From Campylobacter curvus (lineage in GTDB: Bacteria > Campylobacterota > Campylobacteria > Campylobacterales > Campylobacteraceae), in NCBI RefSeq assembly GCF_013372125.1, contig NZ_CP053826.1, positions 1,364,001 through 1,428,000 of the forward strand: a stretch of DNA of 64,000 bases. The letters run 5' to 3'. Position numbers and translations under genes: made by a program. Positions 1-64,000 of the stretch are shown piece by piece. The first letter of the stretch is position 1. Every line of letters begins with the position of its first letter. The notes beneath the pieces were generated by a model, which did not search any database, was not told the origin of the DNA, and saw only the letters and a program-made list of their open reading frames with translations.

Positions 1-1202
1 TTAACCTCAAATTTCGCGATCTCTTTACCAAATTTTTCTATTTTAAATTCGGTGTTTTTATCTGAGCTGACAAGTAAATTTCGGCTTTTTGAGTTTACAT
101 TGACGCCATAAAATTTAAGCCTGAGCCCAAGCCTTTGATTTTCCACGTTTATATCCTGATACCCGGCCGCTTTTATCTCTGTGGCAAGCTCTTTTGCCAC
201 ATGAAATTTATAAGCAAAGTGTCTTGTCGGCTCATTTAAGAAAATATAAAATATCGGATTGAACACCAAGCAAAGCCAGTTTATACCCAAAAATACGACG
301 ACGAGCCCGGTAAAAATTTTATATTTTTTCCTAAACTGCGGCAAACGCACGCGATACGAGCTAAAAAACATACGCACCATAAGCGGCGTGGCAATGATGC
401 AAAACGGCAGGAATTCCTCCAGCTCGATACGCTGACGGATCGATACCACCATGCAAAAACAAAACGAGCTTATACAAATAAACCATAAAAGCTCCTTTTT
501 CTCCTTGATCCAAATCCTATAAAGCGTATAAACGAAAAATACAAAGACAAAAGGAGAAAACACAGCGGCAAATACACCGAAAGTATCGATGAAATGCCCG
601 CTTGGACGGCCACTAGTATCAAAGCCAAAAACGTATAAAGAAAGCAAAAACAAAAGCGCGCTCATCCATGCCAAAGGAGCGTTTTTACGATACATCGCGT
701 AGATAAAAAATGCCAAATAAAGCATCAAAAAATCGCCGTCAACAAAAAAAATAGCACAAAACAGCGGATAAAATAAAATTTTACGATCCGTATGAAAAAG
801 ATAAAGGACTAAAAGCGTCAGCATTATGCAAAGGCCGGCATTATTTACGACTATTGCGCTGGCTAATGTGCCGGGCAAAAGTATAAAAAGCACGACCGCA
901 ACGACACGGTCAAATTCTAACTTTAGATAAAATTTGCTGATCTTATAAAGTAAGATCACGCTTAAAACGTGAAAAATAATCATCGGAGCGCGCAAGGCAA
1001 AGTCGTTTTGTCCAAAGATCGCGCAACTAGCGCGCACTACGTAGCCGATCGCACTGTTTCTCTCAAAAAAAATGAATGCTTCGTAGTAGCTTATGCTAAG
1101 CTGCGATACGCAATATAGCAAAAAAGCAAGCTCGATCACGCATATAAAAGTCATGGTCAAAATTCTATGACGTAGAGCCGACTCTCTTATGCTATTTATC
1201 AA
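1..1202 (-). CDS. Polytopic membrane protein, GT-C/PMT-like glycosyltransferase family (3' end outside window)
   Basis: The frame is open from a TTG at 1202 (AAGG 9 bases upstream) to the window edge, about 400 codons without a stop; an in-frame ATG at 1154 is the alternative start. The product is very hydrophobic, with roughly eight to ten membrane segments and a C-terminal soluble tail. Near the N-terminus it reads ISYYEAFIFFERNSAIGY and then FGQNDFALRAP, the layout of ArnT/PMT-type (GT-C fold) glycosyltransferases, where an acidic residue in the first outside loop binds the lipid-linked sugar donor. Family placement is by motif feel and hydropathy only. It follows the phosphoribosyltransferase gene by 9 bases and so is probably last in the mqnE-permease transcript. 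Function and substrate are unknown. Confidence 0.6.
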   Translation of the reverse strand, partial: MINSIRESALRHRILTMTFICVIELAFLLYCVSQLSISYYEAFIFFERNSAIGYVVRASCAIFGQNDFALRAPMIIFHVLSVILLYKISKFYLKLEFDRVVAVVLFILLPGTLASAIVVNNAGLCIMLTLLVLYLFHTDRKILFYPLFCAIFFVDGDFLMLYLAFFIYAMYRKNAPLAWMSALLFLLSLYVFGFDTSGRPSGHFIDTFGVFAAVFSPFVFVFFVYTLYRIWIKEKKELLWFICISSFCFCMVVSIRQRIELEEFLPFCIIATPLMVRMFFSSYRVRLPQFRKKYKIFTGLVVVFLGINWLCLVFNPIFYIFLNEPTRHFAYKFHVAKELATEIKAAGYQDINVENQRLGLRLKFYGVNVNSKSRNLLVSSDKNTEFKIEKFGKEIAKFEV

Positions 1203-1211
1203 AATTTAGCC

Positions 1212-1652
1212 TTAAATATGTATATCCCAAAAAAACTCGACCCAGTCGTGTGCCTCTTTGACCTTGTAATCAGGCAGCAAAAGTGCCTTTTGCTTGTAAA
1301 AAACGGTCGCTATCTTGATCACTAAATTTGGATAGCTTTTAAGCAGTTCGCGCTTTATCTCGACCATGCTCTCGCCACTATCTATGATGTCATCGACGAG
1401 CAAAATTTTAGTGTATTTACTAAGGTCCGGGACATTGAATATATCGATAGTATCGAGTTTATTGGTATTTTCATAATGGATGGAATTTAGCGTAAAAAGG
1501 TTTCGGTTATCTAGTGCGACCGCCAAAGAGTGGCCTAAAGTAAGCCCTCCACGCGCGATAGCCAATATCACGTCAGGACTGAATTCGCTCTTTATCTCGG
1601 CAGCCATTTTTTTAACATCTACGGCAAATTCATCGTAAGAATAAAATATCAC
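1212..1652 (-). CDS. Purine-type phosphoribosyltransferase
   Basis: A 146-residue cytoplasmic enzyme of the type I phosphoribosyltransferase fold. The PRPP-binding signature ILLVDDIIDSGESM lies around residues 83-96 and a PPi-loop-like ARGGLTLG is near residue 33. Members transfer the phosphoribosyl group of PRPP to a purine base (xanthine, hypoxanthine or guanine). The start is a GTG with AAGGAG upstream. It sits 9 bases downstream of a purine permease gene, which supports a role in base salvage: the permease imports the base and this enzyme traps it as a nucleotide. It is short and close to the xanthine/hypoxanthine group, but the exact base cannot be read from sequence. Confidence 0.8.
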   Translation of the reverse strand: MIFYSYDEFAVDVKKMAAEIKSEFSPDVILAIARGGLTLGHSLAVALDNRNLFTLNSIHYENTNKLDTIDIFNVPDLSKYTKILLVDDIIDSGESMVEIKRELLKSYPNLVIKIATVFYKQKALLLPDYKVKEAHDWVEFFWDIHI

Positions 1653-1661
1653 TTCCTCTCC

Positions 1662-2975
1662 TTAATGCACTAAAAATACGACAAAGCTGATGAGCGCCAG
1701 CACGACTATGCCAATGCTCAGATCGCTAAATTCACGTTTTAAAATTTTAACTATCAAATACCCCATAAAACCAAACGCGAGCCCGTTTGTGATCGAGTAT
1801 GTAAGCGGTATCAGCACGACCATGAAAAATGTCGCGACCGCAGTGGCGCTGTCTTTGAAATTTATCTCGCCAAGCTCGGCAAACATCAAAATGCCGACCA
1901 TCACGAGTATCGGATATATGGCGTTTGCGGGTATAGCTTTAAACAGCGGCAGCATGAAAAGCGTGAGGATGAAAAACAAGCCGCAAACTACCGCGGTAAG
2001 ACCGGTCCGTCCACCCTCCTCCACGCCGCTGGCGCTCTCGACGAACGAAGTAGTCGTGCTAACGCCCACGAGCGCTCCGGCTGCAGTCGCTACGGCGTCC
2101 GCCTCCAGGGTCTTTTCTAGCTTCACGATGCCGTCTTTTTTACTTTCGCTAAAGATCCCCGCTCTCATGCCCACGGCTGATAGAGTGCCTATCGAGTCGA
2201 ACAGATCGGTCACAAAAAACACGACCACGATAGGCAGGAGCGCTAGGCTGAAATTTCCCATCGCATCGTAAAATACGCTCTTTATATCAAGCTCTAAAAA
2301 AATAGGCGAGATAGATGCGGGCAGTGAGATAAATTCCTTCGGATAAGGCGAAATTCCAAATATCCAAGCGATCAACGAGGTCGCCAAAACGGACAATATG
2401 AATGCGCCTTTTATCTTCCACGCCCAAAACGAAATGACCAAGATAAGCCCGATGATACCGAGCAAAACGTTCATATCTTTTAAATTTCCAAGTCCGACCA
2501 AAACCGCGTCGTTGTTTACGACTATGCCCATTTTTTGTAGTCCGACGAAGGCTATAAAGGTGCCGATACCTGCGCTAATAGCGCGGCGCAGATCGACAGG
2601 GATAGATCTGATGACCCAAATCCTAAAATTTGTAAAAGATAGCGCTATGAATAAAATTCCGCTCAAAAAAACGATGCCAAGCGCCGTTTGCCACGGTACT
2701 TTCATGCCTAAACACAGCCCGTATGTAAAATAAGCGTTTAGCCCCATCCCCACGCTCATCGCGACCGGAGTATTCGCCCAAAGCCCATTTAAAACGGTCG
2801 AAAATATCGTGATCAAGGCCGTTGCGGTGATCAAGGCCTCCATAGGCATGCCGGTTTCGCTCATTATGAAAGCGTTCGTAGGCACGATATAAATCATCGC
2901 CAAAAACGTCGTAAGTCCGGCGCCAAATTCTTGCTTCACGCTGGTTTTGTTCTGCGCTAAAGAAAAAATATCCAC
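1662..2975 (-). CDS. NCS2-family (AzgA-type) purine permease
   Basis: A 437-residue inner-membrane transporter with about 12-14 membrane segments. The family signature TTTSFVESASGVEEGGRTGL lies near residue 305 and a second conserved stretch, LEADAVATAAGALVG, just before it. These mark the AzgA/PbuG-like branch of NCS2 proteins, which import adenine, hypoxanthine or guanine with protons. The gene lies between mqnE and a phosphoribosyltransferase in one minus-strand run with gaps of 13 and 9 bases. In the futalosine menaquinone route of this phylum adenine is released after the MqnE step, so co-transcription with purine salvage is sensible; that link is inference. Confidence 0.88.
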   Translation of the reverse strand: MDIFSLAQNKTSVKQEFGAGLTTFLAMIYIVPTNAFIMSETGMPMEALITATALITIFSTVLNGLWANTPVAMSVGMGLNAYFTYGLCLGMKVPWQTALGIVFLSGILFIALSFTNFRIWVIRSIPVDLRRAISAGIGTFIAFVGLQKMGIVVNNDAVLVGLGNLKDMNVLLGIIGLILVISFWAWKIKGAFILSVLATSLIAWIFGISPYPKEFISLPASISPIFLELDIKSVFYDAMGNFSLALLPIVVVFFVTDLFDSIGTLSAVGMRAGIFSESKKDGIVKLEKTLEADAVATAAGALVGVSTTTSFVESASGVEEGGRTGLTAVVCGLFFILTLFMLPLFKAIPANAIYPILVMVGILMFAELGEINFKDSATAVATFFMVVLIPLTYSITNGLAFGFMGYLIVKILKREFSDLSIGIVVLALISFVVFLVH

Positions 2976-2988
2976 AAAGCCCCCTTTA

Positions 2989-4050
2989 TCAATAAATTTT
3001 GATCTCGTTATACAAACTATCGCGCTCGACCGGGATAAATCCCGAGCTTTTTATGATATCGCAAAACGTCTTCATGCTGGTTCCGTTCGCGCTTGCCGCA
3101 CCGGCAGCACTTTGGATGCTCTCTTTTTGTATAGTGCCATCTAGATCGTCAGCACCAAATTCCTGCGCTATCATGGCTAAATTCAGAGTCGAAGTCGCCC
3201 AATACGCCTTTATATGAGGCACATTATCAAGCACGAGTCGAGATATGGCCATGGTCTTTAAAATTTCGACCGAGCCCAAGAATTTCACGTCTTTTAGATA
3301 GTTGTTCTCGCGCTGATAGACAAGCGGGATGAACGCGTTAAACCCGCCGGTCTCGTCCTGAACGTCACGGATCCTCAGCATGTGATCGATCCTGTTTTCG
3401 CGGCTTTCGATATGTCCAAAAAGCATCGTGGCGTTGCTTTCTTTGCCTTTGTCATGCCACATTTTGTGTATCTTTAGCCAGTTTTCGCTACTGACCTTGC
3501 CTTTGCAAATTTTAGCCCGCACGCCCTCGTCAAAAATTTCAGCCCCGCCGCCTGGCATGCTATCTACGCCGTATTCTAGCATCTTTTCGATCACTTCCTC
3601 GTAGCTAAGCCCGTAATGACGCGCCAAAAAATCGACCTCGGCTGCAGTCATCGCCTTGACATGTAAATTTGGATAGGCCTCTTTGATCTTTTTAAAAATT
3701 TCAAGATACCACTGCCAGCCGCTTTTGGCGTTGTGGGCCGAGACGATGTGTATCTCTTTAGCTCCGTTTTCTACGGCATTTTGCACGATTTTCATTATCT
3801 CGTCGTGGCTCATCAGATATGGATTTGGATTTTTACGATGCGCCGAAAATGCGCAAAATTTACAGACGTCAGCGCAGATATTTGTCGGATTTATATGGCG
3901 ATTTACGTTGAAAAAGACCTTCTTGCCGTGTAAATTTTGACGTTTGATGTTGGCGAATTTCGCCAGGTCGAAAAGCGGCAGGTCATAAAGCAAAAAGGCT
4001 TCGTCTTTGCTCAAACGTTCGCCGCTTTGCAGTTTATCGAGTATTTTCAT
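2989..4050 (-). CDS. mqnE: Aminofutalosine synthase MqnE (radical SAM)
   Basis: A 353-residue radical SAM enzyme that joins the enolpyruvyl side chain product of MqnA to SAM-derived adenosine, giving aminofutalosine in the alternative menaquinone pathway. The [4Fe-4S] motif CADVCKFCAF (CX3CX2C) follows NVNRHINPTNI near residues 50-68, which fits MqnE better than MqnC. A glycine-rich MPGGGAE stretch near residue 167 is also family typical. The start at 4050 has TAGGA upstream. Campylobacter uses menaquinone as its respiratory quinone, so the gene is expected to be important. It is the first gene of the minus-strand group ending in the window-edge membrane protein. Confidence 0.93.
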   Translation of the reverse strand: MKILDKLQSGERLSKDEAFLLYDLPLFDLAKFANIKRQNLHGKKVFFNVNRHINPTNICADVCKFCAFSAHRKNPNPYLMSHDEIMKIVQNAVENGAKEIHIVSAHNAKSGWQWYLEIFKKIKEAYPNLHVKAMTAAEVDFLARHYGLSYEEVIEKMLEYGVDSMPGGGAEIFDEGVRAKICKGKVSSENWLKIHKMWHDKGKESNATMLFGHIESRENRIDHMLRIRDVQDETGGFNAFIPLVYQRENNYLKDVKFLGSVEILKTMAISRLVLDNVPHIKAYWATSTLNLAMIAQEFGADDLDGTIQKESIQSAAGAASANGTSMKTFCDIIKSSGFIPVERDSLYNEIKIY

Positions 4051-4167
4051 TATCGTGATTTTATCCTAAAGCTTAAACTAATGCTTGGATTATATGAAAA
4101 AAAAGCTTTGTTTTTGCAAAAATTTAGTATCATCGAGGTTCATAAATTTAAAGTTGGATTTATTTTG

Positions 4168-6663
4168 ATGCAAACGAGCCAAGAATTTAAAACTAGCCAA
4201 AATATCGTGAAAATAAACGAAAATTTCAAGGACTTCAGGCAAAATCTCGCAAAATATTTTCAAAAAAATCAAGGCAGGAATTTTGCAAATTTCTTAGTCA
4301 AAGAGAACGACGACTTCATAAAAAGCTACCTAAATGAGGCTATGAGGGAATTTTTCGGCGACTTCATGCCTCAAACAGACGCTTTTAGCATAAGCGTCTT
4401 AGCCACGAGCAAATACGCTCAAAGCATCATTTCAGCCAGCTCACAGCTTGAAATTTTGATCGTTTATAAAAACGTCAAAGGCTACAACATAAAATTTTTC
4501 GTCAAAACTCTCACTGAAATTTTAAACGCTTCACCGATCTACTTGCAAATAAAAAGCGTCGAGATAGACGAATTTTTCGCACATTATAAAGATGACGTGA
4601 GGGCCAAGAGCGAAATTTCGCAGGTGCGCTACATCTGCGGCTCAAAAAGCCTCTATCGTCTGACCAAAAGCGAGATCGCAAAGCTGAAAGAACACAACAA
4701 ACTTGAGTTTTTGAGCTATCACATAAAGGCGTTTTTGCCGTTTGAAAACATAAAATACCTGCATCAAGAGCCGGATCTAAAAACCGGCTTTGGCGGTAGC
4801 GACGAGGTCTGGCACCTACACTGCATACTAAACTGCCTTGACAGCGACGTTTCGGTCAGATCGCAGGCGCTAAAATTTATGGACGAAAAGGAGATCGCCG
4901 CTTTCAACCTCAATGTGGATTTTTTGATGAGCCTAAAATCAGCGCTGAATTTAACACAAAATTCCGATAAATTCAGTGCCTCCAGCGTAGAGACGATCAC
5001 AAATTTCATGCAGACCAAGTCCAAAAAAACACAGGATAACGAGAGCATAATCAGCCAAAAAATGCTAAGCAACATGAATAACGTCGCCATCTATTCGCGG
5101 TTTCTAACCGCCTGCCTTTGCAGACCGTTGTTTAAAAGCGAGCTGAATTTCACGCAAAAACGGCTAGCGCGCCGCCAAAATGACTTTTACGAGATAGACG
5201 GTGTGATCTACACGCCGGTACATAAAAAGCCCGTAAACATCGACATCCTCATAAAGCAGCTACTCTCGTTAGAGGATATCAATTATAAATTTGACATAAG
5301 TACCGTCTTTTACATAAAACGGGCGAAAATAGGCAAAAACGAGCTTGAAAGAGCGATCGTCGAGTTTAAAAAGATATTTACCAGAAACAACGCCTACTGC
5401 ATACTAAAGGCCCTACTAGACGCGCAGATGATACAAATTTTAGTAAAACCGATGGAGCACATCTCTCAGCTGGCCCAATACGACGGATATCACGATTTCA
5501 CCGTCGATGAGCACAGCATCTTGAGCGTACGCTACCTGGAAAACATAAAAGATAAATTCATAAGAAATTTATATCAAGAGCTATGCGCCGAGGGCAAGAT
5601 GATGCTAAAGATCGTAACGCTCATGCACGACGTGGGCAAGGGCCTAAGCGGCGATCACAGCGTCGTTGGCTCAAATATATTCAGAGCATACGCAAATAGG
5701 CTTGGCCTTAGCGCAAAGTCCGTGAATGTCGGCGTCCTGCTCGTAAAATACCATACTCTCATGAGCAACGTCTCAAACAGAGAGGACATCTACTCTCAGC
5801 GCGTGATATTCGCCTTCATCTCAAAGCTTGGCGATAAGCAGGTCTTAAAGCTACTCTATATCCTTAGCTACTGCGTGATAAACGCCACTAGCGAGAAGCT
5901 CTATAACGCCTATAATGCAAAACTATTACGTGAGCTTTATGAAATTTCGCTTGAAAGCTTTGATGATGAAAATTTACTCGATGAAGCCACCAGACGCGTC
6001 AAAAAGGAGCATTCAATCAAGCGCAACCAAGCCTACGAAGCGCTCGAGCCAAGCCTTAAGGACAAAATTTTTGACATCACTTCAAATTTAGTCTTTGCAA
6101 AATACAGCGCAAACGAGATCATAAATCTAAGCAAAATGGCAAATGCGTGCGAAAATTTAGATATTTTCGTGCAAAACCAGCAAAATTTAAGCCTACAGAT
6201 CATCTCTAACGAGCCTATAAATTTAGCCGCATTGCTTGCCGATCTAGCCGGTCTTGACCTTGCGTATATGGAGATCTTCGAGCTTTTTGATAAGAAAATT
6301 TACATCAGGCTGGACTTTAACAAAAACATCAAGACCTCAGAGCTAAAAAACATCGAGCGACTCGCACGAAATGCGTTAAAAAGCAGTCAAAACCCAAAAC
6401 CGCTCAAACCAAATATTAACAAAGATGAGATAAACTTCGACATCAATCACTCGAAAGACTATGCCAGACTTGGCATAAACGCAAAAGATCAGCGCGGGCT
6501 GATGGCCTATGTCATGAGCGTCATGAACGAGACGAATTTTCGTATCGCGAGTGCTAGGATACAGACCATCAAAAATCGCACGCGCAATCTTTTTTTGATC
6601 GAAAAAAACGATAGGCTGTGCCGTAACGGCGAGAAAATTTTAAATTTATTGATAAGCGAGTAA
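4168..6663 (+). CDS. glnD: GlnD-like protein: degenerate nucleotidyltransferase, HD domain, ACT domains
   Basis: With the ATG at 4168 the protein has 831 residues, near the usual 850-890 of GlnD, the uridylyltransferase/uridylyl-removing sensor of nitrogen status acting on PII. The frame continues upstream into mqnE, but a divergent mqnE start makes that unlikely; ATG 4081 is an alternative. The GlnD landmarks EPDLKTGFGG (start of the middle region), FTVDEHSIL, and the HD-domain motif LMHDVGKGLSGDHS (about residue 485) are clear, and two ACT-like regulatory domains fill the C-terminus (GINAKDQRGLMAYVMSVMNE). In contrast the nucleotidyltransferase signature around residues 76-100, normally GG-Y/S-R-x-D-x-D, reads LATSKYAQS...SSQLEIL and lacks the two metal-binding Asp. 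Only the HD hydrolase half looks intact. No PII gene is in the window. Confidence 0.85.
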   Translation: MQTSQEFKTSQNIVKINENFKDFRQNLAKYFQKNQGRNFANFLVKENDDFIKSYLNEAMREFFGDFMPQTDAFSISVLATSKYAQSIISASSQLEILIVYKNVKGYNIKFFVKTLTEILNASPIYLQIKSVEIDEFFAHYKDDVRAKSEISQVRYICGSKSLYRLTKSEIAKLKEHNKLEFLSYHIKAFLPFENIKYLHQEPDLKTGFGGSDEVWHLHCILNCLDSDVSVRSQALKFMDEKEIAAFNLNVDFLMSLKSALNLTQNSDKFSASSVETITNFMQTKSKKTQDNESIISQKMLSNMNNVAIYSRFLTACLCRPLFKSELNFTQKRLARRQNDFYEIDGVIYTPVHKKPVNIDILIKQLLSLEDINYKFDISTVFYIKRAKIGKNELERAIVEFKKIFTRNNAYCILKALLDAQMIQILVKPMEHISQLAQYDGYHDFTVDEHSILSVRYLENIKDKFIRNLYQELCAEGKMMLKIVTLMHDVGKGLSGDHSVVGSNIFRAYANRLGLSAKSVNVGVLLVKYHTLMSNVSNREDIYSQRVIFAFISKLGDKQVLKLLYILSYCVINATSEKLYNAYNAKLLRELYEISLESFDDENLLDEATRRVKKEHSIKRNQAYEALEPSLKDKIFDITSNLVFAKYSANEIINLSKMANACENLDIFVQNQQNLSLQIISNEPINLAALLADLAGLDLAYMEIFELFDKKIYIRLDFNKNIKTSELKNIERLARNALKSSQNPKPLKPNINKDEINFDINHSKDYARLGINAKDQRGLMAYVMSVMNETNFRIASARIQTIKNRTRNLFLIEKNDRLCRNGEKILNLLISE

Positions 6664-6667
6664 AAAT

Positions 6668-8479
6668 ATGTGCGGAATAGTAGGATACATCGGAGATAAA
6701 GAGAAAAAAAGCGTTATTTTAAACGGACTAAAAGAGCTCGAATACCGCGGATACGACAGCGCGGGTATGGCCGTGATGAGCGGCGACAAGATAGATTATT
6801 TCAAGGCCGTTGGCAAACTTGAAAATTTAGCCGACAAGGTCAAAGACTTCACCTCGGAGGGCTTTGGCGTGGCGATAGGCCATACGCGCTGGGCGACGCA
6901 CGGCAAACCGACCGAGATAAACGCTCACCCGCACCTTGGCGAGCACTCCTTTGTCGTGCACAACGGCATCATCGAAAACTATAAGGAGCTAAAAGAGGAG
7001 CTCGAGGCCAAAGGCGTAAAATTTATAAGCCAGACCGACACCGAGGTCATAGTCCATCTTTTCGAAGAGACGCTAAAAGAGAAAAAGGACGCATTCAAGG
7101 CCTACGAGGCGACCATCGCCAGGCTAAGGGGCGCATACGCGACGCTTCTCATCACCAAAACCGAGCCTGATAAAATTTTCTTTGCAAAAGACGCTGCACC
7201 TATGGCGATAGGCAAAAGTGACGCAAAGGAGGTATATTTCGCCTCTTCAGACGCTCCGCTAATCGGCGTCGCAAAGGAGGTATGCTATCTCGACGACAAG
7301 AGCTACGGCTTTGTAAGCCTTGAAGAGATCGCCGTATTTAAGGCGCACAAAAGGCTGAACGTGAGCTTTAGCGCCCTACCAAAGGACAAGAGCTACGCGC
7401 AAAAAGAGGGCTATACCTTTTTCATGGAAAAGGAAATTTACGAGCAAAGCGCGGTCGTTTCGGAGACTCTCATGGGACGTGTGAAAAATCATAAAATTTC
7501 GCTCGAAAATTTAGACGACGAATACCTAAAAAGTCTCGATGACATCGTACTTTGTGCATGCGGGACAAGCTATCATGCCGCACTTACGGCGAGCTATCTT
7601 TTCGAGCGCTTGGCTGACGTTAGAGCCAGGGTCGAGGTAGCGAGCGAATTTCGCTACCGCAAGCCAAAACTGCTTAAAAATTCGCTATTTATCGTCATCA
7701 GCCAAAGCGGCGAGACCGCAGACACGCTAGAAGCGCTTAAGATCGCTAAAGAAAACGGGTTAAAAACGCTAGCCATCTGCAACGTCGACAACTCCTCGAT
7801 CGTTCGTATCGCGGACATCACGCTTTTAACTCGCGCAGGCATCGAAAAGGGCGTAGCCAGCACAAAGGCCTTTGCTACGCAAGTGGCGCTACTTTGGATG
7901 CTGGTGCTTCAAGTGGCCCAAGCCAAGGGCTCGCTAAGCGCAAAAGAGCTTGATAAAGAGATAAAGACGCTGCTTCACATACCTCAAATTTTAAACATCG
8001 ATACGAGCCTGCAAGAAAAGCTACACCGCCTAAGTAAGCACTATATGCACGGGCACGGCTTTTTCTTTATCGGGCGTGACATCTTCTATCCGCTCGCGCT
8101 AGAAGGAGCGCTAAAGCTCAAGGAAATTTCATATCTACACGCCGAGGGCTATCCGTCGGGCGAGATGAAGCACGGACCTATCGCGCTTGCGGACGAGAAG
8201 CTCTTTACGATAGCGCTCATGCCAAAGACGCTTTTATACGAAAAGACAAAGAGCAACACTTTAGAGCTCGCGGCAAGAGACGCTTATATCGTGGCGATAA
8301 GCCCCGAGGAGTTCGAGCTTAGCGATGATTTTATAAAAACCAGCGAGCAAGATCACCCGATGAGTGAATTTTTCGAGATGATGATAATACTGCAAATTTT
8401 GGCGCTCGAGATCGCAGTGAGGCTTGGCAACAACGTCGATATGCCGCGAAATTTAGCAAAATCAGTAACCGTCGAATAA
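6668..8479 (+). CDS. glmS: Glutamine--fructose-6-phosphate aminotransferase (isomerizing) GlmS
   Basis: A 603-residue cytoplasmic enzyme making glucosamine-6-phosphate from fructose-6-phosphate and glutamine, the entry to peptidoglycan and LPS amino-sugar synthesis. It begins MCGIVGYIGD, where Cys2 is the glutaminase nucleophile, followed by the YRGYDSAG and GHTRWATHG motifs of the N-terminal glutamine amidotransferase domain. Two SIS domains follow, with CGTSYHA (about residue 298) and ISQSGETADT (about 345), and the C-terminus ends NLAKSVTVE as in the family. It starts 4 bases after the GlnD-like gene, so the two are likely co-transcribed. No glmS ribozyme-like leader is possible with that spacing. 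Confidence 0.97.
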   Translation: MCGIVGYIGDKEKKSVILNGLKELEYRGYDSAGMAVMSGDKIDYFKAVGKLENLADKVKDFTSEGFGVAIGHTRWATHGKPTEINAHPHLGEHSFVVHNGIIENYKELKEELEAKGVKFISQTDTEVIVHLFEETLKEKKDAFKAYEATIARLRGAYATLLITKTEPDKIFFAKDAAPMAIGKSDAKEVYFASSDAPLIGVAKEVCYLDDKSYGFVSLEEIAVFKAHKRLNVSFSALPKDKSYAQKEGYTFFMEKEIYEQSAVVSETLMGRVKNHKISLENLDDEYLKSLDDIVLCACGTSYHAALTASYLFERLADVRARVEVASEFRYRKPKLLKNSLFIVISQSGETADTLEALKIAKENGLKTLAICNVDNSSIVRIADITLLTRAGIEKGVASTKAFATQVALLWMLVLQVAQAKGSLSAKELDKEIKTLLHIPQILNIDTSLQEKLHRLSKHYMHGHGFFFIGRDIFYPLALEGALKLKEISYLHAEGYPSGEMKHGPIALADEKLFTIALMPKTLLYEKTKSNTLELAARDAYIVAISPEEFELSDDFIKTSEQDHPMSEFFEMMIILQILALEIAVRLGNNVDMPRNLAKSVTVE

Positions 8480-8488
8480 GGAGAGAAA

Positions 8489-9187
8489 ATGGGAATTTTT
8501 AACGCATTCAAAAAAGGTGGCGAGAAAACACCGGAGTCCAGAAAAGCCCAAAATATCGAGAAGCTAAAAAAGCTAGACATCCCATACATCGACTGGCTAC
8601 CTATGCTTGACGGTAAAAACGAGGTCAGAAAAAGAAGCATAGAGGAGATATCTAGACGCGCCGTAGCCTGCCTGATAGCGATATTAGCGGCCCTAGAGCA
8701 AAACAACGGCAACTATGAAAACGAGCGTGAATTCCTACTTAGCAAGCTGGAGGCTTTTGGCGTCACAAACGATCTCACACCAAAAGAAAAGAGCGTCATA
8801 GACGCGCAGGCCAACAAGCAAGAGATCATAAACATGGTTTGGAGATACGAGTCTTACTGGGTGCTCGTTTGGGCTTTAGGCTTTGTGGACGAGCTAAATT
8901 TCCCGGACACCATAGTAGACGGTCCGACAGCCATAGGCATCGTGGCTAAATTTTCAAATTTAGACGAATTCATAGCGGCTGCAAAGCTAAGAGACATTGA
9001 CGAAATTTTAGACGAAGCCGACCTCATCTACCGCTATCACTGGGCCTGCGTCAATGCACGCATAAACAATCTACCGATGCCAAAGAAACTTGACGAGGGC
9101 GTCGTGATGGAGCGTCGCGCAGGACTGTGGTGGATCGTAGATATGGACAAGGAAAACGACTGGGACAACGTCGCTATGGATACATAA
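8489..9187 (+). CDS. DUF4272 domain-containing protein
   Basis: A 232-residue soluble protein. Residues from about 48 onward (RSIEEISRRAVACLI, then WRYESYWVLVWALGFVDEL near 120-138) match the DUF4272 pattern in which an R-x-x-A helix is followed by a W-x-E-x-x-x-x-L-x-W-A-L-G segment. The biochemical role of this family is not established. The gene starts 9 bases after glmS with a strong AAGGAG site, so it is probably the last gene of the glnD-glmS transcript. A hairpin at 9203-9224 lies just downstream. Nothing suggests an enzyme or membrane location. Confidence 0.72.
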   Translation: MGIFNAFKKGGEKTPESRKAQNIEKLKKLDIPYIDWLPMLDGKNEVRKRSIEEISRRAVACLIAILAALEQNNGNYENEREFLLSKLEAFGVTNDLTPKEKSVIDAQANKQEIINMVWRYESYWVLVWALGFVDELNFPDTIVDGPTAIGIVAKFSNLDEFIAAAKLRDIDEILDEADLIYRYHWACVNARINNLPMPKKLDEGVVMERRAGLWWIVDMDKENDWDNVAMDT

Positions 9188-9202
9188 AGGCGAAATAATA
9201 TC

Positions 9203-9224
9203 GGTGCGATAAGCTTTATCGCGC
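9203..9224 (+). terminator. Hairpin after the glmS operon
   Basis: GGTGCGATAA and TTATCGCGCC form an imperfect stem with a 2-base loop just after the DUF4272 stop. No clean T-run follows, so termination strength is uncertain. Confidence 0.4.
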
Positions 9225-9255
9225 CTTGCCTCATAAAATTCTTTCGGGTAAAACG

Positions 9256-9403
9256 CTATTTTCCCATCATCTTCTTACACATACAATCCTTGAGCTTTTC
9301 ACTACTATCTATCGCCACTATTTTAGGGTGTCCTATGGGCCTGGCACGACATTTTTGCGCTTTTGGCGGACAAACCGCACAGCAAGCCTTGTTTAAAATG
9401 AAT
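9256..9403 (-). pseudogene. Remnant of a small Cys-rich protein, 5' end cut by repeat element
   Basis: On the minus strand an open frame ends at the TAG at 9256-9258 and encodes a Cys-rich tail: ACCAVCPPKAQKCRARPIGH, then KIVAIDSS and KDCMCKKMMGK. No ATG, GTG or TTG start with a ribosome site is found; the frame runs upstream into the repeat element whose inverted end begins at about 9404. The simplest reading is a small metal-binding-type protein gene that lost its 5' part when the element inserted. The Cys spacing (CC, C, C, CxC) suggests a metal site, but I do not recognise the family. Confidence 0.4.
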
Positions 9404-9589
9404 GGTCCTATTTTTAAAAAGTATTGTTTTTGACTTCTAGAGCGAAGTCAAACCTTGCGAAACGACGCTATCGCCGCCGAAAATCAGTGAAGCTGTAAAG
9501 CTGAACGCGATTTTCGTGCTATAGTTCGGCGCTTTGCGGAGTGAGCAAGGTTTGCGAAGCGGACATCAATACTTTAATATAACATAGCC
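9404..9589 (+). mobile_element. MITE-like dispersed repeat, copy A
   Basis: About 186 bases without a credible gene. The left end (9404-9428, GGTCCTATTTTTAAAAAGTA...) and the right end (9565-9589) are imperfect inverted repeats sharing AGTATTG/CAATACT. Inside, AACCTTGC (9451-9458) pairs with GCAAGGTT (9545-9552), so the RNA could fold into a long hairpin. The core aligns well with the reverse complement of 26730-26936: both share runs such as GACGCTATCGCCGCCGA and CGTGCTATA-GTTCGGCG. No transposase is encoded, so mobility would depend on an enzyme elsewhere. Confidence 0.6.
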
Positions 9590-9657
9590 AAATGAATTTG
9601 TGTATATTCACTTTAAAATTTTAAGCTTGATCAAACATCGAATTTTAAAGGAAAAAG

Positions 9658-10233
9658 ATGAATGCCGAATTCAAGGCCGCTAAATTTAACGGCATCTGCG
9701 CCGCGCTATGTCTGCTTGCGACAGAGCTGACGAAAATTTTCCCTACGAGCGAGCAGCTGCAAACACCGCTTGCAGTGGCACGTCTGATCTTTCTAATCGC
9801 CGCACTCGCTCTTTTTCACAAAAGCTTTCACTTGATCTCGCGGATCTCGGACTCAAATATCTGCTGCACTTTCAGGCGCGCCGGCATAGTGGCTATCATA
9901 GTTCTGCTTTGCTGCACGGGATTTTACCTAGCGGATAGGTCGTTAAACATGCTGATCTTGTTTGGTGTGCTGCCGTTTTTGTGGTGCTTTTTGCTATTTG
10001 TTTGGATAGTGTTAAATTTCAAAATGGCGCGTATCGCAAAAAGTAAAATTTTTAGCTCGTATGCATTTTTGCTCATCGCCATCGCTACCTTGCATACATT
10101 GCACTCGGTGCAGAGTTTAAGGGCTTTCACGCAGCCATTTCTTGCGGTGGCTGACCTAATATCAGGCGCCGTTTTACCGCTACTGCTCGTCGGTGCGTGG
10201 GCTAGTATGAGAGATTTTTCAAATAGATCATAG
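9658..10233 (+). CDS. Hypothetical multi-pass membrane protein
   Basis: A 191-residue inner-membrane protein with about five or six hydrophobic segments (roughly residues 10-28, 40-58, 74-92, 96-118, 130-148 and 158-184). No conserved motif that names a family was recognised. The start has AAAGGA 6 bases upstream. It stands alone on the plus strand, bordered by the repeat element on the left and a convergent DJ-1-like gene on the right. Cysteines cluster in segment three (LLCC). The composition and codon use look like the surrounding genome, so it is not an obvious import. Confidence 0.65.
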   Translation: MNAEFKAAKFNGICAALCLLATELTKIFPTSEQLQTPLAVARLIFLIAALALFHKSFHLISRISDSNICCTFRRAGIVAIIVLLCCTGFYLADRSLNMLILFGVLPFLWCFLLFVWIVLNFKMARIAKSKIFSSYAFLLIAIATLHTLHSVQSLRAFTQPFLAVADLISGAVLPLLLVGAWASMRDFSNRS

Positions 10234-10274
10234 GTAGCAGACACGGTCGCTGCTAGGATCGCCTCGCCGTCACT

Positions 10275-10757
10275 TTACTTTAGAATTTCAGAAAGAGCGT
10301 TCCTGACCTCGCTGTTTAGCTCGCAAATGCTGATCACACCGTCACTGTCGCACATTTTTGCATCGATGAATTCGCAGTATTCGCTCAGCGCATTTTTATA
10401 GCCACCCCTTATGGCTGCCTCGCGTCCTTTTAGAAACCCGGCTCCCCCAAGTATCAGCACTCCAAGGTCAAGCCCGATCTTAAATTTCGCTCCTAAAGCG
10501 CCTTTGATCCAGCTTAAAAATATCTCATCGTATCTAAGACTTAAAGCACCTATGCCGTCTGGCACGATGATAGCCTCAAGTCCGTATAGGCTCTCGGCGT
10601 AAATTTCAGGATGTAGCCTAAGCCCGACCTCATCGACGATCTCAGGCTTTAGAGCGTAGGTCTTCACCCTCGCACCATCAAGTCCGCGCACAAAGTCGCT
10701 GATCTGAGCGAAATTTAGCAAATTTACCTTGTCGTATAACACGATACCTATCTTCAT
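10275..10757 (-). CDS. DJ-1/PfpI-superfamily protein lacking the usual nucleophile Cys
   Basis: A 160-residue protein with the alpha/beta layout of DJ-1/PfpI and class I glutamine amidotransferase-like proteins: GIVLYDKVNLLNFAQISD at the N-terminus, an IIVPDGIG strand-turn, and the elbow region IGLDLGVLILGGAGFLKGR. In active relatives the elbow reads S-V-C-T-G; here it is G-L-D-L-G, so the nucleophilic Cys is replaced by Asp and the following His is also absent. It may be a binding or structural protein rather than an enzyme. It lies 9 bases downstream of dapD and is probably co-transcribed with it. Confidence 0.65.
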   Translation of the reverse strand: MKIGIVLYDKVNLLNFAQISDFVRGLDGARVKTYALKPEIVDEVGLRLHPEIYAESLYGLEAIIVPDGIGALSLRYDEIFLSWIKGALGAKFKIGLDLGVLILGGAGFLKGREAAIRGGYKNALSEYCEFIDAKMCDSDGVISICELNSEVRNALSEILK

Positions 10758-10766
10758 CGCCGCCTC

Positions 10767-11963
10767 CTAATGCAAAGCCTCATTCAGCTTTATCGCGCGT
10801 TTGCTAGCACTTGCCGTGATCTGGCCCGTCTGGCTGTTTTGGCGAAAATGCAGCCCGTTTAGCCCCGCAAGCTCGAGCCCTTTGTAAATTTCACGATCAA
10901 ATTTAAAATTTGGATTTATCGCGGCTAGCTTGCCCTGCTCCGCCTGGCTGATAAAGACCTTCGTGCCCTCAAGCACCGCTATGCCCGCATCTACTATGCA
11001 TTTATCGCCTAGTGGTATGCCGGTGACCGAGTTTGCACCCAGCAAGCAGTGCTTGCCGATGCTGACGGGGTTGCCGTTCGTGCCACTAAGCACACCAAGG
11101 ATGCTCGCACCGCCGCCCACGTCGCTGCCCTCGCCCACGACCACGGAACTACTGACGCGACCCTCTATCATCACGCTACCGGTGGTGCCTGCGTTGAAAT
11201 TCACATACGCAGCGCCCGGCATGACGGTCGTTCCGGCCGCTATCGAAGCACCCATGCGCACCTTAGCGGTATCTAGGATGCGCGTATTTTCGGCCGGTAT
11301 GATGTGACTTAAAAAGCGCGGGAATTTATCTACGCTCATTATCGCCGGATAGCGGCCGTTCATCTTTAGCTCTATCTCGTTCACGCGTAGCCACTCAAGC
11401 TCGATAGGCTTGCCATCAGCGCCCCAAGCCACGTTTGGCAACGCTGCAAAAGCCCCCTCCAGACAAAGGGAGCGAAGCGGCGCTTTTTGCAAGCTAAGCA
11501 AATAAAGCTTCAGATAAACAGCCTCGGCGCTGAGCGGCTTTGTATCCTCGTAGATAAAAACGACGCGGAATTTGCCCTCGTTTTTCTCATCTTCCAGCGC
11601 GTGACGCACTGCATTTACGACCTGAACGTTTTTATGCTGTGAAATTTCATCTTTAAACACTCCAAAAAGCTTCCAAGCCTTTTTAGCGACCTTCGCATCA
11701 AACCTCGCAACGAACTCGCTAGCGTTAAAATCAACCTCGACGCCACACTCTTTTAACGCCCAAACAAGCGCGGCAGCCGAGAGGAAGCTCTCTTTGAAAT
11801 TTACCACGGCGTAGCTGGCTTGCAAAATTTTGTCTTCATTTAGCTGCCCAAGATCTACTCGCGCGATGCCAAACGCCAGCGGATCTTTATAGCCCTTTTG
11901 TGCGCGTATCTGCTCGCAAAAATCCTTGAACTGCTCTTTAGTTTCGATATTTATCTTTGACAT
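10767..11963 (-). CDS. dapD: 2,3,4,5-tetrahydropyridine-2,6-dicarboxylate N-succinyltransferase
   Basis: A 398-residue cytoplasmic enzyme that succinylates tetrahydrodipicolinate in the succinylase branch of lysine and meso-diaminopimelate synthesis, feeding peptidoglycan. The N-terminal 200 residues form the substrate-binding region of the long DapD type; the C-terminal half is a left-handed beta-helix with hexapeptide repeats (AGTTVMPGAAYVNFNAGTTG, then GEGSDVGGGASILGVL and IGKHCLLGANSVTGIPLGDK). The length fits the long class common in Campylobacter and actinobacteria rather than the 270-residue enterobacterial class. The DJ-1-like gene follows directly. AAGGAG precedes the start. Confidence 0.93.
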   Translation of the reverse strand: MSKINIETKEQFKDFCEQIRAQKGYKDPLAFGIARVDLGQLNEDKILQASYAVVNFKESFLSAAALVWALKECGVEVDFNASEFVARFDAKVAKKAWKLFGVFKDEISQHKNVQVVNAVRHALEDEKNEGKFRVVFIYEDTKPLSAEAVYLKLYLLSLQKAPLRSLCLEGAFAALPNVAWGADGKPIELEWLRVNEIELKMNGRYPAIMSVDKFPRFLSHIIPAENTRILDTAKVRMGASIAAGTTVMPGAAYVNFNAGTTGSVMIEGRVSSSVVVGEGSDVGGGASILGVLSGTNGNPVSIGKHCLLGANSVTGIPLGDKCIVDAGIAVLEGTKVFISQAEQGKLAAINPNFKFDREIYKGLELAGLNGLHFRQNSQTGQITASASKRAIKLNEALH

Positions 11964-12162
11964 TTTCGCTCCTTAAATTTTAATGGAGTTTAGCAAAATA
12001 TTGTTTAAGTAGAAATTGCTCGCGGATAAATTTTGTAAACAAACAACTTTTTGAAACACTAAACGAACTTGAAAAGTGTGAAAATTTAGAGGAAATTTTA
12101 AATTTGATAAGCTAAATCCGGCGAAATTTTGCTAGTATTACCAAATTTTATCAAGGATTTAT

Positions 12163-12624
12163 ATGCAGCTATCAGAGTATCAAAAGCAAATTTTAAGCGA
12201 TCCCAAAACGCTTCGAGAAAAGCTTGAAATTTACCTTCAGACGCCAGAAAAGGTCGAAATTTACGCAAGCGCTTGCGAGAATTTTCTCGACCCGTAAGCA
12301 AATGAATTCACACTTAAAGTTACTTGGAGCTGGTGGGCGTTTTTTTCAACGCTATTTTTCTTTCTTTATAGAAAGGCCTATACGGCTATGCTTTGCACCT
12401 TGTTGGTATGCGTTTTTATCCCAGTTGCAGGCTTGCTTCCAACACTAATAATCTCTTATTCATGTGCGGTATCTGCGAAATTTATAGTTTGCAGCAGATT
12501 TGTCAAAATCTTAGATATGCAAAGCGATGAAGAACTGGCAAAAAGAGGCGGTAAGAACGAAACTGTAATTTTGTTATTCGCCATTTTATTGTTACTGTAT
12601 TTTGTTTGGGCGTTCAGAAGCTGA
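12163..12624 (+). pseudogene. DUF2628-like membrane protein split by an in-frame TAA
   Basis: An ATG at 12163 with AAGGA upstream opens a 44-codon frame ending ...ACENFLDP at a TAA (12295-12297). In exactly the same frame, translation beyond the TAA gives ANEFTLKVTWSWWAFFS, then LYRKAYTAMLC and a hydrophobic protein ending VWAFRS at 12624; nothing interrupts this second part. The WSWWAFFS...LYRKAY stretch is the hallmark of DUF2628-type small membrane proteins, whose N-terminal helical part would be supplied by the first segment. A reinitiated product from ATG 12388 (78 residues) would lack the signature. Total 153 codons plus stop, matching the family. Likely a point-nonsense pseudogene, or a sequencing error. 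Confidence 0.7.
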
Positions 12625-12649
12625 TTTTAGGGTCAAACGACCCTAAAAT
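12624..12649. terminator. Bidirectional hairpin between convergent genes
   Basis: ATTTTAGGGTC (12624-12634) and GACCCTAAAAT (12639-12649) form a perfect 11-bp stem with a 4-base loop between the DUF2628 gene and the convergent mrp. The A/T flanks give a short T-run on either strand. Confidence 0.8.
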
Positions 12650-13750
12650 TTACTTACTGCACGCGCTCTTACCGTCATTTACCGGCTGGATAGCGGAGTT
12701 GTCCGCGCCGCCTTCGTTATTTATGGTCTCTATCGCGTCCCAAAGCTCGCGCGCAGCTTGCTCGTAGCGTTTGGCAGTGACGGAATTTGGCTCGTAAAAG
12801 CTCACCGGCTTGCCGCTATCGCCGCCTATCCTCACCGCCGGCTCGATCGGAATTTGGGCTAAAATTTTAGTCTTATAAATTTTAGCCAGCTCCTCGGTCG
12901 TGCCTTTGCCAAAGATGTCATACTCTTTGCCATTATCAGGGCAGATGAAGCCGCTCATGTTTTCGACGATACCGGCGATCGGGATGTGAAGTTTTTCAAA
13001 CATGTCAAGCCCGCGTCTGCTGTCATCAAGCGCGACTACTTGCGGCGTTGTGACGCATACACCAGCAGTCACCGGCACACTTTGTGCGAGTGTGAGCTGC
13101 GCATCGCCGGTTCCGGGAGGCATATCGAGGAAAAGTACGTCCAGTTCGCTCCAGAGCACGTCTTTTAGCAGTTGCTCGATCGCTTTCATGATCATCGATC
13201 CGCGCCAAATGAGGCTAGCACCCTCCTCCATCAGCACGCCCATACTCATCATCTCTATGCCGTGGCTGAGTATCGGCTTTAGCTTATTCCCCATGACCTG
13301 AGGCTGAGTGTTGAGCTCTCCTAACATCCGTGGGATATTTGGTCCGTAGATGTCAGCGTCAAGCAGGCCTACTTTCTTACCAAGCTTCGCCATCGAAATG
13401 GCTAAATTTAGCGTCGTGGTGCTTTTACCCACGCCGCCTTTGCCGGAGCTTACCATTACGAAATTTTTGATCTGCGGCGCGATATTTTTACCGCTTTGAG
13501 AGTTCGACTTCTCTTGAGGCATCTTTGGCTGGATGATGTTTATCTCGGCCGCCGCTCCGCCAAGCACGCGCGAGATATCCGCTTTTAGTTCGTTTGCTAT
13601 GTCGGGATTTGAGCTGACGATCTCCACGTATATTTTTATGGGCTCGCCCGCTTGCACGTTTTTAACGAAGCCAAAGCTTACTATATCCTTTTCAAACCCG
13701 GGATAAACTACGCCCTTTAGGCGCTCCATGATCTGTTCTTTACTTAACAT
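12650..13750 (-). CDS. mrp: Mrp/ApbC-family iron-sulfur cluster carrier ATPase
   Basis: A 366-residue P-loop protein of the Mrp/NBP35 group that binds and hands over [4Fe-4S] clusters. An N-terminal MIP18/DUF59-like domain covers about residues 1-85. The deviant Walker A motif [12 protein letters not shown] is near residue 98, followed by [16 protein letters not shown] and the switch [17 protein letters not shown]-x-x-C-type ligand pair is not obvious beyond FICPDN. It overlaps the end of thiC by 11 bases, and because ThiC is a [4Fe-4S] enzyme a shared transcript is logical. A bidirectional hairpin follows the gene. Confidence 0.93.
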
Positions 13751-15074
13751 CTTTCTCCTTTATGATTTTTCTTGAAATTTTATACGCGCAAAATTTCGGT
13801 CCGCACATCGAGCAAAATTCCGCCTCTTTAAACACGTCTTGAGGCAGGCTCTCGTCGTGAAGCTCACGAGCTTTATCAGGGTCGAGTGCGAGCTCAAACT
13901 GCTTGTTCCAGTCAAAGTTATACCTAGCATCGCTCATCGCGTGATCTCGCTCTATGGCTCCTACTCTGCCGCGTGCGATGTCAGCTGCGTGTGCTGCGAT
14001 CTTATGAGAGATTATGCCGTCTCTGACATCGTTTGCGTTTGGCAGCCCCAGATGCTCCTTTGGCGTCACGTAGCAAAGCATCGCTACGCCGTGGCTGGCC
14101 GCGATCGCTCCACCGATAGCCGAAGTGATATGATCGTATCCCGCTCCGATGTCGCTTACGAGCGGCCCGAGCACATAAAACGGCGCATTATGACACCACT
14201 CTTGCTCGATTTTTACGTTGTATTCGATTTGATTTAGCGGTATGTGGCCGGGACCTTCGACCATGACCTGCACGTTTTTCTCCCACGCACGAAGTGTGAG
14301 CTCACCAAGCACCTTCAGCTCGCTTAGCTGCGCTTCATCAGTCGCGTCATACAAGCAGCCAGGTCGCAGGCTATCGCCAAGCGAAAGTGCGACGTCATAC
14401 CTCGCGCAAATATCCAAAATTTCATCAAAGGCTTCGTAAAACGGATTTTCTTTATGATAGTGCATCATCCAGCTGGCCATCAAGCTACCACCGCGACTTA
14501 CGATACCCATTTTACGCTTTGAGATAAGGGGCATAAATTTTAGTAAAAAGCCCGCATGTATCGTGAAGTAGCTCACTCCCTGCTTTGCCTGCCTTTCTAT
14601 GACTTCGAGCATCACATCTTTATTTAGCTTCTCAAGGTCGCACACATCGTGGATGATCTGATACATCGGCACGGTGCCCACAGGCACGCTGGAATTTGCT
14701 ATGATGGCCTCGCGTATGGCGTCTAGATCGCCGCCGGTGCTTAGATCCATGACAGTGTCGGCTCCGTATTTCAGACAAGCTCTAAGCTTTTCAAGCTCAC
14801 CCTCGATATCGCTAGCAAGGCTTGAGTTGCCGATATTGGCATTTACTTTCGTCTTAGCGTCTATGCCGATCGCCATCGGGACTAAATTTTTATGATTTAT
14901 ATTTGCGGGGATTATCATCGCGCCACTGGCTACGCGCTGCCTGACAAACTCCGCCTCAAGTCCCTCGACATCCGCGACATAGCGCATCTCGGGGGTTATG
15001 ATGCCGTTTTTGGCGTAATACATCTGTGTAGGCGTCGCATCGTTTTTTCGGGCGTCAAGCCACTCTTCTCTCAT
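13740..15074 (-). CDS. thiC: Phosphomethylpyrimidine synthase ThiC
   Basis: A 444-residue radical SAM-type enzyme that rearranges aminoimidazole ribotide to HMP-phosphate, the pyrimidine half of thiamine. The C-terminal cluster motif CSMCGPKFC (CX2CX4C) is intact, and [17 protein letters not shown] and [13 protein letters not shown] are family landmarks. I chose ATG 15074 ([12 protein letters not shown]) because AGGA sits 8 bases upstream; the frame extends six codons further. The leader was searched for a TPP riboswitch (CTGAGA, ACCTGA elements) and none was seen. mrp overlaps its 3' end. The short ThiC form lacking the long N-terminal extension is usual in this phylum. Confidence 0.95.
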
Positions 15075-15217
15075 CAAATTTCCTAATATCAAAATTCGGA
15101 TAATTTTACTGCAATTTAACTTCTTTTATGCTTTAACAAAAATGCTCTTGGTTTTGAAATTCTTAAAATAGAGGCTTTGTAAATAGAGCCAAAAGTTTAA
15201 TACAAGTTTTGTAGGTG

Positions 15218-15223
15218 TATAAT
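15218..15223 (+). promoter_or_regulatory. -10 box for the ispDF operon
   Basis: GTGTATAAT, a perfect TATAAT with a preceding TG-type context, lies about 40 bases before the ispDF start. Campylobacter promoters rely mainly on this element and lack a strong -35, as here. Confidence 0.6.
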
Positions 15224-15262
15224 ATCGTAACATTTCAGCCAAAATAAATATAAGGAAAAATT

Positions 15263-16378
15263 TTGCTAGATATCTCTCTTATCATGCTTGGAGCTGGGAA
15301 TTCCAGCCGTTTTGAGCTGCCGGTAAAAAAGCAATGGCTACGTATCGGCTCCGATCCGCTTTGGCTGGCCGCTACAAAAAATTTGAGTGAATTTTACACG
15401 TTCAAAGATATAATCGTCGTGAGCAAAGAGTGCGAATATATGGCTAGGTTCGCCCCTCATTATAAATTTGTGATCGGCGGAGACACACGCCAGCAAAGCC
15501 TGAAAAATGCGCTAATTTTAGTCAGCAGCCAGTTCGTGCTAGTTAGCGACATCGCCCGCCCTTGCATCACACACGAGCTTTTTAGCAAGATAATAGAAGG
15601 CTCAAAGCAAGCCGACTGCGTAGTCCCGGCGCTAAAAATCGCAGATACCGCGTATTTTGACGACGAAGCGATAGATAGAGAAAAGATAAAGCTCATCCAA
15701 ACGCCGCAGCTTTCAAAGACGAATTTGCTAAAACAAGCGCTTGAGACCGATACTCTTTACACCGACGACAGCTCCGCGATGAGAGCTGTGGGTGCTAGCG
15801 TATGGCACGTGCTTGGCGATGAGAGAGCGCACAAGATCACGACTAAAAGCGACCTCGCCAAGATCCCCTGTCTGATCCCTCCTTCAAACGAGCATTTCAC
15901 GGGCACCGGCTTTGACGTGCATGAATTTGAGCGTGGACGCGAGCTGTGGCTTTGCGGAGAAAAGATCGAATATGAATTTGGCCTCAAGGCTCACAGCGAT
16001 GGCGATGTAGCGCTTCATGCGCTAACGGACGCGATATTAGGAGCTGCCGGGCTTGGCGATATAGGCGAGCTCTTTCCTGATACAGATGCCGAATTTAAGG
16101 GCATAAGCTCGCTGCTTTTACTGCAAGAGGCCTATAAAAAGGTGCAAAGCGTGGGCTTTGAGCTGGTAAATGCCGATATCACGATCATGGCTGAGCGCCC
16201 TAAAATTTCAAAATTCAAGCGTAAAATGGAGGCAAATATCGCGGGTGCGCTAAATTTGACGCCAAACCGCATAAACGTAAAAGCTACCACGACAGAAAAG
16301 CTTGGCTTTGTAGGACGCGGCGAGGGCATAGCCGTGATAGCAAGTGCAAATTTGAAATACTATGATTGGACAAAATGA
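15263..16378 (+). CDS. ispDF: Bifunctional IspD/IspF (isoprenoid MEP pathway)
   Basis: A 371-residue fusion. Residues 1-205 are IspD (MEP cytidylyltransferase) with LGAGNSSRFELPVKKQW as the nucleotide-binding loop; residues about 213-371 are IspF (MEcPP synthase) with the metal-binding GTGFDVHEF and HSDGDVALHAL, and ATTTEKLGFVGRGEGIA near the end. IspE, which acts between them, is not in the window. Translation starts at TTG 15263, supported by AAGGA 9 bases upstream and no good ATG nearby. The fusion is typical of Campylobacterota. The stop overlaps the ATG of the next gene, so the orphan regulator is translationally coupled. Confidence 0.95.
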   Translation: MLDISLIMLGAGNSSRFELPVKKQWLRIGSDPLWLAATKNLSEFYTFKDIIVVSKECEYMARFAPHYKFVIGGDTRQQSLKNALILVSSQFVLVSDIARPCITHELFSKIIEGSKQADCVVPALKIADTAYFDDEAIDREKIKLIQTPQLSKTNLLKQALETDTLYTDDSSAMRAVGASVWHVLGDERAHKITTKSDLAKIPCLIPPSNEHFTGTGFDVHEFERGRELWLCGEKIEYEFGLKAHSDGDVALHALTDAILGAAGLGDIGELFPDTDAEFKGISSLLLLQEAYKKVQSVGFELVNADITIMAERPKISKFKRKMEANIAGALNLTPNRINVKATTTEKLGFVGRGEGIAVIASANLKYYDWTK

Positions 16379-17268
16379 TGAAAATTTTAATAGTTGAAAA
16401 CGAGATATATTTGGCGGGCTCGATGGCTACGAAGCTCGCTGATCTGGGGCATGAGTGCGAGATAGCAAAGAGTGCGAAGGAGGCCTTGAAGGACGAAGAG
16501 TTTGATGTAGTGTTACTTTCTACCACACTCCCCGGACAGGATTTTTACCCGATAATAGAAAAATTTAAAAGCTCGATCATCATCTTGCTGATCGCATACA
16601 TTAGCAACGACACCGTGCTAAAACCCATCCAAGCGGGTGCTGACGACTACATACAAAAGCCGTTCATGATAGAAGAGCTCGTGCGTAAGATGAATCATTT
16701 CGAGGAGCACAGACGCTTGCAAGGTATGCTGCGAAACTACGAGAGCTATGTTGATTATAGTTTGAGGAATTTAAAGATAGACGAATTCGAGCCAAAAAAG
16801 GTGAAATTCCCGCTTTTAATACGCACCTCAAAGATCGCCTACGCCGATAAATTCGTTCATAATTACATGAAAATGACAAAAATTCCGTTTATATTTTTGC
16901 CCGCGACCAAGCTGGCTCAAATAGAAAAAATTTTAAGACAAAATCACGATGACTATGTATATATCTCGAGCTTTCAGCTGCTAAAACAAGACGAAAGGGA
17001 TAAAATTTTATCGCTCGTGTATAAGCGCAAGGTGATAATCTCGACTAGCGACTTCGAGCAAAAGGTGTCATTTGAAACGCTTGATATCTCAAACGGCGAA
17101 AATCTTTTTAGCATCGACGAGATCGTCACGATCGATGATTATATAAAATACGTCATCATGAACTACCAAGATAGATTTCCCGATACCGAGCTATCCAAAA
17201 AACTAGGAATTTCACGCAAATCACTTTGGGAAAAGAGAAAAAAATATGACATCCTCAAGAAAAAATAA
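16375..17268 (+). CDS. Atypical orphan response regulator, HP1021/Cj1608 type
   Basis: A 297-residue DNA-binding regulator. The N-terminal receiver-like domain (about 1-120) starts KILIVENEIYLAG; the expected phospho-acceptor Asp is replaced in VVLLSTTLPG, while the conserved Lys remains in DDYIQKPF. The C-terminus carries a Fis/NtrC-like helix-turn-helix, LSKKLGISRKSLWEKRKKY. In Helicobacter (HP1021) and Campylobacter (Cj1608, also called CemR) homologues act without phosphorylation to control metabolism, redox response and replication initiation. Gene order after ispDF and before an ATP-sulfurylase-like gene is the same as I recall for C. jejuni. ATG 16375 overlaps the ispDF stop (ATGA); ATG 16378 is possible. 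Confidence 0.88.
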   Translation: MMKILIVENEIYLAGSMATKLADLGHECEIAKSAKEALKDEEFDVVLLSTTLPGQDFYPIIEKFKSSIIILLIAYISNDTVLKPIQAGADDYIQKPFMIEELVRKMNHFEEHRRLQGMLRNYESYVDYSLRNLKIDEFEPKKVKFPLLIRTSKIAYADKFVHNYMKMTKIPFIFLPATKLAQIEKILRQNHDDYVYISSFQLLKQDERDKILSLVYKRKVIISTSDFEQKVSFETLDISNGENLFSIDEIVTIDDYIKYVIMNYQDRFPDTELSKKLGISRKSLWEKRKKYDILKKK

Positions 17269-18427
17269 ATCCATCATCATAAACACCGAAGTATTTGGCA
17301 CGCTGGAACTCATAAAAAATCAAGTCATCTCAAATTTCAGCGCCCTTATGGACGACGAGCAGATAAGACTGGCCAACGAAAGCGGCTATTTCGAGGGCGA
17401 GCCGATGCCCTACTCCTTTGGCTTCGCACCGCCAAGCGAGATAAATCAGCACACGATAAAGCAGCTAAGTGCGGGCGAACGCGTAAATTTAGTGCTTGAG
17501 GGCAGAGACGTCGGACACATCGACGTGGATAAAATTTTCAAGCTTGATAAATTTACACGTGAGAAAAATATATTTTTAGCCAATGAATCAGCCAACGGGC
17601 GACAACTGCAGCTAGGTGAATACGCGATCAGCGGTGAGTTTGAAATTTATGACGAGAGCATAAAAGACGCAAAATTCAGGCTAAAAAACGTCATAAAAGA
17701 GATAAACGCCAAAAAGATAACGTCGGTGTTTTTGACCGCCGACCCGTTTAACCGCGCGCACGAGAGGCTCATTCGCATGACGGTCGATAAAGCTGACCTC
17801 GTAATCGTATTTCTAGTGAGGACGCTGCAAGAAAACCATATAGACTACGCCATCAGAAAGCGGGTGCTGGAATTTTTCAACCAAAACTACCTACCAGAAA
17901 AGCGCGTATTCGTCTTTCCCCTTGAAAATACGACGCTTTTTAGCTCGCATACAAATCCTACGCTCGAGTGCATCGCTGCGCGCTCATTTGGTGCAAACAA
18001 GCTAGTCATCGGACAAAATCATGCCGGCATCGGTATGTTTTACGACCACAACGAGGCGCACACGATCCTTGATCGATACAAAAACGAGCTGGAGATAGAG
18101 ATCATAGTCTTACCCGAGCTAGTTTATTGCAACCAGTGCCGCACACTCGTAAGCACGAAGACTTGCCCTCACGGACAACATCACCACATCAAATATCATC
18201 CGGACATCATCAAAGAGCTGCTTTTTAAGGGTATCATGCCGCCAGCTATCCTCGTGCGGCCTGAAATTTCGGCATTCGTCTTAAGCGAGCTCTTTCCAAA
18301 CCGCTTCAAGGACGTGCAAAAGCTCTGCGACGATCTGTTCGTGAATTCGGGGCTATTAGAAAAACGCACCGACCGCGATTTTTACGAAGAGCTGATGAAG
18401 CTTTATCAAACCTCGTCGATGACATAA
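17246..18427 (+). CDS. ATP-sulfurylase-like nucleotidyltransferase (annotated sulfate adenylyltransferase in relatives)
   Basis: A 393-residue protein matching ATP sulfurylase in overall layout: an N-terminal PUA-like region, then the HIGH-type nucleotidyltransferase core. The usual QxRNPxHxxH reads LTADPFNRAHERL, so the Gln, Arg and first His are changed while one RAH is kept. A Zn-type segment CNQCRTLVSTKTCPHGQHHH lies near residue 290, and KLVIGQNHAGIG corresponds to the conserved G-R-D-H-A-G region with Arg-Asp altered. The start overlaps the regulator gene by 23 bases. True sulfate activation seems doubtful with these substitutions; another adenylyl or nucleotidyl transfer is possible. 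Confidence 0.7.
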   Translation: MTSSRKNKSIIINTEVFGTLELIKNQVISNFSALMDDEQIRLANESGYFEGEPMPYSFGFAPPSEINQHTIKQLSAGERVNLVLEGRDVGHIDVDKIFKLDKFTREKNIFLANESANGRQLQLGEYAISGEFEIYDESIKDAKFRLKNVIKEINAKKITSVFLTADPFNRAHERLIRMTVDKADLVIVFLVRTLQENHIDYAIRKRVLEFFNQNYLPEKRVFVFPLENTTLFSSHTNPTLECIAARSFGANKLVIGQNHAGIGMFYDHNEAHTILDRYKNELEIEIIVLPELVYCNQCRTLVSTKTCPHGQHHHIKYHPDIIKELLFKGIMPPAILVRPEISAFVLSELFPNRFKDVQKLCDDLFVNSGLLEKRTDRDFYEELMKLYQTSSMT

Positions 18428-18435
18428 GGAAATTT

Positions 18436-18903
18436 ATGCAAAAGCTATTTTTGACATTTTTTGGCTTCGGACTACTGCCAAAAGCCCCCGGTACTTGGGG
18501 CTCTATCGCCGGCACAGTAGTAGCGGCGGCGATACTTTGGGCATTCTCGCCGACTACACTTTTTCTAGCAAGTATTTTACTTTTTTTGATCAGTATAAGC
18601 ATCATAGATAGATATGAAGCGCAAATCGGTATCCACGACAGCTCGCACATCGTGATCGACGAAGTAGCCGGCGTCTGGCTCGCAGTAGCCATAAGCGGCG
18701 GTACGATCTCGCAAATTTTACTATCGTTCGCCTTTTTTAGGCTCCTAGACATCAAAAAACCATCCGTCATCGGCCGCGTGGATAAAAATGTAAAAGGCGG
18801 ACTTGGCGTCATGGGCGATGATATGATAGCGGGATTTTTCGCGGGGTTGATGAGTGCGATAGTTTATGGCGCCTGCCTAAAACTCGGGATAAATTTGCCT
18901 TAA
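18436..18903 (+). CDS. pgpA: Phosphatidylglycerophosphatase A
   Basis: A 155-residue inner-membrane enzyme that dephosphorylates phosphatidylglycerophosphate to phosphatidylglycerol. The family motifs GLLPKAPGTWGS near the N-terminus, IVIDEVAGVW in the middle and GVMGDDMIAGFFAG near the end are all present, along with about four hydrophobic segments. It starts 8 bases after the ATP-sulfurylase-like gene with AAGGAAATTT upstream, and is the last gene of the ispDF operon. Slightly shorter than the 160-170 typical length. Confidence 0.92.
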   Translation: MQKLFLTFFGFGLLPKAPGTWGSIAGTVVAAAILWAFSPTTLFLASILLFLISISIIDRYEAQIGIHDSSHIVIDEVAGVWLAVAISGGTISQILLSFAFFRLLDIKKPSVIGRVDKNVKGGLGVMGDDMIAGFFAGLMSAIVYGACLKLGINLP

Positions 18904-18996
18904 ATTTTGAATTCGTAGCCACTCGCTCCTGCTGATAAATCAATAAAGCCATGTAAGTGTTGTTTTTAAATTTGGCTCTGTTTTAAAAAATTTTAA

Positions 18997-19140
18997 AGCT
19001 CTGTTATAGCAAAGTATTGATACTCGCTTCGCTTCTGTGCTTTGCAGTTGCAAACTAAGCGAAGAAAAAATCAGCTTCCCTGCAAGCAGAGCATTGCAAA
19101 CGCGCAATGTTCGTGCCACGTTTAATTGATCGTTCCTAAA
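18997..19140 (-). repeat. Diverged copy (C) of the MITE-like repeat
   Basis: The end AGCTCTGTTATAGCAAAGTATTGAT (18997-19021) closely resembles the ends of copies A and B. The interior (ACTCGCTTCGC..., CAGCTTCCCTGC) is only partly alignable, and the far end near 19120-19140 is poorly conserved. No gene is evident from 18904 to 19156. Confidence 0.4.
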
Positions 19141-19156
19141 GCAAGGCTTAATGAAG

Positions 19157-19606
19157 TTATTTACGAACTTTCCTGGTATCCAGACCTCGCTTCTCATACT
19201 CCTCGATCTCTAAAACATAGGTCGGATTTTTCTTTTTAGTCTCGTTATTCAGATAGCTTATGAGCTTTGCATCGACATTTTTATGCCTGCAAACAAGCGT
19301 TATGAAATTTAGATAGTTACCGGCTTCTTTTGGGGCTTTATCACCATTTTTAGACGGTATGCTCATCTGCTCGGTAAAAATTCTCACTAACGTAAAAAGC
19401 TCGTTCTTGTTGATAGTGCTGTCTGAGGCAAATTTTATAAGATCGTCTATCTCGATCTTTTTATCTTTTGGCAGATCGGGTAAAACCTCTTTAAAGGCAG
19501 GCTCTGCCCGATTTTTAATAATCTTTAAAAATAGATAAAAAAGCCCGCCGACAGCTATGAGTAAAATTACGATACAAATTAAGGCGATGCTTTTGATAGG
19601 AGTCAT
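19157..19606 (-). CDS. Membrane-anchored conserved hypothetical
   Basis: A 149-residue protein with one N-terminal membrane segment (about residues 7-28, IALICIVILLIAVGGLFYLF) and a charged, mostly helical soluble domain. No named family was recognised. It starts 6 bases downstream of ccsBA and therefore very likely shares its transcript; a role in heme delivery or cytochrome maturation is possible by association only. The soluble part contains a single Cys (residue 109) and no heme-binding motif. Confidence 0.65.
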   Translation of the reverse strand: MTPIKSIALICIVILLIAVGGLFYLFLKIIKNRAEPAFKEVLPDLPKDKKIEIDDLIKFASDSTINKNELFTLVRIFTEQMSIPSKNGDKAPKEAGNYLNFITLVCRHKNVDAKLISYLNNETKKKNPTYVLEIEEYEKRGLDTRKVRK

Positions 19607-19612
19607 TAAATT

Positions 19613-22600
19613 TTAAAGCTTCGTGCAAATTTTACGCTTTGGAAAGGCCAAAAAGGTCATCGCAAACATAATGCCTATACCTATCCAAACAAAGTCTGGT
19701 ATCGGCAACGGGTCTCCGGCGGCATAAGAGTGCATACCGGCAAGATAGAAATTTACGCCAAAATATGTCATCAAGATCGCCCAATAAGCAAAAAACGATG
19801 CGACTGCAAATGCGTATTGGTTGTTTAGCTTTGGTATAAATCTCATGTGAAGCACCGCCGCATAAACTAGTATCGAAACAAGAGCCCAAGTCTCTTTGCT
19901 GTCCCAGCCCCAATATCTGCCCCAGCTCTCATTAGCCCAAACGCCACCCAGGAAATTTCCAAGTGTTAGAAGGCTTAGTCCAAGTATCATCGCCATCTCG
20001 TTTATTCTCGTGGCTTCCAAGATATTACGCGTGATCTCGGGGTTTGGCTTGCGTTTGTTTTGCATTATGATAAGGATGAGTGTAAATCCTCCAAGAAGCG
20101 CACAAAGTCCTAAGAATCCATAGCTCGCCGTGATGACAGATACATGTATCGTCAGCCAATAGCTCTGAAGCACGGGCACGAGAGTGGTTATCTGCGGATC
20201 CATCCAGCTAAGATGCGCGACAAATAACGTAACGCCTGCTAGTATCGATGTCAGCGCGATCGCGATAGGGCTGCGCTTTGAGAATATTATGCCAGAAAGC
20301 CCAAGAGCCCAAGCGATATAGACCATCGACTCGTATGCGTTGCTCCAAGGTGCGTGCTCGGCTATATACCATCTTAGCCCAAGCCCTATGGTATGGGCGA
20401 TAAAGGCTAGTATATTGACACCATAGACCACTCTCACTATGCCGCTTATCTTGACCTTTGGCGCGAGCATTTTTACGAAAACGAATAGCAAAAGCACCAA
20501 ACCTGCGAGCAGATAAACCGGGATCAAACGGTCAAATATCTTAAATTTATTGAACAAAATTTCGATCTCTACCTTTTTCTCACTAGGCATTATCGCAGAG
20601 CCGTATTTTTTCTGATACTCGAAAATTTTATCAAGCGATGCGTCGGCCTTACTCCAGTCCTGCGTCCTAGTAGCCTCGTCTACGGCGGTAAAATAATCCT
20701 TCATCATGGTAACTACGAGATTTGCCTCCTCCGGTGAGAAATACATCATCGCAGACGCTGGCGAATACCAAGAGTTAGAAGGGTCGTCTTGCTTAGGGAA
20801 AATTTTGAAAATTTCACCTATAAAAATCATATAAAAGACGTTTAAACGCTCATCGACCTTGATGACATCTTTATCAAAAGTACCGCGCGAGCCAGGGTGT
20901 TTGCGATTTGCGATCTCTGCAAATTTCGTGAGCTTATACTCGCTGCCGCCGTCTTTGCCGACCTTGAAAAAGTCATTAAAGCTTGCATATTTTGCATTCT
21001 CATCTACGCCTATATCTTTTTTTAGCTCCTTGCTAAAGCCAAGAGCGATGATAGGCTCGCTTCGCCAAAATTCAGGCGTCACCATTATAGAGAGCATGGC
21101 CTGGTTGGAATTTAGCGAGCCAATGCTATCTTGCCTGTGAATTTTGTTTAAAACTTCTTTGCTTAAAGTATCAAAAGGCTTTATCCTACCATCTGGGCTC
21201 TGCACGAGGAGTCTTGAGAGCTTTTGGGCGTGTTCGGGGCTTATCTGAGGCAAAAAGTCGCTTGCTTTCGCCTCGTTAGCTCCAAACACGATAAGACATG
21301 CCGCGATACATGCCGCTACCTTTTTAGCCGCTTCGTTGTCTATGAGATTTGCGAGCTTTCTAAAACGACTGCCAGGATTTATGACGTTTAATAAAAAGCC
21401 AAGGCCGAGTAAAAAATAACCGATATATGTAGGAATTTTGCCTGGGTCTTTGTTTACGGAGAGTATTGTTCCTCTCTCGTCTCTGTCGTATGAGCTTTGG
21501 AAAAACCTATACCCATCGTAGTCAAGCACGTGATTCATGTAAATCCTATAATCAAAACTAGGACTGACACTATCTTTTACGACGACATCACTGGCATAGC
21601 TCATAGGAGAATTTGAGCCAGGATAGCGCTTGAGCTCGAAGTCTTTTAAAAATAAGCTAAAAGGCAGTTTGATCTGCTGTGGCCCCCAAGAAGCTATGAA
21701 ATTTTGCCCACCGATAGTCGCGCGAGCAGGCTCTATGAGGTTGTAAAACAATGTCATCTCCTTATTTTCGCCTTTATAGCTTAGCTGGGCTACTATCGCG
21801 TCAAATTCGCTATCTTGGGTCGTGACTAGCTTCCTTGCGGCACTGGCAGATATAAACTGCGGTGTGAAATTTATACCGTTTACGCTATATAGATTCATAG
21901 GGGCAAACTCATTCACACTACCCGCGTCAAGCTCTATTTTTGCGCTATCGCTCATCGAGAATTTTGAGATTTTTTGATTTGAAGTCACGCTGAATTTGCC
22001 ATCTTTTAGCTCAAACAATACATATTTTTGCCCTTCTCGAGGCTTGGCATTGAAAATAAAGCTGATCTCACCCGCCAAAGCCTCCTCGCCATCTAGTAAA
22101 TACAACTCTTCTCTGTTTGTCTCGTCGGATATAACGAGCTCGATCACCGGTTTGCCACTCGGATCGTCTACGAATTTATAAGAAGCCTTGGGGATATACT
22201 CGATAAATTTAAGCCTCGCGTCCGCATCTGCGAGCTTTAGTGCGATGTCAAATCCCTCTTTGTTTATATTTTCAACGCCTCTAGGCACTGAAGCCGAAAT
22301 TTCCTTACCGTCCACATCTGCAGCAAAATTTACATACGAGCCCTTAGTCGTTACTATGTTGGTTTCGGTATTTTCCCTTATATGCACGTTTCCTTCAAAG
22401 CCAAAATACCTCGTGATGCCAGCACCTACCAAAATAACCAAAAATCCTAAATGAAAAAGCAAAGACGGAAGCTTTTTTATGTTTAAAAGTCTGTAATGGA
22501 AAATATTGTAAGCCAAATTTATACCAAGTAGCACTTGAACGAGTGCGAACCAGCCGGCACCATATACATAAACCCACGCTAGCTCTGTGTTGGTCTTACT

Positions 22601-22696
22601 TTCGATTATCGTTGCCGCACCGCTTGCCACGGCAAATATGATCATCAAAACGATAGCCGAAGTCATGCTAAAAAATAGTGATTTTATGCCAAACAT
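19613..22696 (-). CDS. ccsBA: Fused cytochrome c biogenesis protein CcsBA (ResB-ResC)
   Basis: A 1027-residue inner-membrane protein that exports heme and attaches it to CXXCH motifs of periplasmic cytochromes c (System II). The N-terminal half is ResB/CcsB: membrane segments near the start (including WFALVQVLLGINLAYNIFHY), a large periplasmic domain, then a segment near residue 410. The C-terminal half is CcsA with the heme-handling WWD signature WANESWGRYWGWDSKETWAL near residue 940 and flanking His residues. The fused form is typical of Campylobacter and Helicobacter. Upstream by about 30 bases is a cytochrome c gene, a plausible client. Confidence 0.95.
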   Translation of the reverse strand: MFGIKSLFFSMTSAIVLMIIFAVASGAATIIESKTNTELAWVYVYGAGWFALVQVLLGINLAYNIFHYRLLNIKKLPSLLFHLGFLVILVGAGITRYFGFEGNVHIRENTETNIVTTKGSYVNFAADVDGKEISASVPRGVENINKEGFDIALKLADADARLKFIEYIPKASYKFVDDPSGKPVIELVISDETNREELYLLDGEEALAGEISFIFNAKPREGQKYVLFELKDGKFSVTSNQKISKFSMSDSAKIELDAGSVNEFAPMNLYSVNGINFTPQFISASAARKLVTTQDSEFDAIVAQLSYKGENKEMTLFYNLIEPARATIGGQNFIASWGPQQIKLPFSLFLKDFELKRYPGSNSPMSYASDVVVKDSVSPSFDYRIYMNHVLDYDGYRFFQSSYDRDERGTILSVNKDPGKIPTYIGYFLLGLGFLLNVINPGSRFRKLANLIDNEAAKKVAACIAACLIVFGANEAKASDFLPQISPEHAQKLSRLLVQSPDGRIKPFDTLSKEVLNKIHRQDSIGSLNSNQAMLSIMVTPEFWRSEPIIALGFSKELKKDIGVDENAKYASFNDFFKVGKDGGSEYKLTKFAEIANRKHPGSRGTFDKDVIKVDERLNVFYMIFIGEIFKIFPKQDDPSNSWYSPASAMMYFSPEEANLVVTMMKDYFTAVDEATRTQDWSKADASLDKIFEYQKKYGSAIMPSEKKVEIEILFNKFKIFDRLIPVYLLAGLVLLLFVFVKMLAPKVKISGIVRVVYGVNILAFIAHTIGLGLRWYIAEHAPWSNAYESMVYIAWALGLSGIIFSKRSPIAIALTSILAGVTLFVAHLSWMDPQITTLVPVLQSYWLTIHVSVITASYGFLGLCALLGGFTLILIIMQNKRKPNPEITRNILEATRINEMAMILGLSLLTLGNFLGGVWANESWGRYWGWDSKETWALVSILVYAAVLHMRFIPKLNNQYAFAVASFFAYWAILMTYFGVNFYLAGMHSYAAGDPLPIPDFVWIGIGIMFAMTFLAFPKRKICTKL

Positions 22697-22728
22697 TACT
22701 TGCTTCCTTTTTGTGCGTATGTAAAAAT

Positions 22729-23286
22729 TTATCTTAGATAGCTACCCTGTTTTTTCTCTGTGGAAACAGGCTTATTTGCTTGGTCATCTTGATCGGCAAG
22801 TGCATCTTTGCCTTTTAGATAGGCTAAAATCGCTCCAAGATCGTTATTCGTAGTTATTTTGGCTTGATTTTGCATTATTAGTTTGCCATCGCCCCCAAAA
22901 GATGTGTCACTTCTATATGAAATGATGCTATCTTCGATATCTTTAGCATTCATGTCTTTTAGCGCTACTGAACCGTAAGGTCTTTTCTCGGCGTTTTCTC
23001 CATGACAGCTTTGACATTGCTTTTCGTAAAGCTCTTTACCGAGTGAGACACTATATCTACCTTTTCTATCGACACCAAATTTTAAAATTCTATTGTCTTT
23101 ATATCTTCTCGGATCTTCATCGATAAATACTTGAATTTTTTCATTTCTTTCATTGGCCTGTTTTGTCGCCATCTCTGCAAGCTCTTTACCAAAATCGCCG
23201 TGGGCCTCTATATAATACACTTGTGAAGCGCTGAATGCACTTGCCGCAAAAAGACACGCCAAAAAAGAAATTTTAAAAATTTTCAT
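22729..23286 (-). CDS. Periplasmic monoheme cytochrome c
   Basis: A 185-residue secreted protein. A signal peptide (residues 1-19, KISFLACLFAASAFSAS) is followed by a helical region and a single heme-binding CQSCHGENAEKRPYG near residue 92. A Met ligand candidate lies in the downstream MNAKDIED or LIMQNQAK region. Such cytochromes shuttle electrons in the periplasm; the N-terminal extension before the heme is longer than in simple class I cytochromes. It is immediately upstream of ccsBA in the same direction, linking the cytochrome with its maturation system. Confidence 0.88.
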   Translation of the reverse strand: MKIFKISFLACLFAASAFSASQVYYIEAHGDFGKELAEMATKQANERNEKIQVFIDEDPRRYKDNRILKFGVDRKGRYSVSLGKELYEKQCQSCHGENAEKRPYGSVALKDMNAKDIEDSIISYRSDTSFGGDGKLIMQNQAKITTNNDLGAILAYLKGKDALADQDDQANKPVSTEKKQGSYLR

Positions 23287-23319
23287 AAGTTTCCTTAAAA
23301 ATTTTGCTCTAAATTTAAA

Positions 23320-23350
23320 AATCCCAAGCTGGGGATACCAACTTGGGATT
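23320..23350 (-). terminator. Terminator of the porin gene
   Basis: AATCCCAAG (23320-23328) and CTTGGGATT (23342-23350) form a 9-bp stem; on the minus strand it is followed by TTTTTAAATTT. It lies between the porin stop and the cytochrome gene. Confidence 0.8.
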
Positions 23351-23383
23351 ATAGCATAAGTTGATTAAACTAAGCTGGGTAAA

Positions 23384-24643
23384 TTAGAATGAGTATTTAG
23401 CCTCAAATCTTAACTTATCTTTTTTATCCTTATTTCCATTTTCATGTTTTGTCTCTAGGAAAGAGTAAAATGAGCTGAATTTAAGCTTTTTGTTGTATTG
23501 ATAAGCAAGTCTTGGAACGATCTCTTGATATTTGTCTTTTGAGCCGTCTTTATATTTAACTTTACCATTTATATAATCAACGCCTGCAAAGTATTTGTCA
23601 TAAGTATAGCCTGCAGTTCCATACCAGAAATCACCTTTGCCTTGAGCAAAAGTATAATCTGTTGGCTCTGCATCATCTCCAAATAATAGTTCACCTGGAG
23701 CTATCAACTGACCTTTATCCTCTAGGGCAAATGATGTTACACCATGATCTTTGGCTTTCCATCCGATATAACCAGCAGCCAAATCTACACCAAATAGTGA
23801 CGTAGAAAGCTCACCTGCATAGAAGTTACCGTCATCATATGGAACAGTCGCTGCTGCAGCGTCTTTAAAACCAGAGTCCGCATTACTATTTACATATTGA
23901 GCTTTGGCACCGATAGAAACATCATTTGTCACGGCAAAATTTCCAGCTACTTCAACAGCTAGTAAATCGACTACTTCTGTCAAGCTGGCATACCATAGTT
24001 GAAAACTTATAGGATCATAAGAGCCTGCAACTGCTGCAGCATAAAGGTTTCCTGCATTATATCCGTTAAGAGGATAAGTAGAAGGGTTTTTAGCTCTTAT
24101 ATTATCAAAAAGCGTTCCATCTGTTTCACTACCATTTTCAAGAGCGTCAAATGCAAAAGCTGTAAGAGTTAAACCTTCGATATCTTGATTTACTACCTTA
24201 ACGCCAGTACCTATCTCATCATCTGTAAAGAATGAGCCGATCTCTTGTTTACCAGCTGTTATAGTAGTGCCACCGATAGTGTATCCTAAATAGAACTGAT
24301 GAACACCAAAGGTTCCGTCTGTATTTGTTTTATCTGTTGTAGGAGTGTTATTGCTAGTGCCAAGATTGCCAGAACCATCGCTTGCATTATATCTCAAGCC
24401 CAATACACCAAAGAAATTATCGTCGATCGCAGCTTTAAAATTTGTTACGATTTTAAAGTTATGTTTTGCCTCTGTATTTCTATCGCTCTTAGAAGCTTTT
24501 TCTGTTGTATTTGTATACCTATATCTTGCAAATCCTGAAAGATCTACATTTTTTATAGCTTCTTCAAGTGGAGTAGCTGAAGCTACGCTTGAAAATGCAC
24601 CTAAAGCAACCAAAGCCGCTAAACTAATCTTTGTTAGTTTCAT
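23384..24643 (-). CDS. porA: Major outer-membrane porin (Campylobacter MOMP family)
   Basis: A 419-residue beta-barrel precursor. The signal peptide MKLTKISLAALVALGAFSSVASA is followed by TPLEEAIKNVDLSGFARYRY, the characteristic N-terminus of Campylobacter MOMP, and the chain ends in an aromatic residue (FEAKYSF), the signal for outer-membrane insertion. I chose ATG 24643 because AAGGAG lies 6 bases upstream; the 11 extra codons upstream are not signal-peptide-like. Forms trimeric cation-selective pores and is normally the most abundant surface protein and a variable antigen. It has its own promoter (24675-24680) and terminator. The outside loops, such as GTLFDNIRAKNPSTYPLNGY, are likely strain-variable. 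Confidence 0.95.
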   Translation of the reverse strand: MKLTKISLAALVALGAFSSVASATPLEEAIKNVDLSGFARYRYTNTTEKASKSDRNTEAKHNFKIVTNFKAAIDDNFFGVLGLRYNASDGSGNLGTSNNTPTTDKTNTDGTFGVHQFYLGYTIGGTTITAGKQEIGSFFTDDEIGTGVKVVNQDIEGLTLTAFAFDALENGSETDGTLFDNIRAKNPSTYPLNGYNAGNLYAAAVAGSYDPISFQLWYASLTEVVDLLAVEVAGNFAVTNDVSIGAKAQYVNSNADSGFKDAAAATVPYDDGNFYAGELSTSLFGVDLAAGYIGWKAKDHGVTSFALEDKGQLIAPGELLFGDDAEPTDYTFAQGKGDFWYGTAGYTYDKYFAGVDYINGKVKYKDGSKDKYQEIVPRLAYQYNKKLKFSSFYSFLETKHENGNKDKKDKLRFEAKYSF

Positions 24644-24674
24644 TTGTTCTCCTTTTAAGAAATTGTGTAAGGGC

Positions 24675-24680
24675 ATTATA
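24675..24680 (-). promoter_or_regulatory. -10 box of porA
   Basis: On the minus strand TGTATTATAAT ends 32 bases before the porin ATG; the region upstream is strongly A/T-rich with periodic T-runs, as in strong Campylobacter promoters. Confidence 0.65.
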
Positions 24681-24847
24681 ATACATAAAATTTAATTTTA
24701 AGCTTAAAAAATCCTAAATTCTAGCGAATTTGTTACCGATCGTTTACCGAAAAACGCTAAAAATTCAAAATTTTACTAAAATCATATATCAAATCAGAAA
24801 GTAGCACCGACGAAAAATCAAGTTTTAAAAGTGGGGAAATAAAAAGA

Positions 24848-24872
24848 AAGGGGCGAAACACATCAGCCCCTT
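24848..24872 (-). terminator. Terminator after the lipoprotein gene
   Basis: AAGGGGC (24848-24854) and GCCCCTT (24866-24872) form a stem followed on the minus strand by TTCTTTTTATTT. Confidence 0.8.
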
Positions 24873-24936
24873 AAAAGGAGTTCTAGTTTTGATTGCTTGG
24901 TGAAATTATAATAGGCCTAAGTAAATCAACGGATAA

Positions 24937-25371
24937 TCAAAACGTTATTTTCTCTTCTTTTGGAATTTCTATATTCGTTTTGATATTTTTCTTTTTTATG
25001 ACGACGTCATTTTGTGGTTTTTTGATCCCGGAAAATGAACCCCTGGAGCTTCCCTCGCGGATAAGAAGCATGCTCTCAAGCTGCTTACCGATAAAAGTCG
25101 CATACACTAGATCGCCCTTGTCGTAGTAATATCTGGTGGAGCAAAAATTAGCACTAGGCAATTTGGCGTTTTTGGTATCGCTCGCGATGATAGTGTAGCA
25201 ATACTTCGAATCCTCATAATGAAGCTCTTTTATAAAGCCCTTGATAGCGCTTTTAACAGGCTTTTGTTGCGTGCGAGGAGCTTGCTTCTTGGGTGCTTGG
25301 TTCTCAAAAAATGAGCAGCCCGTAAGAGCAAACACGGCTAAAGTCATAGTAAAAATATGAAATTTTGACAT
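24937..25371 (-). CDS. Small hypothetical lipoprotein
   Basis: A 144-residue protein with a lipoprotein signal: hydrophobic segment then ALTGC, with the lipidated Cys at residue 19. The mature part is rich in Lys, Gln and Pro at first (QAPKKQAPRTQQKPVK, a flexible linker) and then forms a small compact domain with ELHYEDSKYCYTIIASD. Serine at +2 favours outer-membrane sorting. Family not recognised. It has its own terminator and stands alone between the porin and the next minus-strand gene. Confidence 0.72.
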   Translation of the reverse strand: MSKFHIFTMTLAVFALTGCSFFENQAPKKQAPRTQQKPVKSAIKGFIKELHYEDSKYCYTIIASDTKNAKLPSANFCSTRYYYDKGDLVYATFIGKQLESMLLIREGSSRGSFSGIKKPQNDVVIKKKNIKTNIEIPKEEKITF

Positions 25372-25515
25372 TTGTTTTCCTAAAAAATTTTTAAAAAAGT
25401 ATAGCTCATAAATTTAAATGCTTTAAAATTTAAGTTAAATAGAATTTACTACCTAAGCGAAAGATTAAAAGAGGAATTTTAGAATTTGGCTACCATTCAT
25501 AGTAGCCAAATAAAT

Positions 25516-26109
25516 TTATGCCGATACGTTTAGAACGTTACCGCCGAGCTCCGCGATCCTTTTATCGACACTTTCTAGCGCCCTATCGATAGTGCGTTGT
25601 GAAATTTCAGGTAGATCGCCACCCCAAAGCTTTGCGGCATCTTTGAAGCCTTTTAGTATCCCCTCTCGCCCGGCCTGAAGCTTTTGTGCGTCGTCACCTG
25701 CTGCCGAGATGACGAAATTTGCTATCCTGTCGGCGGTATTCTTGATACCAAAAAATCTATCCTCTCCGACTAGCTCGCCAGCCTCTTTCGGACTAAGCGA
25801 GTCGATGGATTTGCCGCTATATCCTATGGCGTCATAGTTGATGCCTTTTAAAATTTCAGCTAAATTTTGCGGAAAATTTTGACTTCTGTCGCCAAAAAGT
25901 GAGCTGACCGCGCTTTGAGCGCTGAAATTTGAACTAGATACTGAGAGAGACTGGGCTTGAAACTGCAAAAAATAACTATTTGATATCTCTTTTGTGCTTA
26001 TTTTAGAGGCGGTTTGCTCCAAGGATTTAGCATTTTTGTATTGTGAAATTTGCGGATTTTCTTTAGAGTTTGGATTAGCATACGCGTTGATGTTTGTATT
26101 TACCTGCAT
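25516..26109 (-). CDS. Conserved Campylobacterales hypothetical (DUF5610-like)
   Basis: A 197-residue protein without signal or membrane segment. The N-terminal half is low-complexity, rich in Asn, Ser and Gln; the C-terminal half contains GILKGFKDAAKLWGGDLPEI followed by SQRTIDRALESVDKRI. I recall this 'GFK-A-WGG-LP-IS-T---A---VD' pattern from proteins of this phylum often mislabelled 'hydrogenase-4 component G' and now grouped near DUF5610; that assignment is tentative. The role is unknown. It is monocistronic as far as spacing shows. Confidence 0.65.
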   Translation of the reverse strand: MQVNTNINAYANPNSKENPQISQYKNAKSLEQTASKISTKEISNSYFLQFQAQSLSVSSSNFSAQSAVSSLFGDRSQNFPQNLAEILKGINYDAIGYSGKSIDSLSPKEAGELVGEDRFFGIKNTADRIANFVISAAGDDAQKLQAGREGILKGFKDAAKLWGGDLPEISQRTIDRALESVDKRIAELGGNVLNVSA

Positions 26110-26192
26110 GATAGCTCCTTTATAAATTTTCTAGCTTGAATATCGTCAAAATACAAATTTTATAAAGGGGCGAGCCGAGGCCCGCCTAGTTA

Positions 26193-26627
26193 TCATTTGG
26201 CAAGTGTAGCGCTAAGCATCCAGATAGCTTTTTCATATTTTCCTATCTGATCTTGTGCATACATTTGAGTAGTAGTATCGCCCTCTGCGATCTTATCAAG
26301 CTTTTTAAACTCGTCCAATAGGTGTTTGTAATCAGCCAAGACGATCTCTAAAACTTCGCTCGGAGTGTAGCTGTCCTTTGGTTCGTGTTTTATGTGAGTT
26401 AGTTTGTTTAGCTCCTCAGCTTTGATGACAGGCTTGCCACCAAGCATGATAGCTCTCTCGGCTGTGTCATCGAAAATTTCGCTCATATCTTCGTAAGCTT
26501 TTTCGGTATATTCATGCACGCTGAAAAACTGAATGCCCTTTACATTCCAGTGAAGATCGTGGAATTTGATATAAAGAGCATTTGCATCGGCCTGGATTAT
26601 ATTCAACTGTGAAATAACTTTTGACAT
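26193..26627 (-). CDS. dps: Dps-family ferritin-like protein
   Basis: A 144-residue four-helix protein that forms a dodecamer, oxidises Fe(II) with peroxide and stores iron, protecting DNA and, in Helicobacter (NapA), activating neutrophils. The ferroxidase ligands are present: LHWNVKG with His about residue 26, then SVHEYTEKAYEDMSEIFDDTAERAI supplying Asp and Glu. The length equals that of NapA. The basic N-terminal tail used for DNA binding in enteric Dps is absent. The promoter region carries a strong inverted repeat (26680-26724) that could be a PerR or Fur operator. Confidence 0.92.
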   Translation of the reverse strand: MSKVISQLNIIQADANALYIKFHDLHWNVKGIQFFSVHEYTEKAYEDMSEIFDDTAERAIMLGGKPVIKAEELNKLTHIKHEPKDSYTPSEVLEIVLADYKHLLDEFKKLDKIAEGDTTTQMYAQDQIGKYEKAIWMLSATLAK

Positions 26628-26657
26628 TTTGTCTCCTTGTGGTTTATTTGTGATGAA

Positions 26658-26663
26658 ATTATA
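26658..26663 (-). promoter_or_regulatory. -10 box of dps
   Basis: On the minus strand GCTATAATTTC gives a perfect TATAAT about 31 bases before the dps ATG, placed just downstream of the large inverted repeat. Confidence 0.65.
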
Positions 26664-26679
26664 GCATATTTTACTTAAA

Positions 26680-26724
26680 ATAATTTTAACTAAATAATAT
26701 TTTTTATTATCTAGTTAAAATTAT
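26680..26724. promoter_or_regulatory. Large inverted repeat upstream of dps (possible operator)
   Basis: ATAATTTTAACTAAATAATA (26680-26699) and its inverted copy at 26705-26724 match at 19 of 20 positions with a 5-base centre. It overlaps and extends upstream of the -35 region of the dps promoter. AT-rich dyads of this kind are typical of PerR/Fur-type operators, but this one is longer than a usual 15-19 bp box. Confidence 0.55.
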
Positions 26725-26729
26725 GAAAA

Positions 26730-26936
26730 GACTCTATTACAATAAATTATTGACGCTTACTTCGCAAACCCTGCTCGCTCCGCAAGACGCCGAACGTATA
26801 GCACGATTTGCGCGGTCAGCTACCGCTTCCCTGTAAATCGGCGGCGATAGCGTCGCTTCACAAGGTTTTTGCTCGAATGCTGTTCGCATTCTCATGCTTT
26901 GAAAGCTGAAAATCAATGAAATATTTTAACAGAGCC
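26730..26936 (-). mobile_element. MITE-like dispersed repeat, copy B
   Basis: About 207 bases between dps and tRNA-Arg. The two ends are imperfect inverted repeats (left GACTCTATTACAATAAATTA..., right reading inward GGCTCTGTTAAAATATTTCA...). Its reverse complement aligns with 9404-9589 through most of the core, including ACGCTATCGCCGCCGA and TTGCGGAGYGAGCARGGTTT-type segments. No reading frame of note is inside. Confidence 0.6.
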
Positions 26937-27129
26937 TATGAAAAATATAAAAATTTTAGCTTTTTAATGAGTATCGATCTGTTATTTTTTAGTATAGTCA
27001 AATAGGCTAAAAGATGAAATTTTACTTAGCTGATCAGCTTAAATGTTCATGAGAATTCTTTTGTCTAAACAGAGCTAATTTAATTTTATGTAATCATAGG
27101 AATCATAATAAGATAGTAGTTTTTATAAG

Positions 27130-27206
27130 TGGTGTCCCCAGCGAGATTCGAACTCACGGCCTCAAAATTAGGAATTTTGCGCTCTATCCAGCTGAGCTAT
27201 GAGGAC
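27130..27206 (-). tRNA. tRNA-Arg (CCT)
   Basis: The minus strand folds as a cloverleaf: acceptor GTCCTCA/TGGGGAC, D-arm AGCTCAGCTGGATAGAGC, anticodon stem CAAAA/TTTTG with loop TTCCTAA (anticodon CCT), T-arm GTGAGTTCGAATCTCGC, and encoded ACCA end. Confidence 0.93.
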
Positions 27207-27221
27207 AAATTAATTTAGAAT

Positions 27222-27257
27222 TTTATGCAGGTTTGCCCAAAGACAAACCTGCATAAA
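27222..27257 (-). terminator. Terminator of fusA
   Basis: TTTATGCAGGTTTG (27222-27235) and CAAACCTGCATAAA (27244-27257) form a perfect 14-bp stem directly after the fusA stop. Confidence 0.85.
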
Positions 27258-27265
27258 TTTAGCTT

Positions 27266-29344
27266 TTAGCCGTTTCTCTTTTTAATGATCTCTTCGCTTA
27301 CATTCTTTGGAACTTCTTCATAATGATCAAATTCCATAGAGTAAGTCGCACGACCTTGAGTGCCTGAGCGAAGATCTGTCGAGTAGCCAAACATCTGAGC
27401 TAGAGGGCAGAAAGCCGTGATGATCTTGCTACCGTTGCGCTCATCCATCGAGCTAACTTGACCGCGGCGTTTATTAAGATCGCCGATGACATCGCCCATA
27501 TACTCTTCAGGAGTTTCGACCTCGACCTTCATCATAGGCTCAAGGATGACCGGATTTGCCTTTCTGGCACCCTCTTTAAAGCCCATAGAAGCGGCAAGCT
27601 TGAACGCCATTTCAGAGCTATCCACCTCGTGGTAACTTCCGTCGTATAGAGTGACTTTTACATCTTCTACCGGATAGCCGGCCAACACACCATTTTGAAG
27701 CGCTTCGCGGCAACCTTTCTCAACGGCAGGTATGTATTCTTTTGGAACGACGCCACCTTTGATATCATTGACGAATTCAAATCCGCTAGCTGGCTCAAGC
27801 GGCTCGATACGTAAGAATACGTGCCCGTATTGACCGCGACCACCTGATTGCTTAGCATATTTATACTCTTGTTCGACTGGTTTGCGGATAGTCTCGCGGT
27901 AGGCAACTTGCGGCTGACCTACTTCTGCGTCGACTTTAAATTCACGAAGCATACGATCGACGATGATCTCCAAGTGAAGCTCTCCCATGCCCGAAATAAT
28001 AGTCTGACCGCTCTCTTCATCGGTATTTACTCTAAAGCTTGGATCCTCTTGAGCTAGCTTTTGAAGTGCTATCGCCATTTTCTCTTGATCAGCTTTTGTC
28101 TTTGGCTCAACGGCGACTGAGATGACAGGCTCAGGGAAGTCCATTTTTTCAAGGATGACTTTATCTTTCTCGCTTGCGAGAGTATCGCCGGTCAAGGTAT
28201 TTTTTAGGCCTACGACAGCGCCGATCTCACCGGCATGAAGGACTGAAATTTCCTCACGTTTGTTTGAGTGCATTTTAAGGAGTCGTCCGATCCTTTCTTT
28301 GCTATCTTGAACGGTATTGTAAGCGTAGCTACCGCTTTCAAGACTTCCGCGATAAACACGGATAAATGTCAGCTGTCCCACAAACGGGTCGGTCATGATC
28401 TTAAATGCAAGCGCAGCAAATTCGCCATCATCGGTAGACTCGACGGTAACTTCCGTGCCGTCCTCATAAACGCCTTTTATAGCCTCGATCTCGTCCGGAG
28501 CCGGTAGATAGTCCACAACGGCATTTAAAAGCGGTTGGATGCCTTTATTTTTAAAAGCTGTTCCGCAAAGCATAGGTATTATGCTCATTCTTAAGCAACC
28601 GGCTTTTATGCCTTTTTTGATCTCTTCTTCGCTTAGCTCTTCGCCGCTGAAAAATTTCTCCATCAAGCTATCGTCTGTTTCAGATACGGCCTCTATGAGC
28701 TTCGCACGATACTCTTGCGCCTTTTCCAAAAGCTCGGCCGGGATTTCTTTTTCTACATAGTCAGTCGGTTTTTTATCATCTTCCCAAACATAAGCTTTCA
28801 TCCTCACAAGGTCGATAACACCCTTAAAATCATCCTCTGCACCGATCGGAATTTGAATAGGCACAGGATTTGCTTTTAAACGGTTTCTGATTTGGCTTTC
28901 GACATTATAAAAATTTGCACCGATCCTGTCCATTTTATTTACAAAAACGATCCTTGGAACGTGATATTTGTTCGCTTGCCTCCAAACGGTCTCACTTTGA
29001 GGTTGGACGCCGCCGACCGAGCAAAATACCGCGACTGCGCCGTCAAGAACACGCATAGAACGCTCAACTTCGATAGTGAAGTCGACGTGGCCCGGAGTAT
29101 CGATCAGGTTTATTTGATGCTGTTTCCAAAAACAAGTCGTCGCAGCCGAAGTTATCGTGATGCCACGCTCTTTTTCTTGTTCCATCCAGTCCATCGTGGC
29201 TGCACCGTCATGCACCTCGCCGATCTTATGGCTCATACCGGTAAAAAATAAAATTCTCTCGCTCGTGGTAGTTTTTCCTGCATCGATATGAGCTGCGATA
29301 CCGATGTTTCTGACCATATGTAATGGTGTTTTTCTATCTGCCAT
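27266..29344 (-). CDS. fusA: Elongation factor G
   Basis: A 692-residue GTPase that drives ribosomal translocation and, with RRF, ribosome recycling. GTPase motifs are complete: [15 protein letters not shown] (G1), [11 protein letters not shown] (G2), DTPGHVDFT (G3) and NKMDR (G4). Domains II to V follow, with [20 protein letters not shown] in domain III and [16 protein letters not shown] in domain IV. It is the last gene of the rpsL-rpsG-fusA operon; only 12 bases separate it from rpsG, and a strong hairpin follows. Confidence 0.98.
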
Positions 29345-29356
29345 ATTGTGCCTTTC

Positions 29357-29860
<504 letters not shown>

Positions 29861-29902
29861 TCAAACGTTTGCAAATCTACGCAACGTCTGCGAACCTAAA
29901 TT

Positions 29903-30301
29903 TTACTTTTTAGCAGCTGCAGCAGCGCCTGCTTTAGGGCGTTTTGCGCCGTATTTTGAACGCGCGACAGTTCTTTTTGCGACACCTGCAGTATCTAACG
30001 CACCGCGAACTATGTGGTATTTAACACCCGGCAAGTCCTTGACACGACCGCCACGTACTAGCACGATGCTATGTTCTTGCAGGTTGTGACCCTCACCGCC
30101 GATGTAGCTGATGACTTCAAAACCGCTCGTTAGCCTGACTTTGGCAACTTTCCTCAAAGCTGAGTTTGGTTTTTTAGGAGTCGTAGTATAGACCCTAGTG
30201 CAAACTCCTCTTCTTTGAGGGCACTCTTTTAGCGCTGGAGATTTGGACTTCACGGTCACTTTCTTGCGCTCTTTTCTGACCAATTGATTTATGGTTGGCA
30301 C
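29903..30301 (-). CDS. rpsL: 30S ribosomal protein S12
   Basis: A 132-residue decoding-site protein. The universally conserved [19 protein letters not shown] and [13 protein letters not shown] are present; the lysines at the positions linked to streptomycin resistance (about 43 and 88) are the wild-type residues. The C-terminal tail AGAAAAAKK is a lineage-typical extension. First gene of the str cluster. Unlike the common rpoC-rpsL adjacency, three unrelated genes (iadA, nhaC, doxX) lie between rpoC and rpsL here. Confidence 0.97.
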
Positions 30302-30454
30302 AGTAATTCCTTTCGACTAAATTTATTAAAAAGACCTAATAATATTTAAAAACGGCTTAAATAATGATTAATCAAATTTTAAAATAGTAAAACACAAAGG
30401 CCGTTTCGCTTTACCAAGCGCTTTGCAAATTTTACTCGTATTTATTAAAACTAC

Positions 30455-31588
30455 CTACTCATACGTTCCTTTTTTGATAAAGCCGTTCTCATCTTTTAAA
30501 ATTTCGCCTTTCGCGATGACATATTTAAGCCCTAAATTTTCGTCAAAAAGTAGCAAATCAGCATCATATCCGCTTGAAATTTTGCCCTTTTTATCGGCGA
30601 TAGCGATAGAATTTGCAACATTTGTAGTAAAAAACGCCAAAGCCTCCTCCAAGCTAAAACCGTCATTTACTAAGCTTAAAAATTCTTCAAACAAAGCTCT
30701 CACGCTGGCAACGCCAATCTCAAGTAGCTTCCCATCAGCGTCATAGCTGGAAAAGCTACCGTATCCATCGGAGCTGACGGTTATTCTATCGGTGCTTAAG
30801 CCCTGGGATTTTATACGCTTGATCGCTTCCAGCGGGCTTAGATGATTTTTGCAGGTAAGATCGATATATCCGCCGTCCTTTAGAAATTTAACGGCCTCAT
30901 TAAATAAATTTTCATTTCTATTTACATGCGTAGGCTGAAAAAACGTAATAGGGATGTCAAATTCTTCTAACGCCTCATAAACTAGCCCGAGCCCCTTTTT
31001 ACCGTCACCCATATGAAGCGTAGTGTGGCCTGATTTGGAGCTGATCATCCCAGCGACCCTACCGGCCGAGACGATGCGGGCCAGCTCGTTTTTGCTGACG
31101 GACGAGGAGCGGTGATCGCTGATGGCTAGCTTTATGCCTATGATCTTATCTACAAATACGATGTCTTTTTGTATATCGCCCGTGATAGTCGGGGTTTGCA
31201 CGTTATATGCGCCGGTGTGAGCGTAGCAGGTGATGCCTTCGTCATTTAGTGCATTCGCCTTTGCGACTAAATTTTCTACGCTTCTAGTCGCACTATCGGT
31301 GCCCAAAAGCCCCACCGCAGTCGTGATGCCAGCCTCTATAAATTTTGAGAGCATTATCTCGGGCACCCTGGTTTTAAAGCCGCCTTCACCGCCACCGCCC
31401 GTGATATGAACGTGCTTGTCGATGAGCCCCGGCGTAGCTATAAATTTTGAAGCCTCGATCACTTTTAAATTTGGCAAATTCGGGTTTAAATTTTCATCTA
31501 TGCAGACGATCTTGCCGTTACAGATGAAAATATCTTTACGTCCTATAAATTTAGGAGAGAAAATTTGAGCGTTTTTTATGAGCAACAT
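30455..31588 (-). CDS. iadA: Isoaspartyl (beta-aspartyl) dipeptidase
   Basis: A 377-residue amidohydrolase-superfamily metalloenzyme that cleaves isoaspartyl dipeptides arising from protein ageing. The binuclear metal site motif IDKHVHITGGGGEGGF is near residue 60, and the Lys, His and Asp ligands follow in later stretches such as ISDHRSSS and TVSSDGYGS. ATG 31588 overlaps the nhaC stop (TGATG) and has AGGAGG upstream; a GTG one codon earlier is possible. Coupling to an Na+/H+-antiporter-type carrier suggests a peptide or aspartate catabolic unit: this organism group uses amino acids such as aspartate as carbon source. Confidence 0.92.
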   Translation of the reverse strand: MLLIKNAQIFSPKFIGRKDIFICNGKIVCIDENLNPNLPNLKVIEASKFIATPGLIDKHVHITGGGGEGGFKTRVPEIMLSKFIEAGITTAVGLLGTDSATRSVENLVAKANALNDEGITCYAHTGAYNVQTPTITGDIQKDIVFVDKIIGIKLAISDHRSSSVSKNELARIVSAGRVAGMISSKSGHTTLHMGDGKKGLGLVYEALEEFDIPITFFQPTHVNRNENLFNEAVKFLKDGGYIDLTCKNHLSPLEAIKRIKSQGLSTDRITVSSDGYGSFSSYDADGKLLEIGVASVRALFEEFLSLVNDGFSLEEALAFFTTNVANSIAIADKKGKISSGYDADLLLFDENLGLKYVIAKGEILKDENGFIKKGTYE

Positions 31589-33000
31589 CACTCCTCCTTT
31601 TTATCTTTTAGCGGCGCTATGCCGATGCCCGTGATAGCTAGGATCACGGCAAAAACTATACCCATATAGTTCATGACCGCCCAAGGCAGATATTCCACCG
31701 TTGCGACACCAAGCGTAGCCGTCATATAAGCTCCGGCCGCCGACCATGGTATGAGCGGAACGACGACGGTACCGGAGTCCTCGAGAGTTCTGGATAAATT
31801 CTTAGCCGCCAGTCCCTTTTCTTTATAAAAGTCCTTAAACATCTCGCCAGGCACCAAGATCGACAGATACGAGCTACCGGTCACAAATGCGACCGTCAAA
31901 CAAGACGATATGGTCGAGATGATGACGCCAGCTTGCGATCTGACCTTTGACATTATCGTGTGAAGCACGACGCTTAGCATACCGGTAACGGACAAAATCC
32001 CGGCAAAGCCCATAGCACAGATGACGAGGATGGTCGTGGCATTTACCGAGCTCACACCGCCTCTGTTTAAAAGCTTCATCATATCTTTTGAAAATTCACC
32101 ATCAAGCCCGCTCATGTTTAGATTAAAGCCGCTCATCACGGATATCAGACCGTTTTTGAGGCTAAAGCCCTGTAAAAATACGCCAAACAATACAGCCATA
32201 AAAGACGATATGAGCATCACTGGTATGGTCGGCCATTTTAAAAAAGAGCCCGCTAGGACTAAAATCGCCGGCAGCAAAAGGATAACGTGAAAGTCAAAAA
32301 CTCTATCAAGCTCGGTCTGAAGCGACAGTATCGATGCCGAGACATCACTACCGCTCGCTGCGCCCGAGCCTATAAAAAGATAAACAACGATCGCTACGAT
32401 AGTAGCCGGCACGGTCGTGTAAAGCATATGCCTGATATGCTCATAAAGCTCCGAGCCTGCGGCTATCGGGGCTAAATTTGTAGTGTCTGAAAGTGGAGAG
32501 AGTTTGTCACCAAAATAAGCTCCTGCTACGACAGCTCCTGCAGTCGCGGCCAGATCCACATTAAGGCCTTGAGCGATACCCATTACGGCCACGCCCACCG
32601 TGCCGGCCGACCCCCAGGACGTACCGGTGACGGTCGAGAGGATGGCGCATATCAAAAAGGCGGTAACGACGAGGTATTTTGGGCTGATGATCCCGACGCC
32701 GTAGTAGATGATCATCGGTATAGTACCGGAAAACATCCACGAGCCGATAAGTAGACCCACGACCCAAAGTATCATGAGTGCCGGAAGCGAGCTTGAAATT
32801 TTATCGATTATACCCGCTTCAAGCTCTTTGTAGGAGTAGCCAAGCCGCCAAGCGATGAGCCCGGCAACGAGCGCCGAGGTCAAAATGATAGGTTCGACTT
32901 TGAGCTTGTAGTAGCCCACTCCCAAAGCAAGTCCGAAAATCATGACCAAAACCGGCGTAACGCTTTGCAAGAACGTCGGTTTCAACTTTTCGCCAGACAT
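31588..33000 (-). CDS. nhaC: NhaC-family Na+/H+ antiporter
   Basis: A 470-residue inner-membrane carrier with about 11-12 membrane segments. NhaC family landmarks are GTSWGSAGTVGVA (about residue 127) and GAYFGDKLSPLSDTTNLAP (about 160), the ion-translocation region with conserved Asp residues, and a matching second-half SGTVVVPLIPWSAAGAYM. Exchanges external protons for Na+, or in some NhaC-like proteins malate/lactate, so the substrate should be treated with care. It is translationally coupled to iadA, hinting that it may serve an organic substrate rather than pH control; that is inference. Confidence 0.87.
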   Translation of the reverse strand: MSGEKLKPTFLQSVTPVLVMIFGLALGVGYYKLKVEPIILTSALVAGLIAWRLGYSYKELEAGIIDKISSSLPALMILWVVGLLIGSWMFSGTIPMIIYYGVGIISPKYLVVTAFLICAILSTVTGTSWGSAGTVGVAVMGIAQGLNVDLAATAGAVVAGAYFGDKLSPLSDTTNLAPIAAGSELYEHIRHMLYTTVPATIVAIVVYLFIGSGAASGSDVSASILSLQTELDRVFDFHVILLLPAILVLAGSFLKWPTIPVMLISSFMAVLFGVFLQGFSLKNGLISVMSGFNLNMSGLDGEFSKDMMKLLNRGGVSSVNATTILVICAMGFAGILSVTGMLSVVLHTIMSKVRSQAGVIISTISSCLTVAFVTGSSYLSILVPGEMFKDFYKEKGLAAKNLSRTLEDSGTVVVPLIPWSAAGAYMTATLGVATVEYLPWAVMNYMGIVFAVILAITGIGIAPLKDKKEE

Positions 33001-33124
33001 GACAGCCTCCTTAAATTTAGATTTATTAAAAATCTATATTCTAAAGGCTTAAAATATTATAAAAATTTAATATTAAAAATAAAATTTTTATGTTTGATTA
33101 GAAAAATGTAACAAAAGCTAAATT

Positions 33125-33508
33125 TCAGTCCGCCTTGATGGCATATTTGCCGCTTCCACAAAAGATCGTGCAAAGAGCCATAGCCATATAAAGATATAAA
33201 ATTTCAGCCTCAAAGCCTCCGTGTCCGGTAAGGGCTAAAAAATTTGGATGCGCAAGATAAACTATAAACAGTGCATTTGCAGCGATTATAGCTGCGGCGA
33301 CTCTCGAATAAAACCCGATAATCAGCATAAGCGGAGCTAAAACCTCGGTGATATAAACGCCATAAGCGAAAAATTCCGGCATCCCGGCTGAAGCTACCAT
33401 CGATTTTATAAAGCTGATACCACCTGTAAGCTTTGCAAAGCCGTGCATGAATAGGCAAATTCCAAGGCCAAGCCTCACGAAAAGCAGTCCTAAATCTTGA
33501 TTTTTCAT
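33125..33508 (-). CDS. DoxX-family membrane protein
   Basis: A 127-residue protein with four membrane segments. It opens GLLFVRLGLGICLFMHGFAK, the DoxX signature, and has PEFFAYGVYITEVLAPLMLI and the third and fourth segments expected. DoxX proteins are small quinol-oxidase-associated or redox-linked membrane proteins of largely undetermined role. The gene stands alone, between a 120-base gap after nhaC and the rpoC terminator. Confidence 0.88.
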   Translation of the reverse strand: MKNQDLGLLFVRLGLGICLFMHGFAKLTGGISFIKSMVASAGMPEFFAYGVYITEVLAPLMLIIGFYSRVAAAIIAANALFIVYLAHPNFLALTGHGGFEAEILYLYMAMALCTIFCGSGKYAIKAD

Positions 33509-33566
33509 CGATATTCCTTTTGGATATTAAATTTAATAGGATTGTATAAGAAGAAAGTAAATAATA

Positions 33567-33589
33567 AAGAGCCTCAAAACGAGGCTCTT
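33567..33589 (-). terminator. Terminator of the rpoBC operon
   Basis: AAGAGCCTC (33567-33575) and GAGGCTCTT (33581-33589) form a 9-bp stem with a 5-base loop, followed on the minus strand by TATTATTTACTTTC, just after the rpoC stop. Confidence 0.85.
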
Positions 33590-33592
33590 GCG

Positions 33593-42329
<8,737 letters not shown>

Positions 42330-42359
42330 GAAATTTTTGATAATTTCAAAAAAATGAAA

Positions 42360-42737
42360 TTACTTAAGTTCGACTTTAGCGCCTGCTTCTTCAAGCTCTT
42401 TTTTAGCTGCCTCGGCCTCATCTTTGCTAATGCCCTCTTTAAGAACGGATGGAGTTCCTTCAACTGCGTCTTTAGCCTCTTTAAGTCCAAGACCAGTAAG
42501 AGCCCTAACGACTTTGATTACATTGATCTTCTTATCGCCAGAATCAACCAATACTACGTTAAATTCTGTTTTCTCTTCAGCCGCTTCAGCAGCACCGCCA
42601 GCTACTGCACCGCCAGCCACCATAACAGGAGCGGCGCTTACGCCGAATTTCTCTTCAAACTCTTTTACGAGCTCGCTAAGCTCGAGTACTGAAAGATTAG
42701 AAATAAATTCTAATACGTCTTCTTTAGTGATTGCCAT
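42360..42737 (-). CDS. rplL: 50S ribosomal protein L7/L12
   Basis: A 125-residue acidic stalk protein that recruits translation GTPases. The N-terminal dimerisation domain ([20 protein letters not shown]) is linked by a flexible Ala/Gly-rich hinge ([17 protein letters not shown]) to the C-terminal factor-binding domain, with [20 protein letters not shown] and GAKVELK at the end. It is 20 bases downstream of rplJ, the usual order, and the attenuator hairpin follows. Confidence 0.98.
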
Positions 42738-42757
42738 TTTATTATCCTTCTAAATTT

Positions 42758-43243
42758 TTATGCTGATTGTTCTTTTTTCTCTTTAAGCGCATTTAGTCCA
42801 ATAGTGAAATTTTGGATAGGCGCATTCCAAACTTGAAGTAGCATAGCGATAAGCTCGTCGCGACTTGGCATCTTCGATAGAGCCTTGACTTTATCAACGC
42901 TTGCAACTTCTCCGTCAATATATGCTGTTTTGATTTTGAAAAGCTCGGAATTGGCTTCTTCAAATTTAACAACAACCTTTGTCACAGCTAGCTGATCTTC
43001 GCTCCAAAGATAGATATTCGTATCTTTTAGGCTCATTCCGTCTTTAGCGGAATTTTTAAGAGCTATGTTAGCAAGCGTGTTCTTGATGACTTGAACCTTA
43101 ACGTTTTGTTCTCTAGCAGCATTTCTCAACGCTTCAAGTTTTTTAACGTTAAGCCCGTGATAATCGCAAACAACGATCGCTTGAGCATCTTTAAATTCGC
43201 TCTCAAGTTTAGCTATAACTTCAGATTTTTCATTACGTGTCAC
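42758..43243 (-). CDS. rplJ: 50S ribosomal protein L10
   Basis: A 161-residue stalk base protein that binds 23S rRNA and the L7/L12 dimers. It begins with a GTG at 43243 ([17 protein letters not shown]), preceded by AAAGGAG. Family motif [18 protein letters not shown] is present, and the C-terminal helix ([15 protein letters not shown]) carries the L12-binding site. The 100-base leader between rplA and rplJ has two hairpins that may be the L10(L12)4 autoregulatory site. Confidence 0.97.
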
Positions 43244-43246
43244 TTT

Positions 43247-43340
43247 TTCTCCTTTCCGACCGGTGATTTCAAGCAGAGCGGGTCGAATCGATTAAGCCCG
43301 AAGGCCTCGGCTATCTCCAATCTAAGATATAAATTTAATT
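43247..43340 (-). promoter_or_regulatory. Probable L10 leader (ribosomal protein autoregulation)
   Basis: The rplA-rplJ gap can form two stem-loops on the minus strand, one with AGCCGAGGCCTTCGGGCTT and one with CGACCC...GGTCG, upstream of the ribosome site. Many bacteria bind the L10-L12 complex here to repress rplJL. Assignment is by position and folding only. Confidence 0.45.
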
Positions 43341-43347
43341 CGATAAA

Positions 43348-44049
43348 TTATTTTAGATCCATCACTTCTTGAGTATCAAGAGCGATAGACGGGCTCATCG
43401 TCAACGACAATGAAGCGTTTTTGACATATCTGCCTTTTGAAGCAGACGGTTTATGCTTATTTATGGCTTTTATAAAAGTTGAGATATTCTCATTAAGCTG
43501 TTCTTTACTAAAGCTGACTTTTCCGAGCCCTGCATGGATATTTCCTTGTTTATCGACACGGAAATTTACTTGACCGCTCTTTGCATTATTTACAGCTTGA
43601 GCTACGTCCATAGTAACTGTTCCTGTTTTTGGATTTGGCATTAAGCCTTTTGGTCCAAGGATACGACCAACTTTACCTACTAGACCCATTAAATTTGGAG
43701 TAGCGATAAGAACATCGAAATTCATGATACCTTTTTGGATATCCTCAACAAGCTCATCAGAGCCCACGATATCTGCACCTGCAGCTTTTGCCTCGTCGGC
43801 TTTGGCATCTTTTGCTATGACGGCGACACGAACGGTTTTACCTGTTCCGGCCGGTAATACTACAGAACCACGAACCATCTGATCGGCATGTCTTGGATCA
43901 ACATTGAGCTTAAGCGCTATTTCCACGGTTTCATCAAATTTAGCAGATGCTAAAGTTTTGATCGTAGTGATCGCTTCATCAAGATTATAAATTTTATTTT
44001 CTTCTACTTTTTTAAGTAGTTCTTGAAATCTTTTAGTAGTTTTTCCCAT
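43348..44049 (-). CDS. rplA: 50S ribosomal protein L1
   Basis: A 233-residue two-domain protein of the mobile L1 stalk, involved in releasing deacylated tRNA. Family motifs: [37 protein letters not shown] and [11 protein letters not shown]. The C-terminal end MDLK is normal. It lies 61 bases from rplK, in the standard L11-L1 order; L1 represses this pair in other bacteria. Confidence 0.98.
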
Positions 44050-44110
44050 TAAATTCTCCGCATTTTAAAGTGCTTCCGTCTTTTGATACTCAGCCTGACG
44101 GTAAAGGCGT
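44050..44110 (-). promoter_or_regulatory. Hairpin in the rplK-rplA spacer
   Basis: On the minus strand CCGTC and GACGG pair around AGGCTGAGTATCAAAA just before the rplA ribosome site. It may modulate rplA translation or bind L1; no stronger evidence is visible. Confidence 0.3.
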
Positions 44111-44536
44111 TTAGTCTACTATCTCGACACCCATAGAACGAGCTGAACCGGCAATGATTTTAGCCGCTTGCTCTTTATCGTTCGTATTCAAATCTACAAG
44201 TTTTTTCTCAACGATCTCTAAAACTTGAGCTTTAGTTAATTTACCAACCTTGTTTTTCAAAGGATTGTCCGTCCCTTTTGCTATGCCGGCAGCCTTCTTT
44301 ATAAGGTCTGTTGCAGGCGGTTGCTTCGTGATGAATGTAAAGCTTTTATCTGCATAAACGGTTATAACGACAGGTATATTAAATCCTACCATATCCTTTG
44401 TTTTCTCATTAAAAGCTTTGCAAAATTCCATGATATTTACGCCCTTTTGACCAAGAGCTGGACCAACTGGCGGGCTTGGATTTGCCTTCGTAGCGGCAAT
44501 CTGTAATTTTATTTCGCCTATAACTTTTTTAGCCAT
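44111..44536 (-). CDS. rplK: 50S ribosomal protein L11
   Basis: A 141-residue protein of the GTPase-associated centre that binds 23S rRNA with its C-terminal domain. The proline-rich N-terminal motif [20 protein letters not shown] and the C-terminal [13 protein letters not shown] are complete. It starts 11 bases downstream of nusG, the usual secE-nusG-rplK-rplA order. Confidence 0.98.
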
Positions 44537-44547
44537 AAACTTACTCC

Positions 44548-45078
44548 TTAAATTATCTTTTCAACTTGTGAATATAAAATATCAACCGGCGTACTTCTGC
44601 CAAATATAGAAACATTCAAGCGAAGCTTGCCATGAACCATGTCATACTCCTCCACGATACCGGTAAAGTTCGCAAAAGGACCTTCTGTGATACGAACGCT
44701 TTCGCCCTCATCAAAGAAAATTTTAGGTTTAGGCGCAGCACGTTTTTGTACTTTTTCTAAAATAGTATTTATGTCTTTATCGCTTAACGGAGTAGGCTTT
44801 TTGGACTCGCCTATAAATCTTCCGACTTTTGGCAAGGATTGAATTTTATGCCAAAGAGCGGTATCTAAATCAAGATGTGCAAAAGCATATCCGGGATAAA
44901 GCGTTCTTTCGTTTATTTTTTGTTTTCCATTTTTGATCTCGATAACGTCTTCGGTAGGAACGATGACTTCTTTTAGTTGCTCTTCGATACCATGATCCTT
45001 GACTAAATTTTCGATACCTCTTTTTACGGCCATCTCGCTACCAGCATATGTTTGAATAGCATACCATTTATGTGCCAT
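44548..45078 (-). CDS. nusG: Transcription termination/antitermination factor NusG
   Basis: A 176-residue protein with an N-terminal NGN domain ([20 protein letters not shown]) that binds the polymerase clamp and a C-terminal KOW domain ([18 protein letters not shown]) that contacts Rho or ribosomal S10. Starts 11 bases after secE. Length equals the family norm. Confidence 0.97.
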
Positions 45079-45089
45079 GTCATATTTCC

Positions 45090-45269
45090 TTAGATAATTT
45101 TTGAAAGACTAAATGACATGATGGCATCGACCAAAGCCAAAAAGAGCGACACTACCGTAACTACAATAAAAACGGTAATAAAAGCGTTTCTAACTTGCTC
45201 TTTTGTAGGAAATATGACCTTCAATATTTCAAGTTTTGATAGCTTTATATAGTTTATTAATTTTTCCAT
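45090..45269 (-). CDS. secE: Preprotein translocase subunit SecE
   Basis: A 59-residue inner-membrane protein, the short single-spanning SecE. A conserved amphipathic helix (KLSKLEILKVIFPTKEQVRN) precedes one membrane segment (AFITVFIVVTVVSLFLALVD). I chose ATG 45269 over the upstream in-frame codons because those run into tRNA-Trp and the family begins this way. It stabilises SecY. Adjacent tRNA-Trp and nusG are its usual neighbours. Confidence 0.95.
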   Translation of the reverse strand: MEKLINYIKLSKLEILKVIFPTKEQVRNAFITVFIVVTVVSLFLALVDAIMSFSLSKII

Positions 45270-45283
45270 CTTTAACCTTATTA

Positions 45284-45359
45284 TGGCAGGGCAAGAGGGA
45301 TTCGAACCCCCAACCATTGGATTTGGAATCCAGCGCTCTACCGTTGGAGCTATTGCCCT
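45284..45359 (-). tRNA. tRNA-Trp (CCA)
   Basis: Cloverleaf on the minus strand: acceptor AGGGCAA/TTGCCCT, D-arm TAGCTCCAACGGTAGAGC, anticodon loop ATTCCAAAT (anticodon CCA), T-arm GGGGGTTCGAATCCCTC, and encoded CCA. Sits between rpmG and secE, as usual in this phylum. Confidence 0.95.
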
Positions 45360-45374
45360 AATGGTATCAGCCCA

Positions 45375-45533
45375 TTAACTTTTTAGCTTTACTTCTTTAT
45401 GGAGAGTATGTTTTTTAAGCCTTGGACAATATTTTTTAAGCTCCAACTTTTCTGTCATAGTTTTACTATTTTTTGTAGTAGTGTAGTTTATATCACCACT
45501 TTCGGAGCATTTTAAACCAACTTTGATTCTCAT
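45375..45533 (-). CDS. rpmG: 50S ribosomal protein L33
   Basis: A 52-residue protein reading [20 protein letters not shown], then [20 protein letters not shown] and [12 protein letters not shown]. It is too short to be picked up by length filters. One Cys of each usual zinc-binding pair is kept (KCSES, YCPRL) while the partner is lost, so this is the zinc-independent C-minus type of L33. It lies between tuf and tRNA-Trp. The tuf hairpin overlaps the leader just upstream. Confidence 0.95.
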
Positions 45534-45547
45534 TAAATTTCCTTAAG

Positions 45548-45573
45548 GCAAAAGAGCAAAATCGCTCTTTTGC
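45548..45573 (-). terminator. Hairpin after tuf
   Basis: GCAAAAGAGC (45548-45557) and GCTCTTTTGC (45564-45573) form a perfect 10-bp stem after the tuf stop; the T-run is weak, so readthrough into rpmG and secE is likely. Confidence 0.7.
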
Positions 45574-45584
45574 TAAATTTTAAA

Positions 45585-46784
45585 TTATGCAAGTATCTTA
45601 GAAACGACACCTGAACCAACAGTTCTACCACCCTCACGGATCGCAAAACGTGTACCCTCTTCAAGGGCAACAGGAGCGATGAGTTCAACGGAAATTCTGA
45701 CATTATCTCCAGGCATAACCATCTCAGTTCCTTCTGGAAGTGTGATAGAACCTGTAACGTCTGTTGTTCTTACATAAAATTGTGGTCTATAGTTGTTAAA
45801 GAATGGAGTGTGGCGTCCGCCTTCCTCTTTTGTTAGGATATAAACCTCACCCTCAAATTTTGTATGAGGAGTGATTGATTTTGGCTTACAAAGAACCATG
45901 CCGCGCTCGACGTCTTCTTTTTTAGTACCTCTTAAAAGAACACCTACGTTATCACCGGCCTCGCCTTGTTCCATCTCTTTCCTAAACATCTCAACGCCAG
46001 TAACTGTCGTAGTTTGAGTAGGTTTGATACCAACGATCTCGATAGTATCGCCAACTTTTACGACACCTTTTTCGATCCTACCAGTAACGACCGTTCCACG
46101 ACCTGAGATAGAGAAAACGTCTTCGATAGGCATCAGGAAGTCTTTATCGGTAGCACGAACTGGAGTTGGGATATACTCATCGACTTTATCCATAAGCTCA
46201 AGAACTTTTGCTGACCACTCGCCATCAACGCCTGCTTTAGCCTCTTCGAGGGCTTTAAGAGCAGAACCTGATATGATAGGAGTATCATCGCCAGGGAAGT
46301 TGTACTCGTTAAGAAGCTCGCGAATTTCCATCTCGACTAGCTCAAGAAGCTCAGCGTCATCGACCATATCGGCTTTGTTCATAAATACAACGATATATGG
46401 AACGCCTACTTGGCGAGATAGCAAGATATGCTCTCTAGTTTGAGGCATAGGGCCGTCAGCAGCAGAAACGACTAGGATCGCACCGTCCATTTGAGCAGCA
46501 CCGGTGATCATGTTTTTAACATAGTCGGCGTGGCCCGGGCAGTCAACGTGAGCATAGTGGCGTTTTTCTGTTTCATACTCGATGTGTGAAGTAGCGATGG
46601 TAATACCGCGCTCTTTTTCCTCTGGAGCGTTATCGATATTATCATAGTCTTTCATCTCTGCAAGACCTTTTCTTGAAAGAACAGCAGAAATAGCAGCTGT
46701 CAAAGTAGTTTTACCATGGTCGACGTGACCGATAGTACCAATGTTTACGTGTGGCTTGTTGCGTGAAAATTTTTCTTTAGCCAT
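45585..46784 (-). CDS. tuf: Elongation factor Tu
   Basis: A 399-residue GTPase that brings aminoacyl-tRNA to the ribosome. Starts [16 protein letters not shown] at ATG 46784 with GGAGG upstream; the in-frame codons above it are not part of the family. GTPase motifs [32 protein letters not shown] and NKADM are intact. Only one copy is in the window. Preceded by a tRNA-Thr gene 73 bases upstream, so a tRNA-tuf co-transcript processed by RNases is probable. Confidence 0.98.
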
Positions 46785-46857
46785 CTTTTCCTCCGTTGTG
46801 ATATGTGACTTAATTCTAAAATTTGCATTGTTATGCAACCAAAATCGTATAAACCAG

Positions 46858-46932
<75 letters not shown>

Positions 46933-47059
46933 GCTTTAAGACGCTTGGCCGAGACGATCTTAATTTAACAATGCAAACAACTACTATGGAAACTATAGAC
47001 TGAATGACTGCGTTTAGGTAAAAATATCTATACAGCTCCCAGTTTAGTGTCCAAATTCT

Positions 47060-47136
47060 TGGAGCGGGAAACGGGGCTCGAACCCGCGACCCTCAGCTTG
47101 GAAGGCTGATGCTCTAGCCAACTGAGCTACTCCCGC
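47060..47136 (-). tRNA. tRNA-Gly (TCC)
   Basis: Minus-strand cloverleaf: acceptor GCGGGAG/TTCCCGC, anticodon stem TCAGC/GCTGA with loop CTTCCAA (anticodon TCC), T-arm CGGGTTCGAGCCCCG and encoded CCA. Confidence 0.94.
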
Positions 47137-47143
47137 AATAGCA

Positions 47144-47228
<85 letters not shown>

Positions 47229-47281
47229 CTTTTAACATTAAAAAATGCTTGGTATTTCTGGTCAAACACTGTTACAAAAAA

Positions 47282-47357
47282 TGGAGCTGGTGAACGGACT
47301 TGAACCGCCGACCCACTGCTTACAAGGCAGTAGCTCTACCAACTGAGCTACACCAGC
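47282..47357 (-). tRNA. tRNA-Thr (TGT)
   Basis: Minus-strand cloverleaf: acceptor GCTGGTG/TTCACCAGC region, anticodon stem ACTGC/GCAGT with loop CTTGTAA (anticodon TGT), T-arm GCGGTTCAAGTCCGT and CCA. First gene of the tRNA-tuf cluster. Confidence 0.93.
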
Positions 47358-47378
47358 ACCCTAGTTTGTGAAGTGTGA

Positions 47379-47384
47379 ATTATA
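47379..47384 (-). promoter_or_regulatory. -10 box of the tRNA-tuf cluster
   Basis: On the minus strand GAGATATAATTCACAC gives TATAAT about 22 bases before the first tRNA. Confidence 0.6.
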
Positions 47385-47476
47385 TCTCAAATCAAACCAA
47401 AAGTCAAGACTACATAAAATAATCTAATTTTATAAAATAAAACTGCAAATTTAATTAATTTTAAAAACTATATTCT

Positions 47477-47482
47477 TATAAT
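47477..47482 (+). promoter_or_regulatory. -10 box of the small membrane protein gene
   Basis: TTCTTATAATATGCG gives TATAAT 32 bases before the preferred start. Confidence 0.55.
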
Positions 47483-47513
47483 ATGCGAAAATTTTAATTT
47501 TAAAAGGATGAAT

Positions 47514-47762
47514 ATGGAGTTTTTACCTTGGGCCGTGATCTTGATGTTGATTTACGTCATATATTTTCTAATGATACGCTATGAAAAGAGGATCGCATCG
47601 CTCAGCAAGATGATAGAGCAAAACAGCGACGGCATAAAAGAAAATAGAGATATGATAGGACAAAACAGATCTTTGATCGAAAAAAACAAACACGATATCG
47701 AAAAAAACGCTAAAAATATAACCACAAATTTAGAGAAGATCGATATAGATTTGGACGATTAA
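47514..47762 (+). CDS. Small membrane-anchored coiled-coil protein
   Basis: An 82-residue protein: one N-terminal membrane helix (FLPWAVILMLIYVIYFLMIR) then a coiled coil with a degenerate repeat of about 7 residues (KENRDMIGQNRSLIEKNKHD, then IEKNAKNITTN). ATG 47514 is preferred to ATG 47508 because AAAAGG then has proper spacing. The last 33 bases overlap the convergent LapG-like gene. Function unknown; topology would place the coiled coil in the cytoplasm or periplasm depending on orientation, with the positive RYEKR after the helix favouring the cytoplasm. Confidence 0.7.
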   Translation: MEFLPWAVILMLIYVIYFLMIRYEKRIASLSKMIEQNSDGIKENRDMIGQNRSLIEKNKHDIEKNAKNITTNLEKIDIDLDD

Positions 47763-48386
47763 GGTTTCCAAAAATTTTTCATTTTTCTCTTTTTGTAATA
47801 AATTTTCATAGGCTTGCATTTTTATATTCACGGGCTCTAAATTTATGTCGTCTTTTTTGAGTCGGTAATATTTTCCGCCCGTCAAACAATACTTTGGCTC
47901 TAAATCATAGCGCTTAGATAGCGGCAAAACGCGAAAACTAAGGTTGTCCAGGATCAAAGGCTCTTGCTTTGTATCTTTCCAAACCGCTAGGACCATATGA
48001 TATCCACCCGAAAATTTCTCCTTGACGATCAAAAGACAGCTTTGATTATCTGCGCCAAGATCTTTTAAGCTAGCCTCTTTCGTGATCGCATACTCCTCGC
48101 AGTCTCCACCTCCACGGCGCAGAAATTCGCCTCTAGTGCTCCATATATCGATGTTTGTATTATAAAAATCATCATATCTTGGTATAAGTGAATTTATATA
48201 AGAATTTACGAGTTCAAGCTTTCTCATGAAATTTTCATCTTTGATTTTTTTCATAAATTTAGCGTAGTGATTTAGTATGTTTTTGCAGCGTTCGTCTTTG
48301 CACGACCCGATATTTTCAGCCAAGAGCTCGAAATTTTGCCCATATGAAACGGCAGCGATCAGCAAAAAGACTAAATTCCTAAACAT
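47730..48386 (-). CDS. Second LapG-like periplasmic cysteine protease (BTLCP family)
   Basis: A 218-residue secreted protein of the bacterial transglutaminase-like cysteine proteinase family. A signal peptide (FRNLVFLLIAAVSYG) precedes a mature domain with the complete catalytic triad: Cys in GGGDCEEYAITK (about residue 95), His in GGYHMVLAVW and Asp in LILDNLSF. The region before the Cys reads NTNIDIWSTRGEFLRRGG, cf. DMEVWGKKDYWATRMEFLGK in the other LapG-like gene at 55084, so it is a diverged paralogue. It is the last gene of the type I secretion operon and overlaps the LuxR-type gene by 8 bases. LapG proteins cut a di-alanine site in the N-terminus of Lap-type adhesins, releasing them. 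Confidence 0.8.
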   Translation of the reverse strand: MFRNLVFLLIAAVSYGQNFELLAENIGSCKDERCKNILNHYAKFMKKIKDENFMRKLELVNSYINSLIPRYDDFYNTNIDIWSTRGEFLRRGGGDCEEYAITKEASLKDLGADNQSCLLIVKEKFSGGYHMVLAVWKDTKQEPLILDNLSFRVLPLSKRYDLEPKYCLTGGKYYRLKKDDINLEPVNIKMQAYENLLQKEKNEKFLETLIVQIYIDLL

Positions 48387-49002
48387 CTCTTTGCTGCATC
48401 AAAAGTACGAGCCCTATCCTGTCTTTTACGCCTAGCTTGTTATAAATAGCCGTAGTATGCGCCTTTACAGTCCTTAATGTTATATTTGCAACATGTGAAA
48501 TTTCACTATTGGTTAGGCCTTGATATATCAGCTGCGATATCTCTTTCTCACGGCTACTAAGCTCACTAAGGCTGTCTTTTTTGATGTCGGCTTTGGCGTA
48601 AGAGCCGGTCAGCTCGCCTATCATCTCTTGGATAAATTCCGGATAAAGCCAGACACTACCTTTATGTATCGCCTCAAAGGCATCGCTAAAGTGGATCTTT
48701 TGCATATGCGAGTTAGCGTAGCCTTTTATCCCGGTCGTAAGTAGCGACTTGCCTTCGCTGAATTTAGGCTCGTTAGTAAGGATCAAAATTTTTAAATTCG
48801 GGAAATTTTGCAAAATTTCGCCGATAAATTTTCGGACATCACCCTTGATAGCGTCTTTATCGATGCCGACGATATCGGTCTTGTCGTTTAAAACGCTCAT
48901 AAAGTCTTTTTTATTGTGCGCAAATTTTACATTTTTGCCAAACGAATAGCCCCTCCATAGGTTATTCAGCGACCCGTTTTGCGTAAATAAAACTACGTTC
49001 AT
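48379..49002 (-). CDS. LuxR-family regulator with a weak receiver domain
   Basis: A 207-residue DNA-binding protein. The C-terminal 60 residues are a canonical LuxR/FixJ helix-turn-helix: LSSREKEISQLIYQGLTNSE, then ISHVANITLRTVKAHTTAIY and NKLGVKDR. The N-terminal 125 residues resemble a response-regulator receiver but lack the usual acidic pair after the first strand (MNVVLFTQNGSLNN); one Asp follows strand three (IVGIDKD), and the Lys is not in the standard KP turn. CsgD-type regulators look similar: a degenerate receiver with a LuxR HTH controlling adhesin and matrix genes. Embedded in the type I secretion operon, so autoregulation of that operon is likely. Confidence 0.8.
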   Translation of the reverse strand: MNVVLFTQNGSLNNLWRGYSFGKNVKFAHNKKDFMSVLNDKTDIVGIDKDAIKGDVRKFIGEILQNFPNLKILILTNEPKFSEGKSLLTTGIKGYANSHMQKIHFSDAFEAIHKGSVWLYPEFIQEMIGELTGSYAKADIKKDSLSELSSREKEISQLIYQGLTNSEISHVANITLRTVKAHTTAIYNKLGVKDRIGLVLLMQQRDV

Positions 49003-49017
49003 GTCCGTCCCCTCATC

Positions 49018-49536
49018 TTATTTGCATATTTTTTCATAAATCATATTTTCATTTATAAAAACAAAAATATGACGCGCCCTGTCCTCTTCTTTTTTATAGC
49101 CATACTCAAAGGTCGATAAAAACTCGAGCACGCGCTTTGACTCTTCGTTTAAAAATATATTCATCTCAAAGCCCTCGTTTGATAAAGCGTATCTATACGG
49201 AGCGCTCAAGGATAGCTTATCCAGGTCAAATTTTAGATTATCGTTGCTCTCGTCGTAGCCTTTTATGACGATTTTTAAATTTTTTATGACCTCGTCTTTG
49301 ATCTTGATGTCATCAAACTTAAAAATTTCACCCTCCTGTGGCCCTTGCGCCAAAATTTCATCAAAGCTTTTAATGCAGTCTGCAAAGACCAGATCTTTTA
49401 TCTCGCGCCCTATCAGGTCACACTCCTCTTTGCCTTTAATGATAACGTGATCTTCTATCGATCTTGGCTTTAAAATTTCATAATCTTTAAAATTTTTATC
49501 GTAATAGGCGTTTTTTACGGCTTTATCAGACATCAT
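49018..49536 (-). CDS. Unknown protein of the type I secretion operon
   Basis: A 172-residue, acidic, Lys-rich soluble protein with no signal peptide, membrane segment or family motif that I recognise. It starts four bases inside the end of the HlyD-like gene (overlap), so it is translationally coupled to the export adaptor. It has a few hydrophobic stretches (LKIVIKGYD, FEMNIFLNEE) and ends with IFVFINENMIYEKICK. By position it could assist the adaptor, the receptor LapD or the substrate; nothing in sequence decides. Confidence 0.6.
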   Translation of the reverse strand: MMSDKAVKNAYYDKNFKDYEILKPRSIEDHVIIKGKEECDLIGREIKDLVFADCIKSFDEILAQGPQEGEIFKFDDIKIKDEVIKNLKIVIKGYDESNDNLKFDLDKLSLSAPYRYALSNEGFEMNIFLNEESKRVLEFLSTFEYGYKKEEDRARHIFVFINENMIYEKICK

Positions 49537-50993
49537 CTCTCCGTCAAAGCGTTGTTTTTAGCTTTTAATATCGGCTTAAGAAGATAATCAAGTATCGTCT
49601 TTTTGCCCGTAATGATATCGGCAGAAACGATCATGCCTACCTTTATGCGAAGCGGCTTTTCCTCGCTTCCAAGATAGTTTTTATCAGTCTCGATACGCAC
49701 TAGATAGTAGCTCTCGCCAGTCTTCTCGTTCGTCTCGGTGTCAGCGCTGATTTGTGTCACCTTTCCTTTAAGCCCACCGTAAATGCTAAAATCATAAGCT
49801 GTGAATTTCACTATCGTATCAAGTCCCGGTCTCAAAAACGCGACATCGGCCGGCTTGACCTTTACCTCAGCTACGAGCTTGTCCTCTAGCGGCACGATCT
49901 CAGCAATATTTTCTCCGGGCTTTATGACACCAGAAATCGTATGCACCATCATTTTACTGACTATGCCGTTTACAGGAGAGCGCACATAGGTCCTTTCGAC
50001 CCTGTCGCTAAGACTGATCTGCGACTCGCTGATACGAGCGATCTCGGCGGAGACTTCGTTTAGCTCCTTTTTGGCGTTATTTTTAAACGCGAGCTTCGCC
50101 TCGGCTATCTTATTTTGCGCCTCTTTTATGGTAGACTCCACACGAGGCAGAGCTAAAACAGAGGCGTCCAGCTCGCCTTTTAGGTCATTTACTCGCCTTT
50201 GAAGCTGGATATACTCGACCTCGCTTACGAGCCCTTTTTTAAATATCGGCTCCATGATAGCCTTTTCTTTTAGCATGAGGTTGTAGCTGTTTTGCGTTTG
50301 TGAAATTTTATTTTTAAGCTCGGTCAGTTCGCTTTGGCGTTGGGTTATCTGCTCGGTTAGAATTCTTATCTGCTCGTCAAGATGCTCTAAATTTGAATTA
50401 TGTAGGCTGATCTCATATTTTATGGCTTTGGTGTTATTTGCGTCGCGCTTTTCGTCATAGACGAATTCTTTATCGTTTGCCTCGGCATCAAGTCGCATAA
50501 ATTTCGCCTCCAGTTCGTCAAGCCTGAGCTTAGACTCTCCGTAGCTACTAGAGAAATTTTTGTTGTCTATCCTTAAAATGATCTGATCTTTTTTGACCTC
50601 GTCACCCTCTTTTACGAAAATCGCATCTACGATGCCGCCTTCGAGGTTTTGTATGGCTTGATTTTTCCCTGACGGGATTATCTTGCCGCTTCCTCTTGTT
50701 ATCTCGTCTATCTGCGCCCACGAAGCCCAAACGATGAGCCAAAAGATCGTAAAGCTAAGAGCGTATAATATCTTTTTAGACGTTGAGGGTGCTTTCGCGA
50801 GCACGGCTTCAGAGAGGCTGGACATAAATTTTAGATCGTATGCGTCATAGTCTTTGGCCTGGATGCCGGCCTTGATATCTTTAACTCCATCAAAGATATC
50901 GGTGCTCGCGCGCTCTTGCTCTTCAAGAGTGCTTGGTTGCTTTGCTTCTTGATCCTCGGTAGGGATTGATTGAGTATTTTTTTCTTCTTGCAT
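49533..50993 (-). CDS. HlyD-family membrane fusion protein (LapC-like)
   Basis: A 486-residue periplasmic adaptor linking the inner-membrane exporter to the outer-membrane TolC. A disordered N-terminus (EEKNTQSIPTEDQ) precedes one membrane helix (SFTIFWLIVWASWAQI, about residues 85-100), a beta-barrel/lipoyl region (GSGKIIPSGKNQAIQNLEGG), a long alpha-helical hairpin coiled coil, and the second lipoyl half with YVRSPVNGIVSKMMVHTISG and VIKPGENIAEIVP, then the C-terminal SADIITGKKTILDYLLKP. It starts 2 bases after the ABC gene. Type I secretion adaptor, not multidrug efflux, by size and partners. Confidence 0.88.
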   Translation of the reverse strand: MQEEKNTQSIPTEDQEAKQPSTLEEQERASTDIFDGVKDIKAGIQAKDYDAYDLKFMSSLSEAVLAKAPSTSKKILYALSFTIFWLIVWASWAQIDEITRGSGKIIPSGKNQAIQNLEGGIVDAIFVKEGDEVKKDQIILRIDNKNFSSSYGESKLRLDELEAKFMRLDAEANDKEFVYDEKRDANNTKAIKYEISLHNSNLEHLDEQIRILTEQITQRQSELTELKNKISQTQNSYNLMLKEKAIMEPIFKKGLVSEVEYIQLQRRVNDLKGELDASVLALPRVESTIKEAQNKIAEAKLAFKNNAKKELNEVSAEIARISESQISLSDRVERTYVRSPVNGIVSKMMVHTISGVIKPGENIAEIVPLEDKLVAEVKVKPADVAFLRPGLDTIVKFTAYDFSIYGGLKGKVTQISADTETNEKTGESYYLVRIETDKNYLGSEEKPLRIKVGMIVSADIITGKKTILDYLLKPILKAKNNALTER

Positions 50994-50995
50994 GT

Positions 50996-53134
50996 TTACT
51001 TCCCGCTAAGTCGTGCCAAAACTTCATCTCTTGGACCGTCTAAAAGAATTTTACCGTTATCCATGACTATGAGCCTATCTACCAGATCGAGCATCGATGT
51101 CCTGTGCGTTATGAGTAGCATCGTTTTATTTTTCATATTTATCTTTAAATTTGCCTTCAGCTTACTCTCGACGGTGCTGTCGAGCGAATTTGTAGGCTCG
51201 TCCAGCAAAATGATAGGACTATCAAGCAAAAATGCTCTTGCCACGGCGATACTTTGGCGCTGTCCGCCACTGATACCGTCGCCTCGCTCGAAAACCGGCA
51301 TGTCAAAGCCCAAAGGATGGGCGTTCACATATTCATCCACTCCGCTTATCTTGGCGGCTTTGATGATCTGCATATCATCGACGTAAGGCGCTTTTTGCAC
51401 GATATTTTCCCTGACCGTGCCTTTAAAGAGCACGACGTCTTGCGGCACATAGCCTATATTTCTGCGAAGATCGGCGGGATCGATTTGATTTATGTCTATG
51501 CCATCTATCAACACCGCTCCTTCAGTCGGCGAATAAAGCCCTAAAATGAGCTTTTGCAAAGTCGTTTTGCCAGAGCCGTTTTTGCCGATTATGCCTACTT
51601 TTTCACCTGCTGATATCACGAAATTTATCCTGTCTAGCGAGCCTTTCGTAGTCTCTGGGTATGTGAAGCTGACATTTTTAAATTCTATCCTTCCGGCGAA
51701 GGAATTTCGTCTTACGAATTTCTTGCCCTCGGGGCGCTCCACTGGCATTTGCATGATCTTGCTAAGGCTGGCGTAAGCAGTCTTTGTCTGCTCGAAATTT
51801 GCCGCCAGCGACGCGACTTGGCCCATTGGAGCGATAGCGCGCGAGCTGAGCATCACTGCTGCGATGAGCCCGCCCATCGTAAGCTGCGTGCCTTGTATCA
51901 TATACACGCCAAGAACAATGATAGCGATCGTGTTTAGCTGCACCAAAAACGATGTGACCGTCGTTATCGAGGTCGTTATCATTTTTGACTTTATGCTTCT
52001 GTTTGCTATCTCGCCGGTGGCCTCTTCCCAGTTCCACTGCACATGGCCGCTAGCTCCCAGCGTCTTTATGGTCTCAAGCCCGCTCAGGCTCTCTATCAAT
52101 ATCCCGTTCTTTGCTGCCGAGGCCTCAAATGTGCTTTTTATCGCATTTTGCAAAGGATCTTTTATAAAAAACGTGTAGCACAAGATAGATAGCATTATGA
52201 CGATAGGCACGATGACTAGGTAGCTGCCTATGAAATATGTGACTATCAAAAATATAAGCGCGAAAGGCAGATCCACGATCGCCGTGATCGAGGCGGAGGA
52301 GAAGAAATTCCTAACGGTGTCGAATTCTTTCATATTGCTGGCAAAAGAGCCGACCGACTTTGGTTTGTTGCTAAATTTCATATCCATGACGCGCTCAAAG
52401 AGCATTGAGCTCATTATGATGTCGCTCTTTTTGCCTGCTATCTCAAGGAAATACGCTCGCACGAATTTCAAAAAAAGATCGATACCATAAACCACGCTCA
52501 CGCCAAGAGCAAGCACCCAAAGCGTCTCTACGGCGTTGTTTGGGACAACGCGGTCATAGACGTTCATCGTAAAAAGCGGACTTGCAAGCACGAATAAATT
52601 TATGATCAAGCTAGCAAGGATCACGTCTATGTAAATTTTCTTAGAGCGCTTTAGCGTCCCCCAAAACCAATGCTCCTTGCCTGTGTCGATGAGCCTCGTG
52701 GAGTTCGTATCCTCCGGGACGAATTCACGCTTTAGATAATAAGCGTAGCCCAAATACTCCTCTTTGAGCTTATCTATCTCGATAGTGCTGCTACCGGAGG
52801 CTAGCTCGGGGGTTATCACGTTTGCCGTATTTTTATCGTGGCTTATGGACTGTAAGATGCACGCCTTTTTACCTCGAAGCATCAAAATGCAGGGCAAAAC
52901 GAGCGGCGAAATTTCCTCGAGCTCTTTTCTGACAAGAGTAGAGGCAAACCCAGCACGAGACGCCGCACGTGAAAAGAGCGACTTCGAGCCGTTTAGCGAA
53001 AAGAGCTCTATCTCCTCGCCGTCCTCGACAGGCAGCCCTATCGTGAGAGCGTCGGCGCTGTAAGGGTTGTTGTGAAGCTTAGTGAAGATGACCAAACACT
53101 CAAGCAGTTCGTCTTTTATATTTTCATTGTGCAT
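50996..53134 (-). CDS. Type I secretion ABC exporter (LapB-like)
   Basis: A 712-residue inner-membrane permease-ATPase. Residues about 1-125 are a peptidase C39-like domain without the catalytic Cys (it starts CLVIFTKLHNNPYSADALTI), the non-cleaving C39-like docking type used by RTX exporters. Six membrane segments follow (about 165-430), then the ATPase with Walker A IGKNGSGKTTLQ, signature ISGGQRQSIAVARAFL and Walker B IILLDEPTNSLDS. LapB-type exporters move large adhesins from cytoplasm through HlyD and TolC. It starts 3 bases after lapD in one packed operon. Confidence 0.9.
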   Translation of the reverse strand: MHNENIKDELLECLVIFTKLHNNPYSADALTIGLPVEDGEEIELFSLNGSKSLFSRAASRAGFASTLVRKELEEISPLVLPCILMLRGKKACILQSISHDKNTANVITPELASGSSTIEIDKLKEEYLGYAYYLKREFVPEDTNSTRLIDTGKEHWFWGTLKRSKKIYIDVILASLIINLFVLASPLFTMNVYDRVVPNNAVETLWVLALGVSVVYGIDLFLKFVRAYFLEIAGKKSDIIMSSMLFERVMDMKFSNKPKSVGSFASNMKEFDTVRNFFSSASITAIVDLPFALIFLIVTYFIGSYLVIVPIVIMLSILCYTFFIKDPLQNAIKSTFEASAAKNGILIESLSGLETIKTLGASGHVQWNWEEATGEIANRSIKSKMITTSITTVTSFLVQLNTIAIIVLGVYMIQGTQLTMGGLIAAVMLSSRAIAPMGQVASLAANFEQTKTAYASLSKIMQMPVERPEGKKFVRRNSFAGRIEFKNVSFTYPETTKGSLDRINFVISAGEKVGIIGKNGSGKTTLQKLILGLYSPTEGAVLIDGIDINQIDPADLRRNIGYVPQDVVLFKGTVRENIVQKAPYVDDMQIIKAAKISGVDEYVNAHPLGFDMPVFERGDGISGGQRQSIAVARAFLLDSPIILLDEPTNSLDSTVESKLKANLKINMKNKTMLLITHRTSMLDLVDRLIVMDNGKILLDGPRDEVLARLSGK

Positions 53135-53137
53135 TTA

Positions 53138-55087
53138 TCATCCAATATTTTTGATCTCATCGATATAAATTCCTTGCATATTCATAATGCCAAGCTCGAG
53201 CAGCTTTTTCTTTTGCTCCTCGTTTTCAACACCGATGGCTACGAGCTTGATGTCTTTAGAATTCATGATAACCTCAAGCGACTGCCTAGTCTGCGCACTG
53301 CCGTTTTCACTAAAAAAGTCTATGATGTTTGCGGCTTGAATTTTAACATAATCAGGATTTAGCTCCTTTAGCCTCTCGATGCTTTTAGCGTCAAGCCCGA
53401 AGTGATCAAAGCCAAAGCCAAAGCCAAATTCCTTGAGCTTGTTCGTAAGCTTTATCACGCTTTGCAAGCTAATATCGTCTTTGTTTGGAATTTCTATATA
53501 GTTTTTAAATTTAGACGAAGCGCTTATTTTCTTAAGCACAGTCTCGAGCTTGTAAAAATTCTCGTCGGAATTTAAAATTTCCTTGCCTAAATTTATCGCC
53601 AAAGAGCCGTCAGGTAAAATTTTGCTAGGTAAAATTTGAGCTATCCTGTTTAAAATATGCAGATCAAGTGCCGCACCAAGGTCGAGTTCGTTTACCATCG
53701 GCATGAAATAAGAAGCCATCTGCCACTTACCCTCATCGTCCACAAGACGCAAGTAAAGCTCGTATTGCTCGAATTTATCATCGCTGCTGGCGACCTTTTG
53801 AGAGGCGAATTTAAACATATCGTTTTGCATGGATTTTGATATGAGGTCTCGGTATTTTTCCTTACCCATGATGAGCGCATTCGTGCTGTCTTTAAAAATT
53901 TTATATGTGAAATTTCCCTCTAAACGCGCATTTGCCAGTGTCACATCAGCTGTCGTCAGCAAAGTGCCTATTTGGCTTTTTGGCTCGTAATCCACTATCG
54001 CGGCGTTTGCCGGATACTCGTTTTCGTTGATGGCAAAATGCTGATACGTTTTTTTCATCTCGTCCATTATCTTTTCCGTAAGGCCGGTAACGCTTTGAGG
54101 ATCTACACTCGGCATCAAGAGCGCAAAGTCGTTGTCATTTAGCCTGGCTATCACGGCGTTAAATTTGCTCTCGTCCACGCAGCTTTTTAAAATTTGAGCG
54201 ATTTTTATGATGAAGCTTTGCCATTTCTCAAAGCCTAAAATTTTCTTTAAATTTACAAGCTCTTTAAAGCTTATAAGCACGATCGCACCGCGAGAATACT
54301 CCTCACTTGCAAGGTATTCGCTAAATTTAGTCTGGAAAAATCTCCTGTTGTAAGCTCCGCTCATGCCGTCTTTATAAAGCAATTCTTGGTATTTATTGAG
54401 CGTAGCGGCCTCTCTTTCAAATATATCCTCGACCTTTTTGACCATCGAGTTCATCGCAAGCACCATCTGCCTAAGATCGGTCGTGAAAGGGATCTTTTCT
54501 TGGATCAAGAATTTATTATCAAGTATCGCTTCGGCTTGATTTTGCACCTTTAGCAAAGGCTTGAATATCGCCTTTAGCCCAAAATAGCTCACCACGAGCG
54601 AGACGGCTATCATCGCAAGCAAAAATTCGAATATATTTTTTATATTGGAGTAAAGCTCGTTATAAGCAAGTGCAGTGCTACCTTGAACGTAAAGAGTGCC
54701 AAATTTCGCCCAGCCGGTCATTATCTCGCTTTGAGCTATCGGAGCTTCAAATTTTGCGAATTTGAAAAACCACTCCGGCACGCCCATAGCTTGGGTAGGT
54801 TGAGAGCTTTCTATCAAAATTTTACCGTCTACGTCCTCTAGCTTTATGAGCTGATAGCGACCGCTGTCAAACATCGAATTTATCATCGTCTCAGCCATCG
54901 ACATATCGTCGGGATCTATGATAGGCTTTAGCGCTAGGCCTAAAGAATTTGCCGTATGCCTGGCGTTTTCACCAAGCTGGTCGTTGATGTAGTTATTCAA
55001 GCTTTTAAAATTCAAATATCCTACCGCCATGAATATCACGATACCAAAAGCTATCACAGCCAACATGATCTGTTTAAATAGTGTCAT
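53138..55087 (-). CDS. lapD: LapD-type c-di-GMP receptor with degenerate GGDEF and EAL domains
   Basis: A 649-residue inner-membrane protein. The order is membrane helix (about 5-25), periplasmic LapD/MoxY-type domain (26-150, with IMTGWAKFGTLYVQG at its end; the Trp here contacts LapG in known LapD), second helix, HAMP (about 173-225), GGDEF-like domain (240-400) and EAL-like domain (410-649). The GGDEF signature is degenerate (RLNDNDF) and the EAL motif is replaced (YLRL); the domains are therefore likely receptors, not enzymes. In Pseudomonas LapD binds c-di-GMP and holds LapG. It overlaps the upstream lapG-like gene by 4 bases (ATGA). Confidence 0.85.
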   Translation of the reverse strand: MTLFKQIMLAVIAFGIVIFMAVGYLNFKSLNNYINDQLGENARHTANSLGLALKPIIDPDDMSMAETMINSMFDSGRYQLIKLEDVDGKILIESSQPTQAMGVPEWFFKFAKFEAPIAQSEIMTGWAKFGTLYVQGSTALAYNELYSNIKNIFEFLLAMIAVSLVVSYFGLKAIFKPLLKVQNQAEAILDNKFLIQEKIPFTTDLRQMVLAMNSMVKKVEDIFEREAATLNKYQELLYKDGMSGAYNRRFFQTKFSEYLASEEYSRGAIVLISFKELVNLKKILGFEKWQSFIIKIAQILKSCVDESKFNAVIARLNDNDFALLMPSVDPQSVTGLTEKIMDEMKKTYQHFAINENEYPANAAIVDYEPKSQIGTLLTTADVTLANARLEGNFTYKIFKDSTNALIMGKEKYRDLISKSMQNDMFKFASQKVASSDDKFEQYELYLRLVDDEGKWQMASYFMPMVNELDLGAALDLHILNRIAQILPSKILPDGSLAINLGKEILNSDENFYKLETVLKKISASSKFKNYIEIPNKDDISLQSVIKLTNKLKEFGFGFGFDHFGLDAKSIERLKELNPDYVKIQAANIIDFFSENGSAQTRQSLEVIMNSKDIKLVAIGVENEEQKKKLLELGIMNMQGIYIDEIKNIG

Positions 55088-55749
55088 AAATCCTCTTTTT
55101 GCATTTTATCTATCAGTTCTAACCATTTCGGGTTTTGTTTTTTATTGCCGCCCGGAACGACCTGCCCCAGCCCCTCTTGCTTTGCGAGATAAAGCGAGTC
55201 GCCGTTAAAGCTATAAACCGGCAAAAGATCAGTCCTTTGTGTCGCGATCTTGATCTTGCCGTTTATGTTGTCTAGTATGAGCGGGATCGATTTTGGCGTC
55301 TCATAATACGAAAGTACCATGTGAGCTTGATTGTATTTTAGAGCCTTGACGTAGGTAAAATATAATTTATCCGTCGGGACTCCAAGCTGCTTTAGCGTAA
55401 AATACTTCGCTATCACGTAATCCTCGCAATCGCCCGCACCCTTACCTAAAAATTCCATCCTTGTAGCCCAATAATCCTTTTTACCCCAAACTTCCATATC
55501 GGTAGTCCATCTTAGCGCATTGAAAAAATCATTGACCTTAACGAGCTTCTCTTGAACGCTCGCATTTTGTAAAGAGGACATCAGCGCATTTAAAGCACTC
55601 GCCCTTCGTCTGGCGTCCTCTCCGTAAATTTGACCCATTTTCGCTATCGTGGAGGATTTTATGAAATCAGCTACCAACCCGCATGCGAAAATAGATAAAA
55701 GAGCGCCAAAACTAAGCGCTCTTAAGGCTTTTACGACCTTTTTGGTCAT
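55084..55749 (-). CDS. lapG: LapG-like periplasmic cysteine protease (BTLCP family)
   Basis: A 221-residue secreted protease. A signal sequence with a hydrophobic run (SFGALLSIFACGLVADF) precedes the mature domain. The LapG hallmark region DMEVWGKKDYWATRMEFLGK leads into the catalytic Cys in GAGDCEDYVIAKYF, His in QAHMVLSYY and Asp in LILDNING. Its substrate in known systems is a di-alanine site in a large outer-membrane adhesin. Encoded directly upstream of lapD, the standard order. A paralogue ends the same operon (47730-48386), which is not the usual layout. Confidence 0.86.
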   Translation of the reverse strand: MTKKVVKALRALSFGALLSIFACGLVADFIKSSTIAKMGQIYGEDARRRASALNALMSSLQNASVQEKLVKVNDFFNALRWTTDMEVWGKKDYWATRMEFLGKGAGDCEDYVIAKYFTLKQLGVPTDKLYFTYVKALKYNQAHMVLSYYETPKSIPLILDNINGKIKIATQRTDLLPVYSFNGDSLYLAKQEGLGQVVPGGNKKQNPKWLELIDKMQKEDL

Positions 55750-55757
55750 ATCCTAGG

Positions 55758-57458
55758 CTACCTTAGATCGTTTTGAATACTGCAAGCACCCTGGATATAT
55801 CTCTTTGCAAAACCAGGCTCGAAGCTGTCAGAGATCATACCCATGTTGTCAAGCAGCCTAAATTTCGCATAAAGCAGCGCCGTTTCGGTATTTATTATCT
55901 CTTTTAGCGCGGTATTGTATTCGCTCTCTGCATCGAGCAAATTTATAAGGTCGCGGCGGCCTATCCTAAATTCGTCCTGATATGCGTCCAGCGTCGCTTT
56001 AGCGTATTCGACGTGCTGATTTAAGTAGCTCATTTTTTCCTGTTCTAAAGTGTAGTTTTGCCACGAAAATTCCAAAGACTCTCTAAGCTCTCTTAAGAGA
56101 TTGTCCAAAGTTTGCTGCTCTTGTTGCACTGCCAGTCTGCTTTTTTCTTTATCTAGCTTGTCGTTTCCTTTGTTATAAAGGTTGTAGTTTAGCCTCACGA
56201 GCGCATCGAAAGTCTGCTCCTCGTAATTATCATAAAGCACGTTCGTGTGATCGTATCCGCCAGATACTACCAAATCGACCTTTGGTAAAAACGGCGCATT
56301 TTTCTCTTTTACCACCGACTCGGCCATTGCGATGTTTGATCGCTGCACCAATAAAGACGGGTTACAAAGCATCGCTTTATCATAAACGGCTTGTTTTGTC
56401 GCAGGTAAAGGAAGCGTGAAATCAGGCATTATCAAATTTTTAGCCTCTACCTTTTTGCCATATAGCTTTTCAAACGTAGAGAGCGCATCCTCGTAATTAT
56501 TTTTTGCAGCCACATAGTTTGACTGAGCCAAGGTGTAGCGAGAGCCGGCCTGACGCTGCTCGGAGACTATACCGTATCCTGACTGCGCCCTGTCTTTGAT
56601 CTGATCGAAAATTTCTTGATGATTTTTGACGTTTTGCTCTTCTACCTCTAAAATTTTCTTGGTTTTTATGACTTCCAGATACGCATTAGTCATGCTTAAA
56701 GACAGCCTATCGGCAGCCTGAGCCACGCTGTAAGCAGCCGAGTCCATGCGAGCGCTTTGAGAATTTATCCTGTTTTTATCTGCGCCGCCGTTATATAAAT
56801 TTTCGACTAAAGTCAAAGTAGCGCCAGACACCCTGCCGTCGCCTTTTTGTGTCGTTATGCCGTTATCAAGGCGTTTTCTCTCGTATCCCACGCGACCTGA
56901 AGCGTCTAGTGTCGGATAGTAAGCGTTTTTAGCCATATTTAGGTCTTTGCCCACTTGTAGATAGTTAAATTCGACCGCTTTTAAATTTGGATTTTCGTTC
57001 AAAACGGACCTTACGACATCGTTTAGGGCCAAAATACTATCGTCACTCTTTTGTGCAGGCGCTTGATCCGGCTTTGCCATCGCTTGCTCGATGCCGACTT
57101 TGGTATCGCCGGTGCTATTTGCAATAGAATTTTCATTTGTAGTTTGATTATCTTTGCGTTTCATGAACGCATCTTTATATCCCGACGCGTCTCTTACCTT
57201 GCCTAGTAGCTCGTTAGCCTGCGCGGCGGAGACTGGCGTAGTATCGACATAGACGAATTTTCGTCCGTTTAGATCGTAGCTTCCCACACTTAGCCTGGAG
57301 TCTTGCGAAATTTTATCGCTTATCTCTTTTACTACGTTGTTTACTCTGTTTTGATCGCCGTTTTGGCTAAACGTAGCGACGAAGATCCTATAAGACATAT
57401 CCTGTGCGGACAACACCATAGCGGCCGTAAGAGCGCTGATTGCAAACATTTTTTTCAT
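55758..57458 (-). CDS. TolC-family outer-membrane protein with N-terminal SPOR-like domain (LapE-like)
   Basis: A 566-residue outer-membrane channel. After a signal peptide (FAISALTAAMVLSAQ), residues about 20-95 look like a SPOR-type fold (MSYRIFVATFSQNGDQNRVN, then GRKFVYVDTTPVSAAQANEL), a sequence that binds peptidoglycan in other proteins. From about residue 145 the TolC repeat pattern follows: ALNDVVRSVLNENPNLKAVE, LTLVENLYNGGADKNRI, long helices, and the second repeat with VRLNYNLYNKGNDKLDKEKS. It is the first gene of the secretion operon; promoter at 57514-57519. SPOR-TolC fusion is unusual for type I secretion channels I know. Confidence 0.85.
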   Translation of the reverse strand: MKKMFAISALTAAMVLSAQDMSYRIFVATFSQNGDQNRVNNVVKEISDKISQDSRLSVGSYDLNGRKFVYVDTTPVSAAQANELLGKVRDASGYKDAFMKRKDNQTTNENSIANSTGDTKVGIEQAMAKPDQAPAQKSDDSILALNDVVRSVLNENPNLKAVEFNYLQVGKDLNMAKNAYYPTLDASGRVGYERKRLDNGITTQKGDGRVSGATLTLVENLYNGGADKNRINSQSARMDSAAYSVAQAADRLSLSMTNAYLEVIKTKKILEVEEQNVKNHQEIFDQIKDRAQSGYGIVSEQRQAGSRYTLAQSNYVAAKNNYEDALSTFEKLYGKKVEAKNLIMPDFTLPLPATKQAVYDKAMLCNPSLLVQRSNIAMAESVVKEKNAPFLPKVDLVVSGGYDHTNVLYDNYEEQTFDALVRLNYNLYNKGNDKLDKEKSRLAVQQEQQTLDNLLRELRESLEFSWQNYTLEQEKMSYLNQHVEYAKATLDAYQDEFRIGRRDLINLLDAESEYNTALKEIINTETALLYAKFRLLDNMGMISDSFEPGFAKRYIQGACSIQNDLR

Positions 57459-57513
57459 CGTAAAATCCTTTTTATTTTGGCTCGATAAAACACGTCGTTT
57501 CTATGAGCCGTTT

Positions 57514-57519
57514 ATTATA
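57514..57519 (-). promoter_or_regulatory. -10 box of the type I secretion operon
   Basis: On the minus strand TTATGTATAATAAACG gives TATAAT about 55 bases before the TolC-like ATG. No other promoter of this quality is seen within the eight-gene operon. Confidence 0.6.
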
Positions 57520-57565
57520 CATAAAAGAGAATTAAACGTTTTTTAAATAATCTGTAACCTAAAAT

Positions 57566-58927
57566 TTAAATCGTTTTTGAGTAGCGCCTCAAATTTTCAG
57601 GAATTTTTTGCAAATACTCGTCAAAGCACATCGCGATATTGCGTATGATGAGCGTTCCCGTCTCATTTACACTGATCTTTTCAGGAGTAATCTTTACAAA
57701 ATCCTTCAGCTCTTCAAGCTGTTTTAGCTCGCTTTTAAAATGTTCGAAAAATTTCACGCCAAATTCGGCCTCGACCGCCTTTATATCGAGTGCAAAGTTA
57801 CTCATCAGACTCATTATCACGGTCTTTCTGAGCAAGTCCTCATCGCTTAGATAAATACCTTTTGCATAAGGCAAAATCCCGCTATCAAGCGCGGCTTCAT
57901 ACTGATCCATATCTTTGAAATTTTGCGCGTAATGGCGTTTGCACTCGCCGATACTAGTCACGCCGATACCTATCAGATCGGCTCCACCCTTTGTCGTGTA
58001 GCCTTGGAAATTCCTATGCAGCGTGCCATTTGCAAGTGCGGCAAAAAGCTCGTCGTTTGGCTTTGCGAAGTGATCCATCCCTATCATCTTGTAGCCGTTT
58101 TTCGTCAAAAATTCCGCCGTATATTTTAAAATTTCAAGCTTTACCTGCGGGCTTGGTAGCGTCGTTTCGTCAAATTTACGCATAGATTTTTTTATCCACG
58201 GCACGTGAGCGTAGTTAAAGATCGCAAGACGGTCCGGATCGAGCGTGAGGGCAAGCTCTAATGTGTGCTTGAAGCTATCCAAACTCTGATAAGGCAAGCC
58301 GTAAATGAGGTCCATATTTACCGAGTTTATGCCCTTTTTACGCGCTAAATTCACCGCATTTTGCGTGATCTCGTATGGCTGGATACGGTGGATCTCTTTT
58401 TGAACCTTCTCATCAAAGTCCTGCACGCCGTAGCTCACGCGGTTAAAGCCGTGAGAGACCAGCACGTCAAGCTGCGCTTCGTTTAAAAACCTGGGATCGA
58501 TCTCACAGCTTACTTCGGCGTTTGGCAAGAAATTTTGAAATTTCGCCTTTATAAGGCGAATGATCCTGTCAAGCTGAGTGGCATCGTAAAATGTCGGAGT
58601 GCCGCCACCAAAGTGCATTTGCAGCACGGGCACGCTAGTATCCAGATGTGCGCTTAAAATTTCAAGCTCCTTTTCAAGGTAACCGATATATCGCTCTTTG
58701 CGGTCGTCTTTGCTCGTGTAGATCACGTTACAGCCGCAAAAATAGCACGCACTCCTGCAAAATGGCAAGTGCAGATAAAGCGAGAGAGGGCGGCTTTTAT
58801 CGCGATTTTTAAGCTCGTTTACGTAGTCCTCGTAGCTAAATTTATCGCTAAACTCTGGCGCAGTAGGATAGCTCGTGTAGCGCGGTCCCGGACGCGAATA
58901 CTTCACATAAGCGCTAAAATCAATCAT
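57566..58927 (-). CDS. hemN: Oxygen-independent coproporphyrinogen III oxidase HemN
   Basis: A 453-residue radical SAM enzyme making protoporphyrinogen IX under low oxygen. The [4Fe-4S] motif reads [12 protein letters not shown] (CX3CX2CxC) near residue 57, followed by [17 protein letters not shown]. The N-terminal [18 protein letters not shown] is the HemN signature. I chose ATG 58927, which overlaps the UPF0763 stop, over the upstream in-frame codons. Co-transcribed with hemB, giving two heme steps in one operon, matched to the needs of the cytochrome-rich respiration of this organism. Confidence 0.95.
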
Positions 58928-59444
58928 TTGCCCTGCTCCTTGCAAACTGCATCATCTCTTTGATATTTACAAACAAATTCGGATGCTCTTTTTTTATATT
59001 TTTGACGAGCTGGTCGAGGTCGATGTTGAAATTTTTATTTTTCTGCTCGGCGGCGATCTTTTTTATCTCGTCCATCGCAACGACCCAAACATCGCTAAAA
59101 TCGACCGGAACGTTTTGCCAGATCGTCTTTTCCAGCCGCAGGTCGAAATTTTCCTTTTGTGCCGCGCGATAAGCCTCTATAAGCGCCGAGAGCGACTTTA
59201 TCGAAACCATCGTGTGTAAATTTTGATGCTCATCTATGCCAAACCAAGGCTCCATGCCGTCCCACGAGCCACTTTTTAGGCTCAGGACGTGCTCGTTTGG
59301 ATTTTGCGTAGGAACGATCTCAAATATCGTCCTCTCATCGTCCTTTAGCCCCAAACTACTGCTGATCTCGTCTATTTTTTCATAGGCTTTTTCATTTTTT
59401 TCTTCACTCATTTTCATCTCGTTTTTAAATTTATCTTTTGTCAT
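58920..59444 (-). CDS. UPF0763 (DUF2603) family protein
   Basis: A 174-residue protein conserved in Campylobacter, annotated UPF0763. It starts in the argF end (14-base overlap) and ends overlapping hemN. Landmarks include [20 protein letters not shown] in the middle and [20 protein letters not shown] at the C-terminus. The true start could be an internal Met (residues 10 or 12). No signal or membrane segment. Function unestablished; tight placement between argF and hemN suggests only transcriptional linkage. Confidence 0.85.
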
Positions 59445-60345
59445 TTAGCCAGACCATCACGCCCTTTTGTGCGTGCAGGCGGTTCTGCGCCTCTGCAAAA
59501 ATCTCATCCGCATGCGCTTCAAGCACCGCTTCGCTCACTTCATATCCGCGATACGCTGGCAAGCAGTGCAAAAATAGCGCGTTTTTAGCGGCTAAGCTCA
59601 TCAAATTTTCATCGACGCAAAAGCCCGCAAATTCGCGCAAGCGTTTTTCTTTTTCACCCTCTTGCCCCATCGACACCCACGTATCTGTCGTCACCACGTC
59701 CGCGCCGGCTACCGCCTCTTTTGGCTCGTTTGAGAGGTAAATTTTAGCTCCTGAAATTTTAGCGTTTTGTTGCGCTTTTTCTAAAATTTTAGTGTCCGGT
59801 TCGTAGCTCTTTGGCGTGGCGATACGAAGCTCGAGCCCAAGCTTGCTGGCTAACATCAGCCATGAGTGCGCCATGTTGTTACCGTCTCCGATGTAAGCGA
59901 CCTTCTCGCCGCTTCCACGTTCCCTCATCGTCAGATAGTCCGCCATGAGCTGCACGGGATGAAATTTATCGCTCAACCCGTTTATGACGGGATTTTGGCT
60001 AAATTTTGCAAATTCTTCTAGCGTCTCGTGGCGATTGACGCGCAGCATCGCCATGTCGCACATAGAGCTTATCACGCGTGCGGTGTCCTTTATCGGCTCA
60101 CCGCGTCCGATTTGCAGGTCGTTTGCGCTTAGAAATAGCGCGTGCCCGCCCAGCTGATACATTCCTACTTCAAAGCTCACGCGCGTCCTGGTCGAGCTTT
60201 TCTCAAATATCATCGCCAGCGTTTGATCCTTTAAATACGGCTTAAATTCCCGCGCTTTCGCCTCTTTTTTTATCTCGCGCGCTAAATTTATCATCTGCAA
60301 AATTTCATCTTTGCTAAAATCATCAAGCGTCAAAAAATGTCTCAT
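59431..60345 (-). CDS. argF: Ornithine carbamoyltransferase
   Basis: A 304-residue cytoplasmic enzyme making citrulline from ornithine and carbamoyl phosphate in arginine synthesis. Carbamoyl phosphate-binding STRTR (residue 52 region), HPVQ (about 133) and the ornithine-side HCLPAYRG (about 270) are all present. Length is family normal. It follows hemB by 25 bases. No ArgR-type site is obvious. Confidence 0.96.
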
Positions 60346-60370
60346 TTTATTCCTTAAATTTAGGCTAAAT

Positions 60371-61348
60371 TTAAAAATTTCGCCTCAAAATTTCTGCCGC
60401 CTCTTTGGCGTGATAGCTGATGATGATGTCCGCTCCTGCGCGTTTAAAGCCCACGAGCGTCTCCATCATCACGCGCTCATAGTCGATGACGCCGGCTTTT
60501 GCGCCCGCTTTTAAAAGTGCGTATTCGCCGCTCACGTTATACGCGCATATCGGTAGCCTCGTCGCCTCTCGCAGCTCTCTTATGATGTCAAGGTATGCTA
60601 ACGCGGGCTTTACCATCAAAATATCCGCCCCCTGTGCCTCGTCTTCTAGGCTCTCGCTCACGGCTTCCAGGCGGTTTGCACTATCCATCTGATAGCTCCT
60701 GCGGTCGCCAAAGCTAGGCGCACTCTCCGCCACATCGCGAAAAGGCCCGTAGTAAGCCGACGCAAATTTCGTCGAATACGCCATTATCGGCAAATTTTCA
60801 AAGCCGTTCTCGTCAAGCGTACCGCGAAGCGTGGCGATGATACCGTCCATCATGCCGCTTGGCGCTATCATATCCGCGCCGTTTTTAGCATGCACGAGAG
60901 CCTGTGCGGCGGAGATTTCCAGTGTCGCGTCATTATCGACCGTCTGATGGACGTGATCTAGGATGCCGCAGTGTCCGTGATCGGTGTATTCGCAAAAGCA
61001 CAGATCGGTCACGACTAGCAAATTTGGAAATTTATCCTTTATCGCTCGAAGCGTGACGGCGATTATGCCCTCATCGCTCAAAGCATCACTGCCGACGCTA
61101 TCTTTCACGCTTGGTATGCCAAATAAAATCACCGCTTTTATGCCTAAATTTATGACCGTCGCGCACTCTTTTAAAATTTTATCCACGCTCATCTGAAAGA
61201 CGCCAGGCATCGAGGCGATCTCCTTTTTCACACCCTTGCCCTCCACGACAAAAAGCGGGTAGATGAAGTCGTTCGCACTAAGGTTCGTCTCTCGCACCAA
61301 GTCCCTAAACAGCGGATTTATCCTAAGTCTTCTAAAACGTTTAAACAT
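60371..61348 (-). CDS. hemB: Porphobilinogen synthase (delta-aminolevulinate dehydratase)
   Basis: A 325-residue enzyme joining two 5-aminolevulinate molecules in heme synthesis. The active-site lysines are in YSTKFAS (about residue 195) and the [10 protein letters not shown] Schiff-base region (about 247). The zinc-site triad Cys residues are partly present ([13 protein letters not shown]), consistent with a Zn-dependent HemB. It is the first gene of the hemB-argF-UPF0763-hemN run and is divergent from ribA, the two starts being 61 bases apart. Confidence 0.96.
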
Positions 61349-61409
61349 ATTTTTGCCTTTACTTTGCTACAATTTTGCCTTAGTGTATCATATTAGGAGT
61401 TAAAAATTT

Positions 61410-61979
61410 ATGAATATAAACCTTTCGAGCGAGGCGCACCTGCCTTCGCGTTTCGGGATGTTTGAGATAAAGGCGTTCAAAGAGGGCGAAAAGGAGCATT
61501 TGGCGATATTTAAAAGACCCTTTGACGAGGTCGTAAATGTCCGCATCCACTCCGAGTGCCTCACGGGCGATGCCATCGGTAGCCTAAAATGCGACTGCCG
61601 CGACCAGCTCGAAGCCAGCCTAAAATACATCGAGGAGCACGGCGGCATGGTCATCTACCTGCGCCAAGAGGGGCGAAATATCGGACTTTTAAACAAAGTA
61701 AACGCCTATCATCTCCAAGACAGCGGGCTTGACACGATCGAGGCGAACCATCAGCTGGGCTTTAAAGCCGACGAGCGCACATACGAGATCGTGGATTTTA
61801 TCTTAAAGCATTTTGGCATCACGAAGATAAATTTACTCACGAACAATCCGCAAAAGCTAATGGGCTTAAAATGCGTGCAGATCGTCTCTCGCGTGCCTAT
61901 CGTGATACATGCAAATAAATTTAACGAGGGCTACTTGAAAGTCAAAAAAGAGCAAATGGGGCATATGCTCGATGATTGA
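61410..61979 (+). CDS. ribA: GTP cyclohydrolase II
   Basis: A 189-residue enzyme of riboflavin synthesis that opens GTP. The zinc site [17 protein letters not shown] (Cys residues about 51, 62 and 64), and the catalytic [18 protein letters not shown] (Arg and Tyr) are intact. It is a standalone RibA without a RibB domain. The start has TAGGAG upstream and the 3' end overlaps rsmG by 8 bases. First gene of a five-gene plus-strand operon. Confidence 0.95.
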
Positions 61980-62532
61980 GATCCCAAGCGATTTTAGCGA
62001 GCAAACGGCGAAATTTACGCAAATTTTGGCTAAATTTAACCGCGTGCATAGCCTGACAAATTATAAAAATTTTGATGAGCAAATAAGCGACAGCATTAAG
62101 CCGCTTGTTTGGCTAAAATTTTACCCAAAAACGGCGATCGATGTTGGCAGCGGGGCGGGATTTCCCGCGATATTTTTAGCGATGATTTTAAAGGATTGCC
62201 AGTGGTGGCTTTTTGAGCCAAATGCGAAAAAATCATCATTTTTAAGCTACATAAAAGCCGAACTAAATTTGCAAAACGTGAATATAAAAAGCTGCAAGAT
62301 CGAGGCGTGCAAGCCCTTTGTAGCCCAGCTTATCACCAGTCGCGCGCTGATGAAGACAAAAGAGCTGCTTAAAATTTGCCGCGGATTTTATGACGATGAG
62401 ACGCAAATTTTACTCTACAAAGGAAGCAGCGTAGAGAGCGAGCTAGGCGGTCTTGACGCGCAAATTTACGGCGTCAAAAATAGAAATTATGTATTTTTAA
62501 ATGTAAAACGAGGCTGGAAAGAAAATGAGTAA
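61972..62532 (+). CDS. rsmG: 16S rRNA (guanine-N7) methyltransferase RsmG
   Basis: A 186-residue SAM-dependent enzyme methylating G527 of 16S rRNA. The SAM-binding [18 protein letters not shown] and later [16 protein letters not shown] and [17 protein letters not shown] are family typical. Loss of RsmG gives low-level streptomycin resistance in other bacteria. Overlaps both neighbours by 8 bases (ribA, the small membrane gene), so it is translationally coupled. Confidence 0.93.
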
Positions 62533-62725
62533 AATTTTAATATTTTTGGCTATTTTGCTAGCCATTTATATCGTGTTTTTTAAAATGAAAAAGCGCGGCG
62601 ATAAAGAGGCGCAAAATTTTGTAGAATGCGCCAAGTGCGGCACTTTCGTCGATATGAAAGAGACCGTTTTAAGTAGCGGCAGATATATCTGTAAAGAGTG
62701 CATAAAGGATGAGCGATGCAGCTGA
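62525..62725 (+). CDS. Small membrane protein with a zinc-ribbon (PP0621 type)
   Basis: A 66-residue protein: an N-terminal membrane helix ([16 protein letters not shown]) and a cytoplasmic zinc ribbon [14 protein letters not shown] ... [12 protein letters not shown] with two CxxC pairs. The layout fits the PP0621 family, of unknown function. It overlaps rsmG by 8 bases and the next gene by 10. Suggests a small metal-binding membrane helper. Confidence 0.75.
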
Positions 62726-63090
62726 TCGGTCACTGGCTAGTGCCCTACGAGCCCTTATTTTGGGTGCAATCCAAAAACGAAATTTCAAACGAGAGGCAAA
62801 ATTTATTTAAATACGACGAGGACGCGATAGGACGCGCAAAGGAGCTAAACGCCGAATTTAGCGTCATTTGCCACTATGTGAGCGAGGCCATCATCGCAAA
62901 CGCAGCAGGAGCGAAATTTATCGTTTGCAGCACCCACGAAGCCAAAGAGATCGCGGATCTAGCGCAGTTTTATCTCTTTGACAGCAAAATAGCCTGCGTG
63001 ATAAAAAGCGAGGACGAGCTTGAAAATTTGGCTAAATTTGGCGTAGATGCCGCGATATTCAGACAAGGCATCATCGGTGGAAATTTTTAA
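62716..63090 (+). CDS. Conserved hypothetical protein
   Basis: A 124-residue soluble protein without membrane segment or signal. It reads [19 protein letters not shown] at the start and ends VDAAIFRQGIIGGNF. I recall similar Campylobacter proteins of this length but no function. The overall alpha/beta alternation, with Ala-rich helix CHYVSEAIIANAAGAKFIV and two strand-helix units, suggests a Rossmann-like fold. It overlaps both neighbours, so is translated as part of the ribA operon. Confidence 0.68.
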   Translation: MQLIGHWLVPYEPLFWVQSKNEISNERQNLFKYDEDAIGRAKELNAEFSVICHYVSEAIIANAAGAKFIVCSTHEAKEIADLAQFYLFDSKIACVIKSEDELENLAKFGVDAAIFRQGIIGGNF

Positions 63091-63942
63091 GACCTGTTTT
63101 TTGATGGTCGTTTTGATGCTGCTTTTTATCTTTGTAGGTGGCTATGTCGGCGGTCAGCAGGGTATGGTTATTGCCTTTTTAGTCGCACTTGGAATGAATT
63201 TTTTCTCATATTTTTTCTCCGACAAGCTCGTGCTAAAACGCTACAACGCCGTAGAGGTCAGCGAAAAAAATGCAAAAGGACTTTACGCGATAGTGCGTAG
63301 GTTGAGCCAAAATGCGGGTCTGCCGATGCCAAAAATATACATAATCCCCGAGCGAGCACCAAACGCCTTTGCCACGGGTCGCAACCCCAGCCACGCCGCA
63401 GTCGCCGTCACGGAGGGGCTTTTAAATCTGCTTAACGAAAACGAGATCGAGGGTGTGCTGGCTCATGAGCTAAGCCACGTGCGCCACTACGACATCCTCA
63501 CGGGCTCGATAGCCGCGGTGATGGCCGGAGCTATCGCGATGCTGGCAAATTTCGCAAAATTCGGCGCGGCTTCAGGCTCAAACCGCAACACACAAAAGGG
63601 CAACGCGGCCATAATGCTGATAATCGCACTCATAATGCCACTAGCTGCCACGATCATACAAATGGCGATATCCAGAGAGCGAGAATACAAAGCCGATAAA
63701 GGCGCAGCGCTACTGACAGGGCATCCCGAGTAGCTAGAAAGCGCCCTAAATAAGCTCGAAAACTACTCGAATTCATACACGATGCAAAACGCCTCGCCGC
63801 AAAGCGCGCATATGTTTATCATTAATCCCTTTGGCGGCATCAAAAATACACTAAGCACACTCTTTCGCACGCATCCTATCCTAGCACGAACGATCGTATA
63901 GCCGAGCTAAGAAAGATAGAAGCGCAGCTTAAAAATCGATGA
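63077..63942 (+). pseudogene. htpX: HtpX-family membrane zinc metalloprotease, broken by nonsense and a 5-bp duplication
   Basis: A GTG at 63077 (reads EIFKTCFLMVVLMLLFIF) opens a frame with two N-terminal membrane helices, the zinc site LAHELSHVRHYDILTG, then further helices and the EREYKADKGAALLTGHPE motif, the third zinc ligand being Glu in EREYKAD. A TAG at 63731-63733 stops translation where the family normally has a Trp or similar. In the same frame the rest is readable ([37 protein letters not shown]), then a tandem ATCCT-ATCCT (63873-63882) shifts the frame; with the duplicate removed it continues [19 protein letters not shown] to TGA at 63942. Two independent lesions point to a true pseudogene. 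Confidence 0.85.
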
Positions 63943-64000
63943 TTTGCGGCTAAATTTAGCTTTTTAGCAAACAAAAGCGCCTAAGGGAAATCAAAATTTG
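63943..64000. other. Window end, nothing identified
   Basis: Fifty-eight bases after the htpX remnant; no gene or signal can be supported. Confidence 0.3.

Follow-up and report, generated by a model that had tools for sequence, protein, structure and literature searches.

In the Lap systems published so far, as described in the portions of the literature cited here, a receptor holds a protease, so that c-di-GMP decides whether an adhesin is released. The system of Pseudomonas fluorescens consists of LapA, LapB/C/E, LapD and LapG. In the Bpf system of Shewanella oneidensis (bpfA, aggABC, SO4321, bpfG and bpfD), the export, LapG and LapD genes lie in one predicted operon, according to the excerpt of PMC4523816 used here; and in Vibrio cholerae, LapDG controls CraA and FrhA, the lapDG operon being without adhesin genes in the excerpted account (PMC6890996). 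Desulfovibrio vulgaris possesses DvhG, a LapG-like protease with the C-H-D residues and a calcium motif, in which the pocket for the LapD tryptophan appears occluded and which nevertheless cuts retention adhesins (PMC13090378, in part). Finally, HvyA of Caulobacter is a C93/BTLCP protein, predicted to be periplasmic, that acts in the control of capsulation (PMC4241560, in part).

Here we describe an eight-gene locus of Campylobacter curvus, located in a window of 64,000 nucleotides (NZ_CP053826.1, positions 1,364,001 to 1,428,000). All parts of the P. fluorescens system are matched by family and key residues: the exporter, the tryptophan-loop receptor, the C-H-D protease and the retention-module adhesin with its TAAG site are shared. 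On the other hand, the adhesin gene is unlinked here, and the operon contains genes for a DUF5416 protein, a LuxR regulator and a second LapG-like protease (LapG2) as extras. The export, LapG and LapD genes are grouped as in S. oneidensis, whose adhesin gene, however, is adjacent, and which has an OmpA-like gene rather than those for DUF5416 and LuxR; a second protease is not described in the excerpted source (PMC4523816). With V. cholerae the locus shares the position of the adhesin genes outside the operon (PMC6890996, in part), whereas here a second C93 protease joins an operon of exporter genes, the V. cholerae system being compared by its description. TolC, LapG1, LapD, LapB and HlyD are members of a known Lap adhesin system; the second protease is the new part, and the rest of the system is of a known kind.

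Organization of the operon

The ORF listing of the window contains eight closely packed ORFs on the minus strand between positions 47730 and 57458. The intergenic gaps from tolC to lapG2 were measured as 8, -4, 3, 2, -4, 15 and -8 bases, which agrees with the original prediction of eight minus-strand genes spaced by -8 to +15 bases, and the eight genes probably form one transcript. The -10 box that had been proposed for the operon promoter can be read in the sequence as TATAAT (57514..57519, minus strand), and among the 42 genus loci whose tolC ORF reaches 540 aa, 36 have the same hexamer no farther than 140 bases upstream of its start, a count made in an AT-rich background and without a shuffle control. 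A scan with the consensus sigma-70 promoter did not include this site (57519-57514) among those it listed.

The tightly spaced order TolC-LapG1-LapD-LapB-HlyD is present in 44 genus loci, including this one, so that the arrangement is not due to chance. The core order thus recurs within the genus; for the same reason, the idea that the combination is unusual does not hold, since it is ordinary, indeed the rule, in the genus, and S. oneidensis has a predicted operon with export, LapG and LapD genes, next to its adhesin gene, in the part of PMC4523816 cited.

Exporter, accessory proteins, receptor and LapG1

The gene identities assigned from the sequence (TolC-, LapG-, LapD-, LapB- and HlyD-like, LuxR and a second LapG-like protein) were borne out by Pfam and NCBIfam matches. 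The LapB/LssB-type ABC exporter (50996..53134, minus strand; 712 aa) scores 937 bits against TIGR03375 (cut-off 693) and is the sole one of 14 matches to this LssB family model in the genome that exceeds the cut-off. Its partners are an HlyD/LapC-type adaptor (49533..50993, minus strand; 486 aa; TIGR01843, 394 bits, cut-off 209) and a TolC-like outer-membrane channel (55758..57458, minus strand; 566 aa; Pfam OEP, 1.2e-46), which falls just under the TIGR01844 cut-off (224.8 versus 225.15 bits). The gene described originally as unknown (49018..49536, minus strand; 172 aa) belongs to a recognized family, DUF5416 (PF17437, 3.9e-80, 268 bits), found in 41 of 48 genus genomes, while its function is indeed unassigned; its structure model (pLDDT 87.6, pTM 0.60) gave weak matches, all of them Ig-like. 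The LuxR/GerE regulator (48379..49002, minus strand; 207 aa; GerE, 6.7e-15) yielded no receiver match in a Pfam search of its N-terminal half and 41.5 bits against the CsgD model, under the cut-off of 250. Its gene follows that of DUF5416 in 39 of the 44 genus loci and that of HlyD in the other 5.

LapD (53138..55087, minus strand; 649 aa; PF16448, 6.9e-37) is a predicted membrane c-di-GMP receptor with the Pfam domains LapD_MoxY_N, GGDEF and EAL; the output domain, the GW loop and the degeneracy of both GGDEF and EAL were all found. It matches the PDB entries 3pjw, 4u64 and 6pwj, the last of which we take to be V. cholerae LapD. Firstly, the LapG-binding tryptophan (W126 equivalent) and the equivalents of E262 and R450 are conserved in all 43 genus sequences. 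Secondly, the site is unusual, which speaks against the switch favored below: the position of F566 is A in 37 of 43, and that of E617 is I in 40 of 43; chain 6pwj also has no Glu at the latter position. LapD may thus bind c-di-GMP with the R450 and E262 equivalents retained and those of F566 and E617 lost, and the EAL domain is probably catalytically dead, judging from the ligand positions. The motifs are NDNDF in place of GGDEF and EL[YF] in place of EAL, ELY in C. curvus, as compared with RGGEF and KVL in P. fluorescens LapD (PMC3032553, in part).

LapG1 (55084..55749, minus strand; 221 aa; Peptidase_C93, PF06035, 5e-15) is a LapG-type cysteine protease whose PDB matches include 4u65_E (8e-51) and 4fgo (5e-48). 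It retains the catalytic C-H-D residues, the neighboring acidic residues D/E/D and the LapD-contact residues A169/Y176/V205/Y206 (A-Y-V-Y), and would be the enzyme that cleaves the adhesin.

The retention adhesin

The retention adhesin, which had originally been presumed without being seen, is encoded outside the window, on the same contig, about 1.04 Mb from the operon. It is the sole protein of this genome above the retention_LapA cut-off (76.7 bits, cut-off 50), five further matches being under it. The protein of 3,790 aa has an N-terminal LapA retention module, the sequence LEETAAGG, which contains a site of the [T/A/P]AAG type, and Ig-like repeats; Pfam and NCBIfam searches gave no match for its C-terminus. 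The original prediction of a full adhesin switch thus stands as far as exporter, LapD, canonical LapG and a matching adhesin in the genome are concerned, but since the adhesin gene lies so far away, the operon does not make up the full switch by itself. The adhesin is presumably exported by the LapB-HlyD-TolC exporter.

LapG and LapD occur in the same 45 of 48 genus genomes and retention proteins in 46; the two complete genus genomes without LapG and LapD are also without retention proteins. Of the 46 genomes with a match, the locus was fetched for 30, and in the best retention protein of each of these 30 TAAG comes after the retention module. The number of retention-module matches at E <= 1e-5 reaches 13 in some genus genomes, beside a single LapD. 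Across the whole order (198 genomes including the genus), the retention model reaches its cut-off in 15, as against LapG in 51 and LapD in 54, so that co-occurrence is not tight at this level.

LapG2, a second C93 protease

LapG2 (47730..48386, minus strand; 218 aa; PF06035, 1.1e-12) belongs to the C93/BTLCP family and has the C-H-D residues; it matches 4fgo (4e-16) and 4u65 (6e-16), and its structure model is weak (pLDDT 60.7). At the four LapD-contact positions the C. curvus protein has Y-W-K-Y. In all 18 genus LapG2 sequences the A169 position is Y and the Y176 position is W, and in place of V205 they have K, D, E, M, L, S or T. Y206 is kept in LapG2. The four-residue contact signature is found in 62 of 65 sequences of the clade that contains LapG1 (clade A) and in 0 of 37 of the LapG2 clade (clade B). 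Because this surface is not kept, LapD should not restrain LapG2, and we interpret LapG2 as a protease that escapes capture by LapD, with a putative substrate; indeed all its activity, including proteolysis, is putative. A recent copy of LapG1 was considered and rejected: genus LapG1 and LapG2 as one clade gave a p-AU of 3.95e-8, obtained on a rapidly built tree that carried a long-branch warning, and for a group named after the first tree had been viewed. By this sequence comparison, LapG2 belongs to a separate, older C93 clade.

The explanation we favor for the whole, with a probability of roughly 70%, is a Lap-type adhesin switch in which LapG1 is gated by LapD and LapG2 is unrestrained. 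TolC, LapB and HlyD would export a single giant adhesin whose gene lies elsewhere in the genome, and its N-terminal retention module would lodge in the exporter as a surface anchor. At high c-di-GMP, LapD with bound c-di-GMP would capture LapG1 via its periplasmic tryptophan loop and the adhesin would be kept; when c-di-GMP falls, LapG1 would be freed and cut the adhesin at TAAG, resulting in shedding. LapG2 would escape this restraint and probably acts on the same adhesin/exporter pathway under other control. A defined adhesion switch would thereby be placed in Campylobacter. More tentatively, we propose a two-protease Lap system of the Campylobacterales, in which an ancient C93 protease processes the same adhesin without LapD and so opens a second route of release or processing that c-di-GMP cannot block. 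If true, such a second protease, out of reach of the receptor, would break the rule of the published systems and explain adhesin shedding at high c-di-GMP.

It is conceivable, though short of probable, that LapG2 acts on another envelope protein, as HvyA does, and that its place in the operon reflects co-expression only. HvyA belongs to the same C93 family and its role, capsulation, lies outside Lap, which demonstrates such roles for BTLCP proteins (PMC4241560, in part). The adhesin targeting helix may dock on the face of LapG that LapD also contacts (PMC13090378 and PMC4359373, both in part), so that the loss of contact residues in LapG2 may just as well reflect a different substrate. Furthermore, TAAG is the same in adhesins of genomes with and without LapG2, and 18 of 26 non-genus clade B genes have no adhesin-like ORF, exporter, LuxR or receptor-like gene among their listed neighbors, in a survey where several loci span only 3.3 kb. 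Against this, LapG2 comes after LuxR as the last gene of the exporter operon in those 18 of 48 genus genomes that possess it (in G236 the operon is split over two contigs). In addition, in two genomes (G048 and G169) LapG2 lies directly after a giant retention adhesin gene, downstream of TolC-LapG1-LapD-LapB-HlyD-LuxR, and in two others a clade B gene follows retention-type ORFs (G108) or a giant ORF whose retention match falls short of the cut-off (G106).

A single LapD that restrains LapG1 and LapG2 alike, both of them as adhesin proteases, as originally suggested, is unlikely. The two LapG proteins share family, operon and C-H-D, and Y206 is retained; however, the other three contact residues are replaced, and lapD is the next gene on the same strand after all 52 clade A genes, but after none of 30 clade B genes and none of 5 hits outside the tree (order-wide). 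In C. curvus itself, LapG2 shares the operon with lapD, with four genes between the two. A clade B gene in one case (G194) comes after an ORF that blastp labels LapD, and a search of that contig with the LapD_MoxY_N model gave no match. Lacking the contact signature and an adjacent LapD gene, LapG2 probably does not form a second arm of the LapD switch.

DvhG offers a precedent, being an adhesin protease that is active although it is not designed to bind LapD (PMC13090378, in part), but it is membrane-anchored and paired with a receptor of its own, DvhD, whereas LapG2 sits beside a full LapD-LapG1 pair. LapG2 was rejected as a DvhG-type protease, defined by an N-terminal membrane helix, a linker of ~180 residues and a DvhD partner (dCache, HD-GYP): its 218 aa leave no room for such a linker, no DvhD-like receptor was found among the operon proteins, and Pfam found no HD-GYP in any of the eight.

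An inactive decoy, or else a chaperone-like relative, is a very improbable reading of LapG2: the genus LapG2 sequences have Glu in place of Asp137, which adjoins the catalytic Cys in a motif that we take to be the calcium site, but C-H-D is present in 36 of 37 clade B sequences, which would be unexpected for a dead enzyme. Hardly credible is an exporter that carries a small secreted protein or toxin with no adhesin retained on the surface; the adhesin gene does lie outside the operon, but the genome does encode an adhesin with a retention module and TAAG, no LssB-family match other than this exporter exceeds the cut-off, and adhesin and exporter co-occur across the genus.

LapG2 is absent from 27 of 45 LapG-bearing genus genomes and is therefore dispensable. 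Records of its relatives include C. concisus. The last 13 residues of the C. curvus protein are unlike those of 17 aligned relatives, and the 3' end of its gene overlaps a converging ORF by 33 bp, as against 4 bp in the other measured loci.

Operon structure and conservation

The operon consists of eight tightly spaced genes on the minus strand (window 47730-57458), separated by successive gaps of 8, -4, 3, 2, -4, 15 and -8. Their products belong to the TolC-like, LapG (LapG1), LapD, LapB/LssB-type ABC exporter, HlyD, DUF5416, LuxR/GerE and second C93 protease (LapG2) families. The ORFs, gaps and family matches thus bear out the close-packed eight-gene set of the original prediction. A TATAAT box is read from the sequence at 57519-57514 (minus strand), and we infer that the eight genes form a single transcript. 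At the LapG2 C-terminus (window 47730-47771), the last 13 residues are unlike those of 17 aligned relatives, and the gene end overlaps a converging 84-aa ORF by 33 bp, compared with 4 bp at the other measured loci.

At 44 loci of the genus the genes run TolC-LapG1-LapD-LapB-HlyD and then LuxR, with DUF5416 between HlyD and LuxR at 39 of them. Of the 48 genus genomes, 45 have both LapG and LapD, and 46 have retention-module proteins. LapG and LapD are missing from three genomes, two of them complete and also devoid of retention proteins; the remaining one (G235; G-numbers denote the genomes compared and L-numbers loci fetched from them) shows 68% completeness and contains two retention matches. 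The gene order and the presence of LapG and LapD across the genus therefore indicate that the operon is the normal state there, and the earlier view that such a combination in one transcript is unusual did not hold. LapG2 follows LuxR in 18/48 genomes, unbroken in 17 and with the operon on two contigs in G236; since 27 genomes possess LapG1 and lack LapG2, the latter is dispensable. TolC is split in G200 (L095), LapD and LapB in G232 (L125), and DUF5416 is interrupted in G215 (L110).

The Lap system as such is well established. As here, the lapDG operon of V. cholerae carries no adhesin genes (PMC6890996), and in Shewanella lapG and lapD are grouped with export genes (PMC4523816). LapD/LapG homologues of Pseudomonas, Legionella and Vibrio are discussed in PMC3032553. 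Among the matches listed, no literature title or abstract opening reports a Lap system in Campylobacter or a genome encoding two proteases of the LapG type. In named genomes, LapG2 relatives occur at nine loci: at 63-74% identity in Campylobacter concisus (four), C. majalis, C. gastrosuis and one Campylobacter MAG, and more remotely in a second Campylobacter MAG (45%) and Rhizobium (32%). Two points are new here: the variant of the system with two proteases, and the split of C93 proteases across the order into one clade linked to LapD and one free of it.

LapG1 and LapD as putative switch components

LapG1 matches the LapG proteins of P. fluorescens (4u65, 8e-51) and L. pneumophila (4fgo, 5e-48), the species being partly taken from PMC4359373. 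The residue register was anchored on the LapG catalytic cysteine, C135. This register places Y at 108 and yields the correct letters at A169, Y176, V205 and Y206, the four LapG positions named as cross-linked to LapD in part of PMC4359373. All 19 genus LapG1 sequences aligned have A, Y, V and Y at these LapD-contact positions.

In most of 43 LapD sequences, NDNDF stands in place of GGDEF and EL[YF] in place of EAL. Because W126 (the GW-loop tryptophan), E262 and R450 are kept in 43/43, LapD would be likely to bind c-di-GMP, although positions F566 and E617 are not conserved.

Two protease clades

Our order-wide sample comprised 198 genomes, evenly drawn out of a larger group. C93 proteins were found in 51 of them (87 matches in total) and LapD in 54. 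Matches to the retention model occurred in 40 at E ≤ 1e-5, only 15 being above cut-off; co-occurrence of the Lap parts is therefore looser across the whole order than in the genus. Four order genomes (G050, G087, G128 and G129) have a LapD_MoxY_N match without a C93 protease match. In eight f8 genomes (G040, G066, G122, G149, G157, G171, G184 and G190), matches to the LapD output domain fall in two pieces, inside reading frames 734-748 aa long, as though an insertion had divided the domain.

The fetched order and genus loci provided 122 distinct C93 sequences. After thinning of near-identical genus rows, a first tree was built from 100 of these plus two solved LapG chains (102), and a second from 101 sequences, omitting the most divergent, L168. 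In both trees, clade A, containing LapG1 and both solved LapG proteins, is separate from clade B, containing LapG2; in the second, each clade is one side of a branch with an SH-aLRT of 86. A single group of genus LapG1 and LapG2 was rejected (p-AU 3.95e-8, on a quick tree with a long-branch warning from the program and with the group chosen after the first tree). The pattern [ASP][YF][VI][YF] at the four LapD-contact positions is present in 62/65 clade A and 0/37 clade B sequences, and the C-H-D catalytic triad is retained in 36 of the 37 clade B sequences. On the basis of the order-wide LapD search, a LapD gene lies no more than 1.6 kb downstream on the same strand for 52/52 clade A and 0/30 clade B matches, and for none of five C93 matches outside the tree (two of them strong, with unfetched loci). 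Two LapD-linked LapG proteins (L154 in G072 and L159 in G015) have C-H-G at the aligned positions of C-H-D.

Taken together, the clade split, the missing LapD-contact signature and the lack of a LapD neighbour lead us to view LapG2 as an old protease of a separate lineage, and make it unlikely, judging from sequence, that LapD would bind it. A precedent is DvhG of Desulfovibrio, which is active as an adhesin protease although its tryptophan pocket seems to be occluded (PMC13090378). In G194, a clade B gene follows an ORF labelled LapD by blastp; the LapD_MoxY_N model has no match on that contig.

An adhesin is the candidate substrate of LapG2. Clade B genes directly follow a giant retention adhesin gene in G048 and G169, retention-type ORFs in G108, and a giant ORF with a retention match below cut-off in G106. 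In G154 (L057), which has no LapD match, the clade B gene directly follows a 619-aa ORF in the place occupied by the adhesin elsewhere. A serious alternative is that LapG2 acts on something other than an adhesin: beyond the genus, 18 of 26 clade B genes have no adhesin-like or retention-type ORF among the neighbours listed, some of these loci being short. Upstream of the 619-aa ORF of G154 are two genes that by eye resemble an IS21-type pair. Besides the catalytic cysteine, C29, C34, C117 and C167 are invariant in 11 aligned genus LapG2 sequences and could possibly form disulphides.

Adhesin and exporter

The source genome (G000; 1.97 Mb, one contig) encodes one retention_LapA protein above cut-off, with five matches below it. 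Its gene (G000:C1:359994-371366; L009:9994-16000 plus L010:1-5366) lies about 1.04 Mb along the contig from the operon. The 3,790-residue product has a retention module, an LEETAAGG motif and a long repeat array with Ig-like matches, and its C-terminal part has no match in Pfam or NCBIfam. When the best retention protein was taken from each of the 30 genomes (of 46) with a fetched locus, TAAG followed the retention module in all 30. The operon's own exporter is the only LssB-family exporter above cut-off in the source genome, and we infer that it carries this adhesin. The repeat array consists of 300-bp tandem units, 17.3 copies being 100% identical in the part tested, so the length of the gene may be easily altered through recombination.

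Two GGDEF-EAL genes (G000:C1:352870-355191 and 355912-358164) precede the adhesin gene; the closer one stops 1.8 kb short of it, and three ORFs lie in between. The pair is a possible local source or sink of c-di-GMP. Genus genomes, G213 among them, contain up to 13 retention-module matches each (E ≤ 1e-5) and a single LapD.
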